Shown: one piece after another, positions 1-64,000 of the stretch
Layout: each line of letters opens with the position of its first letter
Numbering within the stretch: position 1 is the first letter of the stretch
NCBI GenBank assembly: GCA_003132405.1
Contig: PKXQ01000058.1
Span: 1-64,000, forward strand
Direction: 5' to 3'
Length of the DNA: 64,000 nt
DNA from: Acidobacteriaceae bacterium
Lineage (GTDB): Bacteria > Acidobacteriota > Terriglobia > Terriglobales > Acidobacteriaceae
Made by a program: the position numbers and the translations under genes
The notes under the pieces: generated by a model
The model's database searches: none
What the model was told of the DNA's origin: nothing
The model's input: the letters and a program-made list of their open reading frames with translations, nothing else

Positions 1-22
1 GATTGCCGAGATTGTGAAGTAG
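1..22 (+). CDS. 3' end of an upstream gene, probably an elongation factor (fusA or tuf)
   Basis: The first bases read in frame as IAEIVK followed by TAG at 20-22. Directly upstream of rpsJ bacteria usually carry fusA or tuf, and a tail of this type would fit EF-G. Only six residues are visible, so the identity rests on gene order and is weak. Confidence 0.35.
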
Positions 23-160
23 GTCAGAGGTAAGAGGTCAGATTGCAGAGTAAGAACGAGTAAGCGGCTTGCAGCTTGCCGCCAGATCTTTCTTCCCGGG
101 GCTTCGAATCGAAGGACTTCGAATCGAAGAGCGGCCGGGAGGGGCAAAGAGAGTGACACA

Positions 161-490
161 GTGACGGGAAAAGAAAGAATTCGCATACGGTTGAAAGCCT
201 ACGACTATCGCATTCTCGATCAGTCGACGGGCGAGATCGTCGAGACGGCGAAACGCACCGGTGCGCAAATCGCCGGCCCGATTCCGCTGCCCACGATGAA
301 GAACAAATATTGCGTGCTGCGTTCGCCGCACGTGGATAAGAAGTCGCGGGAAGCGTTTGAGATCCGCACGCATAAGCGATTGCTCGATATTCTCGAGCCG
401 ACGCAGCAGACGGTCGACGCGCTGATGAAACTCGATCTGCCGGCAGGCGTGGATGTGGAGATTAAGGCGTTCGGGAAAGAGCATAAATAG
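161..490 (+). CDS. rpsJ: 30S ribosomal protein S10
   Basis: S10 of the 30S head, also the NusE antitermination factor. The 109-residue product is close to the usual 103 and carries the family core ([18 protein letters not shown] near the N terminus, then [20 protein letters not shown] and the [27 protein letters not shown]-terminal part, split here only by position). It starts at GTG 161; an earlier GTG at 153 runs straight into a stop. A GGAGG lies about 18 bases upstream and a closer GAGAG at 149-154. It opens the S10 gene cluster. Confidence 0.97.
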
Positions 491-604
491 CTGTCCGCTT
501 TCAGCGATCAGCCGTCAGTAAAGGCGGCAGGTTGAAAGCTTGAGCAGCCCCAGCCAATAGCCGTCACGAGGAATTGACGAGCCATGCTGGGAACGGAGAA
601 GGAT

Positions 605-1339
605 ATGGCAAGAGTTACAGGAATTCTGGGCAAGAAGGTCGGCATGACGCAACTCTTCGATTCGAAGGGCGATGTGCGGCCGGCGACGGTGTTGCAGGCT
701 GGGCCATGCGTGATTACGCAGCACAAGACGCAGACGCGGGACGGTTACGAGTCGGCGCAGATTGGCCTCGTCGAGTTTGTGAAAGAGAAGAAGCTGACCA
801 AGGCGATGCGCGGGCATTTTTCGAAGCACAACCTGCCACCGGTGAAATTTGTGCGCGAGGTTGGGATCGAAGTCGATGCCCCCGGCGAAACCACCGAGGG
901 CGTGATCAAGCCGGGCGACCGCATCCTGGTCGATATTTTTGAAGGCGAGCGCTTTGTCGATGTCATTGGAGTCAGCAAGGGGCACGGCTTTCAGGGTGTA
1001 GTGAAGCGCCATCATTTTAGCGGCGGCCCGAAGTCGCACGGTTCGATGTTTCAGATTACCGGTTCGATCGGCTCATCGGCGTTTCCGTCGCGCGTATTTA
1101 AAGGCATGCGGATGTCGGGGCACATGGGCAACACGCGAATTACGACCCGCAACCTGCGGATTCTCGGCGTGGATAAAGACGAGAACCTTTTAGTTGTTGA
1201 AGGCAGTGTGCCGGGCGCGAATGGCGGCTACATCATGATCAATAAAGCCAAGAAGCCGCCGCGAGAGCGCCGCGGATTTGCCGGCTCGGCGACGGTCGAT
1301 CCGTTGAAGGCGGCGAAGAGGGCGGCTAAGAAGGGGTAA
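605..1339 (+). CDS. rplC: 50S ribosomal protein L3
   Basis: L3, an early assembly protein near the peptidyl-transferase centre. The protein begins MARVTGILGKKVGMTQLF, the family N terminus, which together with GGAGAAGG at 595-602 fixes the start at ATG 605 rather than the in-frame ATG at 584. The conserved KGHGFQGVVKRHHF and HMGNTRITTRNLRI segments are present. At 244 residues it is longer than the usual 205-220 because of a basic, Ala/Lys/Arg-rich C-terminal tail. Confidence 0.96.
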   Translation: MARVTGILGKKVGMTQLFDSKGDVRPATVLQAGPCVITQHKTQTRDGYESAQIGLVEFVKEKKLTKAMRGHFSKHNLPPVKFVREVGIEVDAPGETTEGVIKPGDRILVDIFEGERFVDVIGVSKGHGFQGVVKRHHFSGGPKSHGSMFQITGSIGSSAFPSRVFKGMRMSGHMGNTRITTRNLRILGVDKDENLLVVEGSVPGANGGYIMINKAKKPPRERRGFAGSATVDPLKAAKRAAKKG

Positions 1340-1389
1340 GGGCGGTAGCCAGTACCCAGTAACCAGTACTCAGTAATGCGAGAAAGAAT

Positions 1390-2112
1390 ATGGCAACTAT
1401 TGATGTCTACAATCTGAGCGGAGCGAAGGCGGGGTCGCTCGAACTGGCCGATGAAGTTTTCGGCGCGGTCAACGAAGACCTGCTCTGGGAAGCGATCACG
1501 CACTATCGCGCCGCGGCGCGTGCGGGCACGCATGCCACCAAGAACCGCTGGCGAGTCTCCGGATCGGGCAAGAAGCTGTGGAAGCAAAAGGGCACCGGCA
1601 GGGCGCGTATCGGCTCGATTCGTTCTCCACTGTGGCGCCATGGCGGCACAGTGCATGGACCGCAGCCGCGCTCCTACGACTACGCCTTCCCGAAGAAGAA
1701 GCTGCTGGGCGCGTTGCGCTCGGCCCTGGCCTCGAAGTTTGCCGATGGCAAGCTGATGGTGGTGAAGTCGTTCGACGTGAAGGAACCAAAGACGAAGCTG
1801 TTTCGCGAGGCGCTCGACAAGCTGAAGATCGAGGGCACGACGCTTCTCGTCGATATTTCGACGGCGGAAAACAAGAATCTTGAACTCAGTTCGCGCAATA
1901 TCGACGGCCTCGAACTGGTGCGGGCGAACGAAGTGCATCCGTATCACATCATGCGTTACACCCACGTGGTGTTCGCGCAACCGGCGCTCGAGAAGCTGCA
2001 GGATTCGCTGAAGAAATCGGCCTCGCGGCGTTCGCATGACGCCGAGCCGGATGAAACGCCGAAGAAGAAACCAGCGCGGCGTTCGCGTAAGGCGAAGGCG
2101 GAGGTGGCCTGA
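1390..2112 (+). CDS. rplD: 50S ribosomal protein L4 (uL4)
   Basis: L4, a 23S rRNA-binding protein lining the exit tunnel; in some bacteria it also regulates its own operon. The loop that reaches into the tunnel is recognisable (KKLWKQKGTGRARIGSIRSP, residues about 61-80), as is RSYDYAFPKKK. At 240 residues it is longer than the usual ~205, with a Lys/Arg-rich tail (about 215-240). Its TGA overlaps the rplW ATG by one base, so the two are probably translationally coupled. Confidence 0.95.
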   Translation: MATIDVYNLSGAKAGSLELADEVFGAVNEDLLWEAITHYRAAARAGTHATKNRWRVSGSGKKLWKQKGTGRARIGSIRSPLWRHGGTVHGPQPRSYDYAFPKKKLLGALRSALASKFADGKLMVVKSFDVKEPKTKLFREALDKLKIEGTTLLVDISTAENKNLELSSRNIDGLELVRANEVHPYHIMRYTHVVFAQPALEKLQDSLKKSASRRSHDAEPDETPKKKPARRSRKAKAEVA

Positions 2113-2405
2113 TGAAATCCGCCTATCAGATTATCCAGAAGCCGGTAATCACAGAAAAAGGCCTCGGAATTAAAGAAACGCAGAACACGCTGGTGTTTCA
2201 GGTGGCTCCTAAGGCGACGAAGACCGAGATCAAAGAAGCAGTCCAATCGATCTTCAAAGTAAAAGTCGCGTCGGTGCGCACCGCGAATTATCCCGGGAAA
2301 GAACGGCGCCGGGGCAAGTTTACCGGCTACCGTCCGGATTGGAAGAAGGCGTACGTACGGTTGAAGAGCGGCGAGAAGATGCCGGAGTACGCGCAGAATC
2401 TATAG
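2112..2405 (+). CDS. rplW: 50S ribosomal protein L23
   Basis: L23 sits at the tunnel exit and docks trigger factor and SRP. The 97 residues match the family length and contain the opening (IIQKPVITEKG), the VAPKATKTEIKEAVQSIF helix and the NYPGKERRRGKFTGYRPDWK loop with its basic cluster. Start is shared with the rplD stop (ATGA-like one-base overlap). Confidence 0.96.
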   Translation: MKSAYQIIQKPVITEKGLGIKETQNTLVFQVAPKATKTEIKEAVQSIFKVKVASVRTANYPGKERRRGKFTGYRPDWKKAYVRLKSGEKMPEYAQNL

Positions 2406-2484
2406 CAGTCAGCACTCAGCATTCAGTCAGTGGAATGAATGGTAACGCTTAAGAGCTAACGGCTAAGAGCTAAAGGCTGATTTT
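2406..2484 (+). repeat. Spacer word repeat, rplW-rplB
   Basis: AGTCAGCACTCAGCATTCAG on the left and GAGCTAACGGCTAAGAGCTA on the right, poorly complementary. The last AAGG copy lies 8 bases before the rplB ATG. Confidence 0.65.
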
Positions 2485-3315
2485 ATGGCAATTAAAACTT
2501 ACAGACCGACAACGCAGACGTTGCGCTATCGCACCTCGGTTACGACCGACGATATTACTTCGTCCACGCCGCATAAGGCGCTGGTCGAGGGCAAGATCCG
2601 TTCCGGCGGACGACGCAATTCGGGCGACACGACCATGCGCTTTCGCGGCGGCGGCAACAAGCGCAAGTTGCGCACGATTGATTTCAAGCGCGACAAGCAC
2701 GGCATTCCGGCGACGGTCGTCACCATCGAATACGATCCGGGCCGCTCGGCGCGCATTGCCTTGCTGAGCTATGCCGACGGCGAGAAGCGTTACATTGTCC
2801 AGCCCGATGGCTTGAAGGTCGGAGCGAAGATTCTGAGCGGTCCCGAGGCCGACATTCTGGTGGGAAACGCCTTGCCGCTGCGGAATATTCCGCCGGGCAC
2901 GACGATTCACAACATCGAGCTGCGTCCGGGCAAGGGCGCGCAGATGGTGCGCTCGGCGGGCGGTTCGGCGCAGTTGATTGCCAAAGAAGGCGACTACGGA
3001 CTGGTGAAGCTGCCTTCCGGCGAGACCCGCAAAGTGGTGCTCGATTGTTTAGCGACCATCGGGCAGGTCGGAAACACCGACCACGAAAACGTCACCTGGG
3101 GCAAGGCAGGACGCACGCGCTGGGTGGGGAAGCGTCCGCATAACCGCGGTGTTTCGATGAACCCGGTGGATCATCCGCATGGTGGCGGCGAAGGCAAGAC
3201 TTCGGGTGGACGGCATCCGGTGACGCCGTGGGGCCAGCCGACACGCGGCTACAAGACGCGGAACAATAAGCGGACCGATGCGTTTATCGTGAAGGATCGC
3301 AGGCAAAAGGGATAA
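2485..3315 (+). CDS. rplB: 50S ribosomal protein L2
   Basis: L2 is required for subunit association and peptidyl transfer. The 276-residue product has the expected length, the N-terminal [12 protein letters not shown] segment, the central [15 protein letters not shown] region, and the diagnostic C-terminal [22 protein letters not shown]. The start ATG lies 8 bases after an AAGG that belongs to the last copy of the spacer repeat (see the spacer entries), so the repeat appears to serve as Shine-Dalgarno sequence. Confidence 0.98.
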
Positions 3316-3354
3316 GGCAAAGATTCAAGGTTTCTAAGGAAAAACCAGCAGCTT

Positions 3355-3399
3355 TGGTTCGGCACCACTGAGAGCTGAAAGCTGAGAGCTGAGAGCTGA
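3355..3399 (+). repeat. Spacer word repeat, rplB-rpsS (GAGAGCTGA)
   Basis: GAGAGCTGAAAGCTGAGAGC then TGAGAGCTGA, four related copies head-to-tail directly before the rpsS start, without a complementary left arm. Confidence 0.65.
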
Positions 3400-3403
3400 C
3401 TTT

Positions 3404-3742
3404 ATGGCACGTTCAACTAAAAAGGGACCGTTCGTGGACTCGCACCTGGCGACGAAAGTCGAAGGCATGAATGCGCGCAACGAAAAGAAAGTGCTGCGGA
3501 CGTGGTCGCGGCGCTCGACGATTATTCCGGAGATGGTCGGCCACACCATTGCCGTACACAACGGACGGAAATTCATCCCCGTCTATGTGACCGAGAACAT
3601 GGTGGGGCACAAGCTGGGCGAATTCAGCTTTACCCGCCAGTTTAAGGGGCACTCGATGAAAGCGGCGACGGAAGTGGCGGCGAAGCCGGCGGGCGTGCCG
3701 GGCGGTCCAGGAGCGATCACGCCGTCGGCGCCGAAGGCGTAA
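3404..3742 (+). CDS. rpsS: 30S ribosomal protein S19
   Basis: S19 of the 30S head. Core motifs are [10 protein letters not shown] near the N terminus, [20 protein letters not shown], and [17 protein letters not shown]. At 112 residues it is ~20 longer than usual, the excess being an Ala/Pro/Gly-rich C-terminal tail (about 88-112). No GGAGG is visible; the AGAG of the spacer repeat lies 11-15 bases upstream. Confidence 0.97.
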
Positions 3743-3815
3743 GAACGGCTTCGAACTTTCGGGCGATGAGCTTCGGGCTACGAGCTAAGGGCCGAACTTT
3801 AAAGGCAAAAAGGTT

Positions 3816-4307
3816 ATGGAATTTCGAGCGGAAGCTAGATACATGCGGGTCTCGCCGCAGAAGGCGCGGCTGGTGCTGAACTTGATCAAGGGACGTCGCG
3901 TGGAAGAGGCGCGCAATACGCTCGCCTTCACCAAAAAGCGGGTGGCGGCGACGGTTGCGAAGCTGTTGCAGTCGGCGATCGACAATGCCAATTTCCTGAG
4001 CACCGAAAAGGGCCTGGATGTTGAACTCGACAACCTGTATGTGAAGCATGCGGTGGCGAACGATGGGCCGCGCATGAAGCGTATCCGTCCCGCACCCATG
4101 GGCCGCGCCTACCATTATGTGCGGCGCATCGCGCATCTGGAGATTGTGCTGGCGGAGAAGAACAAGAACGGCGCGGAGGTTGGAACCTCGGCAACGGCAG
4201 GGCCCAAGACGAAACCGGCGGCGCGGCCGCATACCAAGCCGAAGACCAAGGCGAAAGCGCCGGCGAAGAAGAAAGTGGTTGGCAAGAAAGCTACGGCTAA
4301 GAAGTAA
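3816..4307 (+). CDS. rplV: 50S ribosomal protein L22 with a long basic tail
   Basis: L22 lines the nascent-chain tunnel. Residues 1-115 are the usual domain (RYMRVSPQKARLVLNLIKG, then PRMKRIRPAPMGRAYHYVRR, the tunnel hairpin, then a C-terminal strand). Residues about 117-163 form a tail of Lys, Ala, Pro and Thr with no hydrophobic core, making the protein 163 residues instead of ~110. Such tails recur on several r-proteins in this operon. Confidence 0.96.
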   Translation: MEFRAEARYMRVSPQKARLVLNLIKGRRVEEARNTLAFTKKRVAATVAKLLQSAIDNANFLSTEKGLDVELDNLYVKHAVANDGPRMKRIRPAPMGRAYHYVRRIAHLEIVLAEKNKNGAEVGTSATAGPKTKPAARPHTKPKTKAKAPAKKKVVGKKATAKK

Positions 4308-4314
4308 AGCGTCG

Positions 4315-4371
4315 TTCGCTGTTCGGCGTTCGCGAAAAGCGGGCAGCGAATTGCGAACAGCGAACAGCGAA
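4315..4371 (+). repeat. Spacer hairpin, rplV-rpsC (GCGAACA words)
   Basis: TTCGCTGTTCGGCGTTCGC (4315-4333) is complementary to GCGAACAGCGAACAGCGAA (4353-4371) at 17 of 19 bases. Located between stop and the rpsC ribosome binding site. Confidence 0.8.
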
Positions 4372-4394
4372 TAGCGAGGATTTTAGGAGCAACG

Positions 4395-5075
4395 ATGGGA
4401 CAAAAAGTTCATCCATACGGATTCCGGCTCGGCTACACCAAGCCGTGGAAGTCGCGCTGGTTTGTCGAGAAGGATTACGACAAGCTGCTGCTTGAGGACT
4501 ACAAGCTCAAGGCGGAGCTGAAGGACAAGCTCAAGTCGGCGGGCGTGAGTTCGGTCGAGATCGAGCGTCCGGGCAACAAGCTGCGCATCATTATTAAGAC
4601 GGCGCGCCCCGGGATCATCATCGGTCGCAAGGGCGCGGAAATCGACAAGCTCAAGCAGGACTTGCAGAAGAAGACGACGCGCGAAGTGCATGTCGATATT
4701 CAGGAAGTGCACAAGCCCGAGCTCGATGCGCAACTGGTGTCGGAGTCGATTGCGCTGCAACTCGAAAAGCGCGTGGGCTTCCGGCGCGCGATGCGCAAGT
4801 CGGTCGATTCGGCGCTGCGCTTTGGCTGCAAGGGAATTAAAGTCCGCGTCAGCGGCCGCCTGAATGGCAACGAAATCGCGCGCTCGGAATGGTATCTGCA
4901 AGGCCGGTTGCCGTTGCACACGCTGCGCGCCGATATCGATTACGGCTTCACCGAAGCGCGCACGACCTATGGCGTGATTGGCGTGAAGGTGTGGGTTTAT
5001 AAGGGCGAAATTCTCCCGACGAAAAAGCGGGAAGCAACACCGGCTCGGGAAGTGGCTACGACCGGAGCGTTTTGA
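4395..5075 (+). CDS. rpsC: 30S ribosomal protein S3
   Basis: S3 of the 30S head, near the mRNA entry tunnel. The 226-residue protein has the family N terminus [13 protein letters not shown], a KH domain with the RNA-binding [15 protein letters not shown] loop (about 75-90), and the C-terminal [21 protein letters not shown] segment. A good ribosome binding site, TTTTAGGAGCAACG, precedes the ATG by a few bases, unlike many neighbours that use the spacer repeat. Confidence 0.98.
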
Positions 5076-5146
5076 AAATCAGTAACCAGTACCCGCTTCG
5101 GTATTTGAGTACCGAAAGCTAAGTGCTAAAGGCTAAGGGCTGATTT

Positions 5147-5560
<414 letters not shown>

Positions 5561-5587
5561 GCGGCGGGGACGCGAGCGGGGGGAAGC

Positions 5588-5613
5588 AGATCCTTCGCTT
5601 CGCTCAGGATGGC
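5588..5613 (-). repeat. HPERSEG repeat copy between rplP and rpmC
   Basis: AGATCCTTCGCTTCGCTCAG then GATGGC, the reverse of the consensus GTCATCCTGAGC/GCGAAGGATCT. It shares GGGGAAGC upstream with the copy before rplX. Confidence 0.85.
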
Positions 5614-5633
5614 AAATGTATGGGTAGGGGATT

Positions 5634-5951
5634 ATGAAGGCAGAAAAAATTCGTAACTTGACCGACGACGAGCTCAACCACCAGCAACGGGATCTGGCCG
5701 ATCAGCTCTTCAAGCTGAAGTTCCAGATGAATATGGGACAGACGGAGAGCCTGAAGAAGATTCGCGGGCTGCGCCGGGATATTGCGCGCGTGCAGACCGT
5801 CCTGCGCGAGCAGGAACTGGCCGCGGTTAAAACCGAGACGCATACAACTGAAACTCGGAAGACCGAGATCAGCAAGGCGCAGACTGGCAAAACGCAGAGT
5901 GGCAAAACGCAGAGTGGCAAAGCGCAGACCAGCAGAGCGGAGAAACGATAA
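5634..5951 (+). CDS. rpmC: 50S ribosomal protein L29 with a repetitive C-terminal extension
   Basis: Residues 1-65 are a normal L29 helical hairpin (LTDDELNHQQRDLADQLFKL, then RRDIARVQTVLREQEL). L29 normally ends there at 60-70 residues; this one continues to 105 with a Thr/Lys/Gln/Ser tail encoded by imperfect 15-bp tandem repeats (about 5876-5930). Its TAA overlaps the rpsQ ATG by one base, so the extension keeps the two genes coupled. Confidence 0.94.
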   Translation: MKAEKIRNLTDDELNHQQRDLADQLFKLKFQMNMGQTESLKKIRGLRRDIARVQTVLREQELAAVKTETHTTETRKTEISKAQTGKTQSGKTQSGKAQTSRAEKR

Positions 5952-6280
5952 TGGCGGAAACCACGAGCCCGGCCGAAGCACGGAAGCCGCACCACAAGGA
6001 ATTGATTGGGACCGTCGTCTCGAACAAGATGCAGAAGACGATTGTCGTCGAGGTCACGCGCAAGAAAGCGCATCCGATGTACGGGCGGGTGATCTCGATC
6101 CGGAAGAAGTTTTATGCCCACGACGAGAAGAACGAGACGCATCCCGGCGATGTGGTGAAGATCGAAGAGTCGCGGCCGCTGTCGAAGCTGAAGCGCTGGA
6201 CGCTGAAGGAAATCGTGCGCAAGACGGCGCTGGTGCCGGAAGTGGACGTGGACGCCGGGTTGGGCGTTTCGGCGAAGTAA
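5951..6280 (+). CDS. rpsQ: 30S ribosomal protein S17
   Basis: S17 binds 16S rRNA helices in early assembly. The OB-fold core is clear: ELIGTVVSNKMQKTIVVEV, then KKAHPMYGRVI, KKFYAHDEKNE, and GDVVKIEESRPLSKLKRW. At 109 residues it is longer than the typical 80-90, owing to ~15 extra residues at each end. Start overlaps the rpmC stop (TAATG). Confidence 0.96.
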   Translation: MAETTSPAEARKPHHKELIGTVVSNKMQKTIVVEVTRKKAHPMYGRVISIRKKFYAHDEKNETHPGDVVKIEESRPLSKLKRWTLKEIVRKTALVPEVDVDAGLGVSAK

Positions 6281-6329
6281 GCGGCCGCAGTTCCGGCGCT
6301 AGTCGCGGCGAAAGAGAAGGAGACCGAAT

Positions 6330-6701
6330 ATGGCCCTGATGATGAGATCGATGATCGAGGTTGCCGATAACTCCGGCGCACGCAAGCTGCAGATGATCAT
6401 GCCGCTCGGCGGCTCGACTGGTTTGCATGCGAGCTTGGGCGACGTGATTACAGCGAGCGTGAAGGAAGCTGCGCCCGACGGTCAGGTGCAGAAGGGCAAA
6501 GTGGTGAAGGCGGTGATCGTGCGGACGCGGAAGGAGTACCGGCGGCGCGATGGAACCTATATCCGCTTCGATCAGAATGCTGCGGTGCTGATCAACGAGA
6601 CGGGTGAGCCGGTGGGCACGCGCGTGTTCGGTCCGGTGGCACGCGAACTGCGCGAGAAAAAATTTTTGAAGATTGTGTCGCTGGCGCCGGAAGTTTTATA
6701 G
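6330..6701 (+). CDS. rplN: 50S ribosomal protein L14
   Basis: L14 sits at the subunit interface. The 123-residue protein has the usual length and carries [16 protein letters not shown] near the N terminus and the C-terminal [21 protein letters not shown] clear AGAAGGAGA precedes the start, giving the first gene of the spc part of the cluster its own good ribosome binding site. Confidence 0.97.
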
Positions 6702-6737
6702 GCGCGTGGCAGTTGCTGAGCAGCAGCGAGGGGAAGC

Positions 6738-6763
6738 AGGTCCTTCGCTTCGCTCAGGATGAC
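6738..6763 (-). repeat. HPERSEG repeat copy between rplN and rplX
   Basis: AGGTCCTTCGCTTCGCTCAG then GATGAC, again preceded by AGGGGAAGC. It lies just before the rplX ribosome binding site. Confidence 0.85.
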
Positions 6764-6788
6764 AAAGAGACTTTGGAAGGGTTTGACA

Positions 6789-7133
6789 ATGGGAACAGCA
6801 ACTACGAAGGCGCACAAGCGAGTTGACATCCGCCGAAACGACAACGTGAAGGTGATGACCGGGAAGGATCGCGGAAAAGAACATCGCGTGCTGCGCGTGC
6901 TTCCCGACGAAGGCAAGGTGCTGGTGGAGCACGTGATGATGGTGAAGAAACACGTCCGCCCGAATCCGCAGCGCAACATCAAGGGTGGAATCGCCGAGCA
7001 GGAGCGGGCGATTCCTTTGTCGAATGTGGCTCTGGTATGCGCGACCTGCGGGCCGGTGCGCATCGGACACGAATATCGCGGCGATCGCTGGGTGCGAGTG
7101 TGCAAGAAGTGCGGGACGACGCTGGATAAATAG
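6789..7133 (+). CDS. rplX: 50S ribosomal protein L24 (zinc-binding C terminus)
   Basis: L24 starts 50S assembly. The KOW motif is at the N-terminal part (NDNVKVMTGKDRGKEHRVLR). The C-terminal part has two Cys pairs (CATCGP and CKKCG), a zinc-ribbon form known in many L24 proteins. The start ATG 6789 is chosen over the in-frame 6759 because GGAAGGG lies at 6775-6781 and the upstream residues overlap the HPERSEG repeat. 114 residues. Confidence 0.95.
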   Translation: MGTATTKAHKRVDIRRNDNVKVMTGKDRGKEHRVLRVLPDEGKVLVEHVMMVKKHVRPNPQRNIKGGIAEQERAIPLSNVALVCATCGPVRIGHEYRGDRWVRVCKKCGTTLDK

Positions 7134-7296
7134 CATTTAGCCGTTGGCACTTAGCCTTTAGCTGTTGGTTGAGAGGCGAGCGGCGGTGGCGAAAAATTTG
7201 GGACTTACGAACCGGTACACGTCGAGCTTCAGAGCTAAGAGCTAATAGCTGAAGGCCGAACAATCCGAAACCGTGAGAGAGAAGGCAGCAGAAGCA

Positions 7297-7956
7297 ATGG
7301 CAGACGAACAGAAAAAAGCGGAGCAGCAAAAAAAGGCGAAGCCGCCGAGAGCTGACAAGGGGCAGGCAGCGGCCGAGAAGCCGAGCGCGGAAGCTCCACG
7401 GCATGCGGCGAAAGAGCGGCCGCGGCTGCGGGCGCGCTTTGAGAAGGAAGTATCCGTCGCGTTGATGAAAGAACTGGAGCTGAAGAACCCGATGGCGGTG
7501 CCACGGTTGAATAAGATTGTCGTGAATATGGGCGTGGGCGAAGCGACGCAGAACGCGAAGCTGATCGATCCGGCGGTGAACGAACTGGGACAGATTACCG
7601 GGCAAAAGCCGGTGGTGACGCGGGCGAAAAAGTCAATTGCGGCATTCAAAGTCCGCGAAGGTATGCCGATTGGCGCGATGGTTACGCTGCGCGGCGATCG
7701 CATGTACGAATTCTTCGATCGCCTCGTGAGTATCGTCCTGCCGCGGGTGCGCGACTTTCGCGGAGTCTCGGCCAAGTCGTTTGACGGGCGCGGCAATTAC
7801 ACGCTGGGCTTGCACGATCAGCTGATTTTTCCGGAGATTGACTACGCGAAAGTCGACAAGCTGAAAGGCATGAACGTAACCATTGTGACGACGGCGGGCT
7901 CGGACGATCAGGCGCGGTCGTTGCTGAAGCATCTGGGCATGCCGTTTAGGGCGTGA
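7297..7956 (+). CDS. rplE: 50S ribosomal protein L5 with an N-terminal extension
   Basis: L5 joins 5S rRNA to the 50S subunit and contacts the P-site tRNA. The family core begins around residue 45 ([15 protein letters not shown] about 66-80, [37 protein letters not shown]). The first ~45 residues are Lys, Ala, Glu and Pro rich, an extension not seen in standard ~180-residue L5. ATG 7297 is preferred; GTG 7273 is an in-frame alternative giving eight more residues. Confidence 0.95.
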
Positions 7957-8065
7957 AGTTTATCGGGTGATCGGATCATCGGGTGATCTGGTGATCGGAA
8001 ATCTCGAATTAGGGTTCACTGAGAGCTGACAGCTTTAGGGCTGACAGCTGGTGTTAGGAGCGAAT

Positions 8066-8287
8066 TTGACTACAGCCAAAAGAGTGAAGGACGCGAAGAT
8101 AGAAAAGAAGTTTGATGAAGCGCGTGGCAAAGGGCCGAAGCCGAAGTTCTCGACGCGCAGGCATAACCGCTGCAAGATTTGCGGACGTCCGCGAGCCTAT
8201 CTGCGGAAGTTTGGCATTTGCCGGTTGTGTTTCCGCAGTCTGGCACTGCGGGGCGAGATCCCCGGAGTTTCGAAGTCGTCGTGGTAG
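8066..8287 (+). CDS. rpsN: 30S ribosomal protein S14, zinc-binding type
   Basis: S14 of the 30S head. The C-terminal 55 residues are typical of the short zinc form: [20 protein letters not shown] gives the two CXXC pairs, followed by [19 protein letters not shown] place the start at TTG 8066 because AGGAG at 8056-8060 is correctly spaced; an in-frame GTG at 8051 would overlap that site. The product is then 73 residues, about 12 longer than the common 61. Confidence 0.93.
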
Positions 8288-8305
8288 AAGAACCGCTGTT
8301 GGCTA

Positions 8306-8365
8306 TTCGTCGTTCGCTTTTCGCGCGGTTCAGCGAAGGGCGAGCAGCGAATCGCGAACGACGAA
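8306..8365 (+). repeat. Spacer hairpin, rpsN-rpsH (TTCGTCGTTCGC)
   Basis: TTCGTCGTTCGC (8306-8317) pairs perfectly with GCGAACGACGAA (8354-8365). The same words recur in the rpsD-rpoA spacer. Confidence 0.8.
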
Positions 8366-8434
8366 AGCAGTTAAGCTGCTGACAGGTTCTCCGCCGAACG
8401 CGGAGCGAACGAGCGGCTTTAGGAGAAGCAAACA

Positions 8435-8833
8435 ATGAGGTTGACCGATCCGGTCGCAGACATGCTGACGCGCATCCGCAACTCGATCCGCGCCCGGCAC
8501 CAGAAAGTGGACATACCAGCTTCCAAGCTGAAGACGGAGATTGCCCGCATCCTGAAAGAAGAGGGCTATATCGCGAACTTCAAGCCGGCGGAAGAAGAGG
8601 GCCACAAGGTCCTGCGCGTGTATCTGAAGTACGGCAACAACAACGAGGCGGTGATCACCGACCTGGCGCGGGTGTCGCGCCCGGGCTGCCGCGTCTATGT
8701 GCGCCGCACAGAGATTCCGCGCGTCCTCGGCGGGATGGGTATCAACATCCTGACCACGCCGAAGGGTGTGATGACCGGACGCCAGGCGCGCCGCCAGGGT
8801 CTCGGCGGCGAATTGCTGTGCGAAGTTTGGTAG
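8435..8833 (+). CDS. rpsH: 30S ribosomal protein S8
   Basis: S8 nucleates the 30S platform and represses the spc operon in E. coli. The 132 residues match family length; motifs are DPVADMLTRIRNSIRARH at the N terminus, the IPRVLGGMGINILTTPKG turn, and the C-terminal MTGRQARRQGLGGELLCEVW. TTTAGGAGAAGCAAACA just upstream is a good ribosome binding site. Confidence 0.97.
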   Translation: MRLTDPVADMLTRIRNSIRARHQKVDIPASKLKTEIARILKEEGYIANFKPAEEEGHKVLRVYLKYGNNNEAVITDLARVSRPGCRVYVRRTEIPRVLGGMGINILTTPKGVMTGRQARRQGLGGELLCEVW

Positions 8834-8838
8834 AAAAA

Positions 8839-8931
8839 CAAGCTGTTAGCTCTTAAGCTTTTAGCCTTTAGCTAAAGCGGGATGCAACAGCGATGAAAGC
8901 CAAGAGCTAAGAGCCAAAGGCTAAGAGCTGA
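8839..8931 (+). repeat. Spacer repeat, rpsH-rplF (AGCTAAGAG words)
   Basis: Left part reads as TTAGCTCTTAAGCTTTTAGC and right part as the reverse complement words AGAGCTAAGAG and AAAGGCTAAGAGCT. The right part ends 4 bases before the rplF ATG. Confidence 0.7.
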
Positions 8932-8935
8932 TCTT

Positions 8936-9475
8936 ATGTCACGAATTGGAAAAAAACCGATCCCGATCCCGAAGGGCGTGACGGTGAAAATCGAAGGCAA
9001 CACGGTGATGGTCCAGGGGCCCAAGGGCAAACTGGACACACCGCTTCCGTCCGGCATCACGATGGAGCAGAAGGACGGCAACCTGGTCGCGATCCGTCCG
9101 GACGATGCCCACTCGGCGGTTCACGGGCTGGCGCGCGCGCTGGTCAATAACGCGGTCGATGGCGTGACCAAAGGCTGGACGCGCGATCTCGAAATCGTCG
9201 GCATCGGCTATCGCGCGGAGATGAAGGGCAAGGGAACGGTGGTGTTCAGCCTCGGCTACTCGCACCCGATTGAATATCCGCTGCCTTCGGGCGTGGATTG
9301 CGCGATCGACGCGAAGCTAACCAAGCTGACGCTCAACGGAATCGATCGGCAAAAAGTTGGCCAGGTCGCGGCCGAGATGCGGTCGCTGCGTCCGCCCGAT
9401 CCGTACAAGAATAAGGGTGTGCGCTATGCTGGCGAGCGCTTGAAGAAGAAGGTTGGCAAGACGGGAGCAAAATAG
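8936..9475 (+). CDS. rplF: 50S ribosomal protein L6
   Basis: L6 lies near the sarcin-ricin loop. The 179-residue protein starts [17 protein letters not shown], has the two alpha/beta domains in the normal order and the C-terminal signature [20 protein letters not shown]. The start lacks GGAGG; AAGAG of the last spacer word is about 10 bases upstream. Confidence 0.98.
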
Positions 9476-9550
9476 CTCTCGGCCGTCAGCTCTCAGCTTT
9501 CAGTTTGGCTGAGGTTTAACTGACGGCTGATAGCTGATAGCTGAGGGCTT

Positions 9551-9916
9551 ATGTTAAGAATTGCTGCAAAAAACAAAACGCGCCAGCGGGTGCACGATCG
9601 CATCCGCAAGAAAGTTATGGGCACGCCGGAGCGCCCGCGGCTGAATGTGTACCGGTCGCTCAACCATATCTACGTGCAACTGATTGACGACCTCAAGGGT
9701 GTCACGCTGGCAGCGGCTTCGACAGCGGACGATCGCAAGGGGGCGCGCGTCGCCGGTGGCAACGTGGCCTCGGCAAAGATGGTGGGTAAGAAAATCGCCG
9801 AACTGGCCAAGGAAAAAGGCGTCTCCAAAGTCGTGTTCGATCGCGGCGGCTACATCTATCACGGCCGGGTCAAAGCGGTGGCGGATGCGGCGCGCGAGGC
9901 GGGATTGCAGTTTTAG
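9551..9916 (+). CDS. rplR: 50S ribosomal protein L18
   Basis: L18 binds 5S rRNA with L5 and L25. Residues 1-121 match the family: a basic N terminus ([20 protein letters not shown]), [16 protein letters not shown] and the C-terminal [20 protein letters not shown]. The start codon follows a spacer repeat whose final words give only a GAGGG about 4-8 bases upstream. Confidence 0.97.
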
Positions 9917-9920
9917 GAAT

Positions 9921-10000
9921 TTGTAATTGGTGATTTGTAATTTGCGATTTTGAAGCCTCTGGGTTTTAGATTTCCAATTACCAGTTACAAATTAGAAATG
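9921..10000 (+). repeat. A+T-rich inverted word repeat, rplR-rpsE
   Basis: ATTTGTAATTGGTGATTTGT on the left faces TCCAATTACCAGTTACAAAT on the right, partly complementary. A different word from the other spacers but the same plan. Confidence 0.65.
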
Positions 10001-10008
10001 GATCTTGA

Positions 10009-10518
10009 ATGCCAAGAGTTACAAAGAAACTCGATGCGGGTTCGTTCCAGTTAAAGGACCAGGTGGTCTCGATTAACCGGGTGACGAAGGTAGTTAAGGG
10101 CGGCAAGAACATGTCGTTCGCGGCGCTGGTGGTGATTGGCGATCCTTCGGCGGCGGTGGTGGGATACGGATCGGGCAAAGCGAAAGAAGTTCCGCAGGCG
10201 ATTCGCAAAGGGATTGAATCGGCCAAGAAGAACCTGATGCGGGTCAACCTGACGCAGACCACGGTTCCGCACACGGTAATCGGGCGCTTTGGCGCGGGAA
10301 GAGTGCTGCTGAAGCCGGCGCCGGAAGGCACGGGCGTAATCGCGGGCGGAGCGGTGCGCGCGGTCATGACCTCGGCGGGCGTGCAGAACGTGCTCACCAA
10401 GTCGATTGGCACGACCAATCCGCATAACGTGATCAAGGCAACCTTCGACGCGCTGAAGAAGCTCAAGAATCGGGAACACGTCGCAGAACTCCGCGGCAAG
10501 GCAGTGCAGGAGTTATAA
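10009..10518 (+). CDS. rpsE: 30S ribosomal protein S5
   Basis: S5 contributes to decoding fidelity and mRNA unwinding. The double-stranded RNA-binding fold is seen in the N-terminal half ([20 protein letters not shown]), with [20 protein letters not shown] and the C-terminal [20 protein letters not shown]. 169 residues is normal. The A+T-rich upstream spacer gives only GGATCTTGA as a possible ribosome binding site. Confidence 0.97.
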
Positions 10519-10520
10519 GA

Positions 10521-10626
10521 AAAGTTTCAAGGTTTCATAGTTTCAAGGTTTCAATGCTCTCATGCCGCGCTATATACCTTGAAAGGCTGAAACCTTGAAA
10601 CCTTGAAACCTTGAAACCTTGAAACT
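10521..10626 (+). repeat. Spacer hairpin, rpsE-rpmD (GAAACCTT words)
   Basis: Left words AAGGTTTC face right-hand GAAACCTT, which occurs four times in tandem at 10589-10620. The two sides are inverted and can form a long stem. Confidence 0.85.
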
Positions 10627-10645
10627 TGCAGTATCAGGAAGTGAA

Positions 10646-10852
10646 ATGACAACCAAGACATCGAAATCGCCGGCGAGCGGCAAGATTCAGTTGAAGTGGG
10701 TGCGGTCGACAATCTGCACTCCGGTAAAACACAGGGCAGTAATCAAAGGACTAGGCTTCACGCGCCTGAACCAGGTCATCGAGCGGCCGGACACGGCTGC
10801 GATTCGCGGCATGGTGAAGAAGGTGCCGCACCTGGTTGCGATCGTAGAGTAG
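10646..10852 (+). CDS. rpmD: 50S ribosomal protein L30
   Basis: L30 is a small 50S protein. The core KIQLKWVRSTICTPVKHRAV and GLGFTRLNQVIERPD is clear, ending with IRGMVKKVPHLVAIVE. ATG 10646, preceded by CAGGAAGTG, is preferred to the in-frame TTG 10619, which lies within the GAAACCTT repeat. The 68-residue protein is bracketed on both sides by GAAACCTT inverted-repeat spacers. Confidence 0.95.
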   Translation: MTTKTSKSPASGKIQLKWVRSTICTPVKHRAVIKGLGFTRLNQVIERPDTAAIRGMVKKVPHLVAIVE

Positions 10853-10855
10853 AAG

Positions 10856-10958
10856 GGTTTCAGAGTTTCAAGGTGTCAAAGTTCCAATGTAGAACCGGCG
10901 CGGTTTTTACTTTGAAACCTTGCAACCTTGAAACCTTGAAACCTTGAAACCTTGAAAC
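10856..10958 (+). repeat. Spacer hairpin, rpmD-rplO (GAAACCTT words)
   Basis: Same layout as the rpsE-rpmD spacer: left TTTCAAGG-type words, right GAAACCTT three times in tandem at 10930-10953. It frames rpmD with the preceding element. Confidence 0.85.
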
Positions 10959-10969
10959 ATGGAATCCAT

Positions 10970-11407
10970 ATGAACTTATCGACAATACGGGCACCGAAGA
11001 AATCGACGGAAAAGAAGAAGCGCGTGGGGCGCGGCATGGGCTCCGGCATGGGCAAGACTTCGACGCGCGGCCATAAAGGGCAGTGGTCGCGTACCGGCGC
11101 GCGGCTGATCCGCGGATTTGAAGGCGGGCAGATGCCGCTGCATCGCCGTATACCGAAGCGCGGATTTACCAACATTTTCCGAGAGGAATATGACGTTGTG
11201 AATCTCAGCCGCCTGGCCACTCTCGGCGAAACGGAAATCACCCCCGAAGTGCTCAAGAAGGCGGGCGTAGTGCATGGCAATGCGCCGGTCAAGATTCTTG
11301 GCATGGGCGAACTGACAGTGGCGATCACGGTCCACGCACATAAATTTTCGAAGTCGGCGCAGGAGAAAATCACCAAGGCAGGCGGCAAGTTTGAGGTCTT
11401 GCAGTAA
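10970..11407 (+). CDS. rplO: 50S ribosomal protein L15
   Basis: L15 is a late assembly protein. It begins MNLSTIRAP with the family's glycine-rich basic N-terminal arm (KKRVGRGMGSGMGKTSTRGH), then RRIPKRGFTN. The start ATG 10970 is preferred over two in-frame upstream codons within the repeat. 145 residues is normal. Its TAA overlaps the secY ATG by one base (TAATG), the usual coupling. Confidence 0.96.
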   Translation: MNLSTIRAPKKSTEKKKRVGRGMGSGMGKTSTRGHKGQWSRTGARLIRGFEGGQMPLHRRIPKRGFTNIFREEYDVVNLSRLATLGETEITPEVLKKAGVVHGNAPVKILGMGELTVAITVHAHKFSKSAQEKITKAGGKFEVLQ

Positions 11408-12804
11408 TGGCGGAAGTCGCAATCTTCAATAAGCTGGCGAACATCTTCCGGGTTCCGGACCTGCGCAAGCGCGTGTTATTCACGCTCGGCCTGCTGGCGG
11501 TGTATCGCATCGGCGGCCACATCCCGACGCCTGGGATCAATGGCGACCGGTTGGCGCAGTTCTTCGAACAAAATAGAGGTTCCGTCCTCGGCTTCGTCGA
11601 TCTGTTCAGCGGCGGCAACCTGCGCCGGCTCACGATTTTCGCGCTTGGCATCATGCCGTACATTACGGCGTCGATTATTTTGCAGCTGCTGACGGTGGTC
11701 TATGAGCCGCTCGCCAAGTTGCAAAAAGAAGGTGAACTCGGGCGCAAAAAAATCACGCAGTGGACCCGTTATCTCACCGTGATTTTGAGCGCGGTGCAGT
11801 CGTTTGGCATCGCTATCAGCCTCGAAAAAGCCGGCGATTTCGTCAACACTCCCGGGCCCGGTTTCATCCTGATGACCATGCTCACGCTGACCACGGGCAG
11901 TGCCTTCATCATGTGGCTGGGCGAGCAGATCACCGAACGCGGCATCGGCAATGGCATGTCGCTCCTGATCTTTGCCGGCATCGTCGTCGGCCTGCCGCGC
12001 GGCGTCGCCGACCTTTATCAGAAGGCGAGCACCTCGGCCTGGGGAGTGTTCACGGCCCCCGCCATAATTATGCTACTGGTGCTGATGATTGCAGTCGTCG
12101 CATTCATCGTCTACGTCGAACGCAGCGAGCGCCGCATTCCGGTGCAATACGCCAAACGCGTTGTCGGACGAAAAGTCATGGGCGGGCAATCGACGCACTT
12201 GCCGCTCCGGGTCAATGCTGGCGGCGTGATGCCGGTGATTTTCGCGTCGTCGATTCTGGCGTTGCCGCAGATGCTGGGCGCGGCCTTCCACAACAATAAA
12301 GTTATTGGCCCGTTGCTGGACGCGATGCGATGGGGCGAGCCGCTCTACACTTTGCTCTATTGCCTCGGCATTATTTTCTTTGCCTACTTTTATATCTCGA
12401 TCGTGTTCAACCCGAACGAGGTTGCCGACAATATGCGGAAATGGGGAGGATTCATCCCTGGCATACGCCCCGGCAAGCGCACGTCCGATTTCATCAATGA
12501 CGTGCTGACGCGCATCACGCTGGTGGGCGCGGCCTACTTGATTTTGATTTCGCTGATACCGGAGTGGATGATCGCCGGCATCAAGCTGAACCACCTTCCG
12601 CTGCTGGGGCGGGTTTTCGAAAACCTGCCCACATGGGTGACAAACGGCTTGGGCGTCAATTTTTACTTCGGCGGCACTTCGCTGCTGATCGTCGTCGGAG
12701 TCGCGATGGACACGGTCACGCAGATCGAAGCGCAGCTGATCATGCGGCACTATGACGGATTCACCCCGAAGAGCGGCCGGCTGCGCGGCCGTCGCACGTG
12801 GTGA
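11407..12804 (+). CDS. secY: Preprotein translocase subunit SecY
   Basis: Channel-forming subunit of the Sec translocon in the inner membrane, working with SecE, SecG and SecA or the ribosome. The 465-residue protein has about ten hydrophobic segments. Typical motifs include PTPGINGDRLAQFF in the first periplasmic loop, the plug-like GGNLRRLTIFALGIMPYITA segment, and the cytoplasmic loop ERSERRIPVQYAKRVVGRK. It sits in the standard spc position between rplO and adk. Confidence 0.98.
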   Translation: MAEVAIFNKLANIFRVPDLRKRVLFTLGLLAVYRIGGHIPTPGINGDRLAQFFEQNRGSVLGFVDLFSGGNLRRLTIFALGIMPYITASIILQLLTVVYEPLAKLQKEGELGRKKITQWTRYLTVILSAVQSFGIAISLEKAGDFVNTPGPGFILMTMLTLTTGSAFIMWLGEQITERGIGNGMSLLIFAGIVVGLPRGVADLYQKASTSAWGVFTAPAIIMLLVLMIAVVAFIVYVERSERRIPVQYAKRVVGRKVMGGQSTHLPLRVNAGGVMPVIFASSILALPQMLGAAFHNNKVIGPLLDAMRWGEPLYTLLYCLGIIFFAYFYISIVFNPNEVADNMRKWGGFIPGIRPGKRTSDFINDVLTRITLVGAAYLILISLIPEWMIAGIKLNHLPLLGRVFENLPTWVTNGLGVNFYFGGTSLLIVVGVAMDTVTQIEAQLIMRHYDGFTPKSGRLRGRRTW

Positions 12805-12874
12805 TACGGTTTTGCAGGCGCGGAGCAGGAGAGTATTTCCGCGGCAGGAAATACGAGTAAAAGGGGCCATTTCG

Positions 12875-13642
12875 ATGGCCAATGAGCCGGCCATGTCGAC
12901 GGCCAATAACGCCGCGCGAAATAGAAACATTGGACCCGTGATTCTTCTCGGCCCCCCGGGAGCTGGGAAGGGCACGCAGTCCCGGCAGATCGTCGAGCAT
13001 TACGGCGTTCCGCAGATATCGACGGGCGATCTGTTGCGCGATCATGTGGCGCGCGGCACTGCGCTTGGCCTGGAAGCCAAGGCGATCATGACGCGAGGCG
13101 AGCTGGTGCCGGACGAATTGATGTACGGCATCGTAGCCGACCGGCTGCGTGAAGTCGATTGTCGTTGCGGATTTGTGCTGGATGGCTTTCCAAGGACGGC
13201 CGCCCAGGCAGGATGGCTCGACGCCTTCCTGGAAAAAGAGGTCTTTGACAACTTTGATGCGAAGGCGGATACGAAGTCGGAGAAGCCGAAGAAGTGTCCG
13301 CTGATTGTGATCCAGTTGCTTGTGGACTATAATCAATTGTTGCTGCGGATTGCCGGACGTCGTTCGTGTCCCACCTGTGGACGGCTCTATAACATCCACT
13401 CTCAGCCACCTCTCGTCGACGCGGTGTGCGATGTCGACGGATCCAAGTTGGTGATTCGGGAAGACGATCGCGAAGAAGTCATTTCCGAGCGCTTGGCTAC
13501 CTATGAGAGGCAGACCAAGCCGGTAGCGGATTACTACCGTGGGCAGCGGCGCCTGATTGCGATCAATGCGGATCGCACGGTGGAAGAGGTTACGACGCAG
13601 ATTTTCGGAGTGATCGACAGCCATTGCGTCGGCGGATGCTAG
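12875..13642 (+). CDS. adk: Adenylate kinase, zinc-LID type
   Basis: Catalyses ATP + AMP = 2 ADP in the cytoplasm. The P-loop GPPGAGKGTQ lies at residues 26-35, the AMP-binding part follows (STGDLLRDHVARGT, DGFPRTAAQAGWLD). The LID has CPTCG and a second site CDVDG, the three-Cys-plus-Asp zinc pattern known from Gram-positive enzymes. The start ATG 12875 follows AAAGGGG; ATG 12893 is an alternative. 255 residues, longer than the usual 215, with a Lys-rich insert (about 135-150) before the P-site. Confidence 0.95.
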   Translation: MANEPAMSTANNAARNRNIGPVILLGPPGAGKGTQSRQIVEHYGVPQISTGDLLRDHVARGTALGLEAKAIMTRGELVPDELMYGIVADRLREVDCRCGFVLDGFPRTAAQAGWLDAFLEKEVFDNFDAKADTKSEKPKKCPLIVIQLLVDYNQLLLRIAGRRSCPTCGRLYNIHSQPPLVDAVCDVDGSKLVIREDDREEVISERLATYERQTKPVADYYRGQRRLIAINADRTVEEVTTQIFGVIDSHCVGGC

Positions 13643-13671
13643 TTGAAAACGCGGCGCGGGCAGAATTGAAT

Positions 13672-14439
13672 ATGAGTTTTGCAGAAGACAGGATCATCCG
13701 AAAGTCGGCGGAAGAGATCGAAAAGATGAGGCGGAGCGGCCAGATAGTCCGCCAGGTTTTGAACCACCTGAAAGCGATGGTCGCGGTCGGCGTTACGACG
13801 ATGGACCTGGAAAAGGGCGCGGAAAAACTGATTGCGGAACTAGGCGCGGCACCGGCGTTCAAGGGATATTACGGGTATCCCTGTGTGCTCTGCACTTCGA
13901 TCAATGAAGAGATCGTGCACGGGATACCGTCGGAAAAGCGGACGCTTAAAACAGGCGACATCGTTTCGATCGATTGCGGCGTGGTTTCGGACGGTTATTA
14001 CGGCGACGCGGCCGTCACCGTGCCGGTGGGTGAGACGATTAAACCGGAGTTGAAGAAATTGCTCGAAGTGACCGAAGCTTCGCTCTACAAAGGTATCGAG
14101 CAGGTGAAGATCGGCAACACGGTTGGACACGTGGGCTCGGCGATTCAGAAGCACGTGGAAGCGAACGGGTTCAGCGTGGTGCGGGATTTTGTCGGGCACG
14201 GCATCGGGACGAAACTGCACGAAGCGCCCCAGATTCCGAACTTCGGTAAAAAGGGCCAGGGCGCGGAGTTGACCGAAGGCATGGTGCTGGCGATTGAGCC
14301 GATGGTGAACTCGGGCGGTCCCGAGGCCAGAGTTTTGGGCGACAAGTGGACCGCGGTCACGGTAGATGGCAGTTACAGCGCGCACTTTGAGCATTGTGTC
14401 GCTGTAACGCGGCAAGGTCCGATGATTTTGACGCAGTAA
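13672..14439 (+). CDS. map: Methionine aminopeptidase, type I
   Basis: Removes the N-terminal Met from nascent proteins in the cytoplasm. The 255-residue protein shows the metal-ligand pattern: His in EEIVHGIPSEKR, Asp in VSIDCGVVSDGYYGDAAVTV, His in DFVGHGIGTKLHE, Glu in VLAIEPMVN and Glu in SAHFEHCVAVT. ATG 13672 matches the family N terminus, although its ribosome binding site is poor; ATG 13636 is an alternative. Typical placement between adk and infA. Confidence 0.95.
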   Translation: MSFAEDRIIRKSAEEIEKMRRSGQIVRQVLNHLKAMVAVGVTTMDLEKGAEKLIAELGAAPAFKGYYGYPCVLCTSINEEIVHGIPSEKRTLKTGDIVSIDCGVVSDGYYGDAAVTVPVGETIKPELKKLLEVTEASLYKGIEQVKIGNTVGHVGSAIQKHVEANGFSVVRDFVGHGIGTKLHEAPQIPNFGKKGQGAELTEGMVLAIEPMVNSGGPEARVLGDKWTAVTVDGSYSAHFEHCVAVTRQGPMILTQ

Positions 14440-14444
14440 GGACG

Positions 14445-14500
14445 ATTAGCTTTTAGCTCTTGGCCCTTAGCTAAAGGCCAAAAGCTAACAGCTAAAGGCT
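14445..14500 (+). repeat. Spacer hairpin, map-infA (AGCTAA words)
   Basis: TTAGCTTTTAGCTCTTGGCC on the left faces GGCCAAAAGCTAACAGCTAA on the right, mostly complementary. Confidence 0.75.
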
Positions 14501-14515
14501 GTTTTAAAGGAGTCG

Positions 14516-14593
14516 ATGAGTAAAGAAGACGCGATTGAAGTTGAGGCGTCTAGCGGGCGTGAGCGGAGCGGAAGCCCGCTGCCGAAATCCTGA
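14516..14593 (+). CDS. Short decoy ORF: duplicated start of infA
   Basis: An ATG at 14516 with a perfect AAAGGAG 7 bases upstream begins a 25-residue reading frame ([20 protein letters not shown], then PLPKS) that stops at 14593. Its first 26 bases (14516-14541) are identical to the first 26 bases of infA (14636-14661). The rest encodes inserted repeat DNA. It looks like the old infA initiation site, cut off from the gene by an insertion; whether it is translated as a leader peptide is unknown. Confidence 0.6.
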   Translation: MSKEDAIEVEASSGRERSGSPLPKS

Positions 14594-14635
14594 GCGCAGC
14601 GAAGGATCTGTGGTAACAAAGAATTCGGGAGGGTA
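14542..14635 (+). mobile_element. 94-bp repeat insertion between the two infA start copies
   Basis: Flanked by the perfect 26-bp direct repeats 14516-14541 and 14636-14661. It contains a hairpin (AGCGGGC 14552-14558 with GCCCGCT 14574-14580), an HPERSEG repeat copy (14587-14609) and GGGAGGGT at the right end, which now serves as the infA ribosome binding site. It has the look of a small non-autonomous element with target duplication. Confidence 0.65.
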
Positions 14636-14854
14636 ATGAGTAAAGAAGACGCGATTGAAGTGATGGCAACGGTCGTCGAACCGCTGCCGAATGCCATGTT
14701 CAAGGTGGAGCTCGAAAATAAGCACCAGGTGCTGGCGCACGTTTCCGGCAAAATGCGGAAGAACTTCATACGCATACTGCCCGGAGACAAAGTCGCGGTC
14801 GAACTTTCTCCGTACGACTTGAATCGCGGTCGGATTGTTTATCGCTATAAATAG
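14636..14854 (+). CDS. infA: Translation initiation factor IF-1
   Basis: IF-1 binds the 30S A site during initiation. The 72-residue OB-fold protein is complete ([20 protein letters not shown], then [20 protein letters not shown] and [10 protein letters not shown]). The start now used lies right after an inserted element, which carries a new ribosome binding site (GGGAGGGT at 14625-14633). Normal position between map and rpmJ. Confidence 0.97.
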
Positions 14855-14882
14855 TTTTTTGTCTCATCGGTTTTAAGGTTTT

Positions 14883-14908
14883 GTCATCCCGAGCGTAGCG
14901 AGGGATCT
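14883..14908 (+). repeat. HPERSEG repeat copy between infA and rpmJ
   Basis: GTCATCCCGAGC then GTAGCGAGGGATCT, with a few substitutions from the consensus, followed by CAGTTGCAGTTACTGAGAAC-type word repeats. Confidence 0.8.
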
Positions 14909-14956
14909 GCAGTTGCAGTTACTGAGAACTGGCAACTGAGAACTGGGAACTGAGTT

Positions 14957-15070
14957 ATGAAAGTAAGAGCATCGGTAAAGAAAATTTGCGACAAGTGCAA
15001 GGTCATCCACCGCAAGGGAGTAGTGCGGGTGATTTGCGAGAACTCGAAACACAAACAGCGGCAGGGGTAA
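14957..15070 (+). CDS. rpmJ: 50S ribosomal protein L36
   Basis: Short 37-residue protein of the zinc-binding type: [20 protein letters not shown], with CXXC, a further Cys and the C-terminal His (NSKHKQRQG). It matches L36 over its full length. The spacer before it contains a copy of the 26-bp HPERSEG repeat and an ACTGGGAACTGA word repeat running up to the start codon. Confidence 0.97.
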
Positions 15071-15166
15071 GAGAGCTACGGGCTTCGAGCTTGGAGCCAA
15101 TGCCGAGTTGCTCGGAGCTCGCGGCTCAAAGCTCGCAGCAGCCGGAAGCAGGAAGGATTAAGGACT

Positions 15167-15550
15167 ATGGCACGTATTTCAGGCGTCGATCTTCCGCGCA
15201 ATAAGCGCACGAATATCGCGCTCACTTACATTTACGGCATCGGCAATTCGCGCGCGGCGCGCATCCTGGACGCGGCGAAAGTCGATCCCATGAAAAAGAT
15301 TTCCGACCTCGGCGAAGATGAGGTTAACCGCATCCGCCAGGTGATCGAAGCGGAAGGCTCGGTCGAAGGCGATCTGCGCAAGGACGTTTCGATGAACATC
15401 AAGCGGCTCATCGAAATCGGCTCCTATCGCGGATTCCGCCATCGCCGTAACTTGCCGGTTCGCGGGCAGCGCACGCATACCAACGCTCGCACCCGCAAAG
15501 GTCCGCGCAAAGGTACGGTCGCGCAGAAGAAGAAAACAGCTAAGGCGTAA
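15167..15550 (+). CDS. rpsM: 30S ribosomal protein S13
   Basis: S13 of the 30S head, touching the P-site tRNA. The 127-residue protein starts [20 protein letters not shown] and has the helix-hairpin-helix [33 protein letters not shown] and a basic tail. GGAAGGATTAAGGACT precedes the ATG. First gene of the alpha-operon part. Confidence 0.98.
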
Positions 15551-15555
15551 AAACC

Positions 15556-15631
15556 AGCCGTTAGCTCTTAGCCGTTAGCTCTACCGCGGCGGGTTTAAGC
15601 TAACGGCTAAAAGCTAAGAGCTAAAGGCTTA
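15556..15631 (+). repeat. Spacer hairpin, rpsM-rpsK (AGCTAA words)
   Basis: AGCCGTTAGCTCTTAGCCGT (from 15556) faces GCTAACGGCTAAAAGCTAAG (from about 15599), giving a long imperfect stem that ends just before the rpsK ATG. Confidence 0.8.
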
Positions 15632-15635
15632 TCTA

Positions 15636-16067
15636 ATGGCAAAACCAGTAGCAGCAGGCGGCGCCGCGGCGCCCGAGAAAAAAGGCAAGACGAAGAAGTT
15701 CAAGAAGAAAGAGCGCAAGCACGTTCCCCACGGACTGGTGCATGTACAGGCCTCTTTCAACAACACCATCGTCACCATTACCGATATGTCCGGCAATGTG
15801 CTGGCGTGGAAGAGTTCGGGTTCGCTCGGCTTTCGCGGCTCGCGCAAAGGTACTCCGTTCGCGGCGCAGCAAGCCGCGTCGAATGCGGCCAGCCTGGCGC
15901 GCGATCACGGCGTTCGCACGGTGGATGTGCGGGTGAGCGGACCGGGATCGGGCCGCGAGTCGGCAGTACGCGCGCTCGCTTCGGCCGGAATCGAAGTGCG
16001 GTCGATCAAAGACACCACGCCGATTCCGCACAACGGTTGTCGTCCGCCGAAGCGGCGTAGGGTTTAA
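15636..16067 (+). CDS. rpsK: 30S ribosomal protein S11
   Basis: S11 lies on the 30S platform. After a ~30-residue Ala/Lys-rich N-terminal arm, the core shows [40 protein letters not shown] and the C-terminal [18 protein letters not shown]. 143 residues against the usual ~129. The start directly follows the strongest AGCTAA-type spacer hairpin. Confidence 0.97.
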
Positions 16068-16211
16068 AGAAGTACCCAGTACTCGGTATCCAGTAGCCAG
16101 TGAACCGAGCAGGCGTCTAGGTTTTACTGACGGCTGAGAGCTGACAGCTATTTCGTCCGGGACGAAGGGTGAAGCCAAACCCGTAAACCGGTCATCTAAA
16201 AGGAGAACAAC

Positions 16212-16841
16212 TTGGCACGTTATACCGATGCAGTGTGTCGTTTATGTCGCCGGGAAGGCATCAAGCTCTTCCTGAAAGGTACGAAGTGCTTCAGCGACAA
16301 ATGCCCAATTGAGAAGCGCAACTTCGCTCCCGGACAACACGGGAAAGACAAAAAGACGAAGGTTGTAGGCTACGGTCTGCAGTTGCGCGAAAAGCAGAAA
16401 GCCAAACGCATCTACTTCACCCAGGAAGGCCAGTTCCGGAATTATTTCGAGAATGCGGTCCGGTCCAAGGGTGTAACCGGCGCGAAGCTGCTCGAATCGC
16501 TCGAGCGCCGTCTCGACAACGTTGTCTATCGTCTCGGCTTCGGCATCTCCCGCCGCCAGGCGCGCCAGTTGGTGCGTCACGGCCACGTGCAGGTGAATGG
16601 CAAGAAAGTCAACATTCCTTCTTACGAGGTCAGCGTCGGTGAAGAGATTCAGATTCGCGAGAGCAGCCGCAAGATTCCGATTCTCGAAACCGCAAAGGAT
16701 TTCGCCAGTCATCAGCCCGCTCCGGTGTGGCTCGAGATCGATCGCGAGAATTACAAGGGCCGCGTGCTGGCTTTGCCTAAGCGCGAAGACATTCAGCTGC
16801 CGGTGAACGAGCAACTGATTGTCGAACTGTATAGCAAGTAA
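16212..16841 (+). CDS. rpsD: 30S ribosomal protein S4
   Basis: S4 starts 30S body assembly and has RNA-unwinding activity. The start is TTG at 16212 with AGGAG at 16201-16205. The N terminus holds Cys residues of the zinc form (CRLCRREG and KCFSDKCP), then [19 protein letters not shown] and the S4 domain ([20 protein letters not shown]). 209 residues, the normal length. Confidence 0.97.
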
Positions 16842-16847
16842 CGCTGC

Positions 16848-16912
16848 TCGTCGTTCGCTATTCGCTTTTCGCAGATCAACGGATCGCGCAGCTTGCGAAT
16901 AGCGAACGACGA
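16848..16912 (+). repeat. Perfect 18-bp hairpin, rpsD-rpoA
   Basis: TCGTCGTTCGCTATTCGC (16848-16865) and GCGAATAGCGAACGACGA (16895-16912) are exact complements with a 29-base loop. There is no T-tract, so it is more likely a processing or stability element than a terminator. Confidence 0.9.
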
Positions 16913-17031
16913 AAAGCGAAGAGCGGGTTTTGGCCCATTTTTTCGTGCCAGAGCAGCCTTTCCTGTTGTGACCTGAGCTGGGCCGCTCAGCGAGCAGGAT
17001 CGAGCCACATGGCCGAGAGGAGAAACACAGA

Positions 17032-18063
17032 ATGCTTTGGAGAGGTTTTCAAAAACCAAAACGCTTGGCGAACGACACCAGTTCGCTCACAGATAAATAC
17101 GGAATGTTCTGGGCGCAGCCCTTCGAACGCGGATTCGGCACCACGATCGGCAATGCTCTTCGCCGCGTGATGCTCAGTTCGATCGAAGGCGCGGCAGTCA
17201 CCGCCGTAAAGATCGAAGGTGTGCTGCACGAATTTCAGTCGATCCCGGGCGTTGTTGAAGACGCGACCGACATCATCCTCAACATGAAGCAGGTTCCGTT
17301 CAAGCTTGCAGGCGACGGTCCGAAGGCGATCTACCTGCGCGCCGATCAGCCCGGTGTCGTTACCAGCAGCATGATCGAAGCCGACGGCGATGTCGAAGTT
17401 CTCGACAAAGATATTTATATCGCAACCGTGAGCGAGGGTGGCAAGCTCGACATGGAGATGCGGCTCAAGCGCGGGCGCGGTTATGTCTCCGCCGACAAGA
17501 ATTTCGAAGACGATCTCGGCATCGGATTCATCCCCATAGATTCCGTGCACACGCCGGTGCGCAAGTGCAACTACACCGTCGAAGCCGCGCGTCTCGGGCA
17601 GATTACCGACTACGACAAGCTGACGGTCGAGGTTTGGACGAACGGTTCGATCACTCCGGGCGACGCGCTCGGTCTTTCCGCGAAATTGATTAAAGATCAC
17701 ATGAATATCTTTATCAACTTCGAAGAAGAGATTGAGACTGCGGCCTCGAATGAAGAGCGCCGGCCGGAGATCAAGAACGAGAACCTCAACCGTTCGGTCG
17801 AGGAGCTCGAACTCTCCGTGCGCAGCTATAACTGCCTGAAGAACGCAAACATTCAGACCATCGGCGAACTGGTGCAGAAGACCGAAGCCGAGATGCTGAA
17901 AACGAAAAACTTTGGCCGCAAGTCGCTGAACGAAATCAAGGAGATTCTCTCCTCGATGGGCCTGAGCCTGGGTATGAAGATCGACGAGCATGGAAACGCC
18001 GTGCCCGGACCGACCTCAAACCTGGTCCTGCCCGCGTCGGCCTACGGCGATAACGATCTGTAA
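17032..18063 (+). CDS. rpoA: RNA polymerase alpha subunit
   Basis: Alpha subunit, the dimerising scaffold of RNA polymerase. The 343-residue protein has the N-terminal domain ([20 protein letters not shown]-like region at about 28-48) and the C-terminal domain for UP-element and activator contact ([33 protein letters not shown]). GAGAGGAGAAACACAG precedes the ATG. A perfect 18-bp hairpin sits between rpsD and this gene. Confidence 0.98.
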
Positions 18064-18067
18064 AGAA

Positions 18068-18179
18068 CAGTTGCCAGTGGCCAGTGGTCAGTTGCCAGTA
18101 AAAGCGCTGACCACCTGGCAGCTGGCCGCTGATTGTCAATTTAGCCCACTGGCAACTGGCCACTGGCAACCGACAACTG
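18068..18179 (+). repeat. Spacer hairpin, rpoA-rplQ (CAGTTGCCAGTGG words)
   Basis: GTTGCCAGTGGCCAGTGG (18070-18087) is complementary to part of CACTGGCAACTGGCCACTGG (18147-18166) at 16 of 18 bases. Words are repeated several times in each arm. Confidence 0.85.
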
Positions 18180-18189
18180 GGGTTAAGAC

Positions 18190-18711
18190 ATGCGTCACAA
18201 AGTTGCAGGCTACAAACTCGGACGAACCACCTCCCATCGCCGCGCGATGCTGCGCAATATGGTCACGTCGATCATCATGGAAGAGCGCATCGAGACAACC
18301 GTGATCAAAGCGAAAGCCGTGCGTCCGTCGGTCGAAAAGATGATCACCCTCGGCAAAAAGGGAGATCTCGCCGCGCGCCGTCAGGCCGCGTCTTACCTGA
18401 TGACCAACGAAGCCGTCACCAAGCTTTTCGACACGGTGGCTCCGCGCTTCGGCGACCGCAACGGCGGCTATACGCGCATTGTCCGCACCGCATGGCGCAA
18501 GGGAGACGGCGCCGAAAAAGCCTTCATCGAACTCCTGGGCAGCGAACAGGTGATCGACGAAAAGCGCCAGAAGCGAGCCGAAATCCGCGCCAAGCGCGCC
18601 GAAGAAAATCGCAAAGCGATGGAGCACGCCGACGAAGAAGCGCAGGCGGAAAAGAACATGGCTGCGAACGAGGCTGAGGGTAAGACTGAAGGTAGCGACA
18701 AAAAAGAGTAG
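18190..18711 (+). CDS. rplQ: 50S ribosomal protein L17
   Basis: Last gene of the superoperon. The core is clear ([20 protein letters not shown], then [40 protein letters not shown]-like segment). At 173 residues it is longer than the usual ~120 because of an alternating acidic/basic, probably helical tail (about 122-173). A Rho-independent terminator follows 49 bases after the stop. Confidence 0.96.
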
Positions 18712-18759
18712 TTGCCGCCGCCTCACATTTAGCGAAAGAACTTTCTTAGAAGGCATAAG

Positions 18760-18788
18760 GGACGTCCGATATGGGCGTCCTTTTTTTT
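18760..18788 (+). terminator. Intrinsic terminator of the ribosomal superoperon
   Basis: An 8-bp stem (GGACGTCC with GGGCGTCC, one G-U pair), loop GATAT, followed by eight T. It lies 49 bases beyond rplQ and is the first classical terminator after rpsJ. Confidence 0.9.
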
Positions 18789-18956
18789 GCTGATGCAGGA
18801 TGGGATATTCATCTCTCGTCGGCGGTCGCGACAGCACTGGTGATCAAGGCTAATTGCGAAGGTAGGCGGCAGCCCTCCGATTGCCGATGCCGCCTTCCCT
18901 ATATTCACGCGGCGTTAACACAAGCAGCCATCTAAGGTTGATCGAGGTAAACCCAC

Positions 18957-20342
18957 ATGGTCACATCCATCGATACCAGGCAGACCGATTTTTCCGAAAT
19001 GGATAATGCGGAGATCTCCAAAGAACACTGGAAGATCATGTTTATCTCGGGCATGGGATTTTTTACCGACGCCTATGATCTTTTCATCATCGGTGTGGTG
19101 ATGGCGCTGCTTAAACCCATGTGGCAGGTCGTTAAAGTAGAAGAGGGTCTGGTCGAGTCCACTGCTTTGCTGGCTGCAGCTCTGGGCGCGCTGCTTTTTG
19201 GCCGAATCGCGGACATGCTCGGCCGCAAGCGGATTTACGGTGTCGAAATGCTGGTTCTCGCTGCGGGAGCGATCGCCTGCGCCTTCTCGCCCAATATTTG
19301 GTGGCTCATCGGTTTTCGTTTTATTCTTGGTATCGGCATCGGCGGCGACTATCCTGTCTCCGCCACCATAATGAGCGAGTATGCTGGAAAGGCTCATCGC
19401 GGGCTGCTCGTCACTCTGGTCTTCGCCATGCAAGCCGCCGGACTGATCGTCGGTCCTCTTCTCGCTGCCGCGCTGCTCTCCACTCATCTCTCGCACGACA
19501 TAATCTGGCGCATTCTAATCTCTTTCGGTGCCCTGCCCGCCGTTGCCGTCTACGGCGCGCGTCGTCACCTCAAAGAGTCGCCGCGCTTTCTCAAAGCTGC
19601 CGGCCATGAAGAGGACGCCTCCGGTAAACTCACAAAGGCGAAGCATTTTGACAAGAAGACTCACTCGGTCTCCTTCTGGGATGGCTTTTACCGCCTGGTT
19701 GACAATAATAGGATTCTGTCCCGCCTGATCGGTGCCAGTGCTGCCTGGTTTCTGATGGACTTTGCCTACTATGGCAACACCGTCTCGAGCCCGCTCGTGC
19801 TCTCAGCCTTGAGCAGCGATCACACGCTGCTGCAGAAGACACTTACCCAACTCGGAATCTTCGCGATCTTCGCAGCGCCCGGCTATGCGGTCGCGGCGCT
19901 TACGATGGATAAGCTTGGCCGCAAGACTATCCAGATCCTCGGCTTCGGCATGATGGCAGTCACCTTTGGCCTGCTGTCCCTCATTCCCAACGTCGAGAAG
20001 ATGATCTATCCGTTTCTGATCATCTACGGCTTCAGCTACTTCTTCACTGAGTTCGGTCCGAATGCCACGACCTTCGTCTATCCTTCGGAGATCTTTCCGG
20101 TGAAGGTTCGAACTACCGGACACGGCATCGCCGCGGCTATGGGCAAGATCGGTGGTTTTGTAGGCGTGTTTACCTTCCCATTCTTTATGCAGTGGCATGG
20201 ACTGCCGGCTGCGGAGGGCGCAGCCGCCATCGTCAGCCTCCTGGGACTGACCTTCACAATCTTCCTGCTGCCCGAAACTAAGGGCAAAAGCCTCGAAGAA
20301 CTCTCAGATCAACCATCCACGCCCATGGAGAAGGCCGCCTAG
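18957..20342 (+). CDS. MFS transporter of the phosphate:H+ symporter (PHS) type
   Basis: A 461-residue inner-membrane protein with about 12 hydrophobic segments. It opens after a 20-residue cytoplasmic lead with GMGFFTDAYDLFIIGVV, has the MFS loop GRIADMLGRKRIYG, and the segment GIGIGGDYPVSATIMSEYAG, which resembles the signature of PHS-family carriers. Substrate phosphate is therefore an inference from family resemblance; sugar or organophosphate carriers share similar motifs. GAGGTAAACCCAC precedes the ATG. It stands alone between the ribosomal terminator and guaB. Confidence 0.85.
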   Translation: MVTSIDTRQTDFSEMDNAEISKEHWKIMFISGMGFFTDAYDLFIIGVVMALLKPMWQVVKVEEGLVESTALLAAALGALLFGRIADMLGRKRIYGVEMLVLAAGAIACAFSPNIWWLIGFRFILGIGIGGDYPVSATIMSEYAGKAHRGLLVTLVFAMQAAGLIVGPLLAAALLSTHLSHDIIWRILISFGALPAVAVYGARRHLKESPRFLKAAGHEEDASGKLTKAKHFDKKTHSVSFWDGFYRLVDNNRILSRLIGASAAWFLMDFAYYGNTVSSPLVLSALSSDHTLLQKTLTQLGIFAIFAAPGYAVAALTMDKLGRKTIQILGFGMMAVTFGLLSLIPNVEKMIYPFLIIYGFSYFFTEFGPNATTFVYPSEIFPVKVRTTGHGIAAAMGKIGGFVGVFTFPFFMQWHGLPAAEGAAAIVSLLGLTFTIFLLPETKGKSLEELSDQPSTPMEKAA

Positions 20343-20463
20343 AGGGTCGAATACCGCAAATCAGCGGCTGTGTCTTCCGATTGCAACAACCGGGCGCGAA
20401 AAACCAGCCAAACTAGTAACCCTCGAATTGTCGGCAAACTGGAAACCGAACCACCACCTGCAT

Positions 20464-20493
20464 TTGCCTGATCGTGTGCGCCCTCCCTACAAT
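20464..20493 (+). promoter_or_regulatory. Probable sigma-70 promoter of guaB
   Basis: TTGCCT (20464-20469), 18-bp spacer, TACAAT (20488-20493), ending 20 bases before the guaB ATG, so the 5' leader would be short and no strong ribosome binding site is visible. Confidence 0.6.
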
Positions 20494-20495
20494 AG

Positions 20496-22501
<2,006 letters not shown>

Positions 22502-22502
22502 T

Positions 22503-23732
22503 TCAGCGGGTTTTCGCCACCGGCGAGTGATGCGCGAGCAGCGCGCACGCGGACACTGCGGCAATTCCAGCGGAAAGATAAAACGGCACCGCCGCGCCAT
22601 ACACCTTCCACAACGAACCGGTGATGACGCTGGCGAGGAGTGTGGTGACGCTGCTCACGAAAAAATAAATTCCGAGCGCGCGGCCGCGAACCTCACCTGC
22701 GACGCTCTCGACCACCAGCGCCTTGAGGACGGGATTGGTTAGCGCATAGAAGAATCCATAGAAAGCCATGCTCAGCCAGATCGCGAGTTGAGACGGCGCG
22801 ACTGCGAAGACGAAATAGACAATAGCGAAAACGAAATATCCGGCGGAGGCGATGGCGGAGCGCGAGAAGCGGTCGCTGAACTTGCCGGCTGGCCACGACA
22901 CGAGTGTGAACGTGATGTTGAAGACCAATCCTAGCAACGGCGCGCGCGACGCTGGGATGCCAATGCTCCCAGCCCGCAGAACGAGAAACATGTCGCTGGA
23001 ATTTCCCAGTGAAAACAAAGTAACCACGGCCAGCACGTAATAGAAACCAAGTGGAAGTTTTGGCAGCCAAGTGTTACGCGTTGCAATTGGCGAGTTGCGC
23101 TCAGCTTCGAGGGACGTGGATGCGTGTCCGCTCGCGAGCGACGCTCCGCCCCGGTGCATCTCGCGAATGCCGAACCAAACCACGACGACGCACAAGGCTC
23201 CCGGAACCGCAGCCCAGGCGAACACGCCGCGCATCCCGAAGCGGCCGATGAGCGCCAGCGCCAGCAGCGGACCGGCGATGGCGCCGGCGGAGTCCATCGC
23301 TTGGATCAACCCATAGGCAGAACCGATGTGCGCCCTATCGACCGATTCGGCGACCATCACGTCGCGCGCGGTTCCGCGGACGCCTTTCGCAAAGCGATCG
23401 GAGAAACGAATTCCGAGAATTTGCCACCACGATGAGACCAATGCCAGCAGCGGTTTTACTGCATTGGCGACAACGTATCCACCAACCACGATCGGTTTGC
23501 GATGAGAAACCCGGTCGGCCAGGTAACCCGAAAAGAGCTTGGCAAAGGACGCGGTGCTTTCGGCGATGCCTTCGATAATCCCAAGCTGCGCAGGCCCGGC
23601 GCCGAGAGTTCCGAGAAATGCCGGGAGCACCCAATACGCCATTTCGCTGGCCGTGTCATTGAGAAGAGAAGTGAGGCCGAAGGCATATACATTTCGAGGG
23701 ATCGAATGAGGCTGCACAGGCGATTTGTCCAT
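22503..23732 (-). CDS. MFS transporter, unassigned substrate
   Basis: A 409-residue inner-membrane protein with about 12 hydrophobic segments. The N terminus shows LLNDTASEMAYWVLPAFLGT and IEGIAESTASFAKLFSGYLA, then DRVSHRKPIVVGGYVVANA, a pattern of a widespread but uncharacterised MFS group sometimes annotated as efflux carriers. It is convergent with guaB-vanZ with a one-base gap. No ribosome binding site is obvious at ATG 23732. Substrate cannot be read from the sequence. Confidence 0.85.
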   Translation of the reverse strand: MDKSPVQPHSIPRNVYAFGLTSLLNDTASEMAYWVLPAFLGTLGAGPAQLGIIEGIAESTASFAKLFSGYLADRVSHRKPIVVGGYVVANAVKPLLALVSSWWQILGIRFSDRFAKGVRGTARDVMVAESVDRAHIGSAYGLIQAMDSAGAIAGPLLALALIGRFGMRGVFAWAAVPGALCVVVVWFGIREMHRGGASLASGHASTSLEAERNSPIATRNTWLPKLPLGFYYVLAVVTLFSLGNSSDMFLVLRAGSIGIPASRAPLLGLVFNITFTLVSWPAGKFSDRFSRSAIASAGYFVFAIVYFVFAVAPSQLAIWLSMAFYGFFYALTNPVLKALVVESVAGEVRGRALGIYFFVSSVTTLLASVITGSLWKVYGAAVPFYLSAGIAAVSACALLAHHSPVAKTR

Positions 23733-23865
23733 AATCGGGGAAATTCGGATCTTGAAAATCGTTCTTTGAAAATAGCATGGCGCTAAAGCAATGAACCTAA
23801 GGTAGATGACCGATAGGCATACTCAGACATTACCTTAGACACTACTAGACGCTTGCAGGATGTTA

Positions 23866-23894
23866 TTGTGCCCCGCCGCTTTGCTTGGTATGCT
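23866..23894 (+). promoter_or_regulatory. Possible promoter of the glycosyltransferase cluster
   Basis: TTGTGC (23866-23871), 17-bp spacer, TATGCT (23889-23894), about 60 bases before the TTG start of the first GT87 gene. Weak match in both boxes. Confidence 0.35.
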
Positions 23895-23952
23895 ACCGTG
23901 CGAACGCCAATACAACCACATTCGAGGTCCCAATGAGTATTAAGGGGAACGT

Positions 23953-25299
23953 TTGTCAAAATTGACTACGTTGGCAACCCTCCGTTCTCCGGTTGAATAT
24001 GTGCAGTGGTTTTCCCGTGGACGATTAATCGCTTTGTTTTGGATCGGAGCGATTACCACCATCATTGTCATGTCGTCGCTTGGACCCGTCGGATGGGATG
24101 CCCAGGGGTATTGGAAAACCAGTCAGATTGTTCATCATCATTTTGATCCTTATGCCCAAGACCTGGTGGCGCTGCGGGCATTTCATAATCGCCTAGCAGT
24201 CAATCCGGCCGAGCCCGCGCCTTTCGTCTACGTCTACTCGCCGCTGACGCTCTCTCTTTTGCGTGTGTTGGCAATGTTCCCAAGCTGGCTAATCGGACTT
24301 TTTTATGGGCTCGCGATCGCGAGTGGGGCCATGCTTGAGTTGTGGGCTGGGTACCAGATGGCGGTTCAGCGCGAACGCCGCTGGCTGGCGCTGATGCTGC
24401 CGGCCATTGTTTTTTTCCCGGGGCTGGTCACCGATGATGTCATCCTGAGCGGCAACGTCGCGTATGTGCTTTATGGGGTGATTCTCGCCGCCGCCACTGC
24501 AGGCTGGAAGCGAGGCCGCTGGTCGTGGTATTACATCGCCGTGCTCGTCGCGTCGATTTTTAAGGCGCCGTTCCTTGCCCTCCTAGCCTTTCCGGTTCTG
24601 ATTGAAAATAACAGGCGGCAATGGGTTCTGGCGCTCACGACAGCGTGTGGAGGCGTACTCCTTTTTACCGCGCAGATGAAAATTTGGCCGTCGATGTTTC
24701 GCGAGCAACTTCTGAGCCTGCGCCTGGTCTTTGATTGGCTGCATGATTTCGGATACGGCCCAGCCAGTATTCTCGGTCGTGCTCTGTGGCAACGGGGAGT
24801 GCCTTCGGGGCGTGCGACGGCGATCCTTTACCTGGTTTCAGCCTGCTGGCTTGCGATCGCCCTGCTGTTTCTCGCCGGTCGCGTCCGCCGGTGCAATCTT
24901 CCTCGCGAGAGCTGGGTTCCCATCGCTCTTGTCGGCACGGTCCTGCTGAACCCGCGCATTCAAAAATATGATCTGGCCGCTATCACTATTCCGATGCTGC
25001 TGATCGGCTGGCGAGCCATGCGGCTGGGCTGGACTATCGTGTTTGAAATGGTGCCTGGTAATCCCCACAACGCGCAGAGCGCATCTCCTTGGAAGCTGAT
25101 TGCGCTTGCGGCTGGATGCCTTTTGATCCCGAATGTTATCACCGTCGCCGGGCCCGCCTGGTTTCCGAACGAACTTGTGGTCTTGGTGGCGATCTTTGCC
25201 ATGGGAATGTGGTCGCTCCACCACGCCGTCGCCAAGAGTAGTTGGACGCCGAGCCTCGTGCCGGTGATTGATCCCATCGCCCTTCCCGCGCTAGAATAA
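23953..25299 (+). CDS. GT87-family (DUF2029) membrane glycosyltransferase
   Basis: A 448-residue polytopic protein. The first periplasmic loop has SSLGPVGWDAQGYWKTSQIV, with the acidic residue typical of GT-C enzymes, then VYSPLTLSLLRVLAMFPSWL and the shared FFPGLVTDDVILSGNVAYVL. GT87 members use polyprenyl-phosphate-mannose as donor (known for mycobacterial PimE-type enzymes). Start is TTG 23953 after AAGGGGAA. It is paralogous to the gene at 26751; a GT2 donor synthase lies between them. Confidence 0.85.
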   Translation: MSKLTTLATLRSPVEYVQWFSRGRLIALFWIGAITTIIVMSSLGPVGWDAQGYWKTSQIVHHHFDPYAQDLVALRAFHNRLAVNPAEPAPFVYVYSPLTLSLLRVLAMFPSWLIGLFYGLAIASGAMLELWAGYQMAVQRERRWLALMLPAIVFFPGLVTDDVILSGNVAYVLYGVILAAATAGWKRGRWSWYYIAVLVASIFKAPFLALLAFPVLIENNRRQWVLALTTACGGVLLFTAQMKIWPSMFREQLLSLRLVFDWLHDFGYGPASILGRALWQRGVPSGRATAILYLVSACWLAIALLFLAGRVRRCNLPRESWVPIALVGTVLLNPRIQKYDLAAITIPMLLIGWRAMRLGWTIVFEMVPGNPHNAQSASPWKLIALAAGCLLIPNVITVAGPAWFPNELVVLVAIFAMGMWSLHHAVAKSSWTPSLVPVIDPIALPALE

Positions 25300-25379
25300 C
25301 GGGAAATAATTCTCCGCGCGGTCGAAAAATCGGCGGTTTTACCGTCACGATATTTGGAGATTTTACATCTAACGTAATA

Positions 25380-26660
25380 ATGCTCGACTCCGCCGAATCC
25401 AGAACTTACCTGACGGAGAGAGTTCCGCCCGTCCACCATAGTCCCGCTCGCCCCATCGACCTGGCTATCGTTGTTCCTACTTACAATGAACGCGGAAACG
25501 TGCCGGAATTGATCGCGCGCCTGCAGCGGGTACTGCGCGGGTTCGAGTGGGAACTAATCTTCGTTGACGACGATTCGCCGGACGGCACATCCGAGCTGAT
25601 TCGAGAGTACGCGGCGTGCGATCGCCGCATTCGATTGCTGCACCGCATTGGACGGCGCGGCCTTTCATCCGCCTGCATCGAAGGCATGCTGGCAACGCCC
25701 GCGCAATCCATCGCGGTGATGGATGCCGACCTGCAACATGATGAGACCATCCTGCCAGAGATGGTCGACCGCTTACGATCCGAGAATCTCGATGTGGTCG
25801 TAGCCACACGCAATAGCGAAGGCGGTTGCATGGGCGACTTTGCGCCCGCGCGAGTCAAGCTGAGCAGCCTTGGAAAAAATCTCAGCCGCTTCGTCTGCCG
25901 TTGCGATGTCAGCGACCCGATGAGCGGTTTCTTCGTAGTCAGCCGCGCCTACTTTCACAGTGTCGTCGAGCGATTGCAGGAGGGCGGCTTCAAGATTCTC
26001 GTGGATATGCTTGCGTCGGGCGATCGCCCCGTACGACTGGGTGAGGTTGGTTATTGTTTCCGCAACCGAACATGGGGCGATAGCAAGCTGGACGCGAATG
26101 CCGCTGTCGAATACCTCTTCCTGATCGTTAACAAACTTCTCGGCGGATTCGTGCCGCCTCGATTTGCCGCTTTCGCGCTGGTCGGAGCATCAGGGCTGGC
26201 CGTTCATCTCGGCTGCCTCGCATTTCTTTTCCGTGTCGAACACGTCGGCTTCGATGCCTCGCAGGTGCTCGCCACATTCGTGGCGATGACGATCAATTTC
26301 TTTCTCAACAATCTAATCACGTATTACGACCGGCGTTTGCGCGGTGGCCGCATGTGGGCCGCGTTGGCTACGTTTTGGGTAGCCTGCTCATTCGGCGTGC
26401 TGGCAAACGTAAGCAGCGCTCACTCGCTGCTGCGGTGGCACATGCCCTGGTATCTCGCAGGATTGGCCGGCGCCGCCGTCAGTTCGGTGTGGAATTACGC
26501 CGCCAACCAGATCCTTACCTGGCGCCATCGCCATCCCTACAACTCATCGCCGTCGCCTTCTCTGCGCGGAAGTTTTCACACCGCGCCGCCGCGAGAAGAC
26601 GTAGTCCAGAACCAGATCGAAACGCTGCCAGCAGAGAACGAAGAACAGATCGTCGCTTAG
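25380..26660 (+). CDS. Polyprenyl-phosphate mannosyltransferase (DPM1-like GT2) fused to a GtrA domain
   Basis: 426 residues. Residues ~28-240 are a GT2 domain of DPM1 type (VVPTYNERGNVPELI, FVDDDSPDGT, metal-binding DADLQHDE at 115-122, and GRRGLSSACIEGM). Residues ~260-385 hold four hydrophobic helices of the GtrA/DPMS_TM type (RFAAFALVGASGLAVHLGC). The fusion suggests the enzyme makes polyprenyl-P-sugar and the GtrA part helps flip or present it. A ~40-residue polar tail follows. The product would feed the two flanking GT87 enzymes. Confidence 0.9.
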   Translation: MLDSAESRTYLTERVPPVHHSPARPIDLAIVVPTYNERGNVPELIARLQRVLRGFEWELIFVDDDSPDGTSELIREYAACDRRIRLLHRIGRRGLSSACIEGMLATPAQSIAVMDADLQHDETILPEMVDRLRSENLDVVVATRNSEGGCMGDFAPARVKLSSLGKNLSRFVCRCDVSDPMSGFFVVSRAYFHSVVERLQEGGFKILVDMLASGDRPVRLGEVGYCFRNRTWGDSKLDANAAVEYLFLIVNKLLGGFVPPRFAAFALVGASGLAVHLGCLAFLFRVEHVGFDASQVLATFVAMTINFFLNNLITYYDRRLRGGRMWAALATFWVACSFGVLANVSSAHSLLRWHMPWYLAGLAGAAVSSVWNYAANQILTWRHRHPYNSSPSPSLRGSFHTAPPREDVVQNQIETLPAENEEQIVA

Positions 26661-26750
26661 CGTTGGCGATGTAATGCCTCAAGCGTACAAAGAAGGAACA
26701 AGGAACAAAGATCGAATGCGAATATTGACACGTGAGAGGGGATCAGGTTT

Positions 26751-28085
26751 TTGTCGATTCGTAATCTAGCTCAGCGCGGAATTATTCTCCGCTTCGTCTG
26801 GGTCGCCGCGCTGCTCTCGCTCGCCGGCCTGATACTCAGCGCCACGAAAACCGAGCCTTCCGCGTGGCTCACTCCCGGCCGCGCTTGGGACGTCGATATT
26901 TATTACCGCGCCATGCAAGCCGTGCGCGCTGGCCAGGATCCCTACGCCACCGGACTGGCTCGGCAAATTGCGGCCGAAGCCACCGGGCATCACGCCTTCA
27001 CCTACGTCTATCCGCCGCTGACGCTTCTCGCCTTGCGCGCCGTCAATCTTCTGCCACTATGGATGGCTGCCGCCCTCTATTGGATAAGTTACAGCGCGGC
27101 TTTTATTGGGATTATGTGGGCCGCAACTCAATGCTTCCGCCCGCCAGATCGCGACATAAAAGATTGCGACATAAAACATCTCAGCGTAATGCAATACGCC
27201 GTTCCCCTGGCTGTCTTTTTCCCGGGCCTGATGCCGGACGACGTGATTCTGAGCGGCAACATCGCCTACGTCTTCTATGGATTAATTTTCACCGCAGCCG
27301 TCCTCGGCTGGAGGCGCGGCGTCTGGCGCTGGTTCTATCTCGCGGTGCTCTTCGCCGCCTGCTTCAAGCTTCCGTTCCTTACGCTGCTGGCGATTCCGCC
27401 GCTGGCGGGCGAGCGGCAATGGCTTAAGGCCACCGGCGTGGGCGCTGCGGGCATCGGCCTCTTCGCCGTGCAGAACTGGCTCTGGCCCCTGCAGTTTCGC
27501 GAATACATGCAGAGCGTGAGCCTGCAATTCCAGTTCAATGGCGACTTCGGATTAAGTCCCGCCGGAATCCTTGGCCGCTACCTCTACCAGCGCGGCCTGC
27601 CGTATTCCGCGCCGTCTGCGCTAGCGTTCCTGCTCTACGGCTCCGTTCTTTTCGCCACACTCTACGCCTTCAGCGTCCTCTACCGCGAGCGCCGCATCTC
27701 GGCCGAGAGCTGGATTCCTGTATTGATGGTCGGAACAATTCTGCTGAATCCGCGCATCATGCAATATGACGCGCACGCCATCGCCTTGCCCATGGCGCTC
27801 ATCCTCGCGCGCTCCGTGGCCTCGCGATCGAAGGCCGGCATCGCCGTGGCTGTCTCCGTGCTGTTGTTGATGATCGCAGGTTTCATGGGCAACACTCCTG
27901 CGAGTGTCGATCGCACAAGGAGCATGTTCGTTCTGGTCGCCGTAATGGCCCTGGGCTTTCAGCAGTTGGCTGTGGAGGTTCGCCGCACGCGCGCCGAGAA
28001 TCTGCTCATTCTGCCCAACGTGTCCGCCATATCCGAACCGGCGCTGGTTCCCGTCGACGCCTATCAATCCGAATCTCGTAGCTGA
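26751..28085 (+). CDS. GT87-family (DUF2029) membrane glycosyltransferase, second paralogue
   Basis: 444 residues with many hydrophobic segments. It shares with the first GT87 protein the loop RAWDVDIYYRAMQAVRAGQD with its acidic residues, VYPPLTLLALRAVNLLPLWM, FFPGLMPDDVILSGNIAYVF and NPRIMQYDAHAIALPMALIL. The likely acceptor is a lipid-linked or surface glycan, but this is inference. The start is a TTG at 26751 with GAGAGGGGATCAGG before it. It closes the GT cluster. Confidence 0.85.
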   Translation: MSIRNLAQRGIILRFVWVAALLSLAGLILSATKTEPSAWLTPGRAWDVDIYYRAMQAVRAGQDPYATGLARQIAAEATGHHAFTYVYPPLTLLALRAVNLLPLWMAAALYWISYSAAFIGIMWAATQCFRPPDRDIKDCDIKHLSVMQYAVPLAVFFPGLMPDDVILSGNIAYVFYGLIFTAAVLGWRRGVWRWFYLAVLFAACFKLPFLTLLAIPPLAGERQWLKATGVGAAGIGLFAVQNWLWPLQFREYMQSVSLQFQFNGDFGLSPAGILGRYLYQRGLPYSAPSALAFLLYGSVLFATLYAFSVLYRERRISAESWIPVLMVGTILLNPRIMQYDAHAIALPMALILARSVASRSKAGIAVAVSVLLLMIAGFMGNTPASVDRTRSMFVLVAVMALGFQQLAVEVRRTRAENLLILPNVSAISEPALVPVDAYQSESRS

Positions 28086-28216
28086 CGAATCCGGAAGTTT
28101 CTCCAGGCGCGGAGTTTAGCGGCGCGAGCAAGATTTAGGAGATGGCCGGAAGTCCGAGGCCCGCAGTTCCGCGCTTGACACTTATTTCCCATCTGCTTCC
28201 GGTAGAATAGAAACAA

Positions 28217-28657
28217 ATGTCCAACCGCACTTTCACCCTCGACGAAGCGCAGATGTTGCTGCCGATTTTAGAGTCGCTGCTTAAGCAAGCCATCAACGGC
28301 AAGAAACTGATCGAAGACGTAGACGCCGAATTGCAGGAGACCGCGCACCGCGTTTTTCTAAACGGCGGCACCATGCTGAACGTGGTCCATCTGGCGGGCC
28401 GAAAGGCCGAGCGCGAAAAAGCGATTCGCCGCGTCAAAGATGCTCTAGCAGAAATCGATGCCACCGGCGTCCAGGTAAAAGATCTAGATATAGGTTTGCT
28501 AGACTTCCCCTGCAAAGTCGAAGGCGAGGTTCTGCTCTTGTGCTGGAAGCTGGGCGAGACCGCCATCCAGCACTGGCACAGCACCAGCGAAGGCTTCGCC
28601 AGAAGAAAGCCGATCGACACGCGGATCGCGAATGCCGGCAAGAAGCGCCCGAAATAA
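28217..28657 (+). CDS. DUF2203 family protein
   Basis: 146 residues, all-helical by eye. The family marks are FTLDEAQMLLPILESLLKQA at the N terminus and GVQVKDLDIGLLDFPCKVEG followed by VLLLCWKLGETAIQHWHSTS and GFARRKPI. DUF2203 proteins have no established function. The gene stands alone; a TTGACA at 28175 and TAGAAT at 28203 lie upstream, but 22 bases apart, too far for a normal promoter. Confidence 0.85.
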   Translation: MSNRTFTLDEAQMLLPILESLLKQAINGKKLIEDVDAELQETAHRVFLNGGTMLNVVHLAGRKAEREKAIRRVKDALAEIDATGVQVKDLDIGLLDFPCKVEGEVLLLCWKLGETAIQHWHSTSEGFARRKPIDTRIANAGKKRPK

Positions 28658-28690
28658 GTCGCAATAAATAGTCGCCATCAAAAAATAGTT

Positions 28691-28716
28691 GTCATCCTGA
28701 GCAACGCGAAGGACCT
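28691..28716 (+). repeat. HPERSEG repeat copy (plus orientation)
   Basis: GTCATCCTGAGC followed by AACGCGAAGGACCT, continuing ATGCATT. The ends ATCCT and AAGGA can pair. It lies 30 bases past the end of the GIY-YIG gene and is inverted relative to the copy at its other end. Confidence 0.85.
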
Positions 28717-28746
28717 ATGCATTGGCGACCGCCAACATGCAAACCG

Positions 28747-29097
28747 TCACCCTAATTTTTGCCGAGTAGCCGGACATTCATCCGGCTGATAAAGATGCCG
28801 GTCATACCACCCATCGCTCAAATCCCTCCAGGCAGGATTCACCCCAACAATCAGCTGAATCTTCTTAATCCGTAGCCAGCTTTTGATCCGCTTCTCGCGT
28901 TCGATAGCTTTTTGCACATCATCAAAGCTCTCGTAATAAACCAGCCGATCGATCTTGTAGCGCCCGCAAAAGTCCGATCCCGTTCCCGACTTGTGTTCCC
29001 AAACCCGCCGGTGAAGGTTGTTAGTGACGCCAACGTAAAGCGTCTGCGAGCGGTTAGTCAAAATGTAAACGAAGTAGTGCCGCTCGCCGGAATGCAT
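28747..29097 (-). CDS. GIY-YIG nuclease domain protein
   Basis: 116 residues forming a single GIY-YIG domain: YFVYILTNRSQTLYVGVTNN (the YVY..YVG motif), then LHRRVWEHKSG with the conserved Arg, and the YYESFDDVQKAIEREKRIKS helix, KSWLRIKKIQLI, NPAWRDLSDGWYD. This is the common short UvrC/YhbQ-like group of bacteria, with nuclease activity expected but target unknown. The ATG at 29097 directly touches an HPERSEG repeat copy (29098-29123), and a second, inverted copy lies beyond the stop. Confidence 0.9.
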   Translation of the reverse strand: MHSGERHYFVYILTNRSQTLYVGVTNNLHRRVWEHKSGTGSDFCGRYKIDRLVYYESFDDVQKAIEREKRIKSWLRIKKIQLIVGVNPAWRDLSDGWYDRHLYQPDECPATRQKLG

Positions 29098-29123
29098 AGG
29101 TCTTTCGCTCCGCTCAAGATGAC
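29098..29123 (-). repeat. HPERSEG repeat copy (minus orientation), abutting the GIY-YIG start codon
   Basis: Reads GTCATCTTGAGC then GGAGCGAAAGACCT on the minus strand and runs without gap into ATGCATT, which is the start of the GIY-YIG gene. The other plus-strand copies at 28691 and 29237 also continue into ATGCATT or ATGAATT. Confidence 0.8.
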
Positions 29124-29236
29124 AGTGTTGTTATTGTGCGCGACAACCACGCAACAAATCAGTGAGGGCCGAACATCGAGTTTGTGACAATTCGCAGCCC
29201 AAACAAAAAATAGGTTGTCACCAGATAAATCAAGTT

Positions 29237-29262
29237 GTCATCCTGAGCAAAGCGAAGGACCT
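29237..29262 (+). repeat. HPERSEG repeat copy (plus orientation)
   Basis: GTCATCCTGAGC then AAAGCGAAGGACCT, continuing ATGAATT. The 402 bases between the GIY-YIG and Ig-like genes (29098-29499) hold this copy and the one at 29098; I see no gene or terminator in the rest. Confidence 0.85.
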
Positions 29263-29499
29263 ATGAATTTGTCGGGAGTCGCCAGAATGCAGTTCGCCGC
29301 GTCTACGTTGACAAAGTTTTACGCGCCCCACGCAAACGCCGCGCGCAAGTTCGTCCGCCCACCCCGTTCCTTGTATTCGAGAACGCTACCGGCACGTGGT
29401 GACTTGTGTGAGCGGAGTAATGACCCAAGCCATGCACTACCGAGGGTCGAGCGAAGGCCTTGCGTTCTGCTAAAATTACGCTATTCGAGGCGAGTCCTT

Positions 29500-30183
29500 A
29501 TGTTGAGTGGGCGCAAACTGGCGTTGACGCTTGTTTTTACGGGATTGGTTGCAGTGGCGACCGGCGTCAGTTGCCGCGGGTTCTTCGTGTCGCCCGTTCT
29601 GCAGTCGATTGCCGTGAGTCCGACCACCGTCGACGTTGGGATTGGCCAACAAACAACTTTGCAAGTGTTTGGGACCTACGACGACGGCTCGCGTAGCACA
29701 GTCACGAGCGGCGTAAGTTGGTCGGCCGACCCGCTAGGCGTAATCACGATTGTCGGCACCGGCAGTGCGACCATCACAGGGGTAGCAACGGGAAGCACCA
29801 CTATAACCGCAGATGCTCAGGCCCTTACGTCCACTGCGACCGCTACCGTGGTCGGAGACGTTACGGCCATCACGGCCAGTCCTACCTCTGCCACCCTCAC
29901 TGTAGGAGAGTCCCCAGTACCCTTCGACTTTGCGGCGACCCCTGGCCCGCCGACTTACATCACGACCGGCAATGGCGGCACCTTGACGATCACTTCGGTG
30001 GCCACCGGTACCGACGACGGTTCGATCACGTGTACCGTCTCCCTGGATGCGCACAATAATCCGGACGAGGTATGCTCGGCTTCGGAGGTGCTCAGTCCAC
30101 CATATAACATGGTGATGACCTATCCGAGCCCCTCGGGCGGCACGACGACATCAAACACTGTCACGCTGAATGTGTCCCAGTAA
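29500..30183 (+). CDS. Exported Ig-like (BIG2) domain protein
   Basis: 227 residues. The start ATG 29500 (AGGCGAG upstream) gives an N-terminal signal (LALTLVFTGLVAVATGVSC), possibly a lipoprotein signal ending at Cys, though the lipobox is imperfect. A BIG2-type Ig-like domain follows (LQSIAVSPTTVDVGIGQQTT, FGTYDDGSRSTVTSGVSWSA), then a second, more Thr/Ser-rich repeat (about 120-225). Probably a surface or outer-membrane-attached protein. Expected function: adhesion or scaffolding; not specific. Confidence 0.75.
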   Translation: MLSGRKLALTLVFTGLVAVATGVSCRGFFVSPVLQSIAVSPTTVDVGIGQQTTLQVFGTYDDGSRSTVTSGVSWSADPLGVITIVGTGSATITGVATGSTTITADAQALTSTATATVVGDVTAITASPTSATLTVGESPVPFDFAATPGPPTYITTGNGGTLTITSVATGTDDGSITCTVSLDAHNNPDEVCSASEVLSPPYNMVMTYPSPSGGTTTSNTVTLNVSQ

Positions 30184-30195
30184 AATTAGCCAGGA

Positions 30196-30232
30196 GCCTC
30201 ACTCACTCGCGTTCTCTGCGAATGAGTGAGGC
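30196..30232. terminator. Strong hairpin after the Ig-like gene
   Basis: GCCTCACTCA (30196-30205) pairs perfectly with TGAGTGAGGC (30223-30232). There is no T-tract, so termination would be Rho-like or the hairpin may only protect the 3' end. Confidence 0.5.
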
Positions 30233-30303
30233 CCTCGCTAGCTTACTGCGCGTCGTAACCGACGCGGTTGATATCAACGTAAGGGTCCGTCGCCTCAGAG
30301 ATT

Positions 30304-30337
30304 ACGGGCTCGCGCTATTATTGGTTAGCGAGCCCGT
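30304..30337 (+). promoter_or_regulatory. Hairpin overlapping the start codon of the SH3 lipoprotein gene
   Basis: ACGGGCTCGC (30304-30313) pairs perfectly with GCGAGCCCGT (30328-30337), with a 14-base A/T-rich loop. The right arm contains the first two bases of the proposed GTG start, so the ribosome binding region would be closed when folded. Confidence 0.45.
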
Positions 30338-31391
30338 GAAACGCTTCCTCTATCGTTCCTCACTGTCGGCCGTAACATCATTAGCCGTAATCTCTAGTCT
30401 CGCACTGCTCTCAGCCTGCAATCGCGGTGGCAATCGCGTGCTTGAGGTTGCCTACGTTTCCGGAGTGCAAGCCATCCTCCGCGACCGCGTTGCTGCGGTC
30501 TACGAGAAAGCTGGAGTGGTGAAGAACGGCGACCGCGTTGAAGTGCTCGACCACGACCGGCGCTTCGTCAAGGTGCGCACTGCAACCGGCGTCACGGGAT
30601 GGGTCGAACAGCGCTACCTCGTCGGCCAGGAAGTCTACGATCAGATTCAGAAGCTGACTGCGGACAATCAGAACGATCCAGTCCAGGCCGAAGGCACGAC
30701 GCGCAACGACACCAATCTGCACGTCGAACCCGGACGCGATACGGAACACCTGTATCAGATTTTATCCGGCGAAAAACTGGCGTTGTTGAAACGAAGCACA
30801 GCCGAAAAGGCCGGATCGGTTGCGCCGCCCGCGCGTTCCGCCAAACCAGCGGGCAACAATAATAAAGACGAGAAGAAGCCGGTTCCGGTCGTAGAAGACT
30901 GGTGGCTGGTGCGCGACTCGCACAGCCGCGTCGGCTGGGTGCTCGGACGCATGATCGATCTCGACGTCCCGCTCGACGTCGCACAATACGCCGAAGGCCA
31001 GCGCATCGTCGCCTACTTCGTGCTCGATCAGGTTCAGGATGGAGACAAGAAAGTATCGCAATACCTGACCGTCCTCACCGAGCCGAAAGACGGGCTGCCG
31101 TTTGACTTCAATCAGATTCGCATCTTCACCTGGAACGTGAGACGCCATCGTTATGAAACCGCCTATCGCGAACGCATGGAGGGCATGCTGCCCGTAACCG
31201 TTACGACAGAGAGTTTTGACAAGGAAGGCGCGCTGCCCGTTTTCACTGTGCGCGTGCTAGACGATAGCGGCAAGGTGAGCGAGCGCAAATACAAGCTCAA
31301 TACTCCAATCGTGCGCCGCGTGCTCGCCCCGGGAGAAGAGCCAGTGCGCTCAAGCGCGAAGCGAACCGCACGGCGCAAGCGTCAACCCTAG
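30336..31391 (+). CDS. SH3-domain lipoprotein
   Basis: 351 residues from GTG 30336. The signal (VKRFLYRSSLSAVTSLAVIS, then LALLSAC) has a proper lipobox LSAC at 25-28. A bacterial SH3 domain follows (about 38-100: VKNGDRVEVLDHDRRFVKVR, TGVTGWVEQRYLVG), then a second SH3-like part containing DWWLVRDSHSRVGWVLGRM (about 195-215) and a C-terminal beta domain. Likely membrane-anchored in the periplasm and acting at peptidoglycan, by analogy. An in-frame ATG at 30222 would add 38 residues overlapping two hairpins, so GTG 30336 is preferred. Confidence 0.75.
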   Translation: MKRFLYRSSLSAVTSLAVISSLALLSACNRGGNRVLEVAYVSGVQAILRDRVAAVYEKAGVVKNGDRVEVLDHDRRFVKVRTATGVTGWVEQRYLVGQEVYDQIQKLTADNQNDPVQAEGTTRNDTNLHVEPGRDTEHLYQILSGEKLALLKRSTAEKAGSVAPPARSAKPAGNNNKDEKKPVPVVEDWWLVRDSHSRVGWVLGRMIDLDVPLDVAQYAEGQRIVAYFVLDQVQDGDKKVSQYLTVLTEPKDGLPFDFNQIRIFTWNVRRHRYETAYRERMEGMLPVTVTTESFDKEGALPVFTVRVLDDSGKVSERKYKLNTPIVRRVLAPGEEPVRSSAKRTARRKRQP

Positions 31392-31425
31392 CCGGCGCCA
31401 AAACGCCGAGAAATCATCAAGAGTT

Positions 31426-31451
31426 GTCATCCTGAGCGGAGCGAAGGACCT
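31426..31451 (+). repeat. HPERSEG repeat copy (plus orientation)
   Basis: GTCATCCTGAGC then GGAGCGAAGGACCT in the spacer between the convergent SH3 lipoprotein and DegT genes. Confidence 0.85.
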
Positions 31452-31493
31452 GCTTTTTTTCTCTGCGATCTTAGCGTCTCGGCGGTGGAAACT

Positions 31494-32723
31494 TCACGAA
31501 TAGAAATCTGCGATGCTCTCGACTACCCACCGGATCTCAGCCTCCGTCAACTCCGGGAACATGGGCAGCGCCAGCACTTCACGGGCAGCCTGTTCTGAGA
31601 CGGGCATGTCTCCCGCCTTCAATCCGAGATAAGAAAAGACCGGCTGCAAATGCAGCGGCAGCGGATAGTAGATTTCGGAGCCAATTTTTCGTTCGGTGAG
31701 AAATTGGCGCAGCTCGTCGCGCCGCCGCGCGCGAATTACATATTGATGAAATACATGCTTCGCTTGTGGACTCCGCGCCAGCAAGCGCACTGGCGCAGCG
31801 CTTGCATCGGACGCCTGAGCTGAGCTCTTGGCAGAAGTCAATCCGGTAGCGGCAAACAGCCGGTCATAGGTCGCGGCATGTTGCCGCCGCATCTCGTTCC
31901 AGTCGGCGATGTGGCCCATCTTCACGCGCAGCACGGCTGCTTGAATGGCATCCATGCGTCCATTCCATCCAAACTCGTTATGTTGGTAGCGCCGCGGACT
32001 GCCGTGGTTACGCAGTCGACGCATGTGCTCGGCCATCCGCGGACAAGTCGTAGTGACGATGCCGGCATCTCCGTAGGCGCTCAGATTCTTGGTGGGATAG
32101 AAACTGAAAGCTGCGGTTACGCCGAGCGCTCCCGCGCCGCGGCCGTTCCACTCCGCGCCGATCGCTTGAGCAGCATCCTCGACAATTGCGATCTCGAACT
32201 CTTCGGCAATGCGGCCGAACCGGTCCATGTCGGCGCATTGCCCGTAAAGATGGACGGGAAGAACGACGCGAATCTTTTCGGCTTGCGGGGCAGAGGCCGC
32301 GCGCTCCCGGAGACGACGGCCAACCAGCCCAGCGTCAAGATTCAATGTGCCAGGCTCGACATCCACGAAGATCGGCGTTGCGCCCGCCCGCACAATCGCG
32401 CTGGCCGAGGCGAAGAAGCTGAATGCGGTAGTGATGACAGAGTCACCAGGCTTCACGCCGGCAGCGACTAACGCCAGCCAAAGCGCCTCGGTGCCCGAAG
32501 CGCAGCCGACGGCATGACCCGCTCCGGTCAAAGCGGCGATCTCGCTCTCGAGCGCCTCGACCTCCGGCCCAAGAATGAAGTGTTGCGAATCGCACACGCG
32601 CGCGATCGCGGCCAGCACCTCTTCGCGGATGCCCTTATACTGCCGCTGCAAGTCGAGTAGTGGAACCAGTTCGGGCGTTGCGGTAGCCGAAGCGGGGGGC
32701 GCAGGTGTTGAGCTGGATTTCAC
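31494..32723 (-). CDS. DegT/DnrJ/EryC1/StrS family sugar aminotransferase
   Basis: 409 residues, PLP-dependent aminotransferase that acts on keto-sugar nucleotides in surface polysaccharide or antibiotic sugar synthesis. Motifs: LDLQRQYKGIREEVLAAI, FILGPEVEALE, GCASGTEALWLAL, IVEDAAQAIGAEWNG and the PLP lysine in FSFYPTKNLSAYGDAG (K212). No sugar-nucleotide partner genes lie next to it, so the product is not clear. A polar 17-residue Ser/Ala/Pro lead precedes the core; a later start is possible. Confidence 0.9.
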   Translation of the reverse strand: MKSSSTPAPPASATATPELVPLLDLQRQYKGIREEVLAAIARVCDSQHFILGPEVEALESEIAALTGAGHAVGCASGTEALWLALVAAGVKPGDSVITTAFSFFASASAIVRAGATPIFVDVEPGTLNLDAGLVGRRLRERAASAPQAEKIRVVLPVHLYGQCADMDRFGRIAEEFEIAIVEDAAQAIGAEWNGRGAGALGVTAAFSFYPTKNLSAYGDAGIVTTTCPRMAEHMRRLRNHGSPRRYQHNEFGWNGRMDAIQAAVLRVKMGHIADWNEMRRQHAATYDRLFAATGLTSAKSSAQASDASAAPVRLLARSPQAKHVFHQYVIRARRRDELRQFLTERKIGSEIYYPLPLHLQPVFSYLGLKAGDMPVSEQAAREVLALPMFPELTEAEIRWVVESIADFYS

Positions 32724-32809
32724 AAGAATGCGATTTTAGCAGGCGGCAACCTTTCGAGGAACGTGATGGCCCGCGTCGAATCCAGGGGACACAGAGTAGT
32801 GCGACTATT

Positions 32810-33211
32810 TCAGCAGCTGGGCTTGCGTTTGAAGATTTGCGGATTCGCTGGCCGCGGTCGAGAGCCGGAGAGATGCTCAAGCCAATCCGCCATCTCGGAA
32901 CGTAGACGATCAAGATCAAGCTCGGGAAACGAGCTGTCCGCCCCGTCCAGATTGCGCAAGGCCCGCTCGAGAACCGAGCGTGCGCCCACGAAGTTGCGCT
33001 TCGACTCATGATAGAAAGCTACCGCCAGCTGAACCATACCCTGGACATGACGGCGGAGATGTTGCTGCGACGAGTGATCGCGAGGCAGGTTTCGAAGCAG
33101 GGCCCGCCACACATCTTCGAGAACCTCATGAGAGTCGAAGAAGTGCGCACGGTTGAAAAGATCGAGCCCCCTGCGGAACTCATCGTTATTTTTGTCGTGG
33201 AGCGATGTCAT
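32810..33211 (-). CDS. DUF309 family protein
   Basis: 133 residues, helical. It has the DUF309 pattern: RGLDLFNRAHFFDSHEVLED with the HE pair, VWRALLRNLP, then LRRHVQGMVQLAVAFYHESK and NFVGARSVLERALRNL. DUF309 proteins are often found in archaea and bacteria with no proven function. Same strand as the DegT gene, 86 bases apart; possibly co-transcribed. Confidence 0.8.
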   Translation of the reverse strand: MTSLHDKNNDEFRRGLDLFNRAHFFDSHEVLEDVWRALLRNLPRDHSSQQHLRRHVQGMVQLAVAFYHESKRNFVGARSVLERALRNLDGADSSFPELDLDRLRSEMADWLEHLSGSRPRPANPQIFKRKPSC

Positions 33212-33650
33212 AGCCGGCTGAACTCATGGCACTCTATGTGGGGGTCCGGGCGGCCACGGGTACCAATCCAAATCCACACCTAGACTTACCCCTTTAAGAT
33301 AGTCTCCGCTCTCCGCGCGGAGCGACTTGCGAGCGCCGCGGATTGCGTTGTTGCCCAGCGACAAGCGGGCCGATTCTACTGAAAAGCATAGCCAAGGCAT
33401 CCATTTTCTATGAGTTTCGGTAGTTGGCGTAATGAGTATCTGTGCAAATCATTGAAAACTATAAGCCAGACAAATGTTTCGTTGTGGGTGGTAACTTGCA
33501 AACTCTTTTTCAGGATCACAAGCTTATTCGTGGGTGTTTCCGGCGATGGCTTGCGTCGTGAAGAGCATTGTTTTTCAAAGCCTTTCAACTGGATGTCTTA
33601 GCAACTGGACGGCTTAGCGTAAACAGCAGGATTGGATTGACAAAACCTTA
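33212..33650. other. Long non-coding spacer upstream of TonB receptor 1
   Basis: No gene supported. Two weak overlapping ORFs (plus 33410-33601, minus 33376-33588) have no family features. A 12-bp palindrome CTCCGCGCGGAG lies at 33311-33322. The 3' part leads into the regulatory region at 33651-33717. Confidence 0.5.
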
Positions 33651-33717
33651 ATCTGAAGTGCGAAAAAATCTGAGGTGCGAAATTTTCGCAACCTCAACAG
33701 TCGCAGCCCGGTATGAT
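33651..33717 (+). promoter_or_regulatory. Candidate regulatory region of TonB receptor 1
   Basis: Two direct copies of ATCTGARGTGCGAAA (33651-33665 and 33668-33682, one mismatch, 17 bp apart) are followed by an inverted repeat, GAGGTGCGAAA with TTTCGCAACCTC (33672-33695). A TATGAT at 33712-33717 could be a -10 box, with no good -35 box, a layout typical of an activator-dependent promoter. Confidence 0.45.
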
Positions 33718-33770
33718 GCTTGACCCGTGCTGACTTTCGGTCGAATCTCTCGGTTTTTAGGAGGCAGGAA

Positions 33771-36700
33771 ATGCAATACCGCAGCGTGAAACGGGCTTTG
33801 TTTCTCCTATTGGTAGTGTGCGTGGGCAGCGTTCTGTCCGCATGGGCGCAATCAGCGTCAACCGGCACGGTCGCGGGTGAAGTGAATGACCAGACCGGTG
33901 CCATAGTGCAAGGCGCGACCGTCACGCTGACGGATGTCTCCACCAACAATTCAAGAACCGATACTACCAACGCAGCTGGGCGCTACATCTTCGTGGACGT
34001 TACCTCGGGCATCTACAACATCGCGATTAGTAAAGCCGGGTTTTCCACCACCAAGACGGAGCACCTGCAGGTAACGGTCGGTAGCGCTCTCACCGTAAAT
34101 TTGTCTCTGCAGGTTGGCGGATCCAGCACCGTCGTCGAAGTGACCGCCGTTGGCACTGAACTGCAGACCATGAATGCCACTGTGGGCAACACGGTGACGA
34201 GTGTCGCTATCGACAATCTGCCGAGCTTGGGCCGTGACGTCAGCACTTTCGTCACGTTGCAGCCAGGCGTTGGCACCGATGGCAGCGTTGCGGGCGCGTA
34301 TCAGGATCAAAACTATTTCTCGCTGGATGGCGGCAACAATACCAACGATCTGGACGGCTCCGGCAGTGTATACACGCCCAGCATGGGCGTCAGCGACCCG
34401 ACCGGGGGCGTTGCCGGTCAGATGTTTGGTGTGTCTGGCGCGTCCGGCGTGATGCCTACTCCTCAGGATAGCGTCGAGGAGTTTAAGGTAAATACATCCA
34501 ACCAGACGGCCGATTTCAGCAGTTCGGCCGGTGCCGAGGTTAAGGTGGTCACCAAGCGCGGAAGCAACGCCTGGCACGGCACGGGATACGAATATTATAA
34601 AGACAACAACTGGTCGAGCAATAGCTATCAGAATAATTTATTCGCCGTCCCGATTCCCAGCTTCCACTACAACCGTTTTGGTGGGGCGATTGGCGGCCCG
34701 GTTATCCCGAAGGAGATTTTTGGCGGCAAGACCTTCGTCTTTTTCAATTACGAGGGTTTCCACTGGCCCGATTCCCAGACCATCAACCGGAACGTCCCCT
34801 CGCCGTCCCTGGAAGCGGGGAACATAACGGATCCGCACACTGGTACTGTTTACAGTCTGGCGTCGATTGACCCGCTAGGCTTGGGACTGAATCCTCTGGT
34901 TTCGCAGATATGGAACAAATATGAACCAACCTCGAACACTGGTACTAACTGCCCGTCTGGGCAGACCCTCTGCGACGGTGTCAACGTTCTAGGGTTCTCG
35001 GGCAACCTGAGTCTCCCAACGACCAGCAAAATCGCCGTGGCGCGCATAGACCACGATTTTTCGGCCAAAGAGCATTTCATGACCAGCTGGCGTTATTACA
35101 ACATTAAGCAGGCATCCTCGTCCCAGGTGGATACCGGCGGCTACTTCAGCGGCGACGCGCTGGGTGTGCCGGCTTCCATATCCAGCGATCCGATTCAAGA
35201 CTGGTACCTGGTTGCGGGGCTGACCAGCAACATTACCAACAATGTTACCAACGACGTCCATTACAGCTGGCTGCGTAACTGGTGGGCTTGGGCCCGAAAC
35301 GGGGCTCCGCCGCAGAACTGCACGCTGTGTACCGGACTAGGCGGAGCGCTCGAAATCGAGAGCGGAGAGGGCGCTGGCGCAGCTCAGGATCTCGCTCCCT
35401 ACAACGTGAACAATCAGCAAATCCGCACCCGTTTCTGGGATGGGCACGATCAGATGTTGCGCGACGATCTTTCCATGCTGCACGGCAACCACCTGTTCCA
35501 GCTTGGCGCCATGTATCAGCGCAACTGGAACTGGCATCAACGCAACGATGGTGGCGGCTTCATCAACGAGTTTCCGGTGTACTCCGTTGGCGATGGAACT
35601 GCCGGATCCGGACTCGCCACCGGATCGGATCTGGCGATCTGCAGTCTGCAGTACATACCCGCTGGATCGACTACTCCGGTCAAAGACATCCCCAACTGCG
35701 GCGCCCTCACTGCGGCGGCGCTGGGCATCGTTTCCGTCGCGAATCAAGCCTTCACCCGTTCTGGCGCGAATCTGAGCCTAAATCCTCCGCTGGCGCCAGC
35801 ATTCGACAAGAGTACTATTCCTTACTACAACTTCTACTTCAGCGACACCTGGCACCTGAAGCCGACATTCACCCTGACTTACGGCTTAAGCTGGTCGCTG
35901 GAGATGCCGCCCACCGAGGCGAATGGCAAACAGGTCGTAATGGTAGACGACGCCGACGAGCCCATTACGACTAGGGCCTATCTGGCGGCTCGCGAGCGCA
36001 ACGCTCTGGCCGGCCAAGCGTACAACCCAGAAGTCGGTTTTGCCCTGACAGGCAATGTCGCCAATGGGGAGAAGTATCCCTACAATCCATACTATGGCCA
36101 ATTCGGCCCGCGCGTCGCCGCAGCCTGGAACCCTCGCTTCGACAACGATACCTTCGCGGGCAAGATCTTTGGCCATGAAGATACCGTTATTCGCGGCGGC
36201 TATGGCCGCAGCTACGGCCGCCTGAACGGTGTGACCCAGGTGCTGATACCGCTGCTGGGGCTCGGTCTCATCCAGCAGCAGCAGTGCGTCCAGAACCTCG
36301 GGTTGGGGGGGGCGGCGTGCGGCCCAGGCGCTGGTACCCTTTATAACGCCTTCCGTGTTGGGCCCTCGTCCTTGTCTGCTGTCAGTGGCCTGGTTGCCCC
36401 CATCCCGGTGCCCAGCGCGACGCTGCCGCAGCCGGTCTATCCTGGATACAATAGTGGTTCGACCGCCACTGCCTCGATATTGGATCCGAATTTCCGGCCC
36501 GACTCGATCGACTCGTTCGACTTAACAGTTCAGCGCCAGTTGTCCCGCAAGCTCAATTTGGAAGTTGGTTACATCGGGCGCAGATTCAAGAACGAATTCC
36601 AGCCCATGCTCCTTAACACGGTGCCTTACATGATGACGCAGGGCGGGCAGCAGTTTAAACAAGCCTACGCCAATACGGTATTGCAATACTGCGGAGGGGT

Positions 36701-37829
36701 AACGGGACTGGGCGGTGGTGGCTGCGCGGCAAACGCAGCAGCAGTCACGCCGCAACCGTTCTTCGAGACAGCTCTGGCAGGTACGGGGTACTGCAATGGG
36801 TTCGCGAGCTGTACGGCGGCGGTGGTAGCCAATGAAGCTGGCAATCTCGCCAATGCTCAAGTATGGAGCCTGTGGAGCGACTTGGATGCCGGTGCTGGTT
36901 GTCCGGCTGGTGGCTGCACCTCCGTTAACGGCGGGAGCGGTGCGTTCGCATTCCCGCGCACCATGATGAATACCCCCATTCCCGGGCAGCCTAACGGAGG
37001 CAGTGGCCAGGTGTCATCGGGTATCCAGAGTGACGCCAGCACAGGCTGGTCGAACTATAACGGCGGTTTTGTGTCCCTCAGGATGGCCGATTGGAGGGGA
37101 CTGACCGCGCAGTCGAACTTCACCTTCTCCAAGGCTCTGGGGACGGGAGCTATCTACCAGGCGGTCAGCGCGTACGGTTCGTTCGATTCCTTCAATTTGG
37201 GCGAGGAGTATGGCAGACAGGCTTTTGACCAGAAGTACACCTTTAATATGTTTTTTGTCTACCAGCCGCCCTTCTACAAGGGGCAGGCAGGGGCCATAGG
37301 ACGGGTGCTGGGCGGCTGGACGTTTGCCACTGTATTTACAGCGGGCTCCGGCACACCGGTCAATAACGAGACGACCTACGGCTCCGCTCAGGAGTTCGGA
37401 TCGGCCGATGATATCAACTTCGGCACCGACGCCAACGCTCTACCGATCAAACCCGAGGGCCACTTGGTTGCCCACTACAACTCGCCCTCAAACGGGTTGC
37501 CCGTCAATGGGTACAAGAATGGGATCGCCGATGCCAGCAACTGGCGTAACCCGATTCTGGGGTTAGATAACAAGGATTGCGGCTTCGGCTGCATCAGCGG
37601 TCTGAACTACTGGAACACGGACTTCAGCATCAAGAAGAGTGTTCTAATTACCGAAGGCATTAATTTGGAATTTCAAGGCGTCTTCGCGAACATCTTTAAC
37701 CATGATCAGATGCTCAATGGCTTCTCGTACCTTGGCAATCCCGGCGGTTGGGGTGCTTTGGGCGGGTCAGCGCAGGAGCAAACCGGCGGCAACCGCATAG
37801 TCGAACTGGGTGCCCGGGTTAAATTCTAA
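33771..37829 (+). CDS. TonB-dependent receptor, Oar-like, with carboxypeptidase-regulatory domain (receptor 1)
   Basis: 1352-residue outer-membrane protein. A signal peptide (to AWA at about 26) is followed by a carboxypeptidase-regulatory-like beta domain (about 30-115: TGTVAGEVNDQTGAIVQGAT, NAAGRYIFVDV), a plug region (GGNNTNDLDGSGS, GVMPTPQDSVEEFKV, GAEVKVVTKRGSNAWHG) and a large beta-barrel ending in the aromatic-terminated ELGARVKF. Such receptors move large substrates, mostly glycans or peptides, in Acidobacteriota and Myxococcota. TTAGGAGGCAGGAA precedes the ATG. A terminator hairpin follows at 37912. No close neighbour tells the ligand. Confidence 0.9.
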   Translation: MQYRSVKRALFLLLVVCVGSVLSAWAQSASTGTVAGEVNDQTGAIVQGATVTLTDVSTNNSRTDTTNAAGRYIFVDVTSGIYNIAISKAGFSTTKTEHLQVTVGSALTVNLSLQVGGSSTVVEVTAVGTELQTMNATVGNTVTSVAIDNLPSLGRDVSTFVTLQPGVGTDGSVAGAYQDQNYFSLDGGNNTNDLDGSGSVYTPSMGVSDPTGGVAGQMFGVSGASGVMPTPQDSVEEFKVNTSNQTADFSSSAGAEVKVVTKRGSNAWHGTGYEYYKDNNWSSNSYQNNLFAVPIPSFHYNRFGGAIGGPVIPKEIFGGKTFVFFNYEGFHWPDSQTINRNVPSPSLEAGNITDPHTGTVYSLASIDPLGLGLNPLVSQIWNKYEPTSNTGTNCPSGQTLCDGVNVLGFSGNLSLPTTSKIAVARIDHDFSAKEHFMTSWRYYNIKQASSSQVDTGGYFSGDALGVPASISSDPIQDWYLVAGLTSNITNNVTNDVHYSWLRNWWAWARNGAPPQNCTLCTGLGGALEIESGEGAGAAQDLAPYNVNNQQIRTRFWDGHDQMLRDDLSMLHGNHLFQLGAMYQRNWNWHQRNDGGGFINEFPVYSVGDGTAGSGLATGSDLAICSLQYIPAGSTTPVKDIPNCGALTAAALGIVSVANQAFTRSGANLSLNPPLAPAFDKSTIPYYNFYFSDTWHLKPTFTLTYGLSWSLEMPPTEANGKQVVMVDDADEPITTRAYLAARERNALAGQAYNPEVGFALTGNVANGEKYPYNPYYGQFGPRVAAAWNPRFDNDTFAGKIFGHEDTVIRGGYGRSYGRLNGVTQVLIPLLGLGLIQQQQCVQNLGLGGAACGPGAGTLYNAFRVGPSSLSAVSGLVAPIPVPSATLPQPVYPGYNSGSTATASILDPNFRPDSIDSFDLTVQRQLSRKLNLEVGYIGRRFKNEFQPMLLNTVPYMMTQGGQQFKQAYANTVLQYCGGVTGLGGGGCAANAAAVTPQPFFETALAGTGYCNGFASCTAAVVANEAGNLANAQVWSLWSDLDAGAGCPAGGCTSVNGGSGAFAFPRTMMNTPIPGQPNGGSGQVSSGIQSDASTGWSNYNGGFVSLRMADWRGLTAQSNFTFSKALGTGAIYQAVSAYGSFDSFNLGEEYGRQAFDQKYTFNMFFVYQPPFYKGQAGAIGRVLGGWTFATVFTAGSGTPVNNETTYGSAQEFGSADDINFGTDANALPIKPEGHLVAHYNSPSNGLPVNGYKNGIADASNWRNPILGLDNKDCGFGCISGLNYWNTDFSIKKSVLITEGINLEFQGVFANIFNHDQMLNGFSYLGNPGGWGALGGSAQEQTGGNRIVELGARVKF

Positions 37830-37858
37830 CTTTCTTCTTGCTTCTAACTTCGGCCTTC

Positions 37859-37882
37859 GAGGCGCCACGTCAGTGGCGCCTC
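37859..37882. terminator. Hairpin just after TonB receptor 1
   Basis: GAGGCGCCAC pairs perfectly with GTGGCGCCTC around loop GTCA. No T-tract follows. It may act together with the terminator at 37912. Confidence 0.5.
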
Positions 37883-37911
37883 TCAGACCAACCTATCTTA
37901 TACTTCACTCC

Positions 37912-37944
37912 GGCCGCGCCCGTCAGGTGCGGCCTTTTGTTTTT
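37912..37944 (+). terminator. Intrinsic terminator of TonB receptor 1
   Basis: GGCCGCGCC pairs with GGTGCGGCC (9 bp, one G-U) around loop CGTCA, followed by TTTTGTTTTT (37935-37944). It lies 82 bases after the receptor stop. Confidence 0.85.
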
Positions 37945-38014
37945 CCGAGTGTTTCCGGTGGAGCAGGCGAAGACAGAGAGTTCGAGTTCTAGGTCAACTG
38001 ATTCGCTTAGAGGA

Positions 38015-38041
38015 AGAGGGACGACATTTCGTCGTCCCTCT
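38015..38041. terminator. Bidirectional hairpin terminator between convergent genes
   Basis: AGAGGGACGAC pairs perfectly with GTCGTCCCTCT (11 bp, loop ATTTC). TTTATCTT follows on the plus strand. It sits between receptor 1 and the convergent sulfatase-like gene. Confidence 0.7.
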
Positions 38042-38077
38042 TTATCTTGCTGCCAATCACTCCAAAGCCTGCCCGCG

Positions 38078-39814
38078 TTAGGGCGTTTTAGCTCGCGCCC
38101 GCTCCCGCTTGGCGTCCTCGGGGCGGCCGGTGTGGTCGTAGGCGTCGGCGAGGGCTTGATGGCCCGGGGAGAAGCCGGGTAGGCGTCCGGTGGCGATCTC
38201 GAGGTGAACGACCGCTGTTTTGTATTCGCCAGTTTTTAGCAGGGTAGCGCCAATCTCGTAGTGTGCCCATGCGGAGTCGGGCTGAAGCTCGATGGCGGCA
38301 TGCAGATGCTTGGCCGCTTCGGCGTATTGGCCTTTGCGGGCCAGGTCGGCTCCCAGGGTGTATTGCGCGAGATAGAGGTTGGGGTCGGAGGCGACTACGG
38401 AGCTCAGCGCGGCTACGGCGCGATCTGGTTTGGACTGGTCGCGCGCCGAGGCTGCTTCGATTACTTTGTTGGCCGTCGCAATTCTGTCTTTCGGGTCGGT
38501 GCCAGCAACCGTGGCGGCGGAACTCGACGACTTTTGCATTCCTATGTATCCAAGCGAAGCTAGCTTCTGCATCTCGGAAGAACTCGATTCGGCGGAAGTC
38601 TTGCCGGCATCGGCGTTGAAATGGCGTGTGAAGTTATCGACCTGCGCCGACATGGTGTCGAGCGTGGCCTTCGAACTCTGCGCTAGATTGTGGGTGGCTC
38701 CTGGATCGGCAGTTAAGTCGTAGAGTTCGGGTTTGGGGGCGCTGATGTAGAGATATTTGCCGGCGCGCCAGGATTCCAGCGGGCTCCAGCCGAAGCCGCG
38801 TTGAGGTAGGTCGGCACGGGAATAGACGGGCTGGTCGCTCCCGCCTCCAGCTCTCGCTATGCGGAACAGAGACTGCCCTTGCATCTGAGAGGGAACGGCG
38901 ATGGCGGCGATTTCGAGGAGAGTGGGAGCGACGTCGACCAGCCGTACTTTGGCGGCAACGCGAGAGGTCGCTGGCTTGGCGGCGGGTTCGACCTGAGGGA
39001 GTTTGATTAGCAGCGGGACGTGGATGGTCTCGTCATAGAGAAAAATGCCATGGGTGTCTTCGCCGTGAGCTCCGAGGCTCTGGCCATGGCTTGCCACTAC
39101 TATCACTGCGGTATTTCCGTATATTTTGCGCTGCTGCAAGGCGCTGATCAGCTTACCGACGGCGGCATCAGCTGCGGTGACGGCCGCATTGTAGGACGCG
39201 CTTGGCACGTCCGCATCGCTGATGTGAACCCAGAGAAAGAATTGTCCCGGTGCCTGCGCATTGTGGTCGAGCCATGCGATGGCGCGGGAGACGACCTCGG
39301 ATCCGCGGCGCTCGGTGACGGGAGGACGCGAGTCGCCGGGAATTGCAGGCCGGAAACCGGCATCGTAAGTTTGGAAGCCGCGGTCGAAACCCTGCGCTAG
39401 TCCGTTCTGCGGGTCGAGATCAATCGAGCTGACGAATGCGGCGGTACGATAAGACTGCGCTTTGAGCAGGTCTGGAAGATAGGCAAGAGATGTGGGCAGT
39501 GTACCTCCGATCTCGGTCATGCCTGTGCTCTGCGGATAGGTGCCGGAAAGAATACTGGAGTGCGAAACGACGGTGGCGGGTGCCTGGGCATAAGTGTGAT
39601 CGAAGACGATGCACTCTGCCGCGAGGCGGTCGAGATTGGGAGTGAGCGCACCTTTCGCGCCGAGGAAGCCCATGTGATCGGCGCGGGCGGAATCGAGTGT
39701 GATCAGCAGCAGGTTTGGTTTGGATGCGGCAGCGGCGAAAGAAATAGAAAAAAGGAACAGACCCAGGCCGGCGAAGGCCTTTCTTGTCATTTCAATAATC
39801 GGCATAGTAATCAT
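38078..39814 (-). CDS. Sulfatase-family protein with C-terminal TPR repeats, possibly inactive
   Basis: Alkaline-phosphatase-superfamily protein with a signal peptide (TRKAFAGLGLFLFSISFAAA), a sulfatase domain (about 30-360) and TPR repeats (about 480-570). The first metal site is kept (ITLDSARADHMG, Asp 41), and the nucleophile region reads ATVVSHSSILSGTYP rather than CXPXR, as in other sulfatase-TPR proteins. The second metal site is altered: VVASHGQSLGAHGE where relatives have VTADHGESLG; Ser 242 replaces Asp. Its inner tail has MQKLASLGYIG. Start is uncertain (ATG 39814, 39805 or 39790). It is divergent from the phosphodiesterase cluster. Confidence 0.8.
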   Translation of the reverse strand: MITMPIIEMTRKAFAGLGLFLFSISFAAAASKPNLLLITLDSARADHMGFLGAKGALTPNLDRLAAECIVFDHTYAQAPATVVSHSSILSGTYPQSTGMTEIGGTLPTSLAYLPDLLKAQSYRTAAFVSSIDLDPQNGLAQGFDRGFQTYDAGFRPAIPGDSRPPVTERRGSEVVSRAIAWLDHNAQAPGQFFLWVHISDADVPSASYNAAVTAADAAVGKLISALQQRKIYGNTAVIVVASHGQSLGAHGEDTHGIFLYDETIHVPLLIKLPQVEPAAKPATSRVAAKVRLVDVAPTLLEIAAIAVPSQMQGQSLFRIARAGGGSDQPVYSRADLPQRGFGWSPLESWRAGKYLYISAPKPELYDLTADPGATHNLAQSSKATLDTMSAQVDNFTRHFNADAGKTSAESSSSEMQKLASLGYIGMQKSSSSAATVAGTDPKDRIATANKVIEAASARDQSKPDRAVAALSSVVASDPNLYLAQYTLGADLARKGQYAEAAKHLHAAIELQPDSAWAHYEIGATLLKTGEYKTAVVHLEIATGRLPGFSPGHQALADAYDHTGRPEDAKRERARAKTP

Positions 39815-39889
39815 GCCCGTAAGTTTAATGGCTGCGCTGCCATTGATCAAAAAACCAAAGAGTAAGTAAGTAGGCTGAGCCCTCCGGTC

Positions 39890-39917
39890 TTGACGGGCGG
39901 GTATCTCCTTGTACAAT
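39890..39917 (+). promoter_or_regulatory. Promoter of the phosphodiesterase cluster
   Basis: TTGACG (39890-39895), 16-bp spacer, TACAAT (39912-39917), reading toward the lipoprotein gene at 40005. It lies in the divergent spacer with the sulfatase-like gene. Confidence 0.65.
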
Positions 39918-39949
39918 CTATCTACCTGCTCCTCGGGATCCCCAATCTC

Positions 39950-39970
39950 GTGGTGATCTTGTATCACCAC
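39950..39970. promoter_or_regulatory. Perfect 8-bp inverted repeat in the 5' leader
   Basis: GTGGTGAT pairs with ATCACCAC across a 5-base gap (CTTGT), about 30 bases past the -10 box. It could be an operator or an mRNA hairpin. Confidence 0.5.
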
Positions 39971-40004
39971 CCATCGTTGGCTCGGGGCTAGCCTCGATAG
40001 CGCG

Positions 40005-42044
40005 ATGGCCCACCGTGAAGCTGGAGCAGATTACTTGCAGATACTTGTAGTGACCGCACCCTTCAGAAAACGCGTCCGTCTTGTATGCCTGCTGGCGCTG
40101 TGCGCCTCGGGGCTGAGCTTCCTGCTCTCTTGCCAGCGCGCTCATGGCGGAGCGGCTCGGTCGAAGAAGATGATCATCCTCGGCGTCGATGGGCTTGATC
40201 CGGACCTGCTGACGAAGTTTATGGCCGAGGGCAAGATGCCGAACTTTGCGCGGCTGGCCGGGGAGGGATCTTTCCGGCGTTTGACGACCAGCATTCCGCC
40301 GCAGAGTCCGGTGGCGTGGTCGAACCTGATTACTGGGATGAACGCGGGCGGGCACGGAATCTTTGATTTCATTCACCGCGATCCGAAAACTTTTCAGCTT
40401 TATTTTTCTACATCGAAGGTCGAAGGACCTAAACATAGCTTTCATCTTGGGAGTTGGGTGATTCCTCTGGGCAGCGGGTCGGCCGAGCAGTTGCGCCATG
40501 GCAAGGCTTTCTGGGAGATTCTCGACGAGCAAAGTGTTCCCAACTACGTTTATCGCATTCCCGCCAATTTTCCTCCGATCACGGCTAAGGGCAAGACGCT
40601 ATCTGGCATGGGCACGCCCGATCTACGCGGCACGTATGGCACATTTACTTTCTATACCGACGATCCGACAGCGGCCGTCGGCGCGATCGAAGGCGGAGAA
40701 ATTGTGCAGGTTGACGTGAAGAATAATCGGGTCACGACCAATCTGATTGGGCCGGACAATAGTTTTCGCAAGAACTCGCCTCCAGCGACGGAGCCGTTCA
40801 CGGTTGATGTGGATCCGCTGGAACCGGTGGCGCGAATAGGCTTGCAGGATCAACAATTTGTTTTGAAAGAAGGCGAGTGGAGTGGGTGGGTTCCGGTGGA
40901 ATTTCAGCTGATGCCGGTGATTGGAAATGTGAAGGGGATCTGCCGCTTTTATCTAAAGCAGACACATCCGCGTTTTCAACTTTACGTTTCGCCGATCAAT
41001 ATCGATCCCGAAAATCCTGCTCTTCCTATTTCGACGCCGACTAGTTATTCGAAGGACTTGGCGAAGCAGATTGGCGAATTCCACACACAGGGGATTGCCG
41101 AAGACACGAAGGCGCTGACCGCTGGGGTGCTCGACGATAAGGAATATCTCGAACAGGCGCATACGGTACTTGCCGAACATCGGCGGGCATTTGATGTTGA
41201 GTTCCCAAAATTTCATCAGGGACTGTTCTTCTTTTATTTTTCGAGCCTCGATTTGAACGGGCATATGATGTGGCGACTGACCGATCCGCAAAGTCCCGCG
41301 TATGACGCCGCACTGGCCGCACAGTATGGGGGGGCGCTGGAGGAATTTTATGAGCAGATCGATCAGGTGCTCGGAGAGGTGCTGCCGAAAGTCGACAATA
41401 ATACGACGCTGCTCGTGCTGTCCGATCATGGATTTGCTCCTTATCGGCATTCGTTCAACTTGAATACCTGGCTGCTGAATCATGGCTACATCACACGCAA
41501 GGAGGGCGCTAGCGGTGATCCGAACGAGCCTTTCTCTGACGTGGATTGGAGCCGCACGCGCGCTTACGGGCTGGGATTGAACGGTCTCTATCTGAATATT
41601 CGCGGACGCGAGCGCGAGGGCATCGTCGAGCCTGGGGCGCAGGCTGATGCGCTGCTCAGCGAAATCCGGCAGAAGCTTTTGGATGTGCGCGATCCGAAAG
41701 ATGGATCGCAAGTAATTACGCGAATCGATTTTGCTAGCGAGGCCTATCAAGGGCCGTATGCGCGCACGGGGCCGGATGCGCTGGTCGGTTACAACCGCGG
41801 CTATCGCGCGGGGTGGAAAACGATTCTGGGGGCGTTTCCGCCGGATGTGCTCGAGGACAACACAAACGCGTGGAGCGGCGATCATTGCATGGATTTTACG
41901 AAAGTTCCGGGGGTGCTGTTGAGCAACCGGAAGATCGCTGCGCAGGCTCCGGCATTGACGGATATTGCACCCACGATTTTGTCGGAATTTGGAATCGCAA
42001 AAACGAAGGATATGATGGGGCAGTCGGTGTTTCAGTCGCGGTAG
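40005..42044 (+). CDS. Lipoprotein phosphodiesterase of the alkaline-phosphatase superfamily (COG3379-like)
   Basis: 679 residues. A lipoprotein signal ends at LLSC (40-43). The type I phosphodiesterase/nucleotide pyrophosphatase core has GVDGLDPDLLTKFMAEGKMP (metal Asp 62), the nucleophile region SPVAWSNLITGMN (101-113), DLNGHMMW, LSDHGFAPYRHSF, SRTRAYGLGLNGLYLNIRGR and WSGDHCMDF. The protein belongs to a family of unknown substrate. ATG 40005 lacks a ribosome binding site; TTG 40035, with GGAG 10 bases upstream, may be the true start. First gene of a cluster of four, paralogous to the fourth. Confidence 0.85.
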   Translation: MAHREAGADYLQILVVTAPFRKRVRLVCLLALCASGLSFLLSCQRAHGGAARSKKMIILGVDGLDPDLLTKFMAEGKMPNFARLAGEGSFRRLTTSIPPQSPVAWSNLITGMNAGGHGIFDFIHRDPKTFQLYFSTSKVEGPKHSFHLGSWVIPLGSGSAEQLRHGKAFWEILDEQSVPNYVYRIPANFPPITAKGKTLSGMGTPDLRGTYGTFTFYTDDPTAAVGAIEGGEIVQVDVKNNRVTTNLIGPDNSFRKNSPPATEPFTVDVDPLEPVARIGLQDQQFVLKEGEWSGWVPVEFQLMPVIGNVKGICRFYLKQTHPRFQLYVSPINIDPENPALPISTPTSYSKDLAKQIGEFHTQGIAEDTKALTAGVLDDKEYLEQAHTVLAEHRRAFDVEFPKFHQGLFFFYFSSLDLNGHMMWRLTDPQSPAYDAALAAQYGGALEEFYEQIDQVLGEVLPKVDNNTTLLVLSDHGFAPYRHSFNLNTWLLNHGYITRKEGASGDPNEPFSDVDWSRTRAYGLGLNGLYLNIRGREREGIVEPGAQADALLSEIRQKLLDVRDPKDGSQVITRIDFASEAYQGPYARTGPDALVGYNRGYRAGWKTILGAFPPDVLEDNTNAWSGDHCMDFTKVPGVLLSNRKIAAQAPALTDIAPTILSEFGIAKTKDMMGQSVFQSR

Positions 42045-42072
42045 AGCGCTACAAACACGAACGGGAGAAATC

Positions 42073-42276
42073 ATGTTTGGGTCACACAAGGTGAAGATCG
42101 AAGGCGAACTGCTGGAGAAGGTCAAGCAGTGTTCGGATGCGGCCGGGTACGAATCAATTGATGAGTTCGTTATCCACATGCTGGAAAAAGAAACCAAGAA
42201 AATTATTCCGGACGAGAGCAGCACGTCGAAAGAAGAAATACAAAAACGCCTGCGCGGATTAGGGTACATCGAGTAG
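42073..42276 (+). CDS. Small ribbon-helix-helix-like protein with a LGYIE tail
   Basis: 67 residues. SHKVKIEGELLEKVKQCSDA, then AGYESIDEFVIHMLEKE, has the strand-helix-helix pattern of Arc/MetJ-type proteins, but lacks obvious strand DNA-contact residues beyond KVKIE. The C terminus EEIQKRLRGLGYIE resembles a motif commonly seen at or near the end of sulfatase and phosphodiesterase proteins. It lies 28 bases after the lipoprotein gene and one base before the next gene, clearly in one operon. It could be an accessory or regulator of the cluster; not assigned. Confidence 0.65.
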   Translation: MFGSHKVKIEGELLEKVKQCSDAAGYESIDEFVIHMLEKETKKIIPDESSTSKEEIQKRLRGLGYIE

Positions 42277-42277
42277 C

Positions 42278-43096
42278 TTGACCGCTCTCTACAACCCGAC
42301 GGCTGGCTATGCGGCTGCGCTTGCGGCTTTCAGCTGGCTGACCAGTCCGCTGGCGATTGTGATTGCGCTGTCGCTGGTGGTCGGGCTGCTGATGGTGGTT
42401 TTATTCGGCTATACGTCGGATCAAAAAGCGATTGGAATTGCGAAGGATCAACTGAAAGCTCACCTGCTGGCGGTGCGGCTTTATCGCGATCAGATCCCGG
42501 TAGTGATGGGGTCGTATGGCAAGATTCTGCGCGGCACGGGGCGTTATTTGAAACTCGCGTTCAAGCCGCTGCTCTACGTGATTGTTCCGATCACGTTGTT
42601 GATGGTGCAGGTGGATCGCTATCTGGGGCAAACTCCGATTGCTGTGAACGCGCCGTTTTTGCTGACGGTGCACACGACCACTGGCGAGGCGCTGAATGAC
42701 GCTGCTCTGGAGCTGCCGCCTGAGATTACAATGACCGCGCCTCCGGTACATGTTGTGGCGGAGAACGAGGTCGTCTGGCGATTGGCTGGCGCGAAAGGCG
42801 GCAGGTATGCATTGAAGATCGGCGCCGGCGGCCAGAGCGTGGAAAAGGCGGTTTGCGTTGGCGGGGATCTGCCGCGTATTTCGACGGTCCGTTTGCGCGG
42901 GAAATTTTGGGAGCGGATGTTCTCGTCGGCGGAGCCTGCGATACCGGGGGATAGTCCGATTGAGTCGATATCAATCAATTATCCGGATCGAGACATTGCG
43001 GTCGCGGGTTATGAGATGAACTGGATTTGGATGTTCTTTGTCTTATCGATGGTGGCGGGATTTGTGTTTAAGGAACTTTTGGGGATTCAGATATGA
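42278..43096 (+). CDS. Three-TM membrane protein resembling EMC3/TMCO1 (DUF106, Oxa1 superfamily)
   Basis: 272 residues. A first TM (about 25-45) leads to a cytoplasmic charged helix pair starting TSDQKAIGIAKDQLKAHLLA, then KLAFKPLLYVIVPITLLMVQ (second TM, about 95-113), as in DUF106 proteins. Unlike those, a ~125-residue beta-rich periplasmic part (120-245) and a third TM (about 248-268) follow. TTG 42278 is the only usable start. It overlaps the next gene by four bases (ATGA). I find no annotation that fits the whole; the EMC3 resemblance needs a profile search. Confidence 0.5.
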   Translation: MTALYNPTAGYAAALAAFSWLTSPLAIVIALSLVVGLLMVVLFGYTSDQKAIGIAKDQLKAHLLAVRLYRDQIPVVMGSYGKILRGTGRYLKLAFKPLLYVIVPITLLMVQVDRYLGQTPIAVNAPFLLTVHTTTGEALNDAALELPPEITMTAPPVHVVAENEVVWRLAGAKGGRYALKIGAGGQSVEKAVCVGGDLPRISTVRLRGKFWERMFSSAEPAIPGDSPIESISINYPDRDIAVAGYEMNWIWMFFVLSMVAGFVFKELLGIQI

Positions 43097-45315
43097 AAAG
43101 ATCGTGTGGAGCGGGCGCCCTCGCCCGCTTGCGTGGATTGGCCATCAAGTTGGGACGTGGTCGCCCGTCACTGCAAAACGAGCGCCGGCCTTTCGCGGGC
43201 GGGTGTGTCCGCGCCACACCATTGTTGCTGATTGTCCTGATTTTTCTACCTGCCCTTGCTCATGCGTATGCCGGTCCGGGCGCGGGATTTGCGGTGCTGT
43301 CGTCGTTCTGGGCGATCTTCGTTGCGTTTCTTTATTCGTTTTATGCGCTGATGACTTGGCCGTTCCGGCAGTTGTTTCGTTTCTTGCGGCGGCGCAACGC
43401 TTATGGAAAAGCAACGTTTGAGCGGGCGGTGATTTTGGGATTTGACGGTATGGATCCGGAACTTGCCGATCGCTTTATGAAAGAAGGCAGGTTGCCGAAT
43501 CTGTCGAAGTTGCGCGACCAAGGAACCTTCAGCAAGCTTCGCACTACATTTCCGGCGATTTCTCCGGTGGCATGGTCGACGTTTATGACGGGAGTGAATC
43601 CTGGGAAGCACAACATCTACGACTTCCTGGCGTGCGACAGGAATAGTTATCTGCCGTATCTTTCGTCAGCTGAAATCAAGGGGCCGAAGCGCCATATCAA
43701 GATTGGCAAGTATTCAATACCGTTTGGGAAGACCGAAATCAAGGCGATGCGCAAGGGGACGCCGTTCTGGCATTGGCTAGGCGATGCGGGGATTTTTAGT
43801 TCGGTGATTCGCGTTCCGGTCACGTTTCCGCCGGAGAAATTTCAAGGCGTGCTGCTTTCCGGAATGTGCGTGCCCGATCTTAAGGGAAGTCAGGGCACGT
43901 TTTGTTTCTGCACCACTCGCGCTTCGAGCGACAAATTTCGCGAGGGCGGTGTGCGCATACCGATTGAGCGTAAGAACGGTGTTTGCCGATCGTTTGTGCC
44001 GGGGCCGGATAATCCAGTGAAGGAGAACGCCGGCGAAGTGCGCATGGAATTTGAACTCAAGCCAGAAGTGGGATCGAAGCAGGCGCGTTTCACGGTAGGC
44101 TCAGAGAAGTTTACGTTGAAAGTCGGCGAATATTCCGAATGGATTACCGCCGAATTCAAGGCCGGCATGGGCTTTACAGCGCATGGCATTTGCCGTTTCT
44201 ATCTCAAGGAACTTTCGCCGGAGGTTGAAGTTTACGTTACGCCGGTGAATATCGATCCCGGACATCCCGATCTGCCGATCTCACACCCGGTTACTTATTC
44301 AATTTATCTGGCGAAGCTTTTTGGGCCATATGCCACGCTCGGACTCGCGGAAGATACGTGGGCCCTGAATGAGCATGTGCTCGATGATGATGCTTTTCTG
44401 GCGCAGGCTTATGGCAATCACGAAGATCGCGAGCGCATGCTCTTTGATGCACTCGATAAAACCAAGCAAGGGCTGTGCACCTGCGTCTTTGATACGACCG
44501 ACCGCGTTCAACACATGTTCTGGCGCTATCTGGAGGAGGATCATCCGGCGGCGCGCGATGTTCCGCATAGCGAGCATCCGCAGGTGATTCAGGATCTTTA
44601 TGAGCGCATGGATCGGCTGATCGGGCGGGTGATGGAAAAAATTGATGAAGACACGCTGCTGATGGTCATTTCCGATCATGGGTTCAAGTCCTTTGCGCGC
44701 TGCATGAATGTGAATGCCTGGCTGCATCAGAATGGGTATCTCGCGCTAAAGGAAGGTAAGACGGAGAGTGGCGATTGGTTCGAGGATGTGGATTGGTCAC
44801 GCACGCGGGCTTACACCATGGGCCTCAACGGACTTTATTTGAATATCAAGGGTCGTGAGAAGCAGGGAATCGTCGATCCATCGGAAGCGGAAGCGTTGAA
44901 GGCCGAGTTACAGAAGGGCCTGAACGGGTTGGTAGATCCGGCTTCTGGCGCGATTGGGATTACAGGCGTGTTTATTGCCGACAATATTTACCGCGGACCC
45001 TACACGGAGAATTCCCCGGACCTGATTGTCGGCTATGGCGCGGGCTATCGCGCTTCGTGGGATTCGGTGATGGGCAAAGTCACGTCGCAGATTTTTGAGG
45101 ACAACATCAAGGCTTGGAGCGGCGACCACTGCATCGATCCGCGATTGGTTCCGGGCGTTCTATTTTCGAGTCACAAGTTTGTAGAGGAAAAGCCGGCGAT
45201 TGTCGATGTAGCGCCGACGATTTTGAAACTGTTTGGGCTGGCGCTGCCGGCACATTTCGACGGCAAACCGTGGACGCTGGCGACGAAGGCGAGTGCGGTT
45301 ATGCCTGCGTCTTAG
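43093..45315 (+). CDS. Membrane-anchored phosphodiesterase of the alkaline-phosphatase superfamily
   Basis: 740 residues. After an odd Gly/Arg-rich lead (residues 4-43, made from an inserted repeat) come two hydrophobic stretches (about 43-58 and 66-90) separated by AYAGPGAGF. The catalytic domain follows: GFDGMDPELADRFMKEGRLP, SPVAWSTFMTGVNPGKHNIY, TTDRVQHMFWRYLEEDHPAA, ISDHGFKSFARCMNVNAWLH, RTRAYTMGLNGLYLNIKGRE, WSGDHCID. It matches the lipoprotein gene at 40005 over the entire domain, so they arose by duplication. Coupled to the preceding membrane-protein gene (ATGA). Substrate unknown. Confidence 0.85.
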   Translation: MKRSCGAGALARLRGLAIKLGRGRPSLQNERRPFAGGCVRATPLLLIVLIFLPALAHAYAGPGAGFAVLSSFWAIFVAFLYSFYALMTWPFRQLFRFLRRRNAYGKATFERAVILGFDGMDPELADRFMKEGRLPNLSKLRDQGTFSKLRTTFPAISPVAWSTFMTGVNPGKHNIYDFLACDRNSYLPYLSSAEIKGPKRHIKIGKYSIPFGKTEIKAMRKGTPFWHWLGDAGIFSSVIRVPVTFPPEKFQGVLLSGMCVPDLKGSQGTFCFCTTRASSDKFREGGVRIPIERKNGVCRSFVPGPDNPVKENAGEVRMEFELKPEVGSKQARFTVGSEKFTLKVGEYSEWITAEFKAGMGFTAHGICRFYLKELSPEVEVYVTPVNIDPGHPDLPISHPVTYSIYLAKLFGPYATLGLAEDTWALNEHVLDDDAFLAQAYGNHEDRERMLFDALDKTKQGLCTCVFDTTDRVQHMFWRYLEEDHPAARDVPHSEHPQVIQDLYERMDRLIGRVMEKIDEDTLLMVISDHGFKSFARCMNVNAWLHQNGYLALKEGKTESGDWFEDVDWSRTRAYTMGLNGLYLNIKGREKQGIVDPSEAEALKAELQKGLNGLVDPASGAIGITGVFIADNIYRGPYTENSPDLIVGYGAGYRASWDSVMGKVTSQIFEDNIKAWSGDHCIDPRLVPGVLFSSHKFVEEKPAIVDVAPTILKLFGLALPAHFDGKPWTLATKASAVMPAS
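43104..43219 (+). mobile_element. MITE-like insertion at the N terminus of the phosphodiesterase gene
   Basis: A 116-bp stretch with imperfect terminal inverted repeats, GTGTGGAGCGGGCG at the left and the reverse complement of GTGTGGCGCGGACA at the right (11 of 14 bases). Next to the left end is a strong hairpin, AGCGGGCG with CGCCCGCT around loop CCCT (43110-43129). It is read in frame as residues 4-43 of the protein, which look unlike a signal peptide. No clear target duplication is visible. Confidence 0.5.
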
Positions 45316-45546
45316 TTCCGGCGGTCTCGCGTAGAGCAGGCCAACATTCCTCGCCATCCTTGTTTTACGCGTCGTGCCGCTATCGACGTCTAAGAAGTCT
45401 TATGCGGTTGTCCTGGATATTCGTAAGGGGACGAACGCGTGCGATCGCGTTGCGGCGGATAAGAAAACAACTGATTTCCGCAGTCATTTTGCGCCGTCGC
45501 GGGGAGGCCTCCGCGGTCGTCGAAGCCTAAGAGGGCATCCCCGTCT

Positions 45547-46449
45547 TTAGGAGGCGGCGAGGTTTGTCCGCAGTCCCATGCCCGCCAGCACGCCCCGCAG
45601 ATATGAGAAGCTGGCAATCACTCCCGGCATCGGATCGTCGGGATGAATTTCATACTCCAGGTCGACGAAGCCCTTGTACTTGACGGCCACAAGGGCTTCA
45701 AACATTTCGCGCACCGGCATCATGCCCTCTCCCACGGCGACCTGACTCTCTTTGTCGTGGAAGTCCGCGAGGTCCTTCATGTGTACATTGAATAGTCTCG
45801 CGCCCGCTTCGCGGATCGCCTGCACCACGTCCGTCCCCGCGCGCACCGCGTGCCCGACATCAATGCAGCAGCCCATTCGCGGATCCATATTCTTCACCAC
45901 CTTCAGCACATCGAGCGGCGATGGCCACAACTTATCTTCCGGTCCGTGATTGTGAATCGCGATGCGAATGTCATAGTCTCTTGCGAACTTTTCAATTCGC
46001 GGCAAAGTTTCGACGGCCGGGTCTCCGGCGACAATTACGCGGATGCCGGCTCGCTTGCAATATTCGAATTTACTCCGTATGTCAGCATCCTCATCCTTGG
46101 GAAAATAAATAGCTCCAGCGGCATGGAGAGTGATGCCGGCGGCGGCATAGTCCGCGAGCGCGGCTGACTCTTGCTGTGGGTCGAGGGGAAGGTGATCTTT
46201 GACGTCCTTTGCGTTCAAGGCAGAGACCTTGAGCTGCTTCATGAAGCCGATCAACTGCGCGCGAGTGAAGTTACGGAACGTATAACTCGTGAGCCCCAAC
46301 CGAATCGGCCGCGCTTCTTCGGCAGATGGCTTTTCATCGCGTGATGCCAGGGATGAGCCCAAGCTGCCGATCGGAGCAGCTAACGCCACAGCAGTTAGCG
46401 TTCCCGAGCGAACGAAATCGCGGCGAGATAATCTTCCATCCCTAGACAT
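45547..46449 (-). CDS. Tat-exported sugar phosphate isomerase/epimerase-like TIM barrel (1)
   Basis: 300 residues. Tat signal SRRDFVRSGTLTAVALAAPI at the N terminus. The xylose-isomerase-like barrel has LGLTSYTFRNFTRAQLIGFM, ALADYAAAGITLHAAGAIYF, the metal-binding DIRIAIHNHGPEDK, GCCIDVGHAVRAGTDV, LFNVHMKDLADF and KYKGFVDLEYEIHPDD. Members of this group include 3-keto-glycoside lyases and isomerases. Its first 8 bases overlap the end of the Gfo/Idh/MocA gene, so the two are co-translated. Confidence 0.85.
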   Translation of the reverse strand: MSRDGRLSRRDFVRSGTLTAVALAAPIGSLGSSLASRDEKPSAEEARPIRLGLTSYTFRNFTRAQLIGFMKQLKVSALNAKDVKDHLPLDPQQESAALADYAAAGITLHAAGAIYFPKDEDADIRSKFEYCKRAGIRVIVAGDPAVETLPRIEKFARDYDIRIAIHNHGPEDKLWPSPLDVLKVVKNMDPRMGCCIDVGHAVRAGTDVVQAIREAGARLFNVHMKDLADFHDKESQVAVGEGMMPVREMFEALVAVKYKGFVDLEYEIHPDDPMPGVIASFSYLRGVLAGMGLRTNLAAS

Positions 46450-47761
46450 GCGGCTCCCAGCCCTTCTCGTATTCCCGCCCCCACATCTTCATCGCGTCCT
46501 CGTCGTTTTGGATTCGACCGGAGGTCGCATCAAGATTCAGTTCGCGCTTGACCTCCCACGCTATGTTCGAAAGCAGCAGCATCGTCACCGAAATATTGCC
46601 GACATTGATCGGCGCGTTAAGCCTCCCGCCTTTGCGGATTCCGGCGATGAAGTTCGCGAAGTGCGCATCAGTCATCGAGTCGCGCCCGATCAGGTCGGCG
46701 ACTGAAGCCGCAATGCCCGCCTTGACTTCGCTTTTCTTATTCCCTTTAAGGTCATAGATCTCGTAGCCGCCGCGATCGATGAGCGCTGTGCCCTCCGTTC
46801 CCATAATCGTCGAACCACGATCGCGGCCATAAAATTTCATCCCCTGACAACTCTTGCCCTCCCATGAAATCATCTTGTCTTCGTATTCAAAGCTCGTCAA
46901 CAGCGTGTCATAAAACTGCCAGTCGTCTTTGAAATGATAACGGCCGCCCGATGAAGTAACTAGCTGCGGATAATCCACACCGAGCGCCCACCGGCATACA
47001 TCGACTTCGTGCGTGCCGTTGTTGAGCGACTCCCCCGTCCCATAAATTTTGAACCAGTGCCAGTTATAAGGATGAACATTGTCTCGATAAGGACGGCGAG
47101 GCGCAGGGCCCTGCCACAAATCCCAATCAAGCTGCGGCGGCACCGCTATATCCTTGCCAATTCCGATCGACTTTCTTGTATTGACGTACCACGCTTTCGC
47201 GAAATATGGCCGGCCGATAATGCCCTCGTGAATTTTCTCGATGATTTCGATCGTGTGTGGCGACGAGCGCTGCTGCGTGCCGAGTTGCACCAGCTTCTGA
47301 TATTTCTGCTGCGCTTGCACCAGCATCTCCCCCTCGGCAGGATTGTGGCTGCTCGGCTTCTCTAGGTAAACATGCTTGCCCGCCTGCAACGCCGCGATCG
47401 CCATCGGCGTATGCCAGTGTTCGGGAGTAGCAATCGTGATCGCGTCAACATCTTTCACTTCGAGAATACGGCGAAAATCTTTCTCGCTCACCGGAGTCTC
47501 GCCCATTTCCTGCTGCGTCTGGTTGACGAACTTCGCCAGAATGTTGCTGTCCACATCGCAGACATGCGATATGCGAGCGGCACCTTTATTCGCCTTAAGA
47601 GACGCGAGATGCGCGTAGGCGCGGCCATTTAGCCCAATCACCGCAAAATTAACTCGCTCATTCGCGCCAAGAATCTGGCCATAACTTTTTGCCGTAGCCC
47701 CCACCGCCAGTCCCGCAGTGCCTACGGCGAGCGCATCGAGAAATTCACGTCGTGTAACCAT
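46442..47761 (-). CDS. Tat-exported Gfo/Idh/MocA family oxidoreductase
   Basis: 439 residues. Tat signal VTRREFLDALAVGTAGLAVG, then the Rossmann domain (FAVIGLNGRAYAHLASLKAN, CDVDSNILAKF, IATPEHWHTPMAIAALQAGK, YLEKPSSHN) and the C-terminal domain with NNGTHEVDVCRWALG. The NAD(P)-dependent family oxidises sugars and inositols; secreted members act as glucoside 3-dehydrogenases in several bacteria. It lies between the two TIM-barrel genes. Confidence 0.9.
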   Translation of the reverse strand: MVTRREFLDALAVGTAGLAVGATAKSYGQILGANERVNFAVIGLNGRAYAHLASLKANKGAARISHVCDVDSNILAKFVNQTQQEMGETPVSEKDFRRILEVKDVDAITIATPEHWHTPMAIAALQAGKHVYLEKPSSHNPAEGEMLVQAQQKYQKLVQLGTQQRSSPHTIEIIEKIHEGIIGRPYFAKAWYVNTRKSIGIGKDIAVPPQLDWDLWQGPAPRRPYRDNVHPYNWHWFKIYGTGESLNNGTHEVDVCRWALGVDYPQLVTSSGGRYHFKDDWQFYDTLLTSFEYEDKMISWEGKSCQGMKFYGRDRGSTIMGTEGTALIDRGGYEIYDLKGNKKSEVKAGIAASVADLIGRDSMTDAHFANFIAGIRKGGRLNAPINVGNISVTMLLLSNIAWEVKRELNLDATSGRIQNDEDAMKMWGREYEKGWEPHV

Positions 47762-47796
47762 CGCTATCTCCTTCAGTTCTGATCGGTGCTTTCAGA

Positions 47797-48789
47797 TCAA
47801 CAGAAAATGCCCGCCTTCGTCAGCGTCTTCTTGAGTCCTTCCATGCTGACCCGCGTCGACGCTTCGGGCGAGCCTGCCCCGTGCCAATGAGTCTCGAGGC
47901 TTAAGCCGAAATGGAAACCATCGCGCTGCAAAGCCTGTAACTGCCCCACCCAGTCCACGATTCCGCCACCCACCGGCGCCCAATCATATTTGTGACCGTG
48001 CTTGCGGACGACATCTTTACAGTGGCAATGGCCGATGCGATCTTTGGGCAGCGCATCATAGCCGTTTGGATAAGGCGTGGTGCCCAGAGCGGCGGCGTTA
48101 CCAGGGTCCCAGTTCAACATGAAATTCTGGTTTGGAATCGCCTTCAGCACCGCAGTCGCCTCTTCGCCGGTCGCCGTGTTGCACGACATTTCATTTTCGA
48201 GCAGGAGCACAATGTTCTCTTTGGCGCAGCGCTCCGCGGCGTGCCGCAGCTTCGCATTGATCGCCTCACGATAAGGCTTTTGATCATCCAACCGCCAAAA
48301 GTCGAAACAGCGAATCCTGTCTGCATCAAAAGATTTCGCGAGCGTGATGCAATGCTCGAGCAGCTTGTCTTGGGCGCTGGCGTCGAAGTCCGCATGAAAC
48401 TGATCGCGCGTTTCGCTCTGCGACGATCGCGGAGCTCCCGGCCAATCGGTCTTGAACAGGGGGCTCGCAATATCCGTGACTCGCAGTTTGTGTTCGGTAA
48501 GAATCTTCCGCGCCTCGTCAATGTGTTTCGCATCGAGTTCGGTCACGTTCTTATTCCACATCGAACGCAGCTCAATCCAACTCAATCCGAAATCGACGGA
48601 GACGATCTGACACGCCTTCTCGAAGTCCTGCGTAATCTCATCGTTAATTACAGCGAGTCGAAACGGGCAACGGCCAGCAGCCGCCGTCGGATCTATGAGC
48701 AACGATGCGGCTTTGGCGAGAGGCGTCACCGCTGCTCCGAATCCAGCCAGTCCCAGACCCGCAAGTACCGTACGCCGTGTATGCATCAT
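47797..48789 (-). CDS. Tat-exported sugar phosphate isomerase/epimerase-like TIM barrel (2)
   Basis: 330 residues from ATG 48789, selected because GGAGGT lies 8 bases upstream; an ATG at 48840 would overlap the MFS stop but adds a poor signal. The Tat-type N terminus is MHTRRTVLAGLGLAGFGAAV. Barrel motifs: DFGLSWIELRSMWNKNV, VLLLENEMSCNTATGEE, NFMLNWDPGNAAALG, RIGHCHCKDVVRKHG, GLSLETHWHGAG. It shares only the fold with barrel 1, which suggests a different step on the same substrate. Confidence 0.85.
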   Translation of the reverse strand: MMHTRRTVLAGLGLAGFGAAVTPLAKAASLLIDPTAAAGRCPFRLAVINDEITQDFEKACQIVSVDFGLSWIELRSMWNKNVTELDAKHIDEARKILTEHKLRVTDIASPLFKTDWPGAPRSSQSETRDQFHADFDASAQDKLLEHCITLAKSFDADRIRCFDFWRLDDQKPYREAINAKLRHAAERCAKENIVLLLENEMSCNTATGEEATAVLKAIPNQNFMLNWDPGNAAALGTTPYPNGYDALPKDRIGHCHCKDVVRKHGHKYDWAPVGGGIVDWVGQLQALQRDGFHFGLSLETHWHGAGSPEASTRVSMEGLKKTLTKAGIFC

Positions 48790-48836
48790 GGCATCAACCT
48801 CCGGGTAGCAAAACGAGTTCAGCCATTCCATCATCT

Positions 48837-50111
48837 TCATGCGGGCAGCTCCACTTCTTTTAGCCCGGGAGCGAGCAGGCACAATACGACGAGAGCCAGC
48901 AGGTAAACGCTGGCGGCGATGCCGAAGAGCGTGGCATAACTGTGCGTCAATTGCAGCATGTGTCCGGCAAAAAAAGCAAACAGCGCGCTCCCGGCTGATC
49001 CGGCCATGCCGCCGATTCCGACCACGGAGCCCACCGCGCTGCGCGGAAACATATCGGATGCGGTGGTGAAGAGATTGGCGGACCAGCCCTGGTGCGCTCC
49101 AGCGGCAATGCTGATCAGGGCGATTGCAGACCACATCGACTTCACGCTGCTCGCCGTGTAGATCGGAACAACCAGGCACGCGCAGACGAGCATCGCCGTC
49201 AGCCGCGCGTGGTGAGACGACATCCCCAGCCGCCGGAAAGGCACCGGCAACCAGCCTCCGCCAATGCTGCCCAGCGCCGACACGTTATAAATGATAATCA
49301 GCGGCAGCCCGAGATGTGAAAGATTCAGGTCGAATTTCGAACTGAAATACGACGGCAACCAGAACAGATAGAAATACCAGATGGGATCGGTAAGAAATTT
49401 CGCGGTCGAAAAGGCCCAAGCCTGCCGAAAGCCAAGCAGTCGGCCCCAACGCACAGACGCAGACGGTTCCTCCTCCGCTGTGACACGGCTCACCGGCGTG
49501 CGGTAAGAGCTGAACCACCACAAGATCCAAGGCACACCGAACAGGCCAGTAATTAAAAAAGCGGCGTGCCACCCCCAGCGCAGAGCGATCCACGGCACGA
49601 TCGCTGGAGCCAGCATGGCTCCAACATTTGCGCCGGAGTTGAGAATGCCGGTAGCGAATGAGCGTTCGTTCTGTGGAAACCACTCGGCCACGGTCTTGAT
49701 CGCGGCCGGGAAGTTGCCAGCCTCGCCGAGCCCGAGGAGGAAACGCGCGAAGGCGAATTCCCGTACGGTGCTGGCTAGCGCGTGGCCCATGGCGGAGAAG
49801 CTCCACACACCCATCACCAATATGTAGCCGATGCGCGTGCCGAGTTTGTCGATGAGACGGCCGGCGAGCAGCAGGCCGATTGCGTAGGCGATCTGAAATG
49901 CATCGACGATGTAGCCGTAATTTATTTCGGTCAGGCCGATGCTGTGTTCGAGAGTTGGCTTGAGGAGCGCGATCACCTGACGGTCCATGTAGTTGATGGA
50001 GGTTGCGGCGAAGAGCATGGCGCAGACTGTCCAGCGGGCGCGACCGAGGCTTGTGCCATCTGGCGTCAGGGAGCTTGCGGCGTCGTCATTTAAGTCGCCA
50101 ATGTTGGCCAT
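48837..50111 (-). CDS. MFS transporter of the anion:cation symporter (ACS) family
   Basis: 424 residues, about 12 TM segments. The N-terminal LFAATSINYMDRQVIALLKP is the ACS hallmark (ExuT, GarP, DgoT types), and GLGEAGNFPAAIKTVAEWFP and TGILNSGANVGAMLAPAIVP follow. Such carriers import hexuronates, aldonates and related sugar acids. Placement between GH3 and the Tat-exported oxidative enzymes favours import of a sugar acid or keto-sugar. The substrate is inferred from family and context. Confidence 0.85.
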   Translation of the reverse strand: MANIGDLNDDAASSLTPDGTSLGRARWTVCAMLFAATSINYMDRQVIALLKPTLEHSIGLTEINYGYIVDAFQIAYAIGLLLAGRLIDKLGTRIGYILVMGVWSFSAMGHALASTVREFAFARFLLGLGEAGNFPAAIKTVAEWFPQNERSFATGILNSGANVGAMLAPAIVPWIALRWGWHAAFLITGLFGVPWILWWFSSYRTPVSRVTAEEEPSASVRWGRLLGFRQAWAFSTAKFLTDPIWYFYLFWLPSYFSSKFDLNLSHLGLPLIIIYNVSALGSIGGGWLPVPFRRLGMSSHHARLTAMLVCACLVVPIYTASSVKSMWSAIALISIAAGAHQGWSANLFTTASDMFPRSAVGSVVGIGGMAGSAGSALFAFFAGHMLQLTHSYATLFGIAASVYLLALVVLCLLAPGLKEVELPA

Positions 50112-50241
50112 GCGACGCTCCTAGCAGACGTGCGAATAGAGTCGTCGTTTCTCCAGGGCTTGAATCATAGATCACGCTTTTCCAGCATCGAAGCGCCGAT
50201 CCAGTCTTCGGCATTCCCGTGGAATTCGATTGCCGGTTATC

Positions 50242-52746
50242 TCACGGACTTGAACGAGTTATCTTGTCCGTCAGTTCGATGTGCGCCGAGGAACCTCCCA
50301 CATAGATGTTGAAATCGCCCGCGCTGACTGTCCAATCATGATTCTTCACGTCGTAGTAGGCGAAGGCCCGGCGATCGAGCGTAACCGAAACACGTCGAGT
50401 TTCACCTGGCTTAAGTTCAACCTTCGCGAAGCCTTTCAGTTCTTTCACTGGCCGCGGAACGGCGGGATGCGGTTCGCCGACGTAAACTTCGGTGACTTCG
50501 GCACCCGGGCGGGGGCCGGTATTGGTGATGTCGAAGCCGACGGTGACTAACTGATCTCCGGTCGCGCGCAGTGGAGTTACGGAAAGATTTTTGTACGCGA
50601 ATGTCGTGTAGGAGAGGCCGAAACCGAAAGGAAATGCAGGCTTCACTTGCGCTTGGTCGAAGTAGCGGTAGCCTAGGAACACGCCTTCAGCGTAAGCAAC
50701 TTTTTTGTCGGCACTTTTCGGATAGTAATTGTCATGAATGGCATTGTCCTCCCATCGGCGCTCGAAGGAGACGGGGAGTTTGCCGGAGGGGGAATATTCT
50801 CCGAAGAGAAGTTGAGCGAGAGCGGTGCCGCCCTCCTGGCCGGGATACCATGCCTCGAAGAGCGCGGGTACATGATCGAGCCAGCGCGTCATGTCAACGC
50901 CGCCACCGGATGTAACTACGACGACGATGTTTTTATTCACTGCCGCCAATTGTTGGATGAGTTCATCTTGTACGGGAGGAAGTTGAAAAGTGCGGTCGCT
51001 GCCTTCGCTTTCGCTGTTGGGATCAAAGCCGACGGCAACGATTACGGCGTCGGCGCGCGAGGCGATCTTTTTCGCGGCCGCAGTCAAAGCAGTTTCTGGA
51101 CGGATAATGCCAAGTTTTACGTTTGGGCCGCTCCAACTACCATGCACGAAATATTCGAAGCGGATCTTGTGCGCTCCGCTGGAAAAGTACATCCGCACCT
51201 GGCCCAGCCGCGCGTAGGCATGGTCCCAATTATCGATGACCAGTTTGTCACCGACGTAGACACGGGAACCACCCTCCTCGCCCGACGCTTGAGCGAAAAT
51301 CACATATTCTCCTGGAGAACTCGGCGTGAAATACCCCGTCCATCGGGCTGACACCTCATCTTCCCTTGCGCCGTCACCGAGGAAGCGGCCGAAGTTGACA
51401 TGCTTGTCTGTGCGGCGCAGAAAAGGCTCTCCGCTCAACGTGGGATTATTGAAAATCTCAGCCCCTAAGCCTGGCTGCGTACCGCCTTCGTCAATGCTGA
51501 AATTGGTAGCGTCGGCCATCTCGGCAAGCGAAGGAATCCCCTCGTCGTAATACACGGGAGCTTTATCCTTCAGATATGCACTTATGCCCTCGAGGAAACT
51601 GATGGCAGTGAAGGGACGGACTCTTGCGCTGCCTCCCCCGACCACTTGCGCGGGATAGGCGTCGGGTCCAATGACGGCGATGGATTTGATCTTTGACTGA
51701 TCGAGGGGCAGAAGACGGTTGTCGTTCTTGAGCAGGACCATGCCGGAGCGTGCCGCTTCTAGTGCAACTGTTCCTCCACTTTCGTTGAGAAGCGGAATGG
51801 AGAGATCGCTCTGCTCACGATCGAGCCAGCCAAATCGGATTGCGGTACGGAGGATCCGGCGCACTTTGTCGTCGATCGTGGCTTCGCTGACCTGGCCGGA
51901 TTTCACCGCAGGCAAGAGCGTGGCGCGATCCATGAATTTGCCGGAGGGCATTTCGAGGTCGAGCCCGCTGTTGGCTGCGGCAACTCCGTCGTAGGTGGCA
52001 TCCCAGTCGGACATCATGATGCCGTCGAATCCCCATTCTTTCTTGGCGACGTCGGTATTCAGGGTTGGGTTTTGCGTCATGTGGATGCCGTTGGTTAAAT
52101 TGTAGGAATCCATGATCGCGCCGACGTGCGCTTCCTTGATCGCCGCTTCGAAGGTCGGCAGATAGATCTCGCGCAACGTGCGCTCATCGATGATGGAGTC
52201 GCCGTTATGGCGGTCGTACTCCTGATTGTTGGCAACGAAATGTTTGATAGTCGCACTCACGCCTTCGCTCTGCATGCCTTTGATATAAGCGACAGCGGTG
52301 CGTGAGGACAGGAATGGGTCTTCACCAAAGTATTCAAAGTTCCGGCCACATATCGCAGCACGATATATATTGACGCCGGGGCCGAGCATGAAGTGAACGC
52401 CGCGGGCGCGCGCATCCTGGCCGATGAAGGCTCCGACGCGCTCGGCAAGGTGTGAATCCCAGGTTGCAGCCAGACCGATGCCGCCAAAAGTTGTCGATGG
52501 CCCATAGTTGCGGACGCCAGCCGGTCCGTCGGCCATTTTTAAACGGGGAAGACCGATGTGAGCGATGTCGCGAATGTAGAAACTATCGAGGCCACCGATG
52601 AGGTCGAGTTTTTCTTCCAAGGAGAGTTGCCGGAGCAGGGCCTCCGCGCGGGCCTCGATGGCTGGAGTGGAGGCTGAGGGTGCTTGCGCGAGGGTGGCGA
52701 GGCTGACAGTCAAAAGGATCAGCAGGAGCGCTAGCTTACTTTTCAC
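50242..52746 (-). CDS. Glycoside hydrolase family 3 (beta-glucosidase-like) with PA14 domain
   Basis: 834 residues, secreted. A GTG start at 52746 follows GGAGGTCT by 5 bases. After a signal peptide (LALLLILLTVSLATLAQA) comes the GH3 barrel with nucleophile Asp 247 (GFDGIMMSDWDATYDG), the DGPAGVRNYG and EYFGEDPFLSSRTAVAYIKG motifs, then the alpha/beta sandwich interrupted by a PA14-like beta domain (about 430-560: RWTGYFTPSSPGEYVIFAQA) and a C-terminal fibronectin-like domain (about 745-825). Likely cleaves non-reducing beta-glucosides or related ends. Lies upstream of the ACS transporter. Confidence 0.93.
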   Translation of the reverse strand: MKSKLALLLILLTVSLATLAQAPSASTPAIEARAEALLRQLSLEEKLDLIGGLDSFYIRDIAHIGLPRLKMADGPAGVRNYGPSTTFGGIGLAATWDSHLAERVGAFIGQDARARGVHFMLGPGVNIYRAAICGRNFEYFGEDPFLSSRTAVAYIKGMQSEGVSATIKHFVANNQEYDRHNGDSIIDERTLREIYLPTFEAAIKEAHVGAIMDSYNLTNGIHMTQNPTLNTDVAKKEWGFDGIMMSDWDATYDGVAAANSGLDLEMPSGKFMDRATLLPAVKSGQVSEATIDDKVRRILRTAIRFGWLDREQSDLSIPLLNESGGTVALEAARSGMVLLKNDNRLLPLDQSKIKSIAVIGPDAYPAQVVGGGSARVRPFTAISFLEGISAYLKDKAPVYYDEGIPSLAEMADATNFSIDEGGTQPGLGAEIFNNPTLSGEPFLRRTDKHVNFGRFLGDGAREDEVSARWTGYFTPSSPGEYVIFAQASGEEGGSRVYVGDKLVIDNWDHAYARLGQVRMYFSSGAHKIRFEYFVHGSWSGPNVKLGIIRPETALTAAAKKIASRADAVIVAVGFDPNSESEGSDRTFQLPPVQDELIQQLAAVNKNIVVVVTSGGGVDMTRWLDHVPALFEAWYPGQEGGTALAQLLFGEYSPSGKLPVSFERRWEDNAIHDNYYPKSADKKVAYAEGVFLGYRYFDQAQVKPAFPFGFGLSYTTFAYKNLSVTPLRATGDQLVTVGFDITNTGPRPGAEVTEVYVGEPHPAVPRPVKELKGFAKVELKPGETRRVSVTLDRRAFAYYDVKNHDWTVSAGDFNIYVGGSSAHIELTDKITRSSP

Positions 52747-52791
52747 ACAGACCTCCGAAGGTCAGCTTCTTGCGTTGGAAGAAAAACGGTG

Positions 52792-52820
52792 ACTTAACAA
52801 ATACATTCGATCGCTTTCAA
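52792..52820 (-). promoter_or_regulatory. Possible promoter of the GH3 operon
   Basis: On the minus strand TTGAAA (52815-52820), 17-bp spacer containing CGATCG, TTAAGT (52792-52797), about 46 bases before the GTG. The match of the -10 box is poor. Confidence 0.35.
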
Positions 52821-52837
52821 TACATCTTCAATACATC
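52816..52837 (-). repeat. Two tandem 11-bp repeats upstream of the GH3 gene
   Basis: TTCAATACATC occurs twice head-to-tail (52816-52826 and 52827-52837), with a related AATACATTC at 52799. They overlap the proposed -35 box and could be an activator site. Confidence 0.5.
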
Positions 52838-52874
52838 TGGCGCAAAAGCCTGGTGGCACCCACTCCATGAGACG

Positions 52875-53930
52875 TTAAACGCGGGCCTGTGCGCTCGACT
52901 TGCGCACGACTAGTTCTGGTTCGATGGCGATTTCCGGGACGTACTTGATCTTTCCCTCGATTCGATCGAGCAACGTGCGCGCGGCCATCTCGCCCATTTT
53001 GATCAGCGGTTGTCGCACGGTGGTGAGCGGCGGATTGATGTAAGCAGCACTCTGAATGTCATCGAAGCCCACCACGGATATGTCGTCGGGGATACGCAGG
53101 CCCGCTTCCTGCAAGGCGCAGATGGAGCCAATTGCGGAAATGTCATTGTAGGCAAACAACGCTGTAAAGGGCTGCTTGCGTTCGAGCAATTGTTTGGCAA
53201 ATGGATAGCCAAGGTTTGGAGTGGGATCATCGCCCTTGAGTTCGATGATCAATTCCGGGTGCATGCGAATTCCGAGCTTGGCGGCAACCTCGCAGATCGC
53301 GTTCCAACGCTCGTCAGAATCAGCGCTTAATTTTGAACCTCTCATGAATGCGATTTTTTTATGGCCGAGATCGGCGAGATGAGTGAGAGCGAGCGAAGCA
53401 GCGCGGCGATGATCGAGAACAATATTTGTGACGCCCTTGATGCGACGATGGCCGGCAACTGCGACAGTGGGCAGCGTCGGCTCTTCGGTCAGCAAAGTGT
53501 CGACGGTTATGAAACCTTCGACGCCGCGCTCGCGAAGGACAGTTGAGTAGGAGGAGAGCAGTTTCTTGTCGTGGCGGTGAGCGACGGTAAGAAAGAAGAC
53601 GTTCTGCCTTCGAAGATAACGTTCGATTCCGCTGATCACCAGCGAGCCATAAGCGTCGCCGATTTCCTCGAGAATCACTCCGATCATGTAGGTGCGCTTG
53701 ACGCGGAGGGAACGCGCGAAAAAATTCGGACGGTAATCGAGGGCGCGAGCGGCTGCCACAATCCTCTTTTTTGTATGGGGCGGCACGGAACGCGCAGCGG
53801 GAGAACTGTTGAGAACCGCGGAAACAGTGCTGGCGGTGAGCCCAACCAGTTCAGCTACCGATTTCAGCGTCACTGCTGACTTTGGGATCCTGCCGGCTTT
53901 GTTTTGCAGTGCCTTCTGAAGTCTTTTCAT
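52875..53930 (-). CDS. LacI-family transcriptional regulator (1)
   Basis: 351 residues. The LacI helix-turn-helix and hinge (TLKSVAELVGLTASTVSAVL, RALDYRPNFFARSLRVKR) lie after a ~18-residue basic lead. The periplasmic-binding-like effector domain follows (MIGVILEEIGDAYGSLVISG, VLDHRRAASLALTHLADLGH, VVGFDDIQSAAYINPPLTTV, MGEMAARTLLDRI). It is a close paralogue of the LacI gene at 54511. It lies directly upstream of GH3 and probably regulates that locus. The 580-base region in front holds palindromes. Confidence 0.92.
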   Translation of the reverse strand: MKRLQKALQNKAGRIPKSAVTLKSVAELVGLTASTVSAVLNSSPAARSVPPHTKKRIVAAARALDYRPNFFARSLRVKRTYMIGVILEEIGDAYGSLVISGIERYLRRQNVFFLTVAHRHDKKLLSSYSTVLRERGVEGFITVDTLLTEEPTLPTVAVAGHRRIKGVTNIVLDHRRAASLALTHLADLGHKKIAFMRGSKLSADSDERWNAICEVAAKLGIRMHPELIIELKGDDPTPNLGYPFAKQLLERKQPFTALFAYNDISAIGSICALQEAGLRIPDDISVVGFDDIQSAAYINPPLTTVRQPLIKMGEMAARTLLDRIEGKIKYVPEIAIEPELVVRKSSAQARV

Positions 53931-54002
53931 TCGCTCGCCACCCTCGGGAGGGTGCCAATGTTTACTTCACTGCTCGCGCTTACCGCTTAGTGGCCAACGG
54001 AT

Positions 54003-54030
54003 TGTATATGAATAGAAGGCTCACCACCAA
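54003..54030 (-). promoter_or_regulatory. Possible promoter of LacI 1
   Basis: On the minus strand TTGGTG (54025-54030), 16-bp spacer, TATACA (54003-54008), about 70 bases before the ATG. Confidence 0.35.
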
Positions 54031-54059
54031 GGCAAATGTGAAAGGCGAATATCATTGAG

Positions 54060-54071
54060 AATATCGATATT
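54060..54071. promoter_or_regulatory. LacI-type operator candidate A
   Basis: Perfect 12-bp palindrome AATATCGATATT with CG centre; it shares its core with the 20-bp palindrome at 54121 (65 bp between centres). Confidence 0.55.
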
Positions 54072-54120
54072 TCACATTGAAAGTCGACTCGGCGCCCCAA
54101 CGCAATCGGATTAATAGCCT

Positions 54121-54140
54121 TAAGAATATCGATATTCTTA
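54121..54140. promoter_or_regulatory. LacI-type operator candidate B (perfect 20-bp palindrome)
   Basis: TAAGAATATCGATATTCTTA is its own reverse complement across all 20 bases, centred on CG, as usual for LacI-family sites. Confidence 0.6.
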
Positions 54141-54183
54141 TGAGAAAATATCTTAAAATTCATATTTAACGGCATGCATCTAG

Positions 54184-54195
54184 AATAACGTTATT
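54184..54195. promoter_or_regulatory. LacI-type operator candidate C
   Basis: Perfect 12-bp palindrome AATAACGTTATT, centred on CG, 59 bp from candidate B and just before TTGACA at 54202. Confidence 0.45.
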
Positions 54196-54510
54196 TTTAT
54201 CTTGACAAGAGTGCTCGACCGAGGCTAACTTCACCAACCAGTAAATAGCAGAATTGTATTAAGTCGGTAAGCAATGACCGGACGACGTCCAGCGCGCTCA
54301 GTCTAGCAGTTAGAACCGTGCCGCCCTTTGATGAGCGATCGATCGTTCGAGTGGAAGGTGGAGTTGGGGCAGCGGGGAACTCTAATGTCACATGGACCAC
54401 ACCGCAAACGCCTTTTCCTCAGCGTAACAACCTTGTCGTATGGGTGTGGGCGGACAAGCACACTGGTCCGGGTTGCGTCCCGTCACTGCCACCAGGAGAG
54501 TCCAGGAGTC

Positions 54511-55632
54511 TCAGCCATCAACGTCGACCGGAGCGGATTTTCTACTTCGATTTGCGAGCTTCGGAATCGCTTCCTGCGGAGCAGGGCCCGTGGATTCGCG
54601 AACCAAGAGTTCCGGTGCGATCGATATGGTTTGAGGAGCGCGCCCGTTTCCTTTGGAGATTCGCTGCAAAAGATGCTTGGCCGCGAGTTCCCCCATCTGA
54701 CGCAGAGGCTGTCGGATCGTGGTCAGCCTCGGCATCATGTAAGCGGACGCCTGAATGTCATCGAACCCAATGACCGAAACGTCCTCAGGCACACGCAAGC
54801 CGGCATCGCGCAGGGCGCGAATGGCTCCGATCGCGGACATATCATTGAAGGCAACCAGAGCGGTGAAGTTCTGCCCTCGATTGAGGAGTTGCTGTACCAC
54901 CGGATAGCCCAACTCGGGCGAAGTGAGATCCCGTTCCAACTGGACGGTGAGCTCGGGAGAAGTTTCGAGGCCCAACTGTGGCGCCAGGGCCATGAGGTTG
55001 GAAAAGCGATCGTCGGAATCGGAACTGAAAGGCTGGCCGTGCATGAACGCGATGCGCCGATGGCCGAGGTCGAAGAGATGGCGCAGGATCAACTCCGCAG
55101 CCCGACGATGGTCGAGAACAACATTCGTGACCCCCGGAATCTTCTCATGTCCGGCGATTGCCACAACCGGAACCGAGAGGCGATGGGTGAGGACCGTGTC
55201 AATCGCGATGATGCCCTCGGCGCCGCGGCTCATCAGCAACCGCGGATACTCTTCGATAAGGTCGGCTTTGTGGCGATGGTGCGCGCTCAAATAGAAATAA
55301 CCTTCGCGCATCAGGTAGTCGCCAATTCCGCTCATGACCATGGTGTGATAGCCATCGCTCAGTTCCGGTGTCAGGACTCCGATCATGAATCCGCGCTTCA
55401 GGCTGAGCGAGCGGGCAAAAAAGTTCGGCCGATAGTGGAGCTGACGGGCGGCTTTTTTAATCCTTTCCTTCGTGTGCGCAGGAATTGCTTTCGCGGCGGG
55501 CGAGTCGTTCATGACGACGGAGACGGTTGCCGGAGAGAGCTTCAGAAAATCGGCGAGGGTTCGCAAGCTCACGGTCTTGGCCGGCGATTTCGATTCGTGC
55601 GCGGACTTTCCGCTGGGTCGCTTCTTCGTCAT
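54511..55632 (-). CDS. LacI-family transcriptional regulator (2)
   Basis: 373 residues. Helix-turn-helix (SLRTLADFLKLSPATVSVVM) and hinge (RQLHYRPNFFARSLSLKRGF) follow a ~20-residue lead, then the effector domain (MIGVLTPELSDGYHTMVMSG, GVTNVVLDHRRAAELILRHL, LGHRRIAFMHGQPFSSDSDD, VIGFDDIQASAYMMPRLTTI). It shares many residues with LacI 1 throughout, a recent duplication. It is divergent from TonB receptor 2 and likely acts on the operator at 55747. A 463-residue opposite-strand ORF here is a shadow. Confidence 0.92.
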   Translation of the reverse strand: MTKKRPSGKSAHESKSPAKTVSLRTLADFLKLSPATVSVVMNDSPAAKAIPAHTKERIKKAARQLHYRPNFFARSLSLKRGFMIGVLTPELSDGYHTMVMSGIGDYLMREGYFYLSAHHRHKADLIEEYPRLLMSRGAEGIIAIDTVLTHRLSVPVVAIAGHEKIPGVTNVVLDHRRAAELILRHLFDLGHRRIAFMHGQPFSSDSDDRFSNLMALAPQLGLETSPELTVQLERDLTSPELGYPVVQQLLNRGQNFTALVAFNDMSAIGAIRALRDAGLRVPEDVSVIGFDDIQASAYMMPRLTTIRQPLRQMGELAAKHLLQRISKGNGRAPQTISIAPELLVRESTGPAPQEAIPKLANRSRKSAPVDVDG

Positions 55633-55698
55633 CAGGAGATCAAGAATAGCAGCTTATACATTTTCATAGGCTCTGTCTCGGCTCGGACAAAAAACTTC

Positions 55699-55728
55699 TT
55701 GACAGCGAGCCTGATCTGAGAGCTTAAT
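55699..55728 (+). promoter_or_regulatory. Promoter of TonB receptor 2
   Basis: TTGACA (55699-55704), 18-bp spacer, CTTAAT (55723-55728). The transcript would begin near 55735 and have a ~260-base leader. Confidence 0.6.
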
Positions 55729-55746
55729 GTTCGGACGCATTATACT

Positions 55747-55777
55747 AAACCGCTTTTGTTGTTTACTGAAGCGGTTT
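55747..55777. promoter_or_regulatory. Operator-like inverted repeat downstream of the promoter
   Basis: AAACCGCTT (55747-55755) and AAGCGGTTT (55769-55777) are perfect inverted arms, and each is followed by TTGTT. The position, just after the expected transcription start, suits repression by the adjacent LacI 2. Confidence 0.55.
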
Positions 55778-55940
55778 TGTTGAATAAAGCAACAGGATTG
55801 CGGCCAGCAGAGAATTAGAGGGCTTCGGCAAGTTGGGATTGCATCTTGCTTTGATGAATAGCGGGGCCTTTGCCCGCCAGTTGCGCATTTCGACCATTGA
55901 ATTCGAGAGCCCGTCCGTGGGGGATGGGAACCATGTTGAG

Positions 55941-55979
55941 CTAATACGTTGATCTAACACGCTGACCTAACACGCTGAC
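55941..55979 (+). repeat. Three tandem 13-bp repeats before the receptor 2 start
   Basis: Units CTAATACGTTGAT, CTAACACGCTGAC and CTAACACGCTGAC lie head-to-tail, ending in CTAAGGAG at 55980-55987, the ribosome binding site. Confidence 0.7.
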
Positions 55980-55994
55980 CTAAGGAGAAACTCC

Positions 55995-58900
55995 ATGACG
56001 CGTTTCATCCGCTGGACACTCGCGATTACCTTCCTGGCCGCTATGGCAGCCCCGGCATTCTCACAAAGCAGGAACACCGGTGAAATTCGCGGCACGGTTA
56101 CCGCCGCAGGAGCCGTGGTTCAGGGTGCAACGGTCACACTCAGCAATATCGATACCGGAGTAACGAAGACTTTCGTCACCAACCAGGACGGCATCTACGA
56201 TACTGTTTCAACGACCGCCGGAAACTACACCATCACCGTCACCGCCAAGGGCTTCAAGAGAGTCGTGATCGGCCCGGTTACGCTGCAGGTGGACGTCATC
56301 ACCGAGAACGCCGCATTAGACGTGGGCTCGGTATCGGAAACAATCACCGTGGAAGCGGGTGGCATCCCGCTGTTGGAGACGGAAACCTCTCACCTAGGCA
56401 CTGTTCTTGAGACAAAAATTGTACAGCAGTTACCCCAGGTCGGTTTCGGAATTACCGGCAACGATTGGGCGAACTTCAACATTCTCCTTCCTGGAGCGTC
56501 CAGCTCTCCAACGATGCCTTCGTCCGAGGGCAGCGGCTCTTACAATGCTGGCGATGCGATCTCTCTCAACGGAAACCTGCTCAACTATGCCAACTATCTC
56601 CAGGATGGCGGCGTGGTTCAGTTGCCAGTCAGCAACAACGTTGACAACACGTTGCTCGAGGCGGTGCAGGAAGTCCAAATCAATACTTCTTCGTTCTCGG
56701 CGGAATATGGCATTGGCGGCGCCGTCTTCAACCAGATCACCAAGGGCGGAACCAACCGTTTTCACGGGTCGGCTTACGAATATTTTCAAAACAATTTTCT
56801 AAACGCAGCCCCTTATTTCGAGGTTCCGAACACAAGCTCAACGGGACCTGCCCTCATCCCAGCAAGCCCAGCACTTTTGCGCTACGACGAGTGGGGTGGC
56901 TCCATCGGCGGCCCGATCATCAAGAACAAGTTGTTCTTCTTCTTCGTCCGCGACAAGATCTATCTCAACGGCGCTGCGCCTCCCACGGATGGTAGCACTC
57001 CTACCCTGGCCGAGAGAGGTCTGGGAACGGCGTATCCTGGCTCCTACGATTTCACCGCGCCCGGCCTCTTTACGCTTTACGACCCGGCTAGCTGTAGTAC
57101 GCCAGGTTGTACTCGACTCTCATTTGCAGCGGAGAACACGGGAGCGCTTGCTGGTCAAAACGTTATTCCCGCGGCCGGCCAGGGGAGTCCCGGCGAGAGC
57201 ACCGTAGACCCCGTGGCATCGAACATTCTGACGAAGTTGTTCCCTTCGCCTAACGCAGGAGGCGCGGGAGCTCTTGACAACAACTTCACGACCATTCTGC
57301 CTGTCCCGGAACCGACTCTCAGATATTTTGGCCGCATTGACTATGATATTTCACAGAAGCACCGCCTGATCTTTTCGATCCAACAGAAGAACACGTTGGA
57401 GCCTGCGAAATACGGGCCGTTTGCCTGCCCGCTCAATTGCTTTTCCGGGGACGTCGACGGGTACGCCGTGCAGGCTACTATCACTTCGCAGATCAAGCCG
57501 ACCTTGGTCAACGAACTCCGCATGGCCTATACCAAGCAAGGCAACTGGTTCATTCCCGATTCGGTTGGGTATAACAATCAATCGGAGCTGGGCTTGCAAT
57601 ACGCCAAGGCAAACGTTTTCCCGTCGATAAGCATAGGCGGTCCCGGCCTCTGCTGCTCGGGCGGCGTGGCACCCGGTACAAACGCCGTATACATTGAGAA
57701 CCTCTATGACCCGTCGGATACCGTGACCCTGATCCGTGGCAGACACATTCTGCATTTCGGCGTCGAGGTATTGATGGGACAGCCCAATGTGACGCCGTGG
57801 GGAAACGTTCAAGCGGGCAACTTCACCTTCACTGGAAACTATACAGCGCAAAATGGCGTTAAAGCGGGAACGACAGGGGCTGGTCTGGCCGATTTCCTGC
57901 TGGGCGATGTCGAAAACTGGAACGCCAACAACACGGCAATACAATACGGGCGTCTGAAGAGTCCGCAGTTGTTCGTTCAAGATGACATCAAGGTCCGCCC
58001 GAATCTTACGATCAACCTCGGTTTGCGCTACGTGGCGACCACTGGAATCACCGAGAAATACGACTCCATTGGGGGGTTCGATCCGAACACAGTATTGGTC
58101 TGCACCGTCGATCAAAACGGCACACCTTGCGGCTCGGCCAACGGCTCATTAGGCTCGATGTGGTTTGCTCCGCAGAACAACCGAACCTCGTTGCAGAAGC
58201 CGATCAAGGACATCTTTCTGCCGCGCGTCGGCTTCGCCTGGTCCATCAAAAACGATACCGTCATCAGAGGCGGGATCGGAATGTACTCGTATAACTTCAG
58301 CGACGATGACTACGGCAATGGATTAGGACTGGGGGCGCCTGACCAATTGAGTGGTAGTTTCTCGGACAAAAACGGCGGAGCAGGGCCTCCAATCCTGACT
58401 CTCTCCGCCACCGCTGCTCAGGCTAATCCCCTTCTGAGTTACGTCGGAGGCACGAAGGTCCCTTCCGCGTACCTCAACGTCACATCTCCGTCAAACCAGA
58501 CCTATGTCCCCTACGACGTCCCAGTAGGGCGAATCAATCAATGGCAATTAAGCGTGGAGCATGAGTTCGGACGAGATTACATGGCGTCGCTCGCCTACGC
58601 GGGAAGCCACGGCTCAAATCTGCAATTTGGAACGGACGTTAACCAAATCACCAGCGCGGCCGGTTTGGCCGCAATTGGGGCAGAGACCACACCGACACTC
58701 ATTCAAGCAAACCGCCCCTTCCCAGCCTGGGGATCCCTTAGCGGATATAATTTCGACGCTGTATCGAATTACAATGCCCTGCAAGCCACCATCAACCACC
58801 GTTTTTCCAACGGCTTGCTTTTCAGTTTCAACTACGTCTGGTCGCACTTCCTGGATGATCAGGATTCGGGCGGATGGGGAAGCCGCGGAGGGACACAGTA

Positions 58901-59570
58901 TTGGCAAATTGGGAACGACCCGAAGATTAATTACGGGGATTCAAATTTCGATGTCCCGAATGCGTACAAAGGATACGTTTCTTACGAATTGCCGTTTGGC
59001 AAAGGAAAACCCTACCTAAGCGGCAACACGCTACTGGACGAAGCAGTCGGTGGGTTTAGGATTTCCGGAACCATGATCACGCAGAGCGGAAATCCGTTTA
59101 CCATAGTCAACCAAACGAACTCTAACGCGAGTTATACAGGCTGTGCAACTGTCGGTGGATCGGCAACCGGCGGCGACGTAAACAACGGATGCAATTGGTA
59201 TCCGAACGTTATAGCATCCCCGCACGTTGGCAATCCGAGCCCTGCCGAATGGTTTAACACTTCAGCCTATGCCGACGCGTGGACACCGGGCTCCGGCCCG
59301 TTCGCGTTTGGCAATGAGGGCAGGAACTCTCTGAGAGGGCCACGCCTCACTGTTTTTAATATGTCCTTCGCTAAGGACTTTACCTTCACGGAACGGGTTA
59401 AATTGGAACTGCGATCAGACTGGGTTAACGTCTTTAATCACCCGAGCCTCAACATTCCGGGCCAATCCTTCGGAGGGCCTAATTTCGGGGTGATCAGCGA
59501 CGCAACCCTGGGCAATGGTGTCACGGTAGGCGCCCGGACCGGTCAACTCAGCGCTCGCATTTCGTTCTGA
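55995..59570 (+). CDS. TonB-dependent receptor, Oar-like, with carboxypeptidase-regulatory domain (receptor 2)
   Basis: 1191-residue outer-membrane protein. Signal peptide (RWTLAITFLAAMAAPAFSQS), carboxypeptidase-regulatory-like domain (about 28-105: NTGEIRGTVTAAGAVVQGAT, TVSTTAGNYTITV), plug (LSSFSAEYGIGGAVFNQITK-type segment, GGTNRFHGSAYEYFQ), a barrel and C-terminal ARISF. Same architecture as receptor 1, but they differ widely in sequence and length. With LacI 2 divergent and GH genes flanking, import of an oligosaccharide is likely. AAGGAG is 8 bases before the ATG. Confidence 0.9.
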   Translation: MTRFIRWTLAITFLAAMAAPAFSQSRNTGEIRGTVTAAGAVVQGATVTLSNIDTGVTKTFVTNQDGIYDTVSTTAGNYTITVTAKGFKRVVIGPVTLQVDVITENAALDVGSVSETITVEAGGIPLLETETSHLGTVLETKIVQQLPQVGFGITGNDWANFNILLPGASSSPTMPSSEGSGSYNAGDAISLNGNLLNYANYLQDGGVVQLPVSNNVDNTLLEAVQEVQINTSSFSAEYGIGGAVFNQITKGGTNRFHGSAYEYFQNNFLNAAPYFEVPNTSSTGPALIPASPALLRYDEWGGSIGGPIIKNKLFFFFVRDKIYLNGAAPPTDGSTPTLAERGLGTAYPGSYDFTAPGLFTLYDPASCSTPGCTRLSFAAENTGALAGQNVIPAAGQGSPGESTVDPVASNILTKLFPSPNAGGAGALDNNFTTILPVPEPTLRYFGRIDYDISQKHRLIFSIQQKNTLEPAKYGPFACPLNCFSGDVDGYAVQATITSQIKPTLVNELRMAYTKQGNWFIPDSVGYNNQSELGLQYAKANVFPSISIGGPGLCCSGGVAPGTNAVYIENLYDPSDTVTLIRGRHILHFGVEVLMGQPNVTPWGNVQAGNFTFTGNYTAQNGVKAGTTGAGLADFLLGDVENWNANNTAIQYGRLKSPQLFVQDDIKVRPNLTINLGLRYVATTGITEKYDSIGGFDPNTVLVCTVDQNGTPCGSANGSLGSMWFAPQNNRTSLQKPIKDIFLPRVGFAWSIKNDTVIRGGIGMYSYNFSDDDYGNGLGLGAPDQLSGSFSDKNGGAGPPILTLSATAAQANPLLSYVGGTKVPSAYLNVTSPSNQTYVPYDVPVGRINQWQLSVEHEFGRDYMASLAYAGSHGSNLQFGTDVNQITSAAGLAAIGAETTPTLIQANRPFPAWGSLSGYNFDAVSNYNALQATINHRFSNGLLFSFNYVWSHFLDDQDSGGWGSRGGTQYWQIGNDPKINYGDSNFDVPNAYKGYVSYELPFGKGKPYLSGNTLLDEAVGGFRISGTMITQSGNPFTIVNQTNSNASYTGCATVGGSATGGDVNNGCNWYPNVIASPHVGNPSPAEWFNTSAYADAWTPGSGPFAFGNEGRNSLRGPRLTVFNMSFAKDFTFTERVKLELRSDWVNVFNHPSLNIPGQSFGGPNFGVISDATLGNGVTVGARTGQLSARISF

Positions 59571-59596
59571 TATGAGGGCCTTCCCCCGCAACGTCG

Positions 59597-59627
59597 AGGA
59601 CGGCAGTTCGCTGCCGTCCTTCTCTTT
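59597..59627 (+). terminator. Intrinsic terminator of TonB receptor 2
   Basis: GGACGGCAG pairs perfectly with CTGCCGTCC around the stable TTCG tetraloop, extended by one A-T pair, followed by TTCTCTTT. Confidence 0.9.
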
Positions 59628-59680
59628 GCTCTGAGAACAACCGGGATTCAACGTCAGACCCGTCACCGTACAATCCTGAC

Positions 59681-60877
59681 ATGAGAACCATTACCGTTGC
59701 CGTCTTCTCTTGCGGGGTTCTATTTCTTGGGTCGCTCTGCTTCTCGCAAACTAACGCCAGTCGTCAGCAGCAGATCGAATCGCACACGCGCAAAGCTGCG
59801 GAGTATTTGAAGGAGAATCGGTCCGATCTGGCGGTGCCGGAATTTAGAGCGATACTCGCCATCGATCCCAAGAATGTGGATGCACATGGCAATCTCGGGG
59901 CAGTGCTTTTTTTCCAGGGCGCGTATGCGGAGGCGATTCCGGAGTTGAGGGCGGCGCTGAAGTTGCGGCCGACGCTGTGGAAGACGGAGGCTCTGCTTGG
60001 CATCGGAGAAAAGCGCACAGGCGATATCGAGGCTGCGCGGCGCGATCTGGAGAAAGCGTTTCCGAACGTAGCGGAGGAGAAGGTTCGGGTTGAAACGGGG
60101 ATGGAGTTGATCGAAATCTATTCGGCGACGGGCGATCTGGAGAAGGCTGCGGCAACGGTCGGCACGCTGCGGAAGATTGAACCTACAAATGGAGCGACTC
60201 TCTATGCCGCTTACCGGATCTATTCCGATCTCGCCGATGAGTCGCTGCTCAGTTTGTCGGTGGTCGATCCGAATTCGGCGCGGATGCACCAGGCGCTGGC
60301 GCATGAACTGGCGAAGCGCGGGCGTACGGCTGAGGCGATCGAAAATTACAGGGCGGCGCTGAAGCTTGATCCGCAACCGCCGGGACTCCATTTTGAACTG
60401 GCGGAAATGCTCAACATATTGGGGACTGACGAAGGGCGGCAAGAAGCGGAGACCGAGTATCGCGCGGCCCTGGCGGCGAATCCGATGGATGAGCAATCGG
60501 AGCGCAGGCTGGGCGGGATCGCTTTCCAGGCGGGGGATTTGAAGGCAGCTACGGATCATTACGATCGGGCGATTCAACTGCAGCCGAACGATCCGGAAGC
60601 GAATATCGGGTTGGCGAAGGTTATGACGTCGCTCAATGAGCCGAAAAAAGCCGAGGCGCTCTTGCAGCGCGCTCTCCAACTCGATCCGACCAGCGCCGTC
60701 GCCCACTTTCGGCTGAGCGCTATTTATCGTCAGACAGGGCGTGCGGAAGATGCCCAACGCGAACTAGAGGAATATCAAAAATATAAAGGCATGAAGGAAA
60801 AGCTCCGCGAGGTTTACGGTGATTTACATCGGGATCAAACCGGGGACGAGGGCGATGATTCCAACCGCAAGAAATAG
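59681..60877 (+). CDS. Secreted TPR-repeat protein
   Basis: 398 residues. Signal peptide (RTITVAVFSCGVLFLGSLCF), then at least six TPR units (for example LAIDPKNVDAHGNLGAVLFF, LKLDPQPPGLHFELAEMLNI, IQLQPNDPEANIGLAKVMTS, LQLDPTSAVAHFRLSAIYRQ). Probably a periplasmic scaffold. The last 23 bases overlap the next gene's start, so they are coupled. Confidence 0.85.
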   Translation: MRTITVAVFSCGVLFLGSLCFSQTNASRQQQIESHTRKAAEYLKENRSDLAVPEFRAILAIDPKNVDAHGNLGAVLFFQGAYAEAIPELRAALKLRPTLWKTEALLGIGEKRTGDIEAARRDLEKAFPNVAEEKVRVETGMELIEIYSATGDLEKAAATVGTLRKIEPTNGATLYAAYRIYSDLADESLLSLSVVDPNSARMHQALAHELAKRGRTAEAIENYRAALKLDPQPPGLHFELAEMLNILGTDEGRQEAETEYRAALAANPMDEQSERRLGGIAFQAGDLKAATDHYDRAIQLQPNDPEANIGLAKVMTSLNEPKKAEALLQRALQLDPTSAVAHFRLSAIYRQTGRAEDAQRELEEYQKYKGMKEKLREVYGDLHRDQTGDEGDDSNRKK

Positions 60878-63812
60878 TCGGCTCGCTCTATTAATGAAGG
60901 GGATCTTCGTATCCCTGCTGCTTTCCGTTAGCCCGCTGTTCGCAACCTCCTATTACGCAGCGCGCCTCGACGATCCGAGAGCGATTTACCTCACGCCAGA
61001 CAATTTCGCGGTGAAGGGCGACGGCATTGCGGACGATTCTACCGCTTTGCAAGAGGCCATTAATGAGGTTCAGGAGAAAACGAACCAAGGAATTCTGTTC
61101 ATTCCATCAGGCCGTTACCGTGTAACGAAGACCATCTATATCTGGCCAGGAATTCGGCTTATCGGTTTTGGAGCGACGCGGCCGTTGCTGGTTCTCGCGG
61201 CAAACACAGCGGGATTTCAGCATGGCCCTACATATATGGTGTTCTTCGCGGGCGGTCGGCCGAGTGCGGGCGCGACCGTGCCCGATGCGTCTCCGGGCAC
61301 ATTTTATTCGGCCATCAGCAATATCGACTTTGACATTCAAGATGGAAATCCGGGTGCGGTTGGAGTACGCGCGCATTACGCTCAGCACTGCTTTCTGGCG
61401 CATATCGACTTTCACATTGGCTCAGGGCTAGCGGGCATTCACGATGGCGGCAATGTCGCGCAAGACGTGCATTTTTATGGGGGCCAGTACGGCATCTGGA
61501 CGCGCAAGCCATCGCCCGGATGGCAATTCACCATAATCGACGCGACGTTTGAGGGGCAGCGCGAAGCAGCCATCCGCGAGCACGAAGCCGGGCTTACGCT
61601 CATCCGTCCTCAATTCAAGAATGTTCCGACGGCGATTTCTATCGATCCCAAATACTCCGACGAACTGTGGATAAAAGATGGGCGCATGGAAAATGTGACC
61701 GGTCCCGCCTTCGTGATCAGCAACGAGAAAAATGCGCGCACCGAAATCAATATGGAGAATGTTGCCTGCTCTAACGTTCCACTTTTCGCTTCTTATCGCG
61801 ACAGCGGCAGACAGGTATCCGGCCCGGCAAAGATTTACGAAGTGCAAACCTTCTCGCATGGTCTTCATTACGAGGATATAGGCACAGCTCCCGCTATTGA
61901 GGACGTCTTTACTACAGCGGCATTGAATGCCCTGCCGAAATCGATCGCGTCCGATATCTTGGATCTCCCTTCGATCGAAACCTGGGTCAACATCCGGTCT
62001 CTCGGTGCCGCCGGTGACGGTGTGACAGACGACACCGAAGCGCTTCGAAAAGCCATTGCTCAGCATCGCACGATTTACTTTCCATCGGGACAATATCGTG
62101 TGAGGGACACCGTCTCGCTCCGGACGGATACGGTTCTCATCGGCCTCCATCCGAGCGTTACGCGAATATTGCTTGCGGATTCGACCCCGGCCTTTCAGGG
62201 GGTCGGCAGCCCCAAGCCGCTGCTCGAGACTCCCGCGGGCGGAACGAACATCGTGACCGGCATCGGCCTCTACACTAATGGAGTCAATCCGCGCGCGGTA
62301 GCCGCGATGTGGGCAGCGGGCAAAGATTCGATGATGAACGACGTGCGTTTCCTGGGAGGGCACGGAACCATCGATCCAAACGCCAGCGCGGAAGAAAGTG
62401 CGAAAGGTTGGAAGCTTATCTATAACGATACTCATACCGCCGATCCCAATCCGAAGCGGCGTTGGGACTCGCAGTATCCAAGTCTATGGATCACTGGCGG
62501 AGGCACGTTCCTCGATATCTGGACACCCAGTACATTCGCGCAGGCGGGCCTGCTTATCTCTAACACATCGACAGCGGGACGAATTTATCAGCTGTCTAGC
62601 GAGCATCACGTTCGCAACGAGGTAATTCTCGATCACGCATCGAACTGGCAGATATACGCCCTGCAAACTGAAGAAGAGCGCGGCGAGAGTGGGTTTGCGC
62701 TGCCGCTCGACATTCGAGACTCGCGCAACATTACTTTTGCGAATCTGCATATGTATCGCGTAGTGAGCAGTTATCAGCCGTTCCGGCAGGCGATCACAGT
62801 TAGTAATTCGAGTAATATAAGGTTGCGCAACTTACATTGTTATAGCGATAGCAAAGTATCGTTTGATAACTCGATCTACGATCAGACTCATAACGTCGAA
62901 TTACGACAACGCGAATTCGCGTGGCTGACAATTTCCGGCCACACTCCGCAAAAACACACCGCCAAGCCGTCACCGATTCTGGCGCAAGATGCGAGGGTTG
63001 AAAAAGTTGCGGGCGGCTTTTTCAACATTTCAGGGGGCACGGTCGATCGCTCCGGAGACGTGTATTTCGTGGATGCTCAGCGGCAAACTATTTACCGCTG
63101 GTCGGTTGCCAGTCGCCAATTGTCCAAAGTTCGTGACAATCCCTTGGGCCCGGTGCAACTGTTTTTCGATAAGGCCGGCGACCTAATTGTCATTTCTTAC
63201 GATGGGGATGGAACGGTTTACAGCATCCGGCCGAACTCGCCCGATGACGACATTACCTTACTGAAAGCCGCGCCCACCGCGCCGCGACCGGGATTGACAC
63301 CCGTTCTTCCCGTCGACTACTGGAGAAACGAAAACGATTTCTTCGAAGCCATTTCTGCCGCAAGGCCGTTTCAATTTGTCTCTCCCGATGGCAGCACGTT
63401 TTTCCCTGCGGGAGCGGACTTCGTGACCGGCGAACTCTATTATGGATCCAAACTGAATGATGCGCTCCGAGCTTTTGGTTTCGCACCTGCCATCGCCGGC
63501 AAGCCTTTCTACCTCTCCGATGAGTCCGAAGAGAAAACCTATGTCGGCAGCATCGGCGCCGACGGGTCGATCACAAACTTGCGTCTCTTTGCCGAGCAGG
63601 GCGGGGAAGGCCTTGCCGTAGACGATAAGGGGAACGTGTACCTCGCTGCCGGCCAGGTGTTCGTCTACAACCCATCAGGCGATCTCATCGATACAATTGA
63701 AATTCCGGAACGGCCTTCGCAACTACTATTTGGGGGCGCTGATGGCCGTTCATTGTTCGTTCTTGCTCGCAGCTCGTTATATTTGGTTCGAACCCGTAAT
63801 AAAGAGCGCTGA
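60855..63812 (+). CDS. Secreted GH55/pectate-lyase-3-like enzyme with a C-terminal propeller
   Basis: 985 residues from ATG 60855 (GGACGAGGG upstream; ATG 60894 is the alternative). A signal peptide (MKGIFVSLLLSVSPLFA) is followed by two pectate-lyase-3/GH55 beta-helix starts: NFAVKGDGIADDSTALQEAI (about 50-69) and IRSLGAAGDGVTDDTEALRK (about 378-397), each with FPSGRYRV- or FPSGQYRV-like turns. From about 711 the chain resembles an SMP-30/gluconolactonase-type propeller (GGTVDRSGDVYFVDAQRQTI, FDKAGDLIVISYDGDGTVYS). GH55 enzymes cleave beta-1,3-glucan; the activity is a guess from fold. Confidence 0.75.
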   Translation: MIPTARNSRLALLMKGIFVSLLLSVSPLFATSYYAARLDDPRAIYLTPDNFAVKGDGIADDSTALQEAINEVQEKTNQGILFIPSGRYRVTKTIYIWPGIRLIGFGATRPLLVLAANTAGFQHGPTYMVFFAGGRPSAGATVPDASPGTFYSAISNIDFDIQDGNPGAVGVRAHYAQHCFLAHIDFHIGSGLAGIHDGGNVAQDVHFYGGQYGIWTRKPSPGWQFTIIDATFEGQREAAIREHEAGLTLIRPQFKNVPTAISIDPKYSDELWIKDGRMENVTGPAFVISNEKNARTEINMENVACSNVPLFASYRDSGRQVSGPAKIYEVQTFSHGLHYEDIGTAPAIEDVFTTAALNALPKSIASDILDLPSIETWVNIRSLGAAGDGVTDDTEALRKAIAQHRTIYFPSGQYRVRDTVSLRTDTVLIGLHPSVTRILLADSTPAFQGVGSPKPLLETPAGGTNIVTGIGLYTNGVNPRAVAAMWAAGKDSMMNDVRFLGGHGTIDPNASAEESAKGWKLIYNDTHTADPNPKRRWDSQYPSLWITGGGTFLDIWTPSTFAQAGLLISNTSTAGRIYQLSSEHHVRNEVILDHASNWQIYALQTEEERGESGFALPLDIRDSRNITFANLHMYRVVSSYQPFRQAITVSNSSNIRLRNLHCYSDSKVSFDNSIYDQTHNVELRQREFAWLTISGHTPQKHTAKPSPILAQDARVEKVAGGFFNISGGTVDRSGDVYFVDAQRQTIYRWSVASRQLSKVRDNPLGPVQLFFDKAGDLIVISYDGDGTVYSIRPNSPDDDITLLKAAPTAPRPGLTPVLPVDYWRNENDFFEAISAARPFQFVSPDGSTFFPAGADFVTGELYYGSKLNDALRAFGFAPAIAGKPFYLSDESEEKTYVGSIGADGSITNLRLFAEQGGEGLAVDDKGNVYLAAGQVFVYNPSGDLIDTIEIPERPSQLLFGGADGRSLFVLARSSLYLVRTRNKER

Positions 63813-63859
63813 GGCGGCGCATCAACTTGGAACGTCGGCCGACACATTCGAATTTCCTA

Positions 63860-64000
63860 ATGAGGACTGTCCGGTTGGCAGCATTAGCGAGTGCTTTGCT
63901 TTCATTGGCTAGCAACTTTATGGTCGCTACGAGTAGCCAACAAACACCTGCCGCGGTCGACAGTACGCCGAACGTAGTCACTACTACGGATCTTCCATTA
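63860..64000 (+). CDS. 5' end of a secreted-protein gene, cut by the window edge
   Basis: Frame open from ATG 63860 to the end (47 codons). MRTVRLAALASALLSLASNF, then MVATSSQQTPAAVD, looks like a signal peptide with a Ser/Gln/Thr-rich start of the mature protein. No ribosome binding site is evident. It follows the GH55-like gene by 47 bases and may belong to the same operon. Function cannot be told. Confidence 0.5.
   Translation, partial: MRTVRLAALASALLSLASNFMVATSSQQTPAAVDSTPNVVTTTDLPL

Follow-up and report, generated by a model that had tools for sequence, protein, structure and literature searches.

Four adjacent genes of an Acidobacteriaceae bacterium (GCA_003132405.1, contig PKXQ01000058.1), here labelled A, B, C and D, form one operon, which we tentatively read as encoding a single membrane-associated enzyme system that would act on a membrane-embedded ester from both faces of the membrane, with C as a conduit or bridge. 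The window, in what follows, is the whole 64-kb stretch that was analysed, positions 1–64,000 of the contig. In the mechanism that we propose, D would be held by its anchor in the cytoplasmic membrane and have its catalytic domain on the inner side, its paralogue A would work on the outer face, and C would span the membrane between them. B would be a small cytosolic ribbon–helix–helix (RHH) subunit, docking on the phosphodiesterases via its RLxGLGYI tail. A phospho- or sulfo-ester carried by a lipid or lipid-linked substrate might be formed, cleaved or transferred by D and A, each from its own side, and head groups or intermediates would cross between leaflets by way of C. It is the association of paralogous enzymes on opposite faces with a protein of the Oxa1 type that suggests an ester embedded in the membrane and approached from either side. 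The gene set, its synteny, the homologies, predicted topology, active sites, tail distribution and sulfation neighbours come from sequence and model; from these we infer complex formation, a lipid substrate, movement through C and docking of B.

The four genes are read from the forward strand. Gene A (40005–42044, 679 aa) encodes an exported phosphodiesterase of the alkaline phosphatase superfamily (PF01663) with the lipobox LLSC; gene B (42073–42276, 67 aa) an RHH protein ending in the tail RLRGLGYIE; gene C (42278–43096, 272 aa, TTG start) an EMC3/DUF106-type membrane protein of the Oxa1 superfamily; and gene D (43093–45315, 740 aa) a membrane-anchored PF01663 phosphodiesterase, the catalytic domain of which is predicted to be cytosolic. 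The original prediction had placed all four frames at these positions and had seen one operon in their spacing, and both points are confirmed: the gap is 28 bases between A and B, a single base between B and C, and C and D overlap by four bases. The consensus promoter that it proposed is real, a sigma-70-type TTGACG-N16-TACAAT (39890–39917, forward strand), found once against 0.2 expected by shuffling and kept in relatives. The upstream alignment of these relatives favours GTG 40050 over ATG 40005, and GTG 40050 is probably the start of A. Within the 5′ coding part of D, ahead of its signal peptide, a dispersed REP-like repeat (GAGCGGGCGCCCTCGCCCGC ... GGGCGGGTGTGTCCGCGCCACAC) is present in frame at 43105–43219 of the window; pieces of it match 16 further sites of the genome, and similar insertions are found in relatives.

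Conserved synteny of the four families was the main check that the original prediction had called for, and it is widespread. A search for C in 61 related genomes retrieved it from 24, and the loci examined among these hold A, B and/or D homologues around C, down to 30% identity in C. Among 396 Acidobacteriota genomes, C is present in 101 and B in 111; every one of the 101 has B as well (100 by match, G335 by reading its locus), and the 11 genomes with B only display weak B-like matches. A D profile run against GTDB contigs picked out 80 named loci (numbered with an L below), 18 of which are cut by contig ends. The full set of D, A, B and C is found in 59 of the 62 informative loci that remain. 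Since L180 and L188 are devoid of A, and L183 of C, the full four-gene set is not obligatory; the variant operon of L180 and L188 reads D-B-C, then a cytosolic phosphodiesterase. The order is mostly D-A-B-C, with A-B-C-D in the clade of the window (Terriglobia). The labels of the locus records span about ten phyla, including Acidobacteriota, Aminicenantes, Calditrichota, Nitrospirae, Planctomycetota, Deltaproteobacteria, Poribacteria, Bacteroidota, Omnitrophota and Eisenbacteria, these names being MAG labels, some possibly wrong, in a list biased to relatives of the window's D. Of 149 sampled Planctomycetota genomes, 31 were matched by the C profile, and a search for C on plasmids found none. 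Because it recurs across phyla, the arrangement is not due to chance. Gene distances co-vary (r=0.92 for A–D, r=0.88 for C–D), values which shared ancestry alone yields. Candidate A–B or D–B fusions (open frames of 805, 728 and 468 aa around B, in G351, G395 and G099) proved to be out-of-frame open reading. In most Aminicenantes loci a third PF01663 enzyme, signal-less and about 430 aa long, is encoded just 5′ of D (L097:9072–10367, reverse strand, and similar).

Both A and D fall in PF01663 far over the Pfam cut-off (E=4.6e-33 and 7.3e-38, respectively) and are about 42% identical, so that two paralogous phosphodiesterases do frame B and C, as had been proposed. The six metal ligands (D, D, H, D, H, H) and the serine nucleophile are found in 63/63 A and 63/63 D sequences, one D being truncated at the last histidine, and because of this invariance both proteins are predicted to act as enzymes. 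They share their catalytic fold, the position of the nucleophile and the metal ligands with NPP and COG3379-like members of PF01663, but differ from them in a large middle insertion, in an invariant HxI(F/Y)DF after the nucleophile, and in forming an obligate-looking pair, D facing the cytosol and A being exported. Formylglycine sulfatases (PF00884), considered as another identity for A and D, are excluded: the signature [C/S]-x-P-x-R is absent, its place being taken by SPVAW in both, invariantly so in the D alignment.

The two enzymes had been described together as ectophosphodiesterases, and this stands for A while it fails for D. An export signal is carried by 62 of 63 A proteins, Tat-like in 30, a lipobox by strict pattern in 21, and another Sec or transmembrane signal in 11; the extracellular catalytic domain typical of ectonucleotide pyrophosphatases is thus a trait of A and, by prediction, not of D. 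The N-terminus of D comprises in 63/63 sequences a signal peptide (its end AxA-like in 62/63), a transmembrane segment (TM) and a strongly basic linker. In the window, the signal peptide, which ends in AHA, is followed by a YAGPGAG motif and the TM (43216–43362, forward strand), with the basic linker next. The 30 residues after the TM carry a net charge of +7.2 (range 4–11) throughout the 63 sequences, and it is this linker which, under the positive-inside rule, places the catalytic domain of D in the cytosol: D should face inwards, and A should be exported. Past the signal peptide, the stretch Y[IVA]GPGAG (residues 59–65 of D) hardly varies across phyla and has no Pfam match.

The protein that would link the two faces is C. 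On the forward strand it is made of TM1 (residues 24–46; 42347–42415), a basic cytosolic helical region extending to residue 96, TM2 (residues 97–116; 42566–42625), an extracytoplasmic Ig/filamin-like beta-sandwich (residues 118–199; 42629–42874) and TM3 (residues 249–268; 43022–43081), collinear with residues 173–198 of MJ0480. Compared with 177,635 PDB sequences, a profile of 62 C sequences had MJ0480 (5c8j) as its sole significant match (E=5.5e-9), spanning TM1, coil and TM2, with a collinear stretch at TM3; the earlier assignment of this three-TM protein to the Oxa1 superfamily and DUF106 is in this way upheld by the family profile. PF01956 (EMC3_TMCO1) is matched weakly by 22 of the 62 members (best 3.6e-7), most being under the Pfam cut-off. 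The first half of the window's C scores E=0.23 and 11.7 bits, and the C of L137 18.1 bits, under a gathering cut-off of 27.1 which is the threshold of a curated family, not a biological feature; a Pfam-level search for EMC3 in the window's own genome gave no match. The AlphaFold model (pLDDT 93.6, pTM 0.81) displays the three TMs, and the predicted topology is N-out/C-in: loop 1–2 has a net charge of +6.9 vs −1.2 for loop 2–3, and is the more positive in 60/63 sequences. Residues 118–199 superimpose on Ig/filamin-like folds of the PDB with Z up to 6.3 and an rmsd of 2–4 Å over 70–80 residues. Such Ig-like matches filled the list of the PDB fold search, from which MJ0480 is absent, and this has no bearing on the membrane core.

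As in MJ0480 and the EMC3/TMCO1 proteins, TM1, basic cytosolic helices, TM2 and TM3 follow one another in the same order in C, together with a DQK-like motif after TM1 and a (K/R)xxLGI-type C-terminus; C differs in being bacterial, in its Ig-like extracytoplasmic insert between TM2 and TM3, and in being encoded with phosphodiesterases. YidC (PF02096) belongs to the same superfamily, but C has fewer TMs and lacks a positive charge in the middle of the groove, a residue which is strictly conserved among YidC homologues according to PMC8920935. In the family alignment, residues 24–43, 97–113 and 249–264 are free of K or R, save for one sequence at residue 24. The conserved polar residues within the membrane are all neutral (S32, Q111 and S257), S32 and Q111 being invariant. 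Position 44, at the cytosolic end of TM1, is K or R in 71% of the family and G in the window's C. At the place corresponding to the Ig-like insert, bacterial YidC has its h4h5 hairpin (PMC8675477). A separate YidC is present in the window's genome and in 11 of the 12 other genomes checked. Owing to the missing mid-membrane charge and to this separate YidC, C is best described, from its sequence profile, as a bacterial protein distantly related to the EMC3 type, a superfamily relative outside PF01956 itself, and not the housekeeping YidC.

What would such a protein do between A and D? Insertases of the Oxa1 superfamily scramble lipids via the same groove (PMC10491306), and this makes a conduit role of C plausible. 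MprF, which combines head-group chemistry at the inner leaflet with translocation to the outer leaflet (PMC11980842), provides an analogy for how the system might work and nothing further, as MprF is a single protein of different chemistry with no sequence relation to A-B-C-D. The suggestion of lipid head-group transfer remains the better of the two that the original prediction put forward, the other being insertion or assembly. The more precise proposal, in which C, instead of inserting proteins, would open a way across the bilayer for lipid head-group chemistry, clamped between inner- and outer-face phosphodiesterases, with a docking tail, common to sulfation enzymes, provided in trans by B, must be deemed unlikely as it stands. 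The nearest rival to a conduit is a pure scaffold: the Ig-like domain would hold A outside, the cytosolic helices would hold D and B inside, nothing would pass through C, and A and D would be coupled, or would regulate each other, across the membrane. We find this doubtful. The conserved extracytoplasmic domain and basic cytosolic hairpin are what a scaffold would need, the groove has no charged residue, and 17 of the 62 C members display a weak, sub-threshold likeness to membrane anchors of the LapA type (PF06305; best 4e-4, the window's C scoring 17.6 bits against a cut-off of 28); however, retention of an Oxa1-type core with invariant S32 and Q111 would then be left unexplained.

The RHH fold that had been suspected in B is indeed adopted by its residues 1–46, for which the top VIA-align rows are NikR, AmrZ, CopG and Arc (Z 5.0–5.4); among 55 B members the most frequent Pfam match is RHH_1, a weak one found in 18. 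No B homologue has a signal peptide. While this fold is common to RHH repressors and antitoxins, B differs from them by adding a tail helix, RLxGLGYI, typical of the neighbouring sulfatases. This tail (R/K-L-x-G-L-G-Y-I/L), which is KRLRGLGYIE at 42244–42273 of the forward strand and is common to sulfatases and APS kinases, is nearly invariant and the most conserved part of the protein. Among genes of the loci, the motif [RK]Lxx[LM]GY[ILVFM] is carried by 75/76 B and by 26/34 sulfatases, and by none of 206 A, D or other PF01663 proteins nor of 678 other ORFs. In the membrane sulfatases of L138, L144, L146 and L173 it is placed at the very C-terminus; in the sulfatase adjoining the window's operon it follows the catalytic domain and precedes the TPRs. 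One APS kinase (P0006) carries RHH and tail together as a fusion; others have just the tail (P0007; L154, L156). Because elsewhere in the loci the tail is carried almost exclusively by sulfatases and APS kinases, B is probably an enzyme subunit. Going by this shared motif, the tail may be a docking element that B would give in trans to A and/or D, themselves without it. Five PDB sulfatase alignments, sought to show where the tail packs, end short of the tail region. APS kinases with a B-type RHH and/or an RLxxLGYI tail (L093:7262–7999, reverse; L104:4472–5104, reverse; L154:8707–9315, forward; L156:7578–8414, reverse) adjoin cytosolic PF01663 enzymes of 430–550 aa and small B-like proteins.

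A likeness to NikR, CopG, Arc and AmrZ could make of B an autoregulator of the operon, standing outside the enzyme complex, and the leader does contain the inverted repeat noticed at the outset, GTGGTGAT-CTTGT-ATCACCAC (39950–39970, forward strand). Yet the alignment of relatives' upstream regions shows no conservation of this palindrome, even with B more than 90% identical within the genus, and it is probably not the operator of B. The tail common to sulfatases, and not the RHH part, is the most conserved portion of the protein, and the same RHH–tail unit is fused to an APS kinase, so that we consider autoregulation somewhat unlikely.

The other suggestion of the original prediction, in which C would be devoted to the insertion or assembly of D and possibly of A or further clients, seems to us improbable. 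It would fit with membership of C in the Oxa1 superfamily and with the translational coupling of C and D by their four-base overlap in the window's clade. A short translocated N-tail is a typical feature of Oxa1/EMC substrates, and D would keep one ahead of its TM once its signal is cleaved. However, D brings a cleavable-looking signal peptide of its own, the genomes carry a separate YidC, C is without the mid-groove charge, and in most phyla the order D-A-B-C leaves D and C uncoupled.

Enzymes of sulfation are recurrent neighbours. A PAPS-type Sulfotransfer_1 gene adjoins the operon in about 14 independent loci of several lineages (17 matches, three being duplicate records), often 13–141 bases downstream of C; most loci have no sulfotransferase within the flank searched. 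In L144:15195–15803, L153:7561–8133, L157:6052–6618, L167:6101–6730 and L173:15206–15817, a small sulfotransferase (SGLPRSGTSMMMKML...DNPxGYYE) is encoded directly 3′ of C. ATP sulfurylase or APS kinase is nearby in L138, L154, L156 and L173, and tail-bearing sulfatases adjoin the operon in many loci. The window's own, a TPR sulfatase with the motif LASLGYIG after its catalytic domain (38078–39814, reverse strand, divergent from the operon), is a conserved neighbour in Terriglobia without being part of the core; an APS kinase and several sulfotransferases are also encoded elsewhere in the window's genome. Beyond the sulfatases and sulfotransferases, clustering of genome context brought out no universal further partner, the other flanking genes being lineage-specific, and no lipid-synthesis gene as a constant neighbour. 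Taken as genome context, these neighbours speak for sulfo-esters no less than for phospho-esters. That A and D belong to a sulfation pathway, handling sulfated metabolites or nucleotide by-products of PAPS-dependent sulfotransfer, would account for these genes and for the fusion of a B-like RHH and tail to APS kinase, but is hardly likely, as most flanks hold no sulfotransferase, A and D are without the CxPxR signature, and the paired topology and C would go unexplained.

Every part of A-B-C-D belongs to a known superfamily. To our knowledge the system has no described counterpart. As the original prediction had also surmised, the open-access literature that we searched contained no account of the four-gene set, of its topology, or of a bacterial EMC3-type branch with an Ig-like insertion, and nothing relevant on COG3379, on bacterial DUF106/PF01956 or on RHH proteins associated with phosphodiesterases. 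One study (PMC8675477) treated every PF01956 sequence from outside the archaea as eukaryotic EMC3/TMCO1; bacterial C homologues are widespread in Acidobacteriota and Planctomycetota. Bacterial homologues of the EMC3 type within a two-faced enzyme operon would bear on the way in which Oxa1-type proteins diversified, and they touch on the question of whether a groove of this type can serve lipids or small substrates instead of polypeptides. The operon also gives a common context to hundreds of genes annotated as ‘hypothetical’ or ‘alkaline phosphatase family’, and it points to a putative docking tail, common to phosphodiesterase systems, sulfatases and APS kinases, which is directly testable.
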